Shown here piece by piece: positions 1-36,092 of a stretch of 36,092 bases of DNA. The position numbers were made by a program, and so were the translations under genes. The notes below the pieces were generated by a model that had not been told where the DNA came from, searched no databases, and saw only the letters and a list, made by a program, of their open reading frames with translations. Within the stretch, counting starts at the first letter, position 1. The number at the start of each line of letters is the position of its first letter. This stretch comes from Acidobacteriota bacterium (GTDB taxonomy: Bacteria; Acidobacteriota; Thermoanaerobaculia; Thermoanaerobaculales; Thermoanaerobaculaceae): the NCBI GenBank assembly GCA_003158745.1, contig PMLC01000039.1:62309-98400 (forward strand), read 5' to 3'.

Positions 1-33
1 CTGTCAACTGTCAACTGTGAACTGTCAACTGCC
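1..33. repeat. heptamer tandem array (CTGTCAA family)
   Basis: Four consecutive 7-base units (CTGTCAA, CTGTCAA, CTGTGAA, CTGTCAA) followed by CTGCC. The array ends about 20 bases before the glycosyltransferase start. A possible inverted partner would lie left of the window. A related motif (CTGACAG / GTCAGCT) recurs in the trpD-trpG gap at 31424-31535. Confidence 0.85.
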
Positions 34-54
34 CTGTCGGCTAGTATTACACCG

Positions 55-1140
55 ATGCGCGTGCTGCACCTCGTCGCCGCGGACCGCTGGACAGGCGCCG
101 CCGCTACGGCCCTCCAGCTCGCGGAGGCGCTCCGTGCCGCTGGGGTCGAGTGCGTGTTCGCCTACCGGCCGGGACGCAACCTCGAGGACCTTCTGGGCGG
201 CGTTGATTGGTGCCGTCCCATCCTCGCCAAGGAACGGACGCTCGGTGACGTGTGGGCGGCAATCGCCCGCGTGCGCGCGCTCGCCTCGGACCACGACATC
301 GTCCATGCCCACCTCCCGCACGATCACCTGCTGGGCCGCCAGGCGCTCAGGGGATCGGGCAAACCCCTCATCCGGGGCGTCCACCACCTCGGCCATCTCC
401 GGCCTGACCCCTTCCACCGCTGGCTGTTCCGCGGGACCGCGGCTGCCAGTCTCTCGAACTCGGCAATGCTCGCCGCTTGCAGAAGGCTGCCCACCCTACG
501 CGGCGTTCCCGCGCGGGTACTGCCCGTCGCCCTCGAGGCGCGGTTCCGGCCCGGCGGCGACCGCGCCGGCGTGCGAGAGCGTCTCCGGATTCCGCCCGAA
601 GCCCTCGTGGCGGGCACGATCGGCAAGCTGGACCGCGGCCGCGGTCACGACCTGTTCATCCATGCGCTCGCCGCGACGCCCGGCGTGTGGGGGATCGTGA
701 TCGGCAAGGGCCCGCACGTTGAGGCTCTCCAGAAGCTCGCCAGCAGGCTCGGCGTCGCGGGTCGCCTCGCCTTCCCTGGTTACGTCGAGGCAGGGCTCGA
801 GGACCTCTACGCCGCGATGGACGTTTTCGTCTTCCCCTCCGCCGGTTCCGATCACGCGCACCGCGCGATCGCGGAGGCCGCAGGGTGCGGCATTCCGACG
901 GTTGCGGCGGACGTGCCCGGCGTTCGTGATCTCATCGAGCCGGGCGTCACCGGTGACGTGTACCCGGCGAACGATGCCGCGGCGCTGGCGGTGCGGATTG
1001 CTTCGTGGGCTCACGATCCGGCCAGAGGTCGGGCGGGCGGCGCAGCCGCTGCGGCCAAGGCGCGCTCGTTGTGGACCCCGCAGCGCCTCGCCGCCGAGGC
1101 CCTTGAGCTCTATCGGAGCGTTGTCCCGGGCTGCACGTAG
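55..1140 (+). CDS. glycosyltransferase family 4 (GT-B fold)
   Basis: A 361-residue protein of the usual GT4 size that should transfer a sugar from an activated donor to a glycan or lipid in the cytoplasm. The N-terminal half begins MRVLHLVAADRWTGAAATA, the first strand and glycine-rich loop of the GT-B fold, and has the acceptor-side segment HAHLPHDH near residue 85. The C-terminal half holds GTIGKLDRGRGHDL (the start of the second Rossmann domain), VIGKGPH and the donor-site region VFPSAGSDHAHRAIAEAAGCGIP with the Glu-rich helix typical of GT4. The classic EX7E spacing is not clear, so the sugar cannot be named. ATG 55 has no good Shine-Dalgarno sequence, and a repeat array lies just upstream. 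It may belong to an envelope polysaccharide locus to the left. Confidence 0.85.
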   Translation: MRVLHLVAADRWTGAAATALQLAEALRAAGVECVFAYRPGRNLEDLLGGVDWCRPILAKERTLGDVWAAIARVRALASDHDIVHAHLPHDHLLGRQALRGSGKPLIRGVHHLGHLRPDPFHRWLFRGTAAASLSNSAMLAACRRLPTLRGVPARVLPVALEARFRPGGDRAGVRERLRIPPEALVAGTIGKLDRGRGHDLFIHALAATPGVWGIVIGKGPHVEALQKLASRLGVAGRLAFPGYVEAGLEDLYAAMDVFVFPSAGSDHAHRAIAEAAGCGIPTVAADVPGVRDLIEPGVTGDVYPANDAAALAVRIASWAHDPARGRAGGAAAAAKARSLWTPQRLAAEALELYRSVVPGCT

Positions 1141-1158
1141 TGTCTCGAATTTGAGACA
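1141..1158. promoter_or_regulatory. palindrome TGTCTC-N6-GAGACA, operator candidate
   Basis: Perfect 6-base inverted repeat TGTCTC GAATTT GAGACA that starts at the base after the glycosyltransferase stop and lies about 25 bases upstream of a -35 box. An 18-base dyad of this type upstream of a promoter suggests a dimeric regulator or an activator site. The regulator is unknown. Confidence 0.45.
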
Positions 1159-1182
1159 GCTTCCCATTAACTCGGTCGCCTC

Positions 1183-1211
1183 TTGACACGTCGTGTTGAG
1201 GGAGTTAGAGT
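1183..1211 (+). promoter_or_regulatory. sigma70-type promoter of the TonB-dependent receptor
   Basis: TTGACA at 1183-1188, a 17-base spacer, then TAGAGT at 1206-1211 (four of six matches to TATAAT). This is the clearest consensus-like promoter in the window. Transcription would begin near 1218, giving a leader of about 200 bases before the receptor start codon. Confidence 0.6.
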
Positions 1212-1213
1212 CC

Positions 1214-1425
1214 AAACGAAAACATAGCGAGCGTTCGTTTTGTGGGAGGTTCCGGTGGGCGCGGGAATGAAAAGGCAGAAACGGCACTCCCGAAGCGGTC
1301 CTGGCCTCTGCCCGTCTCATCGCCTGAAGATCACGGCCCGAGAGGCTAAACCCGAAAGCCCTCGGGCCTCCGAGTCTTTGGCCCCATTCAACGAGGAAAG
1401 GGCGTACGACGCCCGGGAGGAGACG
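1214..1425 (+). promoter_or_regulatory. structured 5' leader of the receptor mRNA
   Basis: Four hairpins can be read by eye. AAACGAA (1214-1220) pairs with TTCGTTT (1234-1240). GGCAGA (1274-1279) pairs with TCTGCC (1307-1312). GGCCCGAG (1335-1342) pairs with CTCGGGCC (1361-1368), with an inner GGCT/AGCC helix and one bulged A. GGGCGT (1400-1405) pairs with ACGCCC (1409-1414) and abuts the Shine-Dalgarno GGGAGGAG (1415-1422). I could not match the leader to a known riboswitch class. It may control translation or simply be a structured untranslated region. Confidence 0.4.
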
Positions 1426-4239
1426 ATGCACATGCGAGTATTTTCCAATCTACGCGCGCGGCGGGGGTTTGGTGCCCTCGCCTTCGCGGCCTGCGTGGTC
1501 GGACTGCTGATCGCGGGTCCGGCCCTTGCGCAGGTTAACAACGCGGCGGTCGAGCTGCAGGTCTCGGACAGCGGCAAGCTGCCGTTGCCCGGCGTGACAG
1601 CCAAGCTCACGAACCCCGCCACCGGCCTGATGCGGACGGAGCCAACCGATGCCGCGGGCATCGCGCGCTTTGCCGCACTGCCGCCGGGAACGTACACGAT
1701 CCGCATCGAGCTCGAAGGGTTTGTCCCGGTTTCCGAGGAGAACCTCGAGCTTCGGGTCGGACAGACGCTGCGGATCAACGCTGCGATGCAGCTCGCCAAG
1801 ACCAAGGCGGAAGTGGTCACCGTGACCGCGCAGGCGCCGCTCGTCGACGTGGTGAAGACCGACTCCTCGACCAACATCATCCCGGAACAGATCCAGTCGC
1901 TGCCGGTGCCGGACCGTGACTTCCAGAAGTTGGCATTCATCGTCCCGGGCGTCGAGCGCGAGCGCGGCGCCTACCGTTTCATCAGCGGCGACCCGGTGAT
2001 CGGCGCCGGGGGCAACGCCTCGCAGGCCACGATCATGGTGGACGGCGTCGACTTCACCGACCCGGCCCTGGGCCTTGCGCGGGTACAGTTCTCGCAGGAC
2101 GCAATCAGCGAGTTCAGGGTCATCAACAACCGCTTCGACACGGAGATCGGCGGCTCCGCCGGCGGCGCGCTCTCGATCGTGACGCGCTCCGGAACCAACA
2201 ACCTCATGGGGACGGTCTTCGGCTACTATCGCGCCGACAGCCTGCGAGCCAAGGGAGCGCTGGATTTGCCGTGTGGCAGTAATACGGGGTGCAGTAACTA
2301 CGACCGCGGGCAGTACGGTTTCACGCTCGGCGGACCGATCCAGAAGGACAAGACCCACTTCTTCCTGTCGACCGAGTACGTGAAGACCGATGACGTCCCG
2401 CTGCACTTCCGTCCGGGCGGCGCATTCGCCTCCCAGGCGGCGGACGTGCCGCACCCGTGGGATCAGACGATGGCGTTCGGCAGCATCGATCACTCGGTGT
2501 CCGATAGTCAGCAACTGACAGCCAAGTTCACCTACGAACGCTACCGTGAGGATAACTTCCACGTCGGCGGTGTTTCCGACCAGTCGTGGGGGAACCAGCT
2601 CAACCGCGACAACTGGAACCTCACCCTCGGGCACACCCTTGCCCCGAGCCCCAACTACCTGAACGAACTTAACCTCCAGATTGGTGGCCGCAAATACGAG
2701 GAGCCGACCAACTCGAACGCTCCGGAGGAGTGGTTCTCCGTGGGCAACACGCTCAAGACCGGAACGAACACCACCGGCGACATCCTCGGCGATGGCACCC
2801 AGTGGGAGATCCGCGACACCGCCCACCTCTTCGGCGACAAGCACGACCTGAAGATGGGCCTCTCCCTCCAACACGTCAAGGAAGAATCCGACATCCCCAC
2901 GTTCTCGAACGGGACGATCGTCTACCTCACCGACACCCGCGCCCTCCCGATCGAGTATCTGTACGGTGTCGGGTCCGCCGACGTCAACATCAGCACGAAC
3001 ATCTTCGGCGTGTTCATCCAGGACGACTGGCGGATGGCGCCCAACTTCACGTTCGACTACGGGCTGCGCTGGGACCTCGACACCAACGGCAACGACCCCG
3101 ACTTTCGTTCCCCACTGGTCCCCAACGGCCGCAAGCGCGACACCGACAACTACCAGCCGCGTCTTGGCTTCTCTTGGGACGTAGCCGGTGACGGGCAGAA
3201 CCTGGTCCGTGGCGGCGTCGGCCGCTTCGTCGGCCGCTTCCTACTGGTTCCGGCGTTCACCGAGCTTCAGCAGAACGGCTTCACGGGGCGCAAGCTCTAC
3301 ACGCGGGTCAGCGGGATTCTGTTCGGCTTGCCGCCATCAACCTGGCTGGACCCCAACAACCTGACCACCACCGGGATCGCGCTGCCGCCGTCGATCACGA
3401 TGCTCGCCCAGGACTACAAGAGCCCGTACGCGGATCAGGCCACCCTCGGGTGGACGACGCGACTGGGCGGCACCGGGTTGTTCTTCGACACTGAAGCGGT
3501 TTACGACAAAGGCCACGACGAGATCTTCGTGACGGACACCAACTGGTCGGGCAACGCCACCCACACCCGCCTCAATCCCAGCTACACGAACATCGCCACC
3601 TACACCAACGACGGCCACTCAGAGTACAAGGCGCTTGTGTTCAGCCTCAACGGAACGCTCAAGGGCGGCAACCTGATCACCGCCTCGCTGACCATCGCCG
3701 ACAAGAAGAACCTCTCCGACGATTTCAGCCCCGCGTACACCTCCGGCTACCCCAACGACCCGGGGAACCCTGAGGGCGAATGGGGGCGCAGCCAGTCCAA
3801 CGAGCGCTATCACGTGGTCGTGTCCGGCGTGTTCAAGCTCGGCTGGGGCATGACCGCGGCGCCGATCTTCGAGTACGGCTCGGGCCAGCCCTGGACGAAG
3901 CGCCTCGGCTATGACTACAACGGCGACGGTTACAACTCCGACCGCGCCCCGGGAGTGGAGCGCAACGGCGAGAACGGGCCGGTTTACCGGAACGTCTCGC
4001 TCAGGATCACCAAGGCGTTCTCTCTCCCCTCCGCCGGGCGTTTCGAGATCATCGCGGAGGCCTTCAACCTCTTCAACACCGTCAACTACGACGTGACCTC
4101 GGTCAATGCCGGTCAGTATCTGGGTGGACCGACGATCGCCAACCCGAAAGCCGCCTATGTCCCCAACCCGCTGTTCGGCACGTATAGCGCGACTCTTCCG
4201 GCGCGGGAGATCCAGCTCGGCGTGAGGTGGTCCTTCTAG
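1426..4239 (+). CDS. TonB-dependent receptor with carboxypeptidase-regulatory-like domain (Oar type)
   Basis: A 937-residue outer-membrane receptor. ATG 1426 was chosen because GGGAGGAG precedes it by 3 bases and because it yields a clean signal peptide (RRGFGALAFAACVVGLLI, cleavage near LAQ). Mature residues about 30-115 form a Cna-B/carboxypeptidase-regulatory fold (PPGTYTIRIELEGF). A plug domain follows, with the TIMVDGVDFTDP and GGSAGGALSIVTRSGTNN motifs of this family, and then a long beta-barrel rich in aromatic and Asn residues. The protein ends in REIQLGVRWSF, with the terminal Phe recognised by the BAM machinery. No canonical TonB box is obvious. The substrate is unknown; in Acidobacteriota such proteins are often assigned to oligosaccharide or peptide uptake. 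It has its own promoter and leader, with a strong hairpin after the stop. Confidence 0.9.
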   Translation: MHMRVFSNLRARRGFGALAFAACVVGLLIAGPALAQVNNAAVELQVSDSGKLPLPGVTAKLTNPATGLMRTEPTDAAGIARFAALPPGTYTIRIELEGFVPVSEENLELRVGQTLRINAAMQLAKTKAEVVTVTAQAPLVDVVKTDSSTNIIPEQIQSLPVPDRDFQKLAFIVPGVERERGAYRFISGDPVIGAGGNASQATIMVDGVDFTDPALGLARVQFSQDAISEFRVINNRFDTEIGGSAGGALSIVTRSGTNNLMGTVFGYYRADSLRAKGALDLPCGSNTGCSNYDRGQYGFTLGGPIQKDKTHFFLSTEYVKTDDVPLHFRPGGAFASQAADVPHPWDQTMAFGSIDHSVSDSQQLTAKFTYERYREDNFHVGGVSDQSWGNQLNRDNWNLTLGHTLAPSPNYLNELNLQIGGRKYEEPTNSNAPEEWFSVGNTLKTGTNTTGDILGDGTQWEIRDTAHLFGDKHDLKMGLSLQHVKEESDIPTFSNGTIVYLTDTRALPIEYLYGVGSADVNISTNIFGVFIQDDWRMAPNFTFDYGLRWDLDTNGNDPDFRSPLVPNGRKRDTDNYQPRLGFSWDVAGDGQNLVRGGVGRFVGRFLLVPAFTELQQNGFTGRKLYTRVSGILFGLPPSTWLDPNNLTTTGIALPPSITMLAQDYKSPYADQATLGWTTRLGGTGLFFDTEAVYDKGHDEIFVTDTNWSGNATHTRLNPSYTNIATYTNDGHSEYKALVFSLNGTLKGGNLITASLTIADKKNLSDDFSPAYTSGYPNDPGNPEGEWGRSQSNERYHVVVSGVFKLGWGMTAAPIFEYGSGQPWTKRLGYDYNGDGYNSDRAPGVERNGENGPVYRNVSLRITKAFSLPSAGRFEIIAEAFNLFNTVNYDVTSVNAGQYLGGPTIANPKAAYVPNPLFGTYSATLPAREIQLGVRWSF

Positions 4240-4250
4240 CAGCAACGCTC

Positions 4251-4292
4251 CGGGCGCAGGGCATTGGGGTCCGAGCCCCCGGCCCTGTCCCG
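4251..4292 (+). terminator. strong hairpin after the receptor gene
   Basis: CGGG (4251-4254) pairs with CCCG (4289-4292), CAGGGC (4257-4262) with GCCCTG (4282-4287), and GGGG (4266-4269) with CCCC (4276-4279). No T-tract follows, so it may be an mRNA 3' stabiliser or a weak terminator rather than a classic intrinsic terminator. Confidence 0.4.
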
Positions 4293-4372
4293 AAACACGC
4301 AGTGGTCCGGAAACCGGGATGACCGGTCCGGGACTAAGGTCCGGCAAAGCAGAGAAGGAGGCGTGTGTGTCC

Positions 4373-5152
4373 ATGGAAACTGGACTTAAGGGAAAGGTCG
4401 TCATCGTTACCGGGGCGGCGGCCGGAATCGGTAGGGCCACCGCGGGTCGGTTTGCCCAGGAAGGCGCTCGGGTCGCCGCGTGGGACGTCAGCGACGGCAA
4501 GGCCGATGAGCTTGTGAAGGAACTCCAGGCCGCGGGCGGCGAGGCTCTCTTCGCCAAGGTGAACGTCGCCGACGCCGCCTCGGTCGCCTCGGCCACCGAG
4601 ACCGTCGCCGCGCGGTGGGGGCGGATCGACGTGTTGGTCAACAACGCCGGGATCGTGCGCGACGCCCAGCTGGTCAAGTACAAGGACGGCGCGGTCGTAT
4701 CCACGATGACGGACGAGGCGTGGGACGCGGTCATCGCCGTAAACCTCAAGGGCGTGTTCCTGTGCACGCGGGCCGTCGTCCCTCACATGATCAAGGGCGG
4801 CGGTGGAGTGATCCTGTCCGCGTCGTCGGTGGTGGGGCTGTACGGGAACTTCGGGCAGACAAACTACTCGGCCACGAAGGGTGGGCTCATCACGATGACA
4901 AAGACGTGGGCGCGCGAGCTGGGGAAGTTCGGGATCCGCGTCAACGCGGTCGCTCCGGGATTCATCGCAACCGAGATCCTCTCGGCCATGCCGGAGAAAG
5001 TCATCGAGAACATGGTGGCACACACGCCCATCGGCCGCATGGGCAAACCGGAGGATATCGCCAATACCTACGTGTGGCTCGCATCCGACAGCGCGACCTT
5101 CGTTCACGGCGCGACGATCTCGGTGGACGGCGGAATCGTACTTGGGACGTGA
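4373..5152 (+). CDS. short-chain dehydrogenase/reductase, FabG-like 3-oxoacyl reductase
   Basis: A 259-residue classical SDR. The cofactor loop is TGAAAGIG near residue 13, followed by NNAG. The catalytic residues are Ser in SASSVVG and Tyr/Lys in YSATKGG. The C-terminal segment VHGATISVDGG is standard for FabG/PhaB-type enzymes. It probably reduces a 3-oxoacyl thioester with NAD(P)H, which fits neighbours that condense and activate acyl groups. AAGGAGG (4355-4361) lies 11 bases before ATG 4373 and 5 bases before an in-frame GTG at 4367, so the true start may be 4367. It is not necessarily the housekeeping fabG, as no acpP, fabD or fabF lies nearby. Confidence 0.85.
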   Translation: METGLKGKVVIVTGAAAGIGRATAGRFAQEGARVAAWDVSDGKADELVKELQAAGGEALFAKVNVADAASVASATETVAARWGRIDVLVNNAGIVRDAQLVKYKDGAVVSTMTDEAWDAVIAVNLKGVFLCTRAVVPHMIKGGGGVILSASSVVGLYGNFGQTNYSATKGGLITMTKTWARELGKFGIRVNAVAPGFIATEILSAMPEKVIENMVAHTPIGRMGKPEDIANTYVWLASDSATFVHGATISVDGGIVLGT

Positions 5153-5162
5153 GGAGAGAACG

Positions 5163-5306
5163 GTAAAAAGAAAGAGGAAAAGGGGAAACGTGAAAGGGAA
5201 GACGAAAGACGGGCGCCTGACCGCGGCGGTGCCTGACGGCTGTAACACCCGGTGAGTCCTGTTTCGGCCTTCCCTTTGCCCTTTGACGTTTCACCTTTGC
5301 CCTGGA
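5163..5306. repeat. inverted heptamer arrays (AAAGGTC/CCTTTGA family)
   Basis: The left arm at 5163-5211 is purine-rich with 7-base phasing (units such as GGGAAAC, GTGAAAG, GGAAGAC, GAAAGAC). The right arm at 5270-5306 reads CCCTTTG, CCCTTTG, ACGTTTC, ACCTTTG and is roughly its reverse complement. The arms flank about 58 bases of unrelated sequence and fill the gap between the SDR and the KAS III-like gene. Relatives are at 25288-25457 and 26411-26587. Confidence 0.8.
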
Positions 5307-5320
5307 GAATCGAGGTCAAT

Positions 5321-6316
5321 GTGGCCAGAATTGCAAACATCGTAGCTACCGGGCGTTACCTGCCTGAGCGAGAGGTGACCAACAACGAGCTCCGCGCGAA
5401 GTTCGACGCTGCCGTCCCCGAGTTCGTGGACAAGATGGAGGCCTCAAGCGGCATCAAGAGCCGCTGGTGGGTGCCGGACGACTGGGCGACGTCGGACGTC
5501 GCACTGCCGGCCGCGCGGCAGGCGCTCGAGCGTGCCGGACGCAAGCCTGAGGAGGTCGATCTCATCATCCTGGGGACCGACTCCCCCGACTACATCAGCC
5601 CGGCGACATCGGTTGTGCTCCAGCACAAGCTCGGCGCGAAGAACGCCGGCACGTTTGACGTGGGCTGCGCCTGCGCGTCGTTCCCCACGGGGCTCGCGAT
5701 CGCCGCGGGGATGATCGCCACCAACCCCGGACTCAACGTCGTGCTCGTCGTCGGCGTCTACCTGATGCACAAGCTCACGAACCCCAACGACCCCATGATC
5801 TTCTTCTACGGTGACGGAGCCGGTGCCGCGGTGCTGGAACCCCGCGAGACCCCCGGCTTCGTGTCCTCGGCGTCCCAGGCGGGCGGCGAGTACCACAAGC
5901 ACTGGGGGATCTACTCGGGTGGAACCTACGAGCCGGCGAGCGTGGAGTCGGTCAACGCCGGCCGCACGACCGTCAAGATCCTCGACCGCTACCCACCGGA
6001 GATCAACCACGAGGGGTGGCCGCGTCTCACCCGCCGCGTCGCGAAAGAGGGCGGTTTCAAACTCTCGGATATCGACTTCATCATCTTTACACAGGTGCGC
6101 AAACCGTCCATCGAACTGGTGATGGCGGATCTTGGCTTGCCGCTCGAGAAAACCCACACGATCATGGACAAGTGGGGGTACACCGGCTCGGCGTGCATCC
6201 CGATGGCGCTCGACGACGCAATCGGCAAGGGCAAGATCCACTCGGGCGACCTGGTTGTGTTCATTGGGTCGGGCGTGGGGTACAACCAGGCCGGCGCTGC
6301 GTTCAGAATGCCATGA
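5321..6316 (+). CDS. KAS III-like (FabH-fold) condensing enzyme with altered catalytic triad
   Basis: A 331-residue thiolase-fold protein of FabH length. GTG 5321 was chosen because GAGG (5312-5315) precedes it by 5 bases and the frame upstream only translates repeat sequence. The nucleophile is Cys118 in DVGCACASF, and the C-terminal GSGVGYNQAGAAFRM matches the FabH end. Two of the three FabH catalytic residues are missing. The His of VPHQAN is Gln258 in FTQVRKPS, and the Asn of GNTSAAS is Tyr287 in KWGYTGSACIP. FabH needs this His and Asn for decarboxylative condensation, so this protein probably performs a different acyl transfer or condensation, perhaps with acyl-CoA. It sits between a ketoreductase and an acyl-CoA ligase/thiolase set. 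Confidence 0.8.
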   Translation: MARIANIVATGRYLPEREVTNNELRAKFDAAVPEFVDKMEASSGIKSRWWVPDDWATSDVALPAARQALERAGRKPEEVDLIILGTDSPDYISPATSVVLQHKLGAKNAGTFDVGCACASFPTGLAIAAGMIATNPGLNVVLVVGVYLMHKLTNPNDPMIFFYGDGAGAAVLEPRETPGFVSSASQAGGEYHKHWGIYSGGTYEPASVESVNAGRTTVKILDRYPPEINHEGWPRLTRRVAKEGGFKLSDIDFIIFTQVRKPSIELVMADLGLPLEKTHTIMDKWGYTGSACIPMALDDAIGKGKIHSGDLVVFIGSGVGYNQAGAAFRMP

Positions 6317-6319
6317 AGA

Positions 6320-6403
6320 CCGGGGTCTGGGGTCCGAGGTCCGGGAACCGAGAAACACCCGGCTGCGCGCCGAGTTGGTCGGGGGTTTCCGGTCCCCAGG
6401 AGC
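6320..6403. repeat. degenerate heptamer arrays (CCGGGGT/CCCGGAC family)
   Basis: Left arm 6320-6352: CCGGGGT, CTGGGGT, CCGAGGT, CCGGGAA, CCGAG. A weaker inverted arm, GGTTTCCGGTCCCCAGGAG, lies near 6384-6402 and includes the AGGAG ribosome binding site of the next gene. The same motif appears as four perfect copies inside the acyl-CoA ligase gene at 7922-7949. Confidence 0.6.
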
Positions 6404-6407
6404 GGGA

Positions 6408-7325
6408 ATGCGTGCAAGGATGATCGTGCTCATTGCGATCGTGGCGGTCGTCGCGGCGGCCGGGGCGTGGGCGGGGTGGATGCTGCGGTACCGCCCTCTC
6501 ACGGTGTTCGCCTGGCAGACACGGCTTGCCCTGCGCACCTCGGGGCTGCGAAAGGTCCGGGTCGCGGCTCCGGCAGGTCCGCAGACGGTGTTCGTCGGCG
6601 GCAGCGGCCCGGTGGTCGTGCTCCTGCACGGCGCCGGCGACACGGCGGGCACCTGGTTCAAGGTCGTGCCGGAACTGATGGGGTCCCGGACGCTGATCGT
6701 CCCGGACCTCGCCGGACACGGCGACAGCGCGCCACGCACCGGCCCGATCGACTTCAAGGACGTGATGGAAGGCGTCGAGGCCGTCCTCGATGCTCTGACA
6801 CCGCGGCAGAAGGTGGTGCTGGTGGGGAACTCGCTCGGGGCCTGGGTCGCGATGCTCATCGCCCAGCGGAACCCGGAGCGCGTCTCGCTCGCGGTTTGCG
6901 TGGACGGCGGCGCAATCCGGGGGAGCAACCTGCATGCCCGCGTGCTGCCGCGAAACCGCCACGAAGCCCGTGAATCGGTCGAGCAGACGCGCGACCGCAG
7001 AAGCCCGCACGTGCCCGATTTTGTGCTCGACGACATCGTGCGCCAGGCCCACCAGGGGTCGCTCGCCCGCTTCGCCGCCACCGAGGCGACAATGAACCAC
7101 TACCTGCTCGACGAGGCGCAGCTACGTGAGATTGCGGTGCCGGTTCGGCTGATCTGGGGCAGGTCCGACCGCCTGGTCCCCCTGGACTATGCGGCCCGCA
7201 TGCACGCAGCACTCCCATCGGCGGAGCTGGTTGTGCTCGACGGGTGCGGCCATGTCCCACAGCTCGAATGCCCCGCAGCGTTCGTTGCTGCCCTGCGCAA
7301 TGCGCTGGAACTGGAGAAGAAGTGA
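6408..7325 (+). CDS. membrane-anchored alpha/beta hydrolase
   Basis: A 305-residue protein. ATG 6408 has AGGAG 5 bases upstream. Residues 5-25 (MIVLIAIVAVVAAAGAWAGW) form an N-terminal membrane helix, so the catalytic domain is probably tethered to the membrane. Oxyanion-site motif LHGAG is near residue 73, the nucleophile is Ser142 in GNSLGA, the acid is Asp in GRSDRLVP, and the base is His in GCGHVPQLE. The triad is complete. Likely activities are thioester, ester or C-C bond hydrolysis; the substrate cannot be read from the sequence. It is the first of three hydrolases in the cluster. The last codons (EKK) and the stop are in phase with the heptamer array that follows, so the original 3' end may have been replaced. 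Confidence 0.85.
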   Translation: MRARMIVLIAIVAVVAAAGAWAGWMLRYRPLTVFAWQTRLALRTSGLRKVRVAAPAGPQTVFVGGSGPVVVLLHGAGDTAGTWFKVVPELMGSRTLIVPDLAGHGDSAPRTGPIDFKDVMEGVEAVLDALTPRQKVVLVGNSLGAWVAMLIAQRNPERVSLAVCVDGGAIRGSNLHARVLPRNRHEARESVEQTRDRRSPHVPDFVLDDIVRQAHQGSLARFAATEATMNHYLLDEAQLREIAVPVRLIWGRSDRLVPLDYAARMHAALPSAELVVLDGCGHVPQLECPAAFVAALRNALELEKK

Positions 7326-7468
7326 AGAGTTAAGAGTGAAGAGTTGAAAGCCCAAAAACCGAAACAACCGCAGCAACCGCCACCTGGTTGTGATGGTGCG
7401 GCCCGGACGGCGACTCTGCCGCGCCTTTCCTCCCAACTCTTAACTCTTCACTCTCAACTCTTAACTGG
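7312..7468. repeat. inverted heptamer arrays (AGTGAAG family)
   Basis: Left arm 7312-7350: GAGAAGA, AGTGAAG, AGTTAAG, AGTGAAG, AGTTGAA. Right arm 7433-7468 is the reverse complement type: CAACTCT, TAACTCT, TCACTCT, CAACTCT, TAACTGG. About 80 unique bases lie between. The left arm overlaps the hydrolase stop codon, and the right arm ends just before the ligase Shine-Dalgarno sequence. Confidence 0.9.
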
Positions 7469-7485
7469 ACGGGAGGGAGGGGACG

Positions 7486-9021
7486 ATGCTTCACGGTGAC
7501 GTCCTCGGCGAGCGCGCAAGGCTGACGCCCGAGAAGACGGCGCTGGTTTTCGTGCCGACCGGAGAGCGCATCACCTACGGCGCTCTCGACGAGCGCGCCA
7601 GCCGATGCGCCTCCATGTGGCGGGAGCAGCTCGGCCTCGCAAAGGGTGACCGCATCGGCCTTCTTGCCAACAATCGCGTGGATTTCCTGGACTGCTTCTT
7701 CGCGGCCGGGAAGAGCGGCGCCATCGTCGTGCCGTTGGGCACGCGTCTCACCGCAAACGAGATGGCATACGTCGTGCTCGACAGCGGGATGCGCGCCCTC
7801 GTCTACGACGGCGCCTTTGCCGAGGTCGTCCGCGAGCTCAAGCGGTTGGTCGAACTCGAGCGTTGGATCGCCCTCGACGAACCCGTCGACCCAGACGATC
7901 TGCGACACCCTGATCTCGTTTCCCGGACCCCGGACCCCGGACCCCGGACCACTGTCTCGCCGGAGGACACGTACTGTCTCCTGTACACGTCCGGCACCAC
8001 AGGGAAACCCAAGGGTGTGATGGTCCCGCACCGGATGATCGCGTGGAACGCGTACAACACCGCGATTTCGTGGCAACTTCGCGAGGACGACGTCACGCCG
8101 ATCTACACGCCGCTGTACCACTCCGGCGGCCTGGGGGCGTTTCTGCTCCCGATCGTCGCGATCGGCGGGACGATCGTGCTCCACTCGGGGTTCGACACGG
8201 CCGAGATATGGCGGACCGTGAAGAGTGAGCGCTGCACCGTCGTCCTGGGCGTCCCGACAATCTACAAGCTGCTGATGGAGGCGCCCGAGTTCGAGAGGGC
8301 CGACCTGTCCTCCGTGCGCTGGCTGATCTCCGGCGGCGCGCCGCTGCCGCTCTACATCATCGAGGCGTACCAACGGCGCGGGGTGGTGTTCAAGCAGGGG
8401 TACGGCCTCACCGAGGTCGGCGTCAACTGCTTCGCGATGACGGTGGAGCAGTCGGTGGCGAAGAAGGGCTCGATCGGCACGCCGATGATGTACACCCAGG
8501 CGAAGCTCGTAGACGCAGAAGGCCGCGAGGTCCCGATCGGCGAGGTCGGTGAGCTCCTCCTCAAGGGACCGCACGTCTGCACCGGATACTGGAACAACCC
8601 CGAGGCGACTGCGGCCGCGCTCGACGCCGGCGGCTTCTTCCACACCGGCGACCTGGCGCGCCGCGACAAGGATAATTTCTTCACCATCGCGGGGCGCAAG
8701 AAGGACATGTTCATCTCGGGCGGCGTGAACGTCTACCCCGCCGAGATCGAGGGCGAGCTCCTGCTCCACCCCGGCGTCAAGGACGCGGCCGTGATCGGCG
8801 CCCCGCACCCGATCTGGGGCGAGGTCGGCGTCGCCTTCGTCGTGCCGAGGTCGGATCCCGCCCCGGCAGGCGAGGAGCTCGGCGCGTTCCTTGCGACAAG
8901 ACTCGCGAAGTACAAGATCCCGAAGGAGTTCGTCTTCGTGGACTCGCTCCCCCGCACGGCGTACGGCAAAGTGGTCAAGGGGGAGCTCGCGGCGATGTAC
9001 CTGACGAAGGCGGGGGGCTGA
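7486..9021 (+). CDS. AMP-forming acyl-CoA synthetase/ligase
   Basis: A 511-residue ANL-superfamily enzyme that activates a carboxylic acid with ATP and then CoA. GGGAGGGAGG precedes ATG 7486. Motifs are in order: YTSGTTGKPKG (P-loop-like A3) near residue 165, GYGLTEVG (A5), FHTGDLARRD (A7), GRKKDMFISGGVNVYPAEIE (hinge and A8) and LPRTAYGKVVKGEL with the catalytic Lys. The A8 form GGVNVYPAEIE is typical of fatty or aromatic acyl-CoA ligases. Residues 146-155 (SRTPDPGPRT), just before the A3 motif, are encoded by four perfect copies of a 7-base repeat, a low-complexity insert in a surface linker. It is the central gene of the cluster and presumably supplies the CoA ester used by the condensing enzymes and hydrolases. 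Confidence 0.92.
   Translation: MLHGDVLGERARLTPEKTALVFVPTGERITYGALDERASRCASMWREQLGLAKGDRIGLLANNRVDFLDCFFAAGKSGAIVVPLGTRLTANEMAYVVLDSGMRALVYDGAFAEVVRELKRLVELERWIALDEPVDPDDLRHPDLVSRTPDPGPRTTVSPEDTYCLLYTSGTTGKPKGVMVPHRMIAWNAYNTAISWQLREDDVTPIYTPLYHSGGLGAFLLPIVAIGGTIVLHSGFDTAEIWRTVKSERCTVVLGVPTIYKLLMEAPEFERADLSSVRWLISGGAPLPLYIIEAYQRRGVVFKQGYGLTEVGVNCFAMTVEQSVAKKGSIGTPMMYTQAKLVDAEGREVPIGEVGELLLKGPHVCTGYWNNPEATAAALDAGGFFHTGDLARRDKDNFFTIAGRKKDMFISGGVNVYPAEIEGELLLHPGVKDAAVIGAPHPIWGEVGVAFVVPRSDPAPAGEELGAFLATRLAKYKIPKEFVFVDSLPRTAYGKVVKGELAAMYLTKAGG
7922..7949 (+). repeat. four perfect CCCGGAC heptamers inside the ligase gene
   Basis: Exactly four tandem copies of the 7-mer CCCGGAC. Because 7 is not a multiple of 3, the repeat cycles through all frames and encodes a Pro/Arg/Asp/Gly-rich linker without a stop. 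It is the only array wholly inside a coding region here, and the only perfect one. Confidence 0.95.
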
Positions 9022-9025
9022 AGCC

Positions 9026-9133
9026 GTGGTTCTTTGTTCGTGGATCGTGGTTCGCGGCACGTGCGATACCGCCGAGGCGGCGTGCCGCCCGATTCCCGCC
9101 CTCGATCCGCCAACCACGAACCACGAACCACCG
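9026..9133. repeat. inverted heptamer arrays (GGTTCGT family)
   Basis: Left arm 9026-9060: GTGGTTC, TTTGTTC, GTGGATC, GTGGTTC, GCGGCAC. Right arm 9111-9133: AACCACG, AACCACG, AACCACC. The arms are reverse complements separated by about 50 bases, which themselves contain the GC-rich dyad GCCGAGGCGGCGTGCCGCC. The element fills the gap between the ligase and the second hydrolase. Confidence 0.9.
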
Positions 9134-9156
9134 CGCGTTCCCTGGCGGGACCGGCG

Positions 9157-9969
9157 ATGAGTCGCCTGCTGGCTCATCGCGTGGACGGGGCGGGGGAACC
9201 CCTTTTGCTGCTCAACGGCGGGATGATGACGATGGCGTCCTGGGAGCCGATTGCGGTGCCGCTGGCCGAGCGCTTCCGCGTTGTGCGCTGCGACTTCCGG
9301 GGCCAGCTCGCCTCGCCCGGCACGCCTCCCCTCGACATCGACGGGCACGTTTCGGACGTCGTGTCGCTGCTCGACGCAATCGGCATCGAGTCAACTCATG
9401 TGATCGGCACGTCGTTCGGCGGCGAAGTGGGGCTGGCGCTCGCCGCTACCCACCCGCGCCAGGTGCGATCGCTGGTGGCCGCGACCGCCACCGAGATCAC
9501 GGACGCGTTCCGGCATGACGCCGCCGCACTGCACCGCGCCACCGCCGAGGCCGCGGCCGGTGGCGACGCCGCACTCCTTTTCGACGCGATGCTGCCGGTG
9601 TTCTACTCCCCGGTCTACATCGCGGCGCACCGCGGGGAACTGGACAAGCGTCGGGGTCAGCTGGGGCAGCTCCCAGCGTGGTGGTTCGCCAGCGCCGGGG
9701 CGCTCCTGGAGTCGCTGGAGAGCTTCGACCTGCGGCCTTGCCTGCCGCGGATCGCGTGCCCGACGCTGGTCCTCGCGGCCGCTGAGGATCGCATCATGCC
9801 GCTCGAGGAGGCGCGGGCGCTGGCGGCGGCGATCCGGGGTGCACGGCTGGAGGTCATCGAGGGCAGCGGCCACGTGCTCGTCGTCGAACAGCCCGACCGC
9901 TTCGTCCGTGAGTGCCTGGCCTTCCTCGCTTCGGTACAGCACCGTGAGGCCGCGCGAGCCCCATCATGA
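9157..9969 (+). CDS. alpha/beta hydrolase
   Basis: A 270-residue soluble alpha/beta hydrolase with no signal peptide. ATG 9157 gives MSRLLAHRVDGAGEPLLLLN, the usual first strands; the ribosome site GGCGGGA is weak, and further upstream the frame only crosses the repeat arms. The oxyanion segment is LLLNGGMM in place of the usual HG, the nucleophile is Ser in GTSFGGE, the acid is Asp in AAEDRIMP, and the base is His in GSGHVLVVE. The overall pattern resembles 3-oxoadipate enol-lactonase/MhpC-like proteins, but the missing HG oxyanion dipeptide makes a function call unsafe. It is the second of three hydrolases here and differs from the membrane-anchored one. Confidence 0.82.
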   Translation: MSRLLAHRVDGAGEPLLLLNGGMMTMASWEPIAVPLAERFRVVRCDFRGQLASPGTPPLDIDGHVSDVVSLLDAIGIESTHVIGTSFGGEVGLALAATHPRQVRSLVAATATEITDAFRHDAAALHRATAEAAAGGDAALLFDAMLPVFYSPVYIAAHRGELDKRRGQLGQLPAWWFASAGALLESLESFDLRPCLPRIACPTLVLAAAEDRIMPLEEARALAAAIRGARLEVIEGSGHVLVVEQPDRFVRECLAFLASVQHREAARAPS

Positions 9970-9988
9970 ACATCCGGATCCGCGCCTT

Positions 9989-10113
9989 CTCCAGCAGTCT
10001 CTTGCTCCTCTGCTCGCCGGACGGAGCGGAGCGTTGGAACGCTTCTCAACTCTTCACTTTGGTCCTCGAACCTTGGGACCTTCGAACGTGCGAACTTGTG
10101 AACCTGTGAACGC
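9989..10113. repeat. composite octamer and heptamer arrays
   Basis: Three arrays in one gap. At 9989-10020 is a degenerate octamer of the TCCTCTGC family. At 10043-10061 is a short CTCAACT/CTTCACT heptamer. At 10064-10111 are six octamers: CCTCGAAC, CTTGGGAC, CTTCGAAC, GTGCGAAC, TTGTGAAC, CTGTGAAC. All six end in AC while the middle varies. The last array ends 8 bases before the thiolase Shine-Dalgarno sequence. Confidence 0.85.
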
Positions 10114-10130
10114 TTCCTAGGGAGGATGCC

Positions 10131-11336
10131 ATGAGAAAGAAGATCTACATCGCCGCGTACCACCAGTCGAAGTTCGGAAAGCTCATGGGGATGATGGTCC
10201 CCGAGATCCTCAAGAATGCCGTCACCGAGACGTGCGGGGTGGTCAAGGCCGACCCCGCCGTCGTGGACGTGGCGGCCGTGGGCGCCACCTGCAACATCTC
10301 GCTCAATGAGCAGGGCCTGCTCGGGGGCCTCGTCGCGATGGTGCCGGGCCTCGCGGCCAAGCCGATCGAGTCGGTGGAGAACGCCTGCGCCTCCGGCGGC
10401 CAGGCGATCATCTCGGTGATCCATAAGCTGCTCGTCGGCGACGGCGAGGTCGGCCTCGCCCTCGGCTGCGAGAAGATGCGCGACGCCGAGGGGAAGATGG
10501 ACGGCAAGCTGATCGGCAAGGTGCTCGGTTTCTTCTCGCACCCCGACGATCGCCCCGGCAAGGTCTACATCTTCCCGCACCTGTTCGCGGAGGTGATGGA
10601 CGTCTACATGAAGCAGTGGGGCGTGTCCGAGCGCGACCTCGCCCACATCTCGTACCTCGAGTACGCCAACGCGAAGTACAACCCGTACGCCCAGATGCAG
10701 AAGGTTCAGATAACCCTCGACGAGGCGACCGCCATCGGCGAGCGTAACCGCTACGTGGTCGAAGGCCTGCCGATGAAGACGTACGACTGCTCGCAGATCA
10801 CCGACGGCTACGCCGGCCTCCTGCTCGCCACCGAGGAGGGGCTCGCCCGCCTGGGCGTCGCCAGGCGCGACTGCGTCGAGATCGCGGGATACGCGCAGGC
10901 CACCGACCCGCTGCTGAAAGCCGGGCGCGACGTCCTCCACCCGGCCGGCGCCAACCGCGCGATGAGCCGCGCGTACGAGATGGCCGGCCTGAAGCCTGCC
11001 GACGTCAACGTCGCCGAGGTCCACGACTGCTTCACCGTCATGGGCGCGATCGGCACCGAGGTCATCGGAAAGGCTGTCCCCGGCAAGGGCGCGGCGTATT
11101 GGGTCGAGGGCAAGGCGGCCCCCGGCGGCGAGTGTGGGATCAACACCTCCGGCGGCCTGATCGCCAAAGGGCATCCGATCGGCGCGACCGGCGTCGCGAT
11201 GGTCGGCTGGTGCGCCTGGCAGCTCCTCGGCAAGGCGCCGGCAGAGCTGCAGGTGAAGAACGCGAAGGCGGCCGCGACGTTCAACATCGGCGGCCCGATC
11301 TGCGCGTCGGTCTGCACCGTGCTCAAGCGGGCGTAG
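10131..11336 (+). CDS. thiolase of the SCP-x/acetyl-CoA acetyltransferase-like clade
   Basis: A 401-residue thiolase-fold enzyme. AGGGAGG lies just before ATG 10131. The acyl-accepting Cys is in VENACASGGQAI near residue 88. EVHDCFTVMG is the SCP-x-type His motif, and GGLIAKGHPIGATG is the signature GHPxGATG loop. The usual final CxGxG active-site Cys motif is replaced by GGPICASVCTVL, as in SCP-x-like thiolases. It would cleave a 3-ketoacyl-CoA with CoA or run the reverse Claisen condensation. No DUF35 OB-fold partner, which some thiolases of this clade require, is encoded beside it. With the ligase, reductase and KAS III-like protein it points to metabolism of an unusual acyl chain. Confidence 0.88.
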   Translation: MRKKIYIAAYHQSKFGKLMGMMVPEILKNAVTETCGVVKADPAVVDVAAVGATCNISLNEQGLLGGLVAMVPGLAAKPIESVENACASGGQAIISVIHKLLVGDGEVGLALGCEKMRDAEGKMDGKLIGKVLGFFSHPDDRPGKVYIFPHLFAEVMDVYMKQWGVSERDLAHISYLEYANAKYNPYAQMQKVQITLDEATAIGERNRYVVEGLPMKTYDCSQITDGYAGLLLATEEGLARLGVARRDCVEIAGYAQATDPLLKAGRDVLHPAGANRAMSRAYEMAGLKPADVNVAEVHDCFTVMGAIGTEVIGKAVPGKGAAYWVEGKAAPGGECGINTSGGLIAKGHPIGATGVAMVGWCAWQLLGKAPAELQVKNAKAAATFNIGGPICASVCTVLKRA

Positions 11337-11374
11337 CGGTCTGCGTTTCGCCACGGTATCGCGGTGTTCGGCAT

Positions 11375-11457
11375 GCAGAGGAGCAGAGGGGCTGAGGGGC
11401 AGAGGAGCCAAAACGCTTTTTCCCCTCTGCTCCCCCGCTCCTCTGCTCCTCTGCTGG
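11375..11457. repeat. inverted octamer arrays (GCAGAGGA family)
   Basis: Left arm 11375-11409: GCAGAGGA, GCAGAGGG, GCTGAGGG, GCAGAGGA, GCC. Right arm 11422-11457: CCCCTCTG, CTCCCCCG, CTCCTCTG, CTCCTCTG, CTGG. Only about 12 bases (AAAACGCTTTTT) separate the arms, so the transcript could form a stem of roughly 35 base pairs with few mismatches. The tightest hairpin of this class in the window, between the thiolase and the third hydrolase. Confidence 0.92.
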
Positions 11458-11475
11458 TGACCACAGGAGGTCCAA

Positions 11476-12339
11476 GTGGCTGAGCAGCCAGTTCCGACCC
11501 GGCAAGGCTTCATCGAGGCCGACGGTCACACGATCCACTGGGAGTGCTTCGGCGACGGCAGCCGCGAGGCGGTGTGTCTCCTCAACGGCCTCGCCATGCA
11601 CACCAAGGCGTGGACCTCGTTCCTGCCGCTGCTGCAGCCCGAGTTCGACGTGCTGCTCTACGACTACCTCGGCCAGGGCGAGTCATCCGCGCCCGACGAG
11701 CCGTACTCGATCTCCCGCCTCGCCGCCTACCTGACGATGATCATGGACGCGCTCCGCATCGAGCGGATCCACTCGATGGGGATCTCGTACGGCGGCTTCG
11801 TGGCGATCGAGCACGCCCGACAGTTCCACGATCGTCTGCACACGCTGACGCTCTCCGGGATCATCCTCTCGCGCGAGGAGCTGTTCGAGATGTACGAGGC
11901 GCTGTCGCTGCGCTTCTACGGTCTCGGTCCCGATGGCTTCGGCCTCTACACCCACTACCTTTACGAGAAGATCTTCGGCGAGCCGTTCGTGCGCAGGATC
12001 GGGCGCGGCGCGCTCGAGCCGATGCGGGCGCGCTTCGAGGAGCGCTACAAGAACAGCATCCACTCCCTCGTCCGTCTCACCGAGGCACAGGAAGAGTACT
12101 TCGGCGAGCTCGACAACCGCATGCCCGAGTACCGCGCGGTGACCACGCCGACGCTCATCATGCCCGGCGAGCAGGACCGGGCGATCCCGCTCTGGGCGCA
12201 GAAGAAGATGCTCGACATCTTCCCGAACTCGCGCTGGCTGCCGATCCTGGAGTGCGGCCACGTCGCCTACCTCGAGCAGCCGGCACAGTTCTTCGGCACG
12301 CTCAAGGCGTTCATGCGCGCGAAGAGCGTCGAGTTCTAG
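11476..12339 (+). CDS. alpha/beta hydrolase
   Basis: A 287-residue alpha/beta hydrolase that starts with GTG 11476; AGGAGG (11465-11470) precedes it by 5 bases. The oxyanion region is LLNGLAM (again N-G instead of H-G), the nucleophile is Ser in GISYGGF, the acid is Asp in GEQDRAIP, and the base is His in ECGHVAYLE. The cap region between the nucleophile and acid is rich in Tyr, Phe and Glu, suggesting a large or hydrophobic substrate. It is the last gene of the plus-strand cluster, followed by a terminator-like hairpin facing convergent genes. It could be a thioesterase or lipase-like enzyme for the acyl product; the substrate is not visible. Confidence 0.85.
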   Translation: MAEQPVPTRQGFIEADGHTIHWECFGDGSREAVCLLNGLAMHTKAWTSFLPLLQPEFDVLLYDYLGQGESSAPDEPYSISRLAAYLTMIMDALRIERIHSMGISYGGFVAIEHARQFHDRLHTLTLSGIILSREELFEMYEALSLRFYGLGPDGFGLYTHYLYEKIFGEPFVRRIGRGALEPMRARFEERYKNSIHSLVRLTEAQEEYFGELDNRMPEYRAVTTPTLIMPGEQDRAIPLWAQKKMLDIFPNSRWLPILECGHVAYLEQPAQFFGTLKAFMRAKSVEF

Positions 12340-12360
12340 CCGCGGAGCAGGGACAACGAC

Positions 12361-12397
12361 GGCCGGGGGGTTCTCGCCACCCGGCCGAGTTGTTTTC
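12361..12397 (+). terminator. hairpin between convergent genes
   Basis: GGCCGGG (12361-12367) pairs with CCCGGCC (12380-12386), followed by GAGTTGTTTTCG. A 7-base GC stem with a moderate T-rich tail lies 21 bases after the third hydrolase stop, so it is a plausible terminator for the plus-strand cluster. Confidence 0.5.
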
Positions 12398-12431
12398 GAG
12401 GCTTGACAACCCCGGGGCCGCCGGGGACGAC

Positions 12432-12794
12432 CTACGCCTTGACGGCGCCGTTCGGTGTCAGCTTGTCGATGATCGCCGGCAGGAACTCGGTGAGTTTGGC
12501 CTTGACCACGTCGGGCGTCAGGCCCGCGCTCTGCGCCATCGCGGCGATCTTGTCGCTGCCGAGAATCTGCTCGATCTGCTGCGCCGTGACCGGCAGGTTG
12601 GGGCCCGTCGAGATCCACGACTGCACCAGGTGGCCCAGGCCGCCCGCCTCGAACGCGCTCAGAATCCCGCCGATGCCGCCGCCCTGGGGATTCGTCACCA
12701 TGCTGAGCACGCTATTGGCGAGGTTCGCCTGCTTGGGGTCGTTCCCCGCAACGGAGCCGACCAGGTTGCCGACCAGACCATCAAGAAGACCCAT
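12432..12794 (-). CDS. YidB-like protein (DUF937)
   Basis: A 120-residue protein that begins MGLLDGLVGNLVG, the typical YidB/DUF937 start, preceded by GGAGGACGT. The Gly/Leu-rich first half (GGGIGGILSAFEAGGLGHLVQSWI) and a second half with VTAQQIEQILGSDKIAAMA and LTPDVVKAKLTEFLPAIIDKLTP match the family, whose members run about 100-150 residues. The cellular role of the family is poorly defined. It has no signal peptide and no Cys. It lies downstream of the helix-hairpin-helix gene on the same strand with a 63-base gap and may share its transcript. Confidence 0.85.
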   Translation of the reverse strand: MGLLDGLVGNLVGSVAGNDPKQANLANSVLSMVTNPQGGGIGGILSAFEAGGLGHLVQSWISTGPNLPVTAQQIEQILGSDKIAAMAQSAGLTPDVVKAKLTEFLPAIIDKLTPNGAVKA

Positions 12795-12857
12795 ACGTCC
12801 TCCTTCATCGTGCGGACTGCGCCCAAGGACGCAGCCGGCGATGCTTGTCACTACTTC

Positions 12858-13703
12858 CTACTTCGGTTTGGGGCCGCTCTTCGAGGCGTGGTAGCCGGCC
12901 TTGATGGCGTCGGCCTCGGTCAGGAACTTCCCCTGCTTTGTCTTGCCGTACCACTCGTCTCCCTCGTAGTGGTAGACGCCGGTGCCGGTGTTCACCCACA
13001 CCATTCCCTTGACGGGCGGGACCTGGGCCTGCGTGGCCGCCTCGGTGGCTCCGGTGGTGCCGGCTGCCGTCGCGCCCTGCGCCTGCACCTTGGACGTGGT
13101 CGTGGCCGCCGCCGAGCTGACGGTCGCCAGGCCTGCAAGCTTGGCAATAGTCGCCTTGGGCACGCCAGCCTTGGCGAGGTCGTCCACCGATGCGTACGGC
13201 CTGCCCGCGATGATCTTCTCGGCAGTGGCCTTGCCCACGCCAGGCAGCGCGTCAAGCTCCTTCTCGGTCGCGCTGTTGATGTCCACCAGAGCGCCCGACG
13301 CCGGGCTTGCCGCGGCCTGCGTGGCGCTCGTGCCGCCCTTGCCCTTCGTCCCGGTGTTGGCGGTCGCGGGTGCCAATGTGGCGGCTGCGGCCGCAGCAGC
13401 AGCGCCCACCGTCACGAGCGGCGTGATTTTGGCGATCGTGGCCTTCGAGACGCCGGCCTTGGCGAGGTCGTCCACCGAAGCGTACGGCCGACCCGCGACG
13501 ATCTTCGCGGCCGTTGCCTTACCAACACCCGGCAGTGACTCCAGTTCCTTCTCGGTCGCGTTGTTGATGTCCACAAGCGTTGCGGCTGCGGGCGCCGCAG
13601 TCGGCGTCTTCTTCGCGGCGGCCACGGCCGGCGACGACGCCAGGACCGAGAACAACGCCGCTGCGATTGACCAGACGATGATATTCCTTGCGCGGTTGAT
13701 CAT
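12858..13703 (-). CDS. exported protein with two ComEA-type helix-hairpin-helix repeats
   Basis: A 281-residue protein. ATG 13703 gives an Ala-rich signal peptide ending near SSPAVAAAKK. Residues about 42-95 and 138-190 are two near-identical copies of the ComEA unit, with VDINNATEKELESLPGVGKA and VDINSATEKELDALPGVGKA cores. An Ala/Thr/Gly-rich linker separates them. The C-terminal 40 residues (VWVNTGTGVYHYEGDEWYGK, then TEADAIKAGYHASK) form a small conserved-looking tail. HhH units of this type bind the DNA backbone without sequence preference, so a role in DNA binding outside the cytoplasm, as in uptake, is possible. No other competence genes are nearby. The duplicated units are also very similar at DNA level, suggesting recent duplication or gene conversion. 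Confidence 0.85.
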   Translation of the reverse strand: MINRARNIIVWSIAAALFSVLASSPAVAAAKKTPTAAPAAATLVDINNATEKELESLPGVGKATAAKIVAGRPYASVDDLAKAGVSKATIAKITPLVTVGAAAAAAAATLAPATANTGTKGKGGTSATQAAASPASGALVDINSATEKELDALPGVGKATAEKIIAGRPYASVDDLAKAGVPKATIAKLAGLATVSSAAATTTSKVQAQGATAAGTTGATEAATQAQVPPVKGMVWVNTGTGVYHYEGDEWYGKTKQGKFLTEADAIKAGYHASKSGPKPK

Positions 13704-13885
13704 TGGTAGGTCCCCCCTCTTCCTGAGATCCCTCAAAAGTTGGCCCTTTGATTTTGTCACGATGCAGGTCGCTTCTCAAGACGCGTGGCTCAACCCGAGG
13801 CGCATCCCTACCGTGGAACGATCTCTGCATCCGCTTCATCCCGCCTCGCTTGGTGCCGGCCTCCGAGGACGATCGTGCAGCGGAA

Positions 13886-15373
13886 TCAGCGGCCTGTTGC
13901 GGCCGCGAGGTCGAAGTCGATGAATCCGCGCTCGACGTCGGTGTGCACGAGGCGGACCCTCACCTGGTGGCCAACGTCCGCGCCCTCGAAACCGTGGATC
14001 AGGCGCCCCTCCACCGGGGGGCTGAAAACCCGCACCCACGTCCCTTTCTCGGAGGCGCCGGTGACGATCCCGTCGAACTCCTGTCCCACCTTGTCGCCCA
14101 ACAGCATCGCTGCAGCCGACTTGGCCACCTGGCGCTCGACCTTGTTGGCGGCGTCCTCCTGCTGGGTACAGTGCGTGGCCAACTGCGCCAGCTCCGCGCC
14201 GGCGTACGGCGGCGGCGAGCCGGCGAGGGCCGCCTTGAGCAAGCGTTGGGTAATGAGATCGGGAAAGCGGCGGTTGGGGGCCGTGGCGTGGGTGTAGTCC
14301 TTGACGGCCAGGCCGAAGTGGCCGGGCGCGTCCTGCCCCGGCAGCTCGACGACGTACTCGCCCGCGCCCAACAGCTTGATCACGGTGAGCGAGAGGTCGG
14401 GGAAGCGCAGCGGGTCGGCGGCGCGCCGTTTCGAGAGGAACTCTGCCAGTGCCTTCGGATCCGGCTGCCCGGGAAGCGTCACGCCCAGTTGCGCCGCGAC
14501 CTCGACGATCCGGTCCCAGCGCTTGGGCGTGCGAACGACGCGCCGCAGCGAGGGGAGGTTCTTCGCGGCCAGGAAGCGCGCGGTGACGCCGTTGGCCGCG
14601 ACCATGAGATCCTCGATCAGGTCCTTGGCCCGGTTGCGCTCCTCAGGCTTGAGGTCGCGAATCTCGTCCGCCTCGAACACCGGCCGGGTCTCGAGGCTCT
14701 GCAGGTCGAGGGCGCCGTGCTCGTGGCGGATCTCGCGCAGCTTCTGCGCGACCCTATCCTGCGTGCGGAGGTTGGCGTCGAGGCCGGGCACCGCCGCCAG
14801 CGCGGCCGGCACCGGCCCGTTCCCTTCCAGCCACGCGGCGAGGGAGTCGTAGGCCAGCTTGGCGTGGTTGCGGACCGCCGCGCGGTACACGTCCGAACCG
14901 GCGATCGAACCGTCGGCCCCCACGACGATCTCGACGACGACCGCCTGACGGTCCTGGCTGTCGGCGAGGGAGGTGAGGTCGGTCGAGAGCTTCTCCGGCA
15001 ACATCGGGAAGATCTCCGCCGCCGTGTACACCGAGGTCGTGTTGGTCCGAGCGTGGTCGTCCACGGCGGAACCCTTGCCGACCAGCGCGTCCACGTCCGC
15101 AATCGCCACCAGGAGCTTGCCCCCCCCGCCCGGAAGCTCTTGCGCGACCGAAAGCTGGTCGAGGTCCATCGAGTCGTCGTTGTCGATCGAACACCACAGG
15201 AGGTCGCGCAGGTCGCGGCTGGAGGGCCCCGCCGCTGCGGGCGCCGGGCCCACAATCGCCGCGAGCTGGGCCAGGGCCTCAGGAGCGAAGTCGGGCGCGA
15301 GCCCGCGCGCGATCATGACGCGGTGGGCGATGCGCTGCAGGATTGCACGCTGTTGTCCGTTGCCGGTGTCCAT
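13886..15373 (-). CDS. RNB-domain ribonuclease (RNase II/R family, short form)
   Basis: A 495-residue exoribonuclease-like protein that should degrade RNA 3' to 5'. The RNB active-site motif is SIDNDDSMDLDQL near residues 62-74, and the second motif DYTHATAPNRRFPDL is the family's HxTxPxRR box. Residues about 425-490 (GIVTGASEKGTWVRVFSP, then VRLVHTD) look like a C-terminal S1/OB segment. N-terminal cold-shock domains of E. coli RNase II/R are absent. The metal-binding series Asp-x5-Asp-x-Asp-Asp of RNase II reads Asp-x5-Asp-x-Asp-Gln here, so the last acidic residue is replaced. ATG 15373 has no clear ribosome site; TAAAAT lies immediately upstream, so translation may be leaderless. Confidence 0.88.
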   Translation of the reverse strand: MDTGNGQQRAILQRIAHRVMIARGLAPDFAPEALAQLAAIVGPAPAAAGPSSRDLRDLLWCSIDNDDSMDLDQLSVAQELPGGGGKLLVAIADVDALVGKGSAVDDHARTNTTSVYTAAEIFPMLPEKLSTDLTSLADSQDRQAVVVEIVVGADGSIAGSDVYRAAVRNHAKLAYDSLAAWLEGNGPVPAALAAVPGLDANLRTQDRVAQKLREIRHEHGALDLQSLETRPVFEADEIRDLKPEERNRAKDLIEDLMVAANGVTARFLAAKNLPSLRRVVRTPKRWDRIVEVAAQLGVTLPGQPDPKALAEFLSKRRAADPLRFPDLSLTVIKLLGAGEYVVELPGQDAPGHFGLAVKDYTHATAPNRRFPDLITQRLLKAALAGSPPPYAGAELAQLATHCTQQEDAANKVERQVAKSAAAMLLGDKVGQEFDGIVTGASEKGTWVRVFSPPVEGRLIHGFEGADVGHQVRVRLVHTDVERGFIDFDLAAATGR

Positions 15374-15409
15374 TTGTGTATTTTACCGCGGCCCCAGCCT
15401 TGCTCCCCC

Positions 15410-15763
15410 CTACGGCGCCGGCCGCGAGAGCCCGAGGATCTCGAGGAGCGCCCGGGCGTTGTTGTGACGCTCGTCAAGGGCCGCGTACAGGAGCGTCACC
15501 CTTCGCTCCTCGGCGAGCTCCTTCAGGCGCTGCGCCGAACCGTTGCCGTCCAGCTCCCTTTGGTAGCGCTCCACGAATTCCCGATAGCGCGGCGGCGCGT
15601 GGCCGAACCAGCGCCGGAGCTTGTCCGAGGGCGCAAGCTCCTTCGCCCACCAGTCGATTCGTGCGTCTTCCCTGGCCAGACCACGAGGCCACAGCCTGTC
15701 CACCAGCACCCGGGCTCCATCCTCGGGCACCGGCGGTTCGTATGCCCGCTTCGTCCTGATCAC
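15410..15763 (-). CDS. DUF488 family protein (YeaO-like)
   Basis: A 117-residue protein of typical DUF488 size. The start MIRTKRAYEPP and the core RVLVDRLWPRGLARE, WAKELAPSDKLRRWFGH, FVERYQREL and LLYAALDERHNNARALLEIL are diagnostic of the family. The biochemical role is not established. It lies 36 bases upstream of the RNase gene on the same strand and is divergent from the glycoside-hydrolase-like gene across a 156-base gap. Confidence 0.9.
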   Translation of the reverse strand: MIRTKRAYEPPVPEDGARVLVDRLWPRGLAREDARIDWWAKELAPSDKLRRWFGHAPPRYREFVERYQRELDGNGSAQRLKELAEERRVTLLYAALDERHNNARALLEILGLSRPAP

Positions 15764-15919
15764 GCGGCCTCCTCCGTCCGCCGTCGTGACGGCTCGCTTC
15801 CTTCACCCCTTCAACACACCCGAAACGCCGCGTGTTCCGGACCGTCACGCCGGCAAGGACCGCCGCGATCCGGGTACACTTGGCACACCGCGGCACGCAG
15901 TCGGGCCGCGAACCTCGTC

Positions 15920-17299
15920 ATGACGAACGAACCGCACCCCCAGTCCCCCCGCCCGGGCAACCCGTCCCGCTCTCGGGACCACTTCCGCTGGGACGACCGG
16001 CACCACCAGCCGCACACGGACATGGGAAAGTGGGAGAAGTTCTTCGCGTCGCGCTCGGACGCCGCCCAGTTCCTGCGCCTGCTGGGACGAAATGTGGCCC
16101 GGCTCGCCCCGGTGACGCGCCGGTACCGAGCGCTTCTGCACACACCGCCCGTGCCGCAACCGGTGGCGGACGACACCTTCGGCGTCGCGGTGTCGCCGAC
16201 CCCCCAGACCTGGAGCCGGTATCTGGAGCGGATCTGTGAGCTCGACGCCCACGCGCTGCTGATCCGCTTGCCGTCGTGGGAACCCGAACCGGTGTTCGCC
16301 CTGCACGACGAGCTCGCCCGCCTGCGCGAAGGAGGCACCCGTTTCACCTTCACCCTCCTGCAGAACCGCGAACTGGTCAACGACCCGGAGCGCTGGGGCG
16401 CATTCGTGCGCGAGGCGGCCGCGCGCCTCGGGGACCTCGAGCCCACGTTCCAGCTCGGCCACGCGATCAACCGGAAGAAATGGGGGATCTGGCACCCCGA
16501 CGAGTATGTCCGTCTGATGGAGGCGGCGGCCCCCACACGCGAGGCATTCCCGTCGTGCCGGTGGATCGGGCCGCCGATCATCGACTTCGAGTACTACTTC
16601 ACGACGCACTACCTCGTCGGCGAGAGGCCGTTCGACTTCGACGGGATCGCGGCGCTCCTCTACGTGGACCGGCGCGGCTCGCCGGACAACGTCCAGTACG
16701 GCCACTTCGACCTGTACCGGAAGATCCTGCTGCTCCGCGCCGTGATCCAGGCATCGGGTCACCCCGACATACCGATCTACCTCACCGAGTTCAACTGGCC
16801 GCTCAAAGGGTCGGGCAAGCACTCGCCTGCGGGCGAGCACGTCCAGACCGACGAGGTGGATCAGGCCCGCTTCCTTGTGCTCTATGACCTGACCGCGGCC
16901 GCGACCGGGCAGGTCGCCAGCACCTTCTGGTGGCAGCTCGTCGCGCGCGGCTACGGCCTCCTCGACGAAGACGACGCCTGGACCGAGCGCCGCGCATACC
17001 GCGCTTTCAAGCACCTCCTCGCCCGCACGCGCGGCCGCGAGGTCCACCGCCTCCCCGAGAGCCTCCGCCCGCTCAGGGGCTTCCTTCTTCAGCGCGACGA
17101 CCAAACCGAAGCCGTCCTATACACCGCCGGCGAGGAGATCCGCCTCGACCCCACCCTCCCGGTTCAGGACGCCACCGATCTGGTCGGCGAGCAGCTCCCG
17201 ACGACCAGCCTCGCCGCCGGCCCCGACCCGATCTATGTCACGCTCGGCGCGGCCGACCCTGCGGAGGTTGTGGAGGCTCTCGCCTCCCGGCGGAAGTGA
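15920..17299 (+). CDS. putative glycoside-hydrolase-like TIM-barrel protein
   Basis: A 459-residue cytoplasmic protein with no signal peptide or membrane helix. ATG 15920 was taken as the start because upstream reading only runs antisense to other genes; no Shine-Dalgarno sequence is visible, and an internal ATG at 16022 (MGKWEKFFASR) is an alternative. TIM-barrel-like features are FTFTLLQNRELVND, QLGHAINRKKWGIWHPDEYV and IYLTEFNWPL. The Glu in YLTEFNWP sits where clan GH-A enzymes such as GH39 carry the nucleophile. A matching acid/base Glu is less clear, the usual NE pair being replaced by HAIN. The substrate is unknown. It may act on intracellular glycans or be a catalytically inactive relative. 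Confidence 0.6.
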   Translation: MTNEPHPQSPRPGNPSRSRDHFRWDDRHHQPHTDMGKWEKFFASRSDAAQFLRLLGRNVARLAPVTRRYRALLHTPPVPQPVADDTFGVAVSPTPQTWSRYLERICELDAHALLIRLPSWEPEPVFALHDELARLREGGTRFTFTLLQNRELVNDPERWGAFVREAAARLGDLEPTFQLGHAINRKKWGIWHPDEYVRLMEAAAPTREAFPSCRWIGPPIIDFEYYFTTHYLVGERPFDFDGIAALLYVDRRGSPDNVQYGHFDLYRKILLLRAVIQASGHPDIPIYLTEFNWPLKGSGKHSPAGEHVQTDEVDQARFLVLYDLTAAATGQVASTFWWQLVARGYGLLDEDDAWTERRAYRAFKHLLARTRGREVHRLPESLRPLRGFLLQRDDQTEAVLYTAGEEIRLDPTLPVQDATDLVGEQLPTTSLAAGPDPIYVTLGAADPAEVVEALASRRK

Positions 17300-17377
17300 G
17301 CGCCCCCTCCACTGGAGCGTTGCCTCTCAACCTCGCCTGACCGCGTCAACCGCGTGCCCGACAGGTGTCTGGTTCGT

Positions 17378-17794
17378 TCACATCGCTCCGCGCCGGACCA
17401 GGATGGCAGCCATGTACTCACCGCCATTATGAAAATCGCAGAACACCGTCTTCTCTTCCTCGCTGCATCCCACCAGCAGCTTGACCTCGACATCTCTTTT
17501 CAACGCGTCCGCCATGCACACCACGGCGTCCAGTCGTGCCGGCGTGCGTGTGCCCCGCCACACGTCCACCTCGTTCCCATCGCCGCCCGAGGTTCCCTTG
17601 AGATACCCGTAGTCCAAGGGATAGACCAGCGACGGGTACCGCGAATGCGACGACCCCTTGGGACGATCGATCACAAGCTCCGCTGACTCGAGCAACGCAT
17701 CCAGATACGTCCAGAGTGACTTCCTCACGAGCGGTTCCCTGGTGGTCGTTGGGTCTCGTGCGTACCCTTCAAGCTCGCTCCGTTGCTCTGCCAT
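17378..17794 (-). CDS. small inorganic-pyrophosphatase-like protein
   Basis: A 138-residue protein resembling the core of family I soluble pyrophosphatase (usually about 175 residues). It has ELVIDRPKGSSHSRYP, YPLDYGYLKGTSGGDGNEVD and a C-terminal segment VKLLVGCSEEEK. In E. coli PPase the metal site is Asp65-Gly-Asp67-x-x-Asp70; here it is Asp72-Gly-Asn74-Glu-Val-Asp77, so the Asp that activates the attacking water is Asn. Similar short LDYGYLK proteins are often labelled pyrophosphatase, but their substrate is uncertain and may be another phosphoanhydride. It is the last gene of the minus-strand block and convergent with the preceding plus-strand gene. Calling it a functional pyrophosphatase is not safe. 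Confidence 0.65.
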   Translation of the reverse strand: MAEQRSELEGYARDPTTTREPLVRKSLWTYLDALLESAELVIDRPKGSSHSRYPSLVYPLDYGYLKGTSGGDGNEVDVWRGTRTPARLDAVVCMADALKRDVEVKLLVGCSEEEKTVFCDFHNGGEYMAAILVRRGAM

Positions 17795-17911
17795 GACCCT
17801 CTCTGCGTCTGATTCAGCATCACCTTTCGAAACCAGAGCCAGGCCATCGCTTGCAACGGTGAACCGGTCGCCGGTCTGCCGCGCTCGAACCAGCTACCCC
17901 TTCACACCACC

Positions 17912-17930
17912 GGCCGCCCGGCGGGCGGCC
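17912..17930 (-). terminator. GC hairpin at the zapB stop codon
   Basis: GGCCGCCC (17912-17919) pairs with GGGCGGCC (17923-17930) with a 3-base loop, immediately downstream of the zapB stop (17932-17934) on the minus strand. There is no T-run afterwards. It probably marks the 3' end of the pheST-zapB transcript or protects it. Confidence 0.45.
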
Positions 17931-17931
17931 G

Positions 17932-18159
17932 CTACAGTTCGAGATCGGTAACGGTCTTGAGCAGTTTCTCCAGGCGGGCGCGGACCTCGGTGCGCTCGGT
18001 CTCGAGCTCCTGCACGCGCCCCTCGAGCTCATCCGTCGCCGAGCCGCCTTCCTTGAGCTTTCGGTTCTCCTCCTCGAGGCCAGCGACGCGGGCCTTCAGC
18101 TCCGTGTGGGCAGCGATCAGCTTCTCGATGCGTTCTTCAAGAGCAGCGTAGATGTCCAT
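17932..18159 (-). CDS. zapB: ZapB-like coiled-coil cell-division protein
   Basis: A 75-residue protein that is almost entirely heptad coiled coil (LEERIEKLIAAHTELKARV, LEEENRKLKEG, LEGRVQELETERTEVRARLEK), the size and style of ZapB, which bridges the FtsZ ring via ZapA. Its ribosome site GGGAGG overlaps the pheT stop, leaving a 9-base gap, so it is translationally linked to pheT. A zapA gene often follows in related genomes, but none is present before the hairpin and the pyrophosphatase-like gene. Short coiled coils are easily misassigned, so the name rests on length, heptads and position. Confidence 0.65.
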   Translation of the reverse strand: MDIYAALEERIEKLIAAHTELKARVAGLEEENRKLKEGGSATDELEGRVQELETERTEVRARLEKLLKTVTDLEL

Positions 18160-18168
18160 TCGGCCTCC

Positions 18169-20211
18169 CTACGAAAAGCTCACTGCCAGCTCGCGGCCGA
18201 GCCTGTCCATGAGTGCGAAGTGCGCGGCGTTGACCTCGTCCTGAGTGAGTGAGCGCTCGCCGTGACGATAGGTCAGGCGCACGGTGGTCTTGACCTCATC
18301 GCTCGCGACGCCCTCGCCACGATAGCGAACCACCGGCGAGACGGCCTCCAGCCACTCCGGCGCGGCCGCGGTGATGGCCGCCACGAGCTGGTCGTACGGC
18401 AGCGTCAGCTTGTGGCGCACGGTGAGGTCCGCCGTCACCGCGGGGAACCGCGGAAGCGGCTCGAACGTTGGCACGCTGGCGGCGGCCACGGCCGCCGTCA
18501 GGTCGATCTCGGCGACCCAGAGCGTTGCCGGGATGTCGAACACCGTCGAAACCGCGTCCGCCAGGCGTCCGGCGATTGCGATGACGCATCCGTCGCGCAC
18601 GACCTCGGCCTGCTCTCCCGCTGCCAGGACGGGCGCCGTCGCGTGGCGCCATGCGGTCCCGGAGACACCGAGCTCTGCGAGTACCGCCTCGACGACCCCC
18701 TTGAGATCGAGGAAATCCGCCTGCCGCAGGGCATCCCACGGCCCGACCGCGCCCGCAACCGCGACCGCGAGACGCTCCTCTTCGGCGACTTTGCCGCCCT
18801 TCTCGAAGAAGACGCGTCCAACCTCGCCCAACAGCACGCGCTCGGCACCGCGCCGGAGGTTGCCCCCGGCGGCCTCCGCAAGGCCCGCGAGCAGCGACCG
18901 CCGCATCACGGCCATCCGTGCCGAGAGCGGGTTGTCGAGCGCAACAACCGCACCGCGGTCCGCCAGAGGCGACCCTGCAGTCGCCGCCTCGATTTCCTCG
19001 GAGACAAACGCGTAGGTGAACGCCTCGGCGGCGCCCACGGCGGTCAGCGCGTCGCGCCCCCGCTCGGTGAGCGGCCAGGTGCCGAGACGCGCCCCCGGCT
19101 TCATTGCCGCGGACGGCAACACCGACGGGACGTTCTCGTACCCGAAGTGGCGGAGCACCTCCTCGTAGAGATCCTCAGCCAATTCCAGGTCCACCCTGTG
19201 GGTCGGGACCGTGCACGTGACAGCGTCCCCGACGATCCTGGGCGCAAGCTCCAAGGCGGTCAGCACCCTGAGTGTGAGCTCCCGCGGAATCTCGCACCCG
19301 ACGAACGCCGACAGGCGGCTCAACGAGAAGGGGATCTCGTGCGGAGCCGGCAGGTCCGGGTTCGAATCCAGGACTCCCGCCGCCACCTCGCCCCCGGCGA
19401 GGCGCACGATCAGCTCGGCCGCCAGGTCGACCGCCGTGCGCGCCATGGCGCGGTCGGCGCCGCGCTCGAAGCGGTGCGACGCCTCGGTCTTGAGGCCGAG
19501 ACGACGAGCGGTCAGCCGCACGGAGCGCGCGTCGAAGTACGCCGACTCGATGAGCACGTCCTTCGTGGACGGCGCGATCTCGCTGTTGGCCGCGCCCATC
19601 ACACCCGCAACCGCCACGGCGCGCGACGCGTCGGCGATCACGAGGTCGTCCGCCGTCAGCTTGCGCTCGACGCCGTCCAGGGTCGTGATCGGCTCGCCGG
19701 CGTGGGCCCGGCGCACGCGGATCTCCTGACCCTTCAGAAATGCGAGGTCGAACGCGTGCAGAGGGTGCCCAACGTCGAGGAGGACGCAGTTCGTCGCGTC
19801 CACGACGTTGTTGATCGGCCGCACGCCGCACCGCTGGAGGCGCTCGACGAGCCACGCCGGGGAGGGCCCGACCTTCACGCCGCGCACGACGCGGGCGCAG
19901 TACCTCGGGCATCCCTGAGCGTCCTCGACGGTGAGCCTCGCGAGCGTCCCGACAGGCGTCGCGCCCTCGGTGATATTGATCGCGAGCGGCTTGAGCGTCC
20001 CGCACGCGGCGGCGACGGCCTCGCGGGCGAGACCGCGGTGGTTCATCGCGTCGGGCCGGTTGGTGGTGACGTCGACGTCCCAAATCTCATCGGGTCCGGC
20101 GGGCTCTCGCACTTCGACGTTCATGCCGCAGGCGGTCAGGCGCTTCGCCAGCTCGTCGGCAGACGGTGCCCCCTCGAGATGGTCGCGCAACCAGGCCAAG
20201 CTCAGCTTCAT
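18169..20211 (-). CDS. pheT: phenylalanine-tRNA ligase beta subunit, short form
   Basis: A 680-residue beta subunit of the alpha2-beta2 PheRS, against 795 in E. coli. The start MKLSLAWLRDHLEGAPSADE matches the family. Residues about 35-55 then jump directly to DVDVTTNRPDAMNHRGLARE, skipping the roughly 100-residue EMAP/OB tRNA-binding domain. The B3/B4 editing region (PINNVVDATNCVLLDVGHPLHAFD), the B5 and catalytic-like core, and the C-terminal FDX-ACB anticodon-binding domain (FPAVTADLTV through LTQDEVNAAHFALMDRLG) are present. The start overlaps the pheS stop as ATGA. It acts in the cytoplasm, charging tRNA-Phe. Confidence 0.95.
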   Translation of the reverse strand: MKLSLAWLRDHLEGAPSADELAKRLTACGMNVEVREPAGPDEIWDVDVTTNRPDAMNHRGLAREAVAAACGTLKPLAINITEGATPVGTLARLTVEDAQGCPRYCARVVRGVKVGPSPAWLVERLQRCGVRPINNVVDATNCVLLDVGHPLHAFDLAFLKGQEIRVRRAHAGEPITTLDGVERKLTADDLVIADASRAVAVAGVMGAANSEIAPSTKDVLIESAYFDARSVRLTARRLGLKTEASHRFERGADRAMARTAVDLAAELIVRLAGGEVAAGVLDSNPDLPAPHEIPFSLSRLSAFVGCEIPRELTLRVLTALELAPRIVGDAVTCTVPTHRVDLELAEDLYEEVLRHFGYENVPSVLPSAAMKPGARLGTWPLTERGRDALTAVGAAEAFTYAFVSEEIEAATAGSPLADRGAVVALDNPLSARMAVMRRSLLAGLAEAAGGNLRRGAERVLLGEVGRVFFEKGGKVAEEERLAVAVAGAVGPWDALRQADFLDLKGVVEAVLAELGVSGTAWRHATAPVLAAGEQAEVVRDGCVIAIAGRLADAVSTVFDIPATLWVAEIDLTAAVAAASVPTFEPLPRFPAVTADLTVRHKLTLPYDQLVAAITAAAPEWLEAVSPVVRYRGEGVASDEVKTTVRLTYRHGERSLTQDEVNAAHFALMDRLGRELAVSFS

Positions 20212-21236
20212 CGCGCCACCCCCTCGAACTGACGCAGGAGGCGTTCGTCGCCGGAGAACAGCAAGCGCAGGTCGGGCAGGCGGTACTTGAGCAGCGCGAC
20301 GCGATCGAGGCCGCACCCGAAAGCGAACCCGGAGACGCGTTCGGGGTCAAGCTTGCACGCGGAGAGCACACGCGGGTCCACCATCCCGGCGCCCAGGATC
20401 TCGATCCACCCGCTGCCGGAACACATGCCGCACCCCGCGCCGAGGCATAGCACGCAGGTGATGTCCACCTCGGCCGACGGCTCGGTGAAGGGGAAGAACG
20501 ACGGGCGGAAGCGGACCGCCAGGCGCGGGTCGAACAGCACGTGCACGAACGCCTCGAGGGTGGCCTTGAGGTTTCCGAAGGTGATCCCCTCGCCCACCAC
20601 GAGCCCCTCGACCTGGTGAAACATCGGCGAGTGGCGCAGGTCCGAGTCGCGCCGGTACACCCGCCCGGGGATGATCAGCCGGATCGGGAGCGGCATCGTT
20701 TCCATCGAGCGGATCTGCACCGGCGAGGTGTGCGTGCGCAGCAGCAGCCCGTCCTTGAGGAAAAAGGTGTCCTGAGTGTCGCGCGCCGGGTGGTCCGGCG
20801 GCATGTTGAGGGCGCCGAAGTTGTGCCAGTCGTCCTCGACCTCGGGGCCGTCGGCCACCGAGTACCCCATGCGCAGGAAGATCTCCTCGATCTCCCGCCG
20901 CACGAGGGTCACGGGGTGGAGCGCTCCCGTGACGGGCCGCCGGCCGGGCAGCGTCACGTCCAGAACCTGCCGCTGGATGCCGGCATCCTCGGCCGCCCGC
21001 TGCGCGGCCGCGAGGCGCTCCTCGACGAGCGTCTTCAGCTCGTTGAGCGCCTTGCCGTAGCCGGGCTTGGCTTCGCGCGGGAGCGCCTTGAGCGCGTCCT
21101 CGAGCTCGCGGAGCAGGCCCGAGCGCCGGCCGGCGAAGCGGACGCGCACGGCCTCCACCCGGGCGGGATCGCAGCCCGCCTCGGTTAGAGCGGCGAGGAA
21201 CTCCTGCCGCGCCCGTTCCAGCGGCTCGGTCGCCAT
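20208..21236 (-). CDS. pheS: phenylalanine-tRNA ligase alpha subunit
   Basis: A 342-residue catalytic subunit with class II motifs: HPVTLVRREIEEIFLRMGY, FFLKDGLLLRTHTSPVQIR (motif 1/2 region), GRVYRRDSDLRHSPMFHQVEG (motif 2) and GFAFGCGLDRVALLKY (motif 3). An N-terminal coiled coil for tRNA binding covers residues 5-90. ATG 21236 shares one base with the rplT stop (TAATG), and the gene overlaps pheT by 4 bases, so the three are translationally coupled. The Ala/Gly that governs Phe-pocket size lies in GFAFGCG, unremarkable here. Confidence 0.97.
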   Translation of the reverse strand: MATEPLERARQEFLAALTEAGCDPARVEAVRVRFAGRRSGLLRELEDALKALPREAKPGYGKALNELKTLVEERLAAAQRAAEDAGIQRQVLDVTLPGRRPVTGALHPVTLVRREIEEIFLRMGYSVADGPEVEDDWHNFGALNMPPDHPARDTQDTFFLKDGLLLRTHTSPVQIRSMETMPLPIRLIIPGRVYRRDSDLRHSPMFHQVEGLVVGEGITFGNLKATLEAFVHVLFDPRLAVRFRPSFFPFTEPSAEVDITCVLCLGAGCGMCSGSGWIEILGAGMVDPRVLSACKLDPERVSGFAFGCGLDRVALLKYRLPDLRLLFSGDERLLRQFEGVAR

Positions 21237-21604
21237 TAGGCGGCCGGTTTGGCCACCAGGCTCTTCTTGGCGGCCTGAACGAGCTCCGCGAACCCTTCGA
21301 CGTCGCGCACCGCCATGTCGGCGAGCGCCTTGCGGTCGAGGGCGCACCCCGAGGCCTTGAGGCCCGCGATCAGCTGCGAGTACGAGATCTCGAACTGCCG
21401 CGCCGCCGCGTTGATGCGGATGATCCACAGCGCGCGCATGGAGCGCTTGCGCTGCCGGCGGTCGCGGTACGCGAACAGCAGAGACCGCTCGACCTGCAGC
21501 TTCGCCATGCGGTAGGCGTTGTGCTTGGTGAGGTAGTAGCCTTTGGCGAGCTTCAGCACCCTCTTGCGGCGTGCAACCCTGTTGTGTCCTCGCTTTACGC
21601 GCAT
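21236..21604 (-). CDS. rplT: 50S ribosomal protein L20
   Basis: A 122-residue L20 with the family's basic N-terminal tail and core: MRVKRGHNRVARRKRVLKLA, KGYYLTKHNAYRMAK, YRDRRQRKRSMRALWIIRIN and QLIAGLKASG. It binds 23S rRNA early in large-subunit assembly and in many bacteria represses its own operon by binding a leader RNA. It follows rpmI with a 9-base gap, and a Shine-Dalgarno GGAGG lies in that gap. Confidence 0.98.
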   Translation of the reverse strand: MRVKRGHNRVARRKRVLKLAKGYYLTKHNAYRMAKLQVERSLLFAYRDRRQRKRSMRALWIIRINAAARQFEISYSQLIAGLKASGCALDRKALADMAVRDVEGFAELVQAAKKSLVAKPAA

Positions 21605-21613
21605 GTCAGCCTC

Positions 21614-21814
21614 CTACTTTGCGTACGGGAGCATGCGCTCCACGACCTTGGCGTCGGCGTGCGTAAGAACCGCGTCCTTCTGCAGGTGGCGCTTCCGCTT
21701 GGCCGACTTCTTCGACAGGATGTGTGAGTGGAACGCGTGATGGCGCTTGATCTTGCCGGTCCCTGTCACCTTGAACCGCTTCGCCGCCGCGCGCAACGTC
21801 TTGATCTTCGGCAT
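21614..21814 (-). CDS. rpmI: 50S ribosomal protein L35
   Basis: A 66-residue L35: [20 protein letters not shown], then [21 protein letters not shown] 21814 was chosen because GGAGG lies 8 bases upstream and the family begins MPK. The gap to thrS (129 bases) holds no infC, which usually sits directly before rpmI; it holds a thrS-end hairpin and an octamer array whose edge is 4 bases from the Shine-Dalgarno sequence. rpmI-rplT-pheS-pheT-zapB read as one tight operon. Confidence 0.97.
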
Positions 21815-21828
21815 CGATGCCTCCTTAC

Positions 21829-21868
21829 AACGTTCCAACGTTCGAACGTTCGAAGGTTCGAACGTTCA
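21829..21868. repeat. octamer tandem array (GTTCGAAC family)
   Basis: Five octamers in direct register: AACGTTCC, AACGTTCG, AACGTTCG, AAGGTTCG, AACGTTCA. Each unit is itself close to palindromic (AACGTT, TTCGAA), so no separate inverted arm is needed to form a cruciform or hairpin. It lies between the thrS 3' hairpin and the rpmI ribosome site. The family recurs at 10064-10111, 28609-28642, 28709-28742 and 28957-28974. Confidence 0.9.
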
Positions 21869-21935
21869 GGTCCGAATTGAAACCGGAGCGATCAGTCCCA
21901 GTGGGACGGACGGTCTCGGTCCCGGAAAATGAAGA

Positions 21936-21958
21936 CCGGAGGCTCACTGCGCCTCCGG
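21936..21958 (-). terminator. terminator-like hairpin overlapping the thrS stop codon
   Basis: CCGGAGGC (21936-21943) pairs with GCCTCCGG (21951-21958); the 7-base loop contains the thrS TGA. On the minus strand the stem is followed by TCTTCATTTTCC. It may end thrS transcription or separate its expression from the downstream rpmI operon. Confidence 0.5.
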
Positions 21959-23890
21959 CCAGGGGTTTAAGGCGCGCTGCTTCGTAGTGGTGGTCATGGC
22001 CGCCACGATCTCGTCCAGGGTCTTCGACCCGAGGTCACCGCGGTGGCGGACCCTGACCGAGGCGCCCCCGGCCTCGGCCTCGCGCGCGCCGACGATCAGC
22101 AGCACCGGCACCTTGCCCAGCTCGCCGTCGCGGATTTTCGCGCCGAGCTTCTCCGACCGCTCGTCGACGTCGGCACGGAGTCCGGCCGCCACGAGGCGCG
22201 ACTTCACCGCCCGCGCGGCGTCCAGGAACTTGTCCGAAACCGGCAGCACGCGCGCCTGCTCCGGAGCGAGCCAGAGCGGCAGGTCACCGGCGAAGTGCTC
22301 GAGCATCACCGCGAAAAAGCGCTCGACGGAGCCGAGCACGGCGCGGTGCAGCATCACGGGCCGCTGCTCGCCGCCGTCCTCACCGACGTACGCCAACTTG
22401 AAGCGCTCGGGGAGGTTCCAGTCGAGCTGGATGGTACCAAGCTGCCACTCGCGGCCGATCGCGTCGTGCACCACGAAGTCGATCTTGGGGCCGTAGAAGG
22501 CGCCGTCCCCGGCGTTGACCGTGTACGGCACGCCCCTCTCCTTCAGGCACTTCTCGAGTTGGGCCTCCGAGCTCTCCCAGAGCGCGGGGTCGCCCATCGC
22601 CTTCTCGGGCTTGGTCGAGAGGTAGATCACGGGCTCCGAAAAGCCGAACGTCCCGTACACCTCGAACATCATGTCGAACAGGGACGAGACCTCCTGCCCG
22701 ATCTGCGACGGCATACAGAAGATATGGGCGTCGTCCTGGCAGAACGAGCGCACGCGGGTGAGCCCCTGGACGACGCCCGAGCGCTCGTAACGGTGCAGCC
22801 GCCCGAAGTCCGCGATCCGCAGCGGCAGCTCTCGGTACGAGTGGGCGTGCACGCCGAAGAGCACGCAGTGCGACGGGCAGTTCATCGGCTTGAGGCCGAA
22901 CTCGTGCTCGTCCACCTCGCTGAAGAACATGTTCTCCTTGTAGTGGAAGTAGTGGCCGGAGGTCTTCCACAGCTCCGCATCGAAGAGCTGCGGCGTGATG
23001 ACCTCCTGGTAGCCGTACTTCACGTACAGGGAGCGCATGAAGGCGAGCAGCTGGTTGTAGACCAGGGCACCCTTCGGGTGGAAGAACGGCGAGGCCGGGG
23101 CAAGCGGCGAGAACGAGAAGAGGTCGAGGTCCTTGCCGAGCCGGCGGTGGTCGCGGCGGCGGGCCTCCTCGATCTTCGCGAAGTAGGCGTCCAGCTCGTC
23201 CCTGGTGGCGAACGCGGTGCCGTAGATGCGTTGCAGCATCTCGTTGCGCTCGTCGCCCTTGAAGTACGCGCCCGACGTGTCGATCAGCTTGAAGGCGCCG
23301 ATCTGGTCGGTGCGCTGGACGTGCGGGCCACGACAGAGGTCCACGAACTCGCCGTGCTGGAACACCGTAATCTCGTCGCCCTCGGGAATGTCCGCCAGGC
23401 GCACGAGCTTGATCTCCTCTTTCCGGTTCTTGAAGATCGCCGCGGCCTGCGTGCGGGTCACGACCTTGCGCTCGAACGGCCTTGCCTCCTTGACGATACG
23501 GGCCATCTCCTGCTCGATCTTCTCGAGGTCCTCGGGGGTGAACCCGCGCGGGAAGCGGAAGTCGTACTGAAACTTCTCCGCGTGGTCCTGGCGGCCGGCG
23601 TCGATGATGGTGCCGGGGAACAGGCGCTCGACCGCGTCCGCGAGGACGTGCTCGGCGGAGTGGCGGATCACGACCCCTGCCTCGGGGTCCCTGGGCGTGA
23701 GCACGCGGAACTTCCCCGACCGCCTGATCGGCGCCCGCAGGTCCACGATCGCCCCGTCGATCTCGCCCGCCACGGCCGCCTTCGCAAGGCGCTCCCCTAT
23801 CGTCCGCGCCACCTCGAGAGGTGTCGCGCCCGCCGGGAACTCCCGCGCGCTGCCGTCAGGCAAGGTCAATGTGATCTTCTCTGCACTCAT
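21944..23890 (-). CDS. thrS: threonine-tRNA ligase
   Basis: A 648-residue class II synthetase of normal length. The TGS domain occupies residues 1-65 (MSAEKITLTLPDGSAREFPA). The editing domain shows the HxxxH zinc-like motif in VIRHSAEHVLADAV. The catalytic core has the zinc ligands Cys in MNCPSHC, His in GRLHRYERSG and His in MLHRAVLGS, plus motif 2 VRSFCQDDAHIFC. The C-terminal anticodon domain has VLPVSDKF and VRHRGDLGSKTLDEIV. ATG 23890 starts 62 bases after a strong terminator that follows two tRNA genes, so thrS either has a promoter in that short space or depends on readthrough. Confidence 0.97.
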   Translation of the reverse strand: MSAEKITLTLPDGSAREFPAGATPLEVARTIGERLAKAAVAGEIDGAIVDLRAPIRRSGKFRVLTPRDPEAGVVIRHSAEHVLADAVERLFPGTIIDAGRQDHAEKFQYDFRFPRGFTPEDLEKIEQEMARIVKEARPFERKVVTRTQAAAIFKNRKEEIKLVRLADIPEGDEITVFQHGEFVDLCRGPHVQRTDQIGAFKLIDTSGAYFKGDERNEMLQRIYGTAFATRDELDAYFAKIEEARRRDHRRLGKDLDLFSFSPLAPASPFFHPKGALVYNQLLAFMRSLYVKYGYQEVITPQLFDAELWKTSGHYFHYKENMFFSEVDEHEFGLKPMNCPSHCVLFGVHAHSYRELPLRIADFGRLHRYERSGVVQGLTRVRSFCQDDAHIFCMPSQIGQEVSSLFDMMFEVYGTFGFSEPVIYLSTKPEKAMGDPALWESSEAQLEKCLKERGVPYTVNAGDGAFYGPKIDFVVHDAIGREWQLGTIQLDWNLPERFKLAYVGEDGGEQRPVMLHRAVLGSVERFFAVMLEHFAGDLPLWLAPEQARVLPVSDKFLDAARAVKSRLVAAGLRADVDERSEKLGAKIRDGELGKVPVLLIVGAREAEAGGASVRVRHRGDLGSKTLDEIVAAMTTTTKQRALNPWPEAQ

Positions 23891-23952
23891 GGCCGGATCC
23901 CCCGACCTCCACTCCCGCGCCGTTCCGGAACGATTCCCGAACCGTCGCACAA

Positions 23953-23983
23953 CAAAAAAGCCGTCCTCCGAAACGGGGACGGC
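23953..23983 (-). terminator. intrinsic terminator between tRNA-Val genes and thrS
   Basis: On the minus strand GCCGTCC pairs with GGACGGC (arms at 23977-23983 and 23960-23966), with an inner CCG/CGG helix, followed directly by six T. This is the most canonical intrinsic terminator in the window. It ends the tRNA transcript and could also act as a thrS attenuator. Confidence 0.85.
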
Positions 23984-24006
23984 ACTGGCAAGCCACGCTC
24001 CAAACG

Positions 24007-24082
24007 TGGTAGGCGCGTGCGGGCTCGAACCGCAGACCTCATCCGTGTGAGGGATGCGCTCTACCAACTGAGCTACGCGCCT
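24007..24082 (-). tRNA. tRNA-Val (anticodon CAC)
   Basis: A 76-base cloverleaf on the minus strand. The acceptor stem is AGGCGCG / CGCGCCT, followed by A73 and an encoded CCA. U8-A9, the D arm GCTCAGTTGGTAGAGC, an anticodon stem CATCC/GGATG around loop CTCACAC (anticodon CAC, codon GUG) and the T arm with TTCGAGC are all present. It lies 32 bases downstream of a second tRNA-Val. Confidence 0.96.
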
Positions 24083-24114
24083 GTAGCTTACTCGTCTGCG
24101 GAGCCGACACGACA

Positions 24115-24192
24115 TGGTAGGCGCGAGCGGACTCGAACCGCTGACCTCTACCGTGTCAAGGTAGCGCTCTAACCAAGCTGAGCTACGCGCCT
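24115..24192 (-). tRNA. tRNA-Val (anticodon GAC)
   Basis: A 78-base cloverleaf on the minus strand with the same acceptor stem AGGCGCG / CGCGCCT, A73 and encoded CCA. The D loop is longer (AGCTTGGTTA). The anticodon stem CTACC/GGTAG holds loop TTGACAC, anticodon GAC, reading GUC/GUU. The T arm carries TTCGAGT. It shares the acceptor stem and probably the transcript with the tRNA-Val(CAC) gene. Confidence 0.96.
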
Positions 24193-24290
24193 GCTCCGCG
24201 GGCTGCCGGCGGGCGTCCTCGAGAGCCCACGGCTCCGCGAGGCTCTTATGGCCCGCCCTCGTCCCCAATTTCACTGCCAAAGAACACAAG

Positions 24291-24305
24291 CCCGGAAAAA
24301 CCGGG
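24291..24305 (-). terminator. short hairpin upstream of the tRNA genes
   Basis: CCCGG and CCGGG flank a 5-base A (T on the minus strand) loop, followed on the minus strand by CTTGTGTTCTTTGG. It could end the hydrolase transcript before the tRNA genes. The T-rich tail is broken. Confidence 0.35.
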
Positions 24306-24356
24306 AGGGTCACTCTAGCCCAGCCGGCCCGATACCGTCAAGCACACACAAGAAAA

Positions 24357-24420
24357 GAGCCGAGGAGCAGAGGGCTGAGGGGAAAGGGACAAAGCACCGC
24401 TTGCTCCTCGGCTCCTCTGC
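24357..24420. repeat. inverted octamer arrays (GCAGAGGA family)
   Basis: Left arm 24357-24388: GAGCCGAG, GAGCAGAG, GGCTGAGG, GGAAAGGG. Right arm 24403-24420: GCTCCTCG, GCTCCTCT, GC. The loop is about 14 bases. Same motif and geometry as the element at 11375-11457, more than 12 kb away. It lies 3' of the minus-strand hydrolase gene. Confidence 0.85.
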
Positions 24421-24457
24421 CGCAGTTGGTGTGGGTGTAGCGACGCAGCCGGCAACT

Positions 24458-25279
24458 TCAGGCGGGTCGGGCGACGACGCCCAGCCCGCGCAGGAACTCG
24501 ACGAGGGTCCGGCCCATAGCTTTGGCGCTCTCGAGCGGCACCAAATGCCCACTTCCCGGGACCACCACTGACCGCGAGCCCGGGATACGCGCCGCGAGAA
24601 GTTCGGCCATCGCGACGAACTCGGGCACCTCGTGCTCGCCGCGCAGGATCAGGGTCGGCGCCGCGATCTCCGCAAGACGGTCGGTGACTGCCCAGTCGCG
24701 GTCCGGCACGTCGCGGACCGACGCCAGGTACTCCCCGGCAGGAAACGTGAGCACCATGGCTTCAAGCCGCTCCCGAGTTCCAGGGCGAGCCGCCGCCCTG
24801 GCGATCAGGGGGTGTGCGAGCCACACCTCGCGCATCGCCGGCTGCACCCCCCGCGCCCGGATCGCCCGGGCCAACTCCCGGAACGAGGTCATCATCGCCT
24901 CCGGGAGCGAATAGTCGGGCACGAGCGGCCCAATGAGCACGAGCGAGCGCACGAGGTCCGGGCGGCGCAGCGCGCACTCGAGCGCGATGCCGCCGCCCTT
25001 GGAGAGGCCGACGATGTGCGCAGCGGGGGGCCCGAGACACTCGATCAACCCGGCGAGGTCCGCGGTGTGGTCGCCCCAGCGGTAACCGCTCGGAGGCGAG
25101 CCGCTACGTCCATGCCCTCTCTGGTCGTACCTGACAACGCGGAAACCTGCGCCCATCAGCTCGGGCGCGACTTCGTCCCACACCCGAAGGTCGAGTGTGT
25201 GCCCGTGGAGCAGGACGACCGCTTCGCCGGCGCCCTCGGTGATGACGTTGAGCGCGACGCCGTCGCGTTCGATGATCAT
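24458..25279 (-). CDS. alpha/beta hydrolase (enol-lactonase-like)
   Basis: A 273-residue protein. ATG 25279 begins MIIERDGVALNVITEG, the normal first strands. The oxyanion motif is LLHGHTLD, then RYDQRGHGRSG, with nucleophile Ser in GLSKGGG and base His in GSGHLVPLE. The acid position, normally GxxD, reads RGEHEVPEF, so the Asp is replaced or shifted. The fold resembles 3-oxoadipate enol-lactonase or non-haem haloperoxidase, but no aromatic-degradation genes are nearby. It is unrelated in position to the three hydrolases of the acyl cluster. Both ends are bounded by repeat arrays. Confidence 0.8.
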   Translation of the reverse strand: MIIERDGVALNVITEGAGEAVVLLHGHTLDLRVWDEVAPELMGAGFRVVRYDQRGHGRSGSPPSGYRWGDHTADLAGLIECLGPPAAHIVGLSKGGGIALECALRRPDLVRSLVLIGPLVPDYSLPEAMMTSFRELARAIRARGVQPAMREVWLAHPLIARAAARPGTRERLEAMVLTFPAGEYLASVRDVPDRDWAVTDRLAEIAAPTLILRGEHEVPEFVAMAELLAARIPGSRSVVVPGSGHLVPLESAKAMGRTLVEFLRGLGVVARPA

Positions 25280-25287
25280 GGACGGTC

Positions 25288-25457
25288 CAAAGAACAGAGG
25301 GGCAAAGGGAAAAGGTGAAAGGTCAAACGTAAAGCACAGGAAACCGTGGAGGGACAGGGGCAACGAACGCTGACCACGGGTATTTGTCTTCCCTTTGCCC
25401 TTTGACCTTTCCCATTTGACCTCTTTGTTGCCCTTTTGCCTTTCCCGTTTGACCTCT
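25288..25457. repeat. inverted heptamer arrays (AAAGGTC/CCTTTGA family), long copy
   Basis: Left arm about 25288-25345, purine-rich (GGCAAAG, GGAAAAG, GTGAAAG, GTCAAAC, GTAAAGC). Right arm 25388-25457 is pyrimidine-rich (CTTCCCT, TTGCCCT, TTGACCT, TTCCCAT, TTGACCT and further units). The right arm ends one base before the stop codon of the upstream lipoprotein gene. This is the longest array pair of its family here. Confidence 0.85.
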
Positions 25458-25458
25458 A

Positions 25459-26367
25459 TCAGCGGGCCGTTTTGAACGTGAAGCTCCCGGCCTTTTCCAT
25501 TGCCTTGCCCGAGATGCCTTCCACGCCGTCCTGGTCGAGCGTCACGTGAAATGTGTCCCCGGGGGCGAGGTCTGTCCGCGGCTCCCAGATCACCCACCAG
25601 TGCTCGGGGTCGTAGCTCACCTGGCCGGCCACCAGCCCGCTGGACTCGCCCAGCACGGTCACGCTATCCCCCTTGACCTCGGCCGGCCGCAACGGCTCCG
25701 ACATCGAGAAGAGCACTCGTGGCCGCCGGGCCGCAACGAGCGCCCCCGAAGCCGGAAAGTGCGAGGTCACCACCGGGGCCAACGCGGGGCCGGGTCCTGT
25801 CGAGCCTGCCACGAACGTCACGCCGATGCTGACATGGAAGACCACGTCGGCGAGGCCGGGCGGGGGCGGGGGCGGGACCGGCAAGCCTTGGTGTCCCCCT
25901 TTGGCGAGGATCACCCCAATCGCCACAACGGTCACGACGCCGAGTGCGACCAGACCCGTCGAAACGTGGTCGAGCACCGCCTGGACCTCGGTGACCGACC
26001 CCTCTTTGACTGCCACGCCGGTGGCATTGTCGCCCAGCCGCACCACGTTGCCCGCCTCGTCCAGGCGCGCGGGGAAGCGCAGCCGATAGCTGCCTGGAGG
26101 CAGGTCGACCACGGTCCACGTCGGGTTGAGAGATCGGAAGACAGGCACCCACGTCTTGCCGTCCTGCCGCTGCAACTCTCCGAGGATCCCCGAGGGGCTC
26201 GGTCGGCCGCCACGCCGTGCGCTGTCGTCGGCGAAAACCCGCGCTGCGACGCCGCCGCCAGTGCCGGAAGCTGGGTGCGAGCCGGTCGCCTCTACCGAAA
26301 CGCAACTCGACAGGGTCAATGTGAGTTGCCCGACGGCGAGAAGCACCGCAATGGAGCGCCGGATCAT
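25459..26367 (-). CDS. putative lipoprotein with Ig-like (Big_5/SbsA) domain
   Basis: A 302-residue protein. ATG 26367 gives MIRRSIAVLLAVGQLTLTLS followed by Ser-Cys22, an LSSC lipobox, so it is probably lipid-anchored. Residues about 60-130 include GSYRLRFPARLDEAGNVVRL, a carboxypeptidase-regulatory-like beta fold. A hydrophobic stretch at 138-156 (GLVALGVVTVVAIGVILAKG) is followed by a run of prolines (VPPPPPPG). Residues about 197-302 match the SbsA/Big_5 Ig-like pattern (HFPASGALVAARRPRVLFSM, TFHVTLDQDGVEGISGKAM). A structural or adhesive envelope role is likely; no enzyme motif is seen. Having both a lipobox and an internal membrane-like helix is odd. Confidence 0.7.
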   Translation of the reverse strand: MIRRSIAVLLAVGQLTLTLSSCVSVEATGSHPASGTGGGVAARVFADDSARRGGRPSPSGILGELQRQDGKTWVPVFRSLNPTWTVVDLPPGSYRLRFPARLDEAGNVVRLGDNATGVAVKEGSVTEVQAVLDHVSTGLVALGVVTVVAIGVILAKGGHQGLPVPPPPPPGLADVVFHVSIGVTFVAGSTGPGPALAPVVTSHFPASGALVAARRPRVLFSMSEPLRPAEVKGDSVTVLGESSGLVAGQVSYDPEHWWVIWEPRTDLAPGDTFHVTLDQDGVEGISGKAMEKAGSFTFKTAR

Positions 26368-26410
26368 GCTCGAAGTGTCGCACTCGGTATCGCCGCGCGC
26401 AAGCAACGTG

Positions 26411-26587
26411 GAGAAGGTTAAAGGTGAAACGGAAGAGGCAAAAACGAAAGACAAGTCAGGGCTCGATCTGCACATCGGTACTTCTTCTCCTCTGCCCGTC
26501 CGCTCCCCTGCTCCTCGGCTGATCGGAGAGGTTGGAACTCCGGGTTCTCGTCTTCCCTTTGACCTCTTACCTTTGACCTTTCACGGC
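26411..26587. repeat. composite inverted arrays (heptamer outside, octamer inside)
   Basis: Left heptamer arm 26411-26452 (AAGGTTA, AAGGTGA, AACGGAA and further units) and right heptamer arm 26551-26587 (CCCTTTG, ACCTCTT, ACCTTTG, ACCTTTC) enclose an octamer array at 26486-26528 (TCCTCTGC, CCGTCCGC, TCCCCTGC, TCCTCGGC). Two families are nested in one gap between trpA and the lipoprotein gene. Confidence 0.8.
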
Positions 26588-26594
26588 CTGCATC

Positions 26595-27394
26595 TCACTT
26601 CCTCCGCGTCGCGAGAGCGAACGAGCGCGCGATCGCCTCGACCTCGCCGGGCAGCTCGGGAACGTCACCGAGCTCGCCGATCCGCTCGACGAGTGCCGAG
26701 CCGACCACCACTCCGTCGGCGAACTGGGCAATCCGGGTGACCTGCTCGGGCGTCGAGACGCCGAAACCGACGACCACCCTGGCCTTGGCGAGCTTGCGCA
26801 CCAGCCGGACCTGATCCTCGAGACCCTCCTCAAGTGAGGTGCGCGGCCCGGTTACTCCGGCGCGAGCGATGAAGTAGACGAAGCTCCCCGCGAGGCGCCG
26901 CACCGCCTTGACGCGCGCCCGGGTCGAGGTGGGAGCCACCAGCAACACGAGTTCGATCCCAACCCGTTTCAGGGCCTCGTGTGCCACGGCCGCTTCGTCC
27001 ACGGGAACGTCCGTGAACAGCACGCCGTCCACGCCGGCCGCCGCCGCGTCCACCGCGAAGCGCGCCATGCCGTAGGCGTGCACGGGGTTGAAGTACGTGA
27101 AGAGCACGACCGGTAGCTCGCTCGAGTAGCGCAGCTCGCGGACTAATCCCAGCACTCCCGATAGGGTCGTGCCTCGCGACAGGGCCCTCTCCGCAGCGCG
27201 CTGGTTCGTCGGGCCATCCGCGATCGGGTCGGTGAACGGCACGCCGAGCTCGAGGATGTCCGCCCCTGCGCGCTCGAGGGCGCGGGCCAGCACGACGGTG
27301 CGCTCCGGGTTCGGGTCACCGGCGGTGATGTAGGGGATGAACGCGGCGCGTTTCGCCTTCCGTGCCCGCGTGAATGCGCGCTCGATCCGCCCGC

Positions 27395-27398
<4 letters not shown>
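26595..27398 (-). CDS. trpA: tryptophan synthase alpha subunit
   Basis: A 267-residue TIM barrel that cleaves indole-3-glycerol phosphate and channels indole to TrpB. The catalytic Glu and Asp lie in [21 protein letters not shown] near residue 23, [12 protein letters not shown] and the phosphate-site region [12 protein letters not shown] and [10 protein letters not shown] are family hallmarks. ATG 27398 overlaps the trpB stop as ATGA, giving coupling and equal output. It is the last gene of the trp operon, followed by a composite repeat element. Confidence 0.97.
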
Positions 27399-28588
<1,190 letters not shown>

Positions 28589-28936
28589 AACACCCCCAGG
28601 AAGCGGCCAAACGCTCAGAGGTTCGGACGTTTGACGGTTCGGAGAAGACAGTGAAGAGTGAAGAGTTGAGAGTGAAGAGTTCAAGAACCGCAGCAGCGCT
28701 GCGGCTCCGGTTCGAAGGCGCACAGGCTCGAAAGCTCGAAGGAGAAAGTGAAGGGTGAAGAGTCGAGAGTGAAGATTTGAGAGAAAGCGCACGGGCGGGA
28801 GCGGCGCCTCGAGCGGCCGGTGTTGGCTCACGCCACTGCCGAACCCCGAAAGACGCGGACGCCTTCCCCGGATGCTGGCACGCAGTTCGCCGCCCCAATT
28901 GGGATCTCAGGTCTTTCAACTCTTCACTCTTCACTC
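28589..28936. repeat. 348-base repeat cluster between trpF and trpB
   Basis: No credible gene. It contains a GTTCGGAC octamer array (28609-28642), an AGTGAAG heptamer array (28649-28684), a perfect hairpin CCGCAGC/GCTGCGG (28688-28704), a GGCTCGAA octamer array (28709-28742) and a second AGTGAAG heptamer array (28744-28782). After about 130 unique bases come the inverted heptamer arm TCAACTC/TTCACTC (28912-28950) and an octamer arm (28957-28974), both inside the trpF 3' end. The order octamer-heptamer on the left mirrors heptamer-octamer on the right. Confidence 0.85.
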
Positions 28937-29581
28937 TCAACTCTTCACTCGTCCTTCCTCGAACGTTCGAACGCCCTTGACCGCCGCGATGAAGCGGCGG
29001 ACCTTGTCGAGGTCCTTGCGACCGGGGGCCGCCTCGACTCCGCTCGCAACGTCGACCCCGGCCGGACCGACCTGCGCCACCGCACCCGCGACGTTTTCCG
29101 GCGTGAGCCCCCCGGCAAGCCAGAACTCGAGGCCAGCGGGCGCTTCGGCTAGCAGGTTCCAGTCGAATGGCGTGCCGGTACCGCCGCCGGACGGCGATGC
29201 GGTGTCGAACAACACGCGCGCCACCCATGCGTACTCCGCCACCTTGCCCAAGTCAATTTGCTGGCCGACCGAGATCGCCTTGATGACCCGAGCACGGCCT
29301 CCGAGCGCTTCGCACATCTCCGGAGGCTCGCTGCCGTGCAGCTGCACGAGGTCGAGAGCCGCGTCGACCCGCACCTTCCGGACCGTGGCTTCGTCCTCGT
29401 CCCGGAATACCCCGACCTTCGGCACCCCTTCGATGACTCGGATCCACGACGACGCGGAGGTCTCCAACGAACGGCTCGACTCCGGGAAGAACACGAAACC
29501 CAGGAAATCCGCACCCTCGACCGCGGCTGCCCGCGCATCGGTCGGGGTCGTGAGTCCGCAGATCTTGACCGTCACGCGCAT
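28937..29581 (-). CDS. trpF: phosphoribosylanthranilate isomerase with repeat-derived tail
   Basis: A 214-residue TIM-barrel isomerase. VKICGLTTPTDA holds the catalytic Cys, LVQLHGSE and VLFDTASPSGGGTGTPFDW are hallmarks with the general-acid Asp, and FWLAGGLTPENV and GVDVASGVEAAPGRKD form the phosphate site. The start overlaps the end of trpC by 10 bases. The normal end of the protein is around RRFIAAVKG. The last residues, VRTFEEGRVKS, and the stop codon are encoded by an octamer/heptamer array, so a repeat element has apparently replaced the original stop. Confidence 0.95.
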   Translation of the reverse strand: MRVTVKICGLTTPTDARAAAVEGADFLGFVFFPESSRSLETSASSWIRVIEGVPKVGVFRDEDEATVRKVRVDAALDLVQLHGSEPPEMCEALGGRARVIKAISVGQQIDLGKVAEYAWVARVLFDTASPSGGGTGTPFDWNLLAEAPAGLEFWLAGGLTPENVAGAVAQVGPAGVDVASGVEAAPGRKDLDKVRRFIAAVKGVRTFEEGRVKS

Positions 29582-30375
29582 GCGACGAGCTCCGCGAGGC
29601 TCGCACTCGGGTCGGCCGAGCTCAGGAGGTATTCCCCGACGAGGAAGTGCCGCAGGCCGAGCCTTGCGACTCCGCGAACGTCGTCGGGGCCGCCGACCCC
29701 GCTCTCCATCACGACGATCCGGTCCCGAGGGACCCGGTCCGCCAGCCTCGTCGCGGCTTCGAAGTCCACTCGGAAGCTGTCGAGGTTACGAGAGTTAATG
29801 CCTATGAGCCGTGCCGGCAGCGCGACGAGCCGGTCCAGGTCGCGCTCGTCGTAGGCCTCGACGAGAGTCTCCAGGCCCAACTCTTCCGCGACCGCCAGCA
29901 TCTCGGCGAGCGCCGCACCCGGCAGCACACGCGCGATCAGCAGCACCGCGTCGCCACCGAGGATCGCGACCTCGAAGAGCTGGCGCGGCGCGAGGAGGAA
30001 GTCCTTTTGCAGGACCGGCAGCGCCACCGCACGCCGTACCGCCGGCACCCACCCCGGCTGTCCTGCGAAGAAATCCGGCTCGGTCACGACCGAGATCGCT
30101 GCGGCTCCACCGGTCTGGTAGGCGCGCGCCAACTCCACTGCGTCAAAGGGCTGCCGCAGCCAGCCTCTCGATGGGGAGCGCCGCTTGCACTCGGCGATGA
30201 CGCGCACCCCGGGCGCCGCGAGCGAGCCGGCGAGACTCCGCCTTCCTTCCCTTCGGCGGACCCCCGCGGCCTCACGAGCGCGCGCCTCCAGCTGCGGCGG
30301 CGCCGGGTCCCTGGCCAGCCTGGCAATCACCGCCTCGGTGATCTGGACGAGGATGTCCGGTCCGGGTGCTCTCAT
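29572..30375 (-). CDS. trpC: indole-3-glycerol phosphate synthase
   Basis: A 267-residue TIM barrel closing the indole ring from CdRP. VIAECKRRSPSRGW contains the catalytic Glu/Lys pair; ISVVTEPDFFAG, LPVLQKDFLL with the catalytic Lys, GINSRNLDSFRVD and VMESGVGGPDDV complete the active site. ATG 30375 overlaps the trpD stop as ATGA, and the 3' end overlaps trpF by 10 bases. It is a single-function gene, not the TrpC-TrpF fusion of E. coli. Confidence 0.96.
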   Translation of the reverse strand: MRAPGPDILVQITEAVIARLARDPAPPQLEARAREAAGVRRREGRRSLAGSLAAPGVRVIAECKRRSPSRGWLRQPFDAVELARAYQTGGAAAISVVTEPDFFAGQPGWVPAVRRAVALPVLQKDFLLAPRQLFEVAILGGDAVLLIARVLPGAALAEMLAVAEELGLETLVEAYDERDLDRLVALPARLIGINSRNLDSFRVDFEAATRLADRVPRDRIVVMESGVGGPDDVRGVARLGLRHFLVGEYLLSSADPSASLAELVACA

Positions 30376-31397
30376 CCGGCGAGCTCCCGTATCTTGCAGA
30401 TCACCGAATCGAGCTTGGTCGCGCCTCGTCCCGCAGCCAGGCACGCCCGGCTGGAGGCCAGCGCTGCCGGCAGGTTGGGCTCCGCGCCCGCGACGAGAAG
30501 TGCCGCCGCCGCGTTGAGGGCGACCGCCTCGGCTGCGGGAGAGCGCTCTCTGCCCTCCAGGATCGCACGCAGCCGCCCGGCGTTCTCCTCGGCGTCACCC
30601 CCAGCGAGGTCGGCGTGGGAGCCCCGGCCAATCCCGAGCCGCTCCGGGTCGATGGTCAGATCGCCCGTGACCAGCCCATCACGCACCTCGATCACTCGGG
30701 TGGGGGCGCACACGGACAGCTCGTCGAGGCCGTCCTCGCTGTGCACGACCCAGGCCCGCTCGGCGCCCAGCTCCGCCAGAGCTCCCGCCACCAGCGGCAT
30801 CACCTCGCGGTTGTAGACGCCGACGACCTGCCTCCTGACCCCGGCCGGGTTCGCGAGCGGCCCCAGCAGGTTGAAAGCCGTGCGCACGCCAAGGGCTCGG
30901 CGCACCGGCATCACTACCCGCATCGCGGGGTGCAGCCTCGGGGCGAACAGAAACGCGAACCCCTCCGAGTCGAGGAGCGCTCCGAGCTGCTCTGGTTCCA
31001 AATCGAGCCGCACCCCGAGCGCCTCCAGGACGTCCGCCGAGCCGCATCTCGAAGATACCGACCGGTTCCCGTGTTTGGCCACGCCGACGCCGCACGCCGC
31101 TGTGACGAGCGCCGCCCCGGTCGAGATGTTGATCGTGTGGGCGCCGTCGCCGCCCGTCCCGCACGTGTCGATGAGTCGCACCCGTGAGGTCGGGACCGCC
31201 ACGGCGAATGAACGCAGCACGCGGGCTGCGGCGGCAACCTCGACCGCGGTTTCGCCCTTGGCCCGCAGGGCGACGAGGAACGCCGCCTGCTCGGGCTCGG
31301 ACCAGTCCCCAGCCATCAGCGCCGTGAAGCACTCCTCGGTGGCCGCAGCGGGCAGGCTCTCGCGGGCGAGCAGCTTCTCCAGGACATCGCGGATCAT
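30372..31397 (-). CDS. trpD: anthranilate phosphoribosyltransferase
   Basis: A 341-residue enzyme that adds PRPP ribose phosphate to anthranilate. DTCGTGGDGAHTINIST is the PRPP loop, KHGNRSVSSRCGSADVLEALG the signature second loop, and FNLLGPLANPAG lines the anthranilate site. ATG 31397 begins MIRDVLEKLLARESL; upstream codons would only translate CAGCTGA repeats. It is not fused to TrpG. It is coupled to trpC by overlap but separated from trpG by a 142-base gap filled with arrays. Confidence 0.96.
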   Translation of the reverse strand: MIRDVLEKLLARESLPAAATEECFTALMAGDWSEPEQAAFLVALRAKGETAVEVAAAARVLRSFAVAVPTSRVRLIDTCGTGGDGAHTINISTGAALVTAACGVGVAKHGNRSVSSRCGSADVLEALGVRLDLEPEQLGALLDSEGFAFLFAPRLHPAMRVVMPVRRALGVRTAFNLLGPLANPAGVRRQVVGVYNREVMPLVAGALAELGAERAWVVHSEDGLDELSVCAPTRVIEVRDGLVTGDLTIDPERLGIGRGSHADLAGGDAEENAGRLRAILEGRERSPAAEAVALNAAAALLVAGAEPNLPAALASSRACLAAGRGATKLDSVICKIRELAG

Positions 31398-31423
31398 CGC
31401 CGGCCCACCACCCACCCACCCGG

Positions 31424-31535
31424 CTGACAGTTCACAGCTGACAGCTGACAGCTCCCCCACCCGTCCGCGGCTCCGGTTGGAGTGCCGTGAGGCGTCAGTT
31501 CTTGGCTGTCAGCTGTCAGCTGTGAGCTGTGGGCT
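31424..31535. repeat. inverted heptamer arrays (CTGACAG/GTCAGCT family)
   Basis: Left arm 31424-31455: CTGACAG, TTCACAG, CTGACAG, CTGACAG, CTCC. Right arm 31494-31535: GTCAGTT, CTTGGCT, GTCAGCT, GTCAGCT, GTGAGCT, GTGGGCT. The arms are reverse complements about 40 bases apart. The element fills the trpG-trpD gap inside the operon; the right arm ends 5 bases from the trpG stop. Confidence 0.92.
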
Positions 31536-31539
31536 AGCC

Positions 31540-32133
31540 TCACGCGGCCACCTTTGCCTTGACCCCCGCAAGGGCGAGGAAGTTGGCGAGCAGACGCTTG
31601 CCCCCCTGCGTCAGGTACGCCTCGGGGTGGAACTGGACGCCGAAGTGCGGCCGACTGCGGTGCGAGAGGCCCATCACGAGGCCGTCGTCGGTCCACGCCG
31701 TGACCTCGAGCTCGTGCGGAAGCGACTCCCGCTGCGCGACGAGGGAGTGATAGCGGGTTGCCATGAATGGGTTCCGTAACCCCGCAAACACGCCGAGGCC
31801 GCTGTGGTGCACCTCGGAGGTCTTGCCGTGGCGGGGCTCGGGGGCGCGCACGACGCGGCCGCCGCACGCCACCGCCAGCGCTTGGTGCCCGAGGCAGACC
31901 CCGAGCAGCGGCACGTCGGCCGCACTGCGGATCAGCTCCACACACACTCCGGCGGCCTCCGGCACGCCGGGGCCGGGCGACAGCACAATGGCGCGCGGCC
32001 GCAGGGCGAAGATCTCGGCGGCCGCGACGACGTCGTTGCGAATCACGCGCACCTCTTCGCTCTCCGCCAGCTCCCGCAGATACTGGACGAGGTTATAGGT
32101 GAACGAGTCGTAGTTGTCCACGAGCACGATCAA
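31540..32133 (-). CDS. trpG: anthranilate synthase glutamine amidotransferase subunit
   Basis: A 197-residue class I amidotransferase supplying ammonia to TrpE. The nucleophile is Cys80 in GVCLGHQ; His169 and Glu171 in FHPE complete the triad; LSPGPGVPEA forms the oxyanion region. The start is a TTG at 32133, which overlaps the trpE stop (TTGA) and has GAGGGG 7 bases upstream. The same protein class also serves p-aminobenzoate synthesis (PabA), so it could be shared, but its place between trpE and trpD argues for tryptophan. Confidence 0.95.
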   Translation of the reverse strand: MIVLVDNYDSFTYNLVQYLRELAESEEVRVIRNDVVAAAEIFALRPRAIVLSPGPGVPEAAGVCVELIRSAADVPLLGVCLGHQALAVACGGRVVRAPEPRHGKTSEVHHSGLGVFAGLRNPFMATRYHSLVAQRESLPHELEVTAWTDDGLVMGLSHRSRPHFGVQFHPEAYLTQGGKRLLANFLALAGVKAKVAA

Positions 32134-33608
32134 GGCTGCATCCCCTCAGCCAGACGGGCCGCGAAAGCCAGGGCCCGGGCCTTGTTCGCGCACTCGGCGA
32201 GTTCGCTTTCCGGCAGCGAGTCGAACACGATCCCCGCGCCCGCCTGGATGTGCAGGCCGCCCTTGGCGACCACGGCCGTCCGGATCGCGATGCAGGCGTC
32301 CATGTCGCCCCCAAAGTCGAAGTAGCCGACCGCCCCGCCGTACACGCCGCGGCGGAGGACCTCGAGTTGCTCGATCAGCTCCATCGCCCGCACCTTCGGG
32401 GCGCCGGTCAGCGTGCCGGCCGGGAAGCACGCCAACAGCACGTCGAGCGCGTCGTGCCCGGTTTCCAGGTCGCCCACGACCTCGCTCGTGAGGTGCATGA
32501 CCTGGGAGTAGCGCTCCACGTCCATGAAGCGCACGACCCTCACGCTGCCGGGCTTCGAAATCTTCCCGATGTCGTTCCGTCCAAGGTCCACCAGCATCAG
32601 GTGCTCGGCGCGCTCCTTCTCGTCGCCGGCAAGCTCGGCGGCCAGGCGCGCGTCCTCCGCCGCCGTGTGCCCGCGCTTGCGGGTGCCCGCGATCGGGCAC
32701 GTGGCCGCGTGGCTCCCACGCAAGCGAGCCAGCGTCTCCGGCGAGGAGCCGAGGATCTGTGCGTCGCCGGCGTCCATGTAGAACATGTATGGAGAGGGGT
32801 TCGCGATGCGGAGCGCCCTGTAGAAGGCGATCGGCGACGCAGTTGCGGGCCGCGACCACCGGCGCGAGAGCACGATCTGGAAGCACTCCCCGGCCCGGAT
32901 CTCCTCGCGCGCCCGCACGACCGCGGAGAGGAACCGCTCGTCCTCGGGGGCGACCCGCCACGACGCGTCGGGTTGCGCAGCCGCTTCGGCGACCGGCAGG
33001 GGTGCCGGACGTGCCTCGTCGAGGGGCGACGCCAGGACAACTTCCAGGCGGTCCAGGGCGGCGACGGCACGCTCATACGCAGCCTCGGCGCCCTCCTCGA
33101 CGCTCACCGTGGCGATCAACAGGAGCCGCTGGCGGACGCGGTCGAGGGCCGCGATCACCGGGTAGATCGCGAACCATGCGTCGGGCAGTCCCAGCGGGTC
33201 CGGAAGGTGAGCTGGGACCCGCTCGATGAGGCGCACGACGTCGTATCCGAACCAGCCAACGGCTCCGCCCGCGAACGGCGGCAGATCCTCGAGTGGCGCC
33301 CGGTCCTTGCCGGTGATCTCTCCCCGCAGGACGTCGAGCGGCGCACTCGCCACCTCTTCCCCGTCGATGGTCGCCTTGGATCCCCTCACCGCCACGACCC
33401 TCGCGGGATCGGCGCCGGCGAACGACCACCGCGCAACGCGCTCGCCTCCCTCGACGCTCTCCAGGAGGAACGGATGCCGGCCGGCCCGGGCGAGCCGCAG
33501 CAGCATCCCGGTCGGGGTCACGGTGTCGGCCGTCAACTCCCGAACCACGGGCACGAGGCGGTGGCGGCCGGCCAGCTCGACGAACCGGGCGCGCGAGGGC
33601 CGGATCAC
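32130..33608 (-). CDS. trpE: anthranilate synthase component I
   Basis: A 492-residue chorismate-utilising enzyme, first of the tryptophan branch. The N-terminal LLES motif (residues 48-51) is part of the tryptophan feedback site, so inhibition by Trp is expected. The chorismate domain shows RAGECFQIVLSRRW, NPSPYMFYMD, CPIAGTRKRGHT, LMLVDLGRNDIGKIS and GTLTGAPKVRAMELI. The start is GTG 33608 with GAGGAG 6 bases upstream; an ATG two bases further upstream is out of frame and meets a stop at once. A perfect 17-base palindrome touches the ribosome site. It overlaps trpG. Confidence 0.96.
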   Translation of the reverse strand: MIRPSRARFVELAGRHRLVPVVRELTADTVTPTGMLLRLARAGRHPFLLESVEGGERVARWSFAGADPARVVAVRGSKATIDGEEVASAPLDVLRGEITGKDRAPLEDLPPFAGGAVGWFGYDVVRLIERVPAHLPDPLGLPDAWFAIYPVIAALDRVRQRLLLIATVSVEEGAEAAYERAVAALDRLEVVLASPLDEARPAPLPVAEAAAQPDASWRVAPEDERFLSAVVRAREEIRAGECFQIVLSRRWSRPATASPIAFYRALRIANPSPYMFYMDAGDAQILGSSPETLARLRGSHAATCPIAGTRKRGHTAAEDARLAAELAGDEKERAEHLMLVDLGRNDIGKISKPGSVRVVRFMDVERYSQVMHLTSEVVGDLETGHDALDVLLACFPAGTLTGAPKVRAMELIEQLEVLRRGVYGGAVGYFDFGGDMDACIAIRTAVVAKGGLHIQAGAGIVFDSLPESELAECANKARALAFAARLAEGMQP

Positions 33609-33618
33609 ATGCTGCTCC

Positions 33619-33635
33619 TCAAGGCGTCGCCTTGA
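33619..33635 (-). promoter_or_regulatory. palindrome at the trpE ribosome binding site
   Basis: TCAAGGCG and CGCCTTGA flank one central base. As RNA it can fold into a 6-base stem TCAAGG/CCTTGA with a small loop; the last bases of the stem run into the GAGGAG Shine-Dalgarno sequence of trpE. It could be an operator or a translational control hairpin. No leader peptide with Trp codons is visible in the 73-base hisD-trpE gap. Confidence 0.45.
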
Positions 33636-33681
33636 ACGGACAAACTGCGTCCTCTACGAGCTACGATGGGAGCGGTCTCGC

Positions 33682-34971
33682 TCACACTTTGCCCCGGCTC
33701 CCCGCCCGGAGGGATTCCTCGTGCAACGTCAGCTTCTCCTGAAGCGCCAGGACACCCGCGGCGTGAGCCAGAGCGGGGTAACGGTGGGCGGCCACGCTCA
33801 CGACCGATGTCCGGTGCACGAAGTCCCAAACCCCGAGGGGCGAGGCGAACCGGGCCGCCCCGGTAGTCGGGAGCAGGTGGTTGATGCCGACCACGTAATC
33901 CCCGAGCGCCGACGCCGCCCACGGTCCCAGATAGACCGCGCCCGCCCTCTCGATGCCGTCGAGCAGCCGGAGCGGGTCGGAGACCAACAGCTCGACGTTC
34001 TCCGGGGCGATGCGGTTGACCACGTCGAGTGCCGCATCCATGTCGGGGACGAGCACGATCGCCCCCCAGTTCTTGATCGCAGCCCGCGCTGCGCTCTTCC
34101 TCGGCAAGGACCGAAGGCGCGCCGAAACCCGCCGCTCCACCTTCTCAGCCACCGCCTTCGACGGCGTCACCAGGACGGCGAGAGCGTCCGGGTCGTGCTC
34201 CGTCTGCGCCAGCATGTCGGCGGCGGCGATCGCGGCCTCGGCGTGGGAGTCCGCCACGACCACGATCTCGGAGGGGCCGCTCACGGCGTCCAGGCCGACG
34301 ACGCCGAAGACCGCGCGCTTGGCGGCGGCGACCCACCTACCGCCCGGCCCCACGATCTTCTCCACGGGAGTCACGGAGTCGGTGCCGTACGCAAGCGCGG
34401 CGACCGCGTGCGCGCCGCCCATGAGGTACACCTCGTGAAGGTCGAGCCGGTCGAGGAGGTAGCGGAGGTGGGGTGACGCCAGGAACGCCCTCGGCGGGGT
34501 GGCCACGGCGATCCTGGACACGCCGGCGACACGAGCGGGGACGACCGCCATCAGCAGTGAGGAGAGGTACACCGCCGAGCCCCCGGGTACGTACACGCCG
34601 AGCGACTCGATCGGCCGCACTCTGACTCCCAGATCGCCGCCGTCCCCTTCAAGTGTGAAGCCCTTGGGCATCTGCGGCTCGTGGTAGGCCTTGAGGTTCG
34701 CGAGCGCCAGCTCAATGGCGTTGATGAACTCCTCGCCGACCTCCTCGCCGCCCTGGACCGTGCCGCGAAGACGGAAGTCCCCCACCGGCAGGCCCTTGAG
34801 GTCGTGGCGCCGGACCAGGGCGACGAGCGCCTTGTCGCCCTGCTTCGCCACCGAGGCCACGATCTTGCGCGCCTTCTCCTCGATTTGAGGCGGAAGCACT
34901 TCAGCCATGCGCCTCTCGACCCTCGCCAGGTAGCGTTCCCCCTTCTCATCGTCACTGCGCCAGATCTTCAT
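33682..34971 (-). CDS. hisD: histidinol dehydrogenase-like protein with catalytic His replaced
   Basis: A 429-residue HisD-family protein. Zinc ligands known from E. coli HisD are conserved: Gln256 and His259 in AQTEHDPDA, Asp358 in GDYVVGINHLLPT, and the final His in LTLHEESL. VGPGGRWVAAAKRAVFG and VSGPSEIVVVADSHAE are family motifs. The catalytic pair Glu326-His327 of E. coli (APEHL) reads APENV here, Glu324-Asn325, so the general base His is lost. ATG 34971 has AGGGGA upstream. It lies alone, without other his genes, between aroDE and trpE. It may be a slow HisD, or a family member with another alcohol substrate. Confidence 0.85.
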   Translation of the reverse strand: MKIWRSDDEKGERYLARVERRMAEVLPPQIEEKARKIVASVAKQGDKALVALVRRHDLKGLPVGDFRLRGTVQGGEEVGEEFINAIELALANLKAYHEPQMPKGFTLEGDGGDLGVRVRPIESLGVYVPGGSAVYLSSLLMAVVPARVAGVSRIAVATPPRAFLASPHLRYLLDRLDLHEVYLMGGAHAVAALAYGTDSVTPVEKIVGPGGRWVAAAKRAVFGVVGLDAVSGPSEIVVVADSHAEAAIAAADMLAQTEHDPDALAVLVTPSKAVAEKVERRVSARLRSLPRKSAARAAIKNWGAIVLVPDMDAALDVVNRIAPENVELLVSDPLRLLDGIERAGAVYLGPWAASALGDYVVGINHLLPTTGAARFASPLGVWDFVHRTSVVSVAAHRYPALAHAAGVLALQEKLTLHEESLRAGSRGKV

Positions 34972-35155
34972 CGTTCCCCTCCCAGCTCGTCAGCCCCCAG
35001 GAACGCCCCGTCAGGCGATCACAGTCCCTTCCGCCCCCTACCGCCAGTCCTCCACCGGGTGCGGCCCATTCTCGCGCACGGGACCGCCTCTTGCCACCTC
35101 GGGCGGACGCCACGGCCCTGCGCGGGCCCGTCCCCGACCGTCGCGCAGCGCGCCA

Positions 35156-36092
35156 TCACTCGTCCCCATCCGCGAGTCCGACGGCGGCAGCCATTGCCCG
35201 GACCGGTGGCGGCGCGCCGGTCATCGCCGCGAACTGCGCCACGGCCTGGAAGAGCAACACGCTCCTTCCGCCCACGTACCGCCAGCCTTTGCGGGCCGCG
35301 AGCTGCTCGAGGAAGGTCGGAGCCTCGCCGTACGGCAGGTCGACGACAACAGCCCCTTCCGGGAGCCGCAACCGCTCCAACCACGGCGACGAGGCGCCGT
35401 CTGCGCCTGCCGGAGTGGCGTTGACCGCCACCCAAATTTCCTCGCTCGCGCCGATCTCGCCCGCCGAGACTCCGAGCCTCTTCGCCGCCGCCCCGGCGCG
35501 GCCCGGGTCGCGGGCGGCGATCGTCACATCGGCCCCGGCGAGCTGCAGCGCCACAGCCGCCGCGCGGGCCGCTCCGCCGGCACCGAGTACCAGCGCCCGA
35601 ACACCGGGTAGCTCCACCCCTTCGTCGGCCAGGACGCGGGTGATCCCGTCCATGTCCGTGCAGTCGCCGAGCACCTTGCCCGCCCGCGGCAGGACCGTGT
35701 TCACCGCCCCCGCCCGCTCGGCCCGCGGCGCCAGGAGCGTGCAGCGTCGGGCCGCCTCGCCCTTCCACGGCATCGTGATCGCGAATCCGCCCGCAGGCAG
35801 CCCGAGGTCGTCGAGCCACGACTCTCCGGCGGGCACGAGCAGCTCCTCGAGCTCCTCGACGTCACGCACCTCAAGAGGAACGAAGGCATTCGGCAGGCCG
35901 AGCGCGCGGTACGCTGCGGCGTGCATGCGCGGCGAGAGCGAGCTGCCGACCGCCGAGCCGAGGACGGCAAAGAGCCTGCGCGGACGGCCGCCGAGGTGGC
36001 CTATGAGGGCATCGAGCTCTAGCGGGACGAACTGCCCGGCGGCGCCGTGCCGCCCGGGGGCCCACGCTGCGTACCCGAGCGGCGCCCCGAGC
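35156..36092 (-). CDS. aroDE: 3-dehydroquinate dehydratase / shikimate dehydrogenase fusion (5' end outside window)
   Basis: The frame stays open to the window edge, so the N-terminal part is missing. The visible C-terminal domain is shikimate dehydrogenase: SLSPRMHAAAYRALGL (substrate site), ITMPWKGEAA with the catalytic Lys, GDCTDMDGI with the catalytic Asp (usually N-T-D; here C-T-D), and GAGGAARAAAVAL for NADP. Before it, LGYAAWAPGRHGAAGQFVPL resembles the C-terminal end of type I dehydroquinase (AroD), whose last helix follows an APGQ-like segment. So the gene looks like an AroD-AroE fusion performing steps 3 and 4 of the shikimate pathway. Being first in line before hisD and trpE, it feeds chorismate to the trp genes downstream. 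Confidence 0.8.
   Translation of the reverse strand, partial: LGAPLGYAAWAPGRHGAAGQFVPLELDALIGHLGGRPRRLFAVLGSAVGSSLSPRMHAAAYRALGLPNAFVPLEVRDVEELEELLVPAGESWLDDLGLPAGGFAITMPWKGEAARRCTLLAPRAERAGAVNTVLPRAGKVLGDCTDMDGITRVLADEGVELPGVRALVLGAGGAARAAAVALQLAGADVTIAARDPGRAGAAAKRLGVSAGEIGASEEIWVAVNATPAGADGASSPWLERLRLPEGAVVVDLPYGEAPTFLEQLAARKGWRYVGGRSVLLFQAVAQFAAMTGAPPPVRAMAAAVGLADGDE

Follow-up and report, generated by a model that had tools for sequence, protein, structure and literature searches.

Three described systems offer points of comparison for the protein discussed here: histidinol dehydrogenase itself (HisD, EC 1.1.1.23; TIGR00069, PF00815); the sulfopropanediol 3-dehydrogenase HpsN, which is likewise a HisD-fold protein outside histidine synthesis; and, as a works-like analogy only, HisZ. 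HisZ is a catalytically dead histidyl-tRNA-synthetase-like partner of HisG, and so is also an ex-enzyme that now serves a biosynthetic enzyme as its non-catalytic partner, but its fold is unrelated to that of HisD and its partner is known, whereas for our protein we only infer one. In MtHDH, the residues equivalent to E. coli HisD E326 and H327 touch the nicotinamide and the substrate (PMC5585171). The roles proposed in HpsN are assigned by analogy with EcHisD, the His acting as general base and the Glu activating water, and replacing either residue by Ala (Glu318Ala, His319Ala) greatly reduces activity (PMC11382572). HpsN keeps the Glu-His pair and the zinc, and has a diagnostic His126 that follows a GG loop (motif numbering as in PMC11382572 and PMC5585171).

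The homologue in question, called hisD* here, lies in a 36,092-nucleotide stretch of contig PMLC01000039.1 (the window, meaning the whole stretch analysed), where it occupies positions 33682-34971 on the minus strand as an intact ORF of 429 aa with an ATG start codon. The protein belongs to the HisD family, scoring 418 bits against the TIGR00069 hisD profile (cut-off 243.8), and solved HisD structures align to it across almost its entire length. A structure model built on seven sequences (mean pLDDT 69) retrieved HisD structures as its best matches; being of modest quality, this predicted model is taken to confirm the HisD fold of the protein and nothing beyond it. Family, fold and length are thus common to HisD and hisD*, as are the zinc ligands and the catalytic Glu: the E. 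coli ligands Q259, H262, D360 and H419 align with Q256, H259, D358 and H417, bearing out the first-pass annotation of this DNA. In contrast, the general-base His has become Asn. The codons GAG AAC (33997..34002, read from 34002 to 33997 on the minus strand) encode E324-N325 where E. coli HisD has E326-H327, so the earlier reading of E-N for E-H is confirmed by alignment, and the copy in the window lacks an intact catalytic Glu-His dyad. Identity with HpsN was rejected, since the equivalent of its His126 is Tyr135 and, unlike in HpsN, the dyad is altered.

Unlike a conventional HisD, hisD* also has no histidine pathway around it. A PF00815 profile search of the genome returned hisD* as its sole match, and searches for hisG, hisB and hisA/hisF gave no match over cut-off in this genome or in any of its eight congeners (two of them recorded under the names Terriglobia bacterium SRVP_14 and Thermoanaerobaculaceae bacterium PFL15; NCBI assigns Thermoanaerobaculaceae to Acidobacteriota). 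The same searches succeed in six other members of the family and in most hisD-bearing members of the class. His-negative status as used below is defined by these genome-wide hisG, hisB and hisA/hisF searches, and the calls rest on draft genomes that are 74-99% complete; the collapsed operon, however, is seen directly inside single contigs. The earlier remark that no other his genes lie nearby therefore extends genome-wide for hisG, hisB and hisA/hisF. The same absence, along with the single HisD, refutes the suggestion that another hisD copy makes histidine in this organism, and it led us to reject the reading of hisD* as an ordinary HisD with its pathway located elsewhere in the genome.

As the first-pass annotation had it, the gene sits between aroDE and trpE. 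The genes of this operon are all on the minus strand: aroE (shikimate dehydrogenase, 35156..36091, its 5' end cut by the contig end), hisD* (33682..34971), trpE (anthranilate synthase component I, 32130..33608), trpG (anthranilate synthase glutamine amidotransferase, 31540..32133), trpD (anthranilate phosphoribosyltransferase, 30372..31460), trpC (indole-3-glycerol phosphate synthase, 29572..30444), trpF (phosphoribosylanthranilate isomerase, 29012..29566, found as a tblastn match to the TrpF half of E. coli TrpCF), the trpB ORF (27395..28831, whose last ~400 residues are the conserved TrpB portion) and trpA (26595..27398). A distance of 73 bp separates hisD* from trpE. At the aroE position the congener locus L039 has an aroD-aroE fusion, while the window's contig stops at 36092. 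The possibility of a his enzyme standing in for TrpF was rejected, as trpF itself was found in the window. Downstream of trpA are a Big_5 (Ig-like) domain protein (25459-26475) and an alpha/beta hydrolase (24458-25597), both kept at the same place in several congeners.

We read hisD* as the sole survivor of a his-trp supraoperon and, with a probability of roughly 0.7, as a pseudoenzyme derived from histidinol dehydrogenase and retained for a non-catalytic role. Six pathway-positive members of the family (L051-L056) carry aroE-hisG-hisD-hisC-hisB-hisH-hisA-hisF-hisI-trpE-trpG-trpD in one stretch, with some contigs ending within the trp genes. (In one of them, G011, hisD is read in two overlapping frames at L054:7532-8828, a frameshift or assembly error.) Because three further families of the class (L081-L083) share this order, it is ancestral, and the ancestral order of the class is aroDE-hisG-hisD-hisC-hisB-hisH-hisA-hisF-hisI-trpE-trpG-trpD-trpC-trpF-trpB-trpA. 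In the genus of the window the stretch is collapsed to aroE-hisD-trpE-trpG-trpD-trpC-trpF-trpB-trpA; the collapsed operon is seen in the window and in L039-L050. This is the supraoperon minus all of its his genes but hisD, so hisD is a survivor that has stayed where it was and is no newcomer to an aromatic operon.

Similar collapses are found outside the genus. In G013, from another genus of the same family, aroE is followed by a hisG remnant of ~72 aa, a full-length hisD and then trpE; the loss there is a separate one, since the remnant persists while the congener G015 (a genome only 81% complete) keeps full hisG together with hisF and hisI. G013 also has a second trpE-trpG-trpD-trpC cluster (L079, G013:C166) on a separate contig from the hisD-adjacent trpE-trpG. 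Three genomes of a second family, f2 (G017, G019 and G023), have hisD* immediately upstream of trpE with no adjoining aroE, and in G037 the order is aroE, hisD* and then a TrpG-like gene. G047 is an exception among his-negative lineages in that hisA/hisF is retained while hisG and hisB are lost, its order being aroDE, hisD*, a HisA-HisF-like fusion, a HisS-like gene and then trpE. The fusion, HisA joined to a HisF-like half, is a single 493-aa ORF between the altered HisD and trpE (L084:4415-5896), followed by the HisS-like gene (L084:5893-7179), and its HisF half looks degenerate (VPVMEIRDG versus IPCLDVRDG in E. coli). Mapped on the HisD tree, the his-negative copies require 5 changes of his status, at least 3 of them forced by well-supported branches, so the phylogeny indicates that loss of the pathway with hisD spared took place in at least three lineages of the class and probably in five.

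The f2 copies are probably native, because f2 hisD* groups with the window's family (support 100/99) and the HisD of pathway-positive f2 genomes belongs elsewhere, grouping with Gastranaerophilales in a region where long branches meet. In two of those pathway-positive genomes (G022 and G025; L057 and L058) hisD is the last gene of a his operon of different order, and the grouping of its HisD apart from the order's native HisD suggests that this operon is a horizontally acquired replacement. G018, G020 and other his-lacking f2 genomes have the trp operon with no hisD, and no hisD remnant was found beside their trp operons; hisD is thus dispensable in some backgrounds and not universally needed.

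Loss of catalytic residues follows the loss of the pathway in graded fashion. The dyad reads E-H in every pathway-positive copy tabulated and in the his-negative G005, G007 and G013, E-N in the window, R-H in G001, Q-H in G002, Q-R in G004, G006 and G008, S-R in G017, G019 and G023, and Q-Q in G047 and G037. Taken with the tree, the differing substitutions imply about six separate dyad losses. The copy in the window is at an early or intermediate stage, with the base His gone and the Glu and zinc site retained, and because only the His is lost it may have weak residual activity. Relatives differ from HisD further, having also lost zinc ligands and part of the NAD loop: the equivalents of Q259, H262, D360 and H367 are all lost in G004, G006 and G008, whereas G002 has lost Q259, H262 and H367 and kept D360, and all four have lost P132, G133 and P209, leaving the NAD loop partly gone in this subclade. 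Loss of zinc ligands is partial in G002 and large in G004, G006, G008 and G047. In G004, 9 of 15 otherwise conserved functional-site columns are changed versus 11 of 53 other conserved columns (p = 0.005), and across the most decayed subclade the counts are 8-9 of 15 versus 10-12 of 53 (p 0.005-0.012); G017, G019, G023 and G047 show a non-significant tendency in that direction, and G037 shows none. That catalysis is dispensable for the retained protein is well supported. Each of the three sites (dyad, zinc site and NAD loop) has changed in one lineage or another, so a non-catalytic function is the most likely one to have been retained.

The first-pass annotation had offered two enzymatic explanations, that the mechanism tolerates Asn and that the protein has a new substrate. 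The former finds no support, as relatives replace either or both dyad residues and the subclade has lost zinc and NAD residues. The latter, in the form of a re-purposed enzyme acting on a different aromatic-pathway substrate, draws on the operon context, on the HisD fold having given one other activity in HpsN and on the zinc site that the f2 and G037 copies retain. Nevertheless, we consider it unlikely and not needed. The old pocket positions 237, 262, 360 and 367 vary among the close relatives G002, G004, G006 and G008, which is unexpected for a working site and makes a new substrate a poor fit to the most decayed subclade, and different lineages retain different parts of the site. It is improbable that hisD* is instead an active or weakly active histidinol dehydrogenase salvaging external histidinol. 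The window's intact Glu and zinc ligands are compatible with salvage, and G005, G007 and G013 may be active because their dyad and zinc ligands are intact; however, the tested histidinol-supply genes are absent, most copies have no dyad, five of them (G002, G004, G006, G008 and G047) have lost zinc ligands, and the corresponding HpsN variants lose much of their activity (PMC11382572).

We calculated dN/dS by NG86 with a codon bootstrap, using a neutral simulation at the same synonymous divergence as the reference. Every his-negative hisD copy that does not run into a contig end is an open frame of full length. For these copies dN/dS ranges from 0.06 to 0.30 over the whole gene and from 0.06 to 0.41 in its single quarters, versus 0.86-1.5 in the neutral simulation, where amino-acid changes are also at least fourfold more numerous. 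Individual comparisons gave 0.22 (0.14-0.34) for G004-G008, 0.12 for the window and G001, 0.063 (0.042-0.091) for G017-G019 and 0.11 for G017-G023. Between G017 and G019, HisD* is more conserved (92% identity) than TrpE (88%), TrpG (76%) and TrpD. These values indicate strong purifying selection on the hisD* copies and make it decidedly improbable that the gene is a neutrally decaying relic, held only by its position in the trp operon or by cis signals (promoter, translation coupling) for trpE. Such a relic would accord with the location between aroDE and trpE, the ongoing loss of catalytic residues and the relatives that have no copy, but not with full-length frames, low dN/dS throughout the gene or a HisD* that diverges less than TrpE. 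A sequencing error or strain-specific mutation at Asn325, the conclusion the earlier annotation would have drawn from orthologues with His at this site, is barely credible, and as a general account it is refuted. The congeners G005 and G007 do read E-H, yet as part of a graded loss, and in ten other genomes several independent substitutions have removed the dyad at this orphan locus. Nor is the change one of chance or error, since the tested his genes are missing across the whole genus and several relatives have lost the dyad through other substitutions.

As judged from sequence, then, hisD* combines lost catalytic residues with conservation by selection, and we return to the reading of a pseudoenzyme kept for a non-catalytic role. 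The comparisons show that hisG, hisB and, except in G047, hisA/hisF disappeared from the aroDE-his-trp supraoperon with full-length hisD spared, that the dyad was then lost several times by different substitutions while the protein was still selected, and that the most decayed subclade also lost zinc residues and part of the NAD loop. On our reading, histidinol dehydrogenation would no longer be the selected function, and a second, non-catalytic function, probably already present in true HisD, would have protected hisD, alone among the his genes, from being lost. Extended to the whole class, the proposal that HisD has a second, non-enzymatic function tied to aromatic or tryptophan synthesis, which pathway loss uncovers so that hisD alone is kept time and again and then sheds its catalytic residues, falls a little short of even odds in our estimation. 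More tentatively still, hisD* might be a structural or regulatory partner of a co-transcribed aromatic or tryptophan enzyme (AroDE, or TrpE/TrpG). It adjoins aroDE and/or trp genes in the cases examined; part of this adjacency reflects inherited gene order, which leaves the connection with tryptophan synthesis a contextual guess. Two candidate contact elements persist in decayed copies from both families: a C-terminal tail specific to the order (SL..GSRGK), which in the form AG[ST]RG is common to all hisD* copies, and an MK-EKG stretch at the N-terminus.

Searches of open-licence literature returned nothing relevant on this gene arrangement, on a supraoperon with hisD and trpE or on HisD as a pseudoenzyme. 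An enzyme spared in repeated pathway losses, whose catalytic residues are then lost under strong purifying selection, is a natural experiment that separates chemistry from a hidden function, and it opens a moonlighting role of HisD to direct testing. The hosts of the orphan hisD are soil bacteria without the other tested histidine genes. Even strongly decayed copies pass the NCBI hisD equivalog cut-off and will be misannotated, and predictions of auxotrophy made from genomes would take them for histidinol dehydrogenases.

In a sample of the phylum, HisD without hisB is uncommon outside the window's class. G466 and G476 were rejected as orphan cases, as their his operons are split by contig ends and their dyads are intact (E-H). 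G038 has adjoining HisF- and HisH-like genes (L086:9833-11336) with no hisG, hisB or hisD matches, a pair that perhaps has a non-histidine use. Five genomes in the phylum survey (G214, G332, G228, G356 and G489) have HisD and no hisB match; G214 and G332 are of the same genus, have low HisD scores and are possibly another altered lineage.
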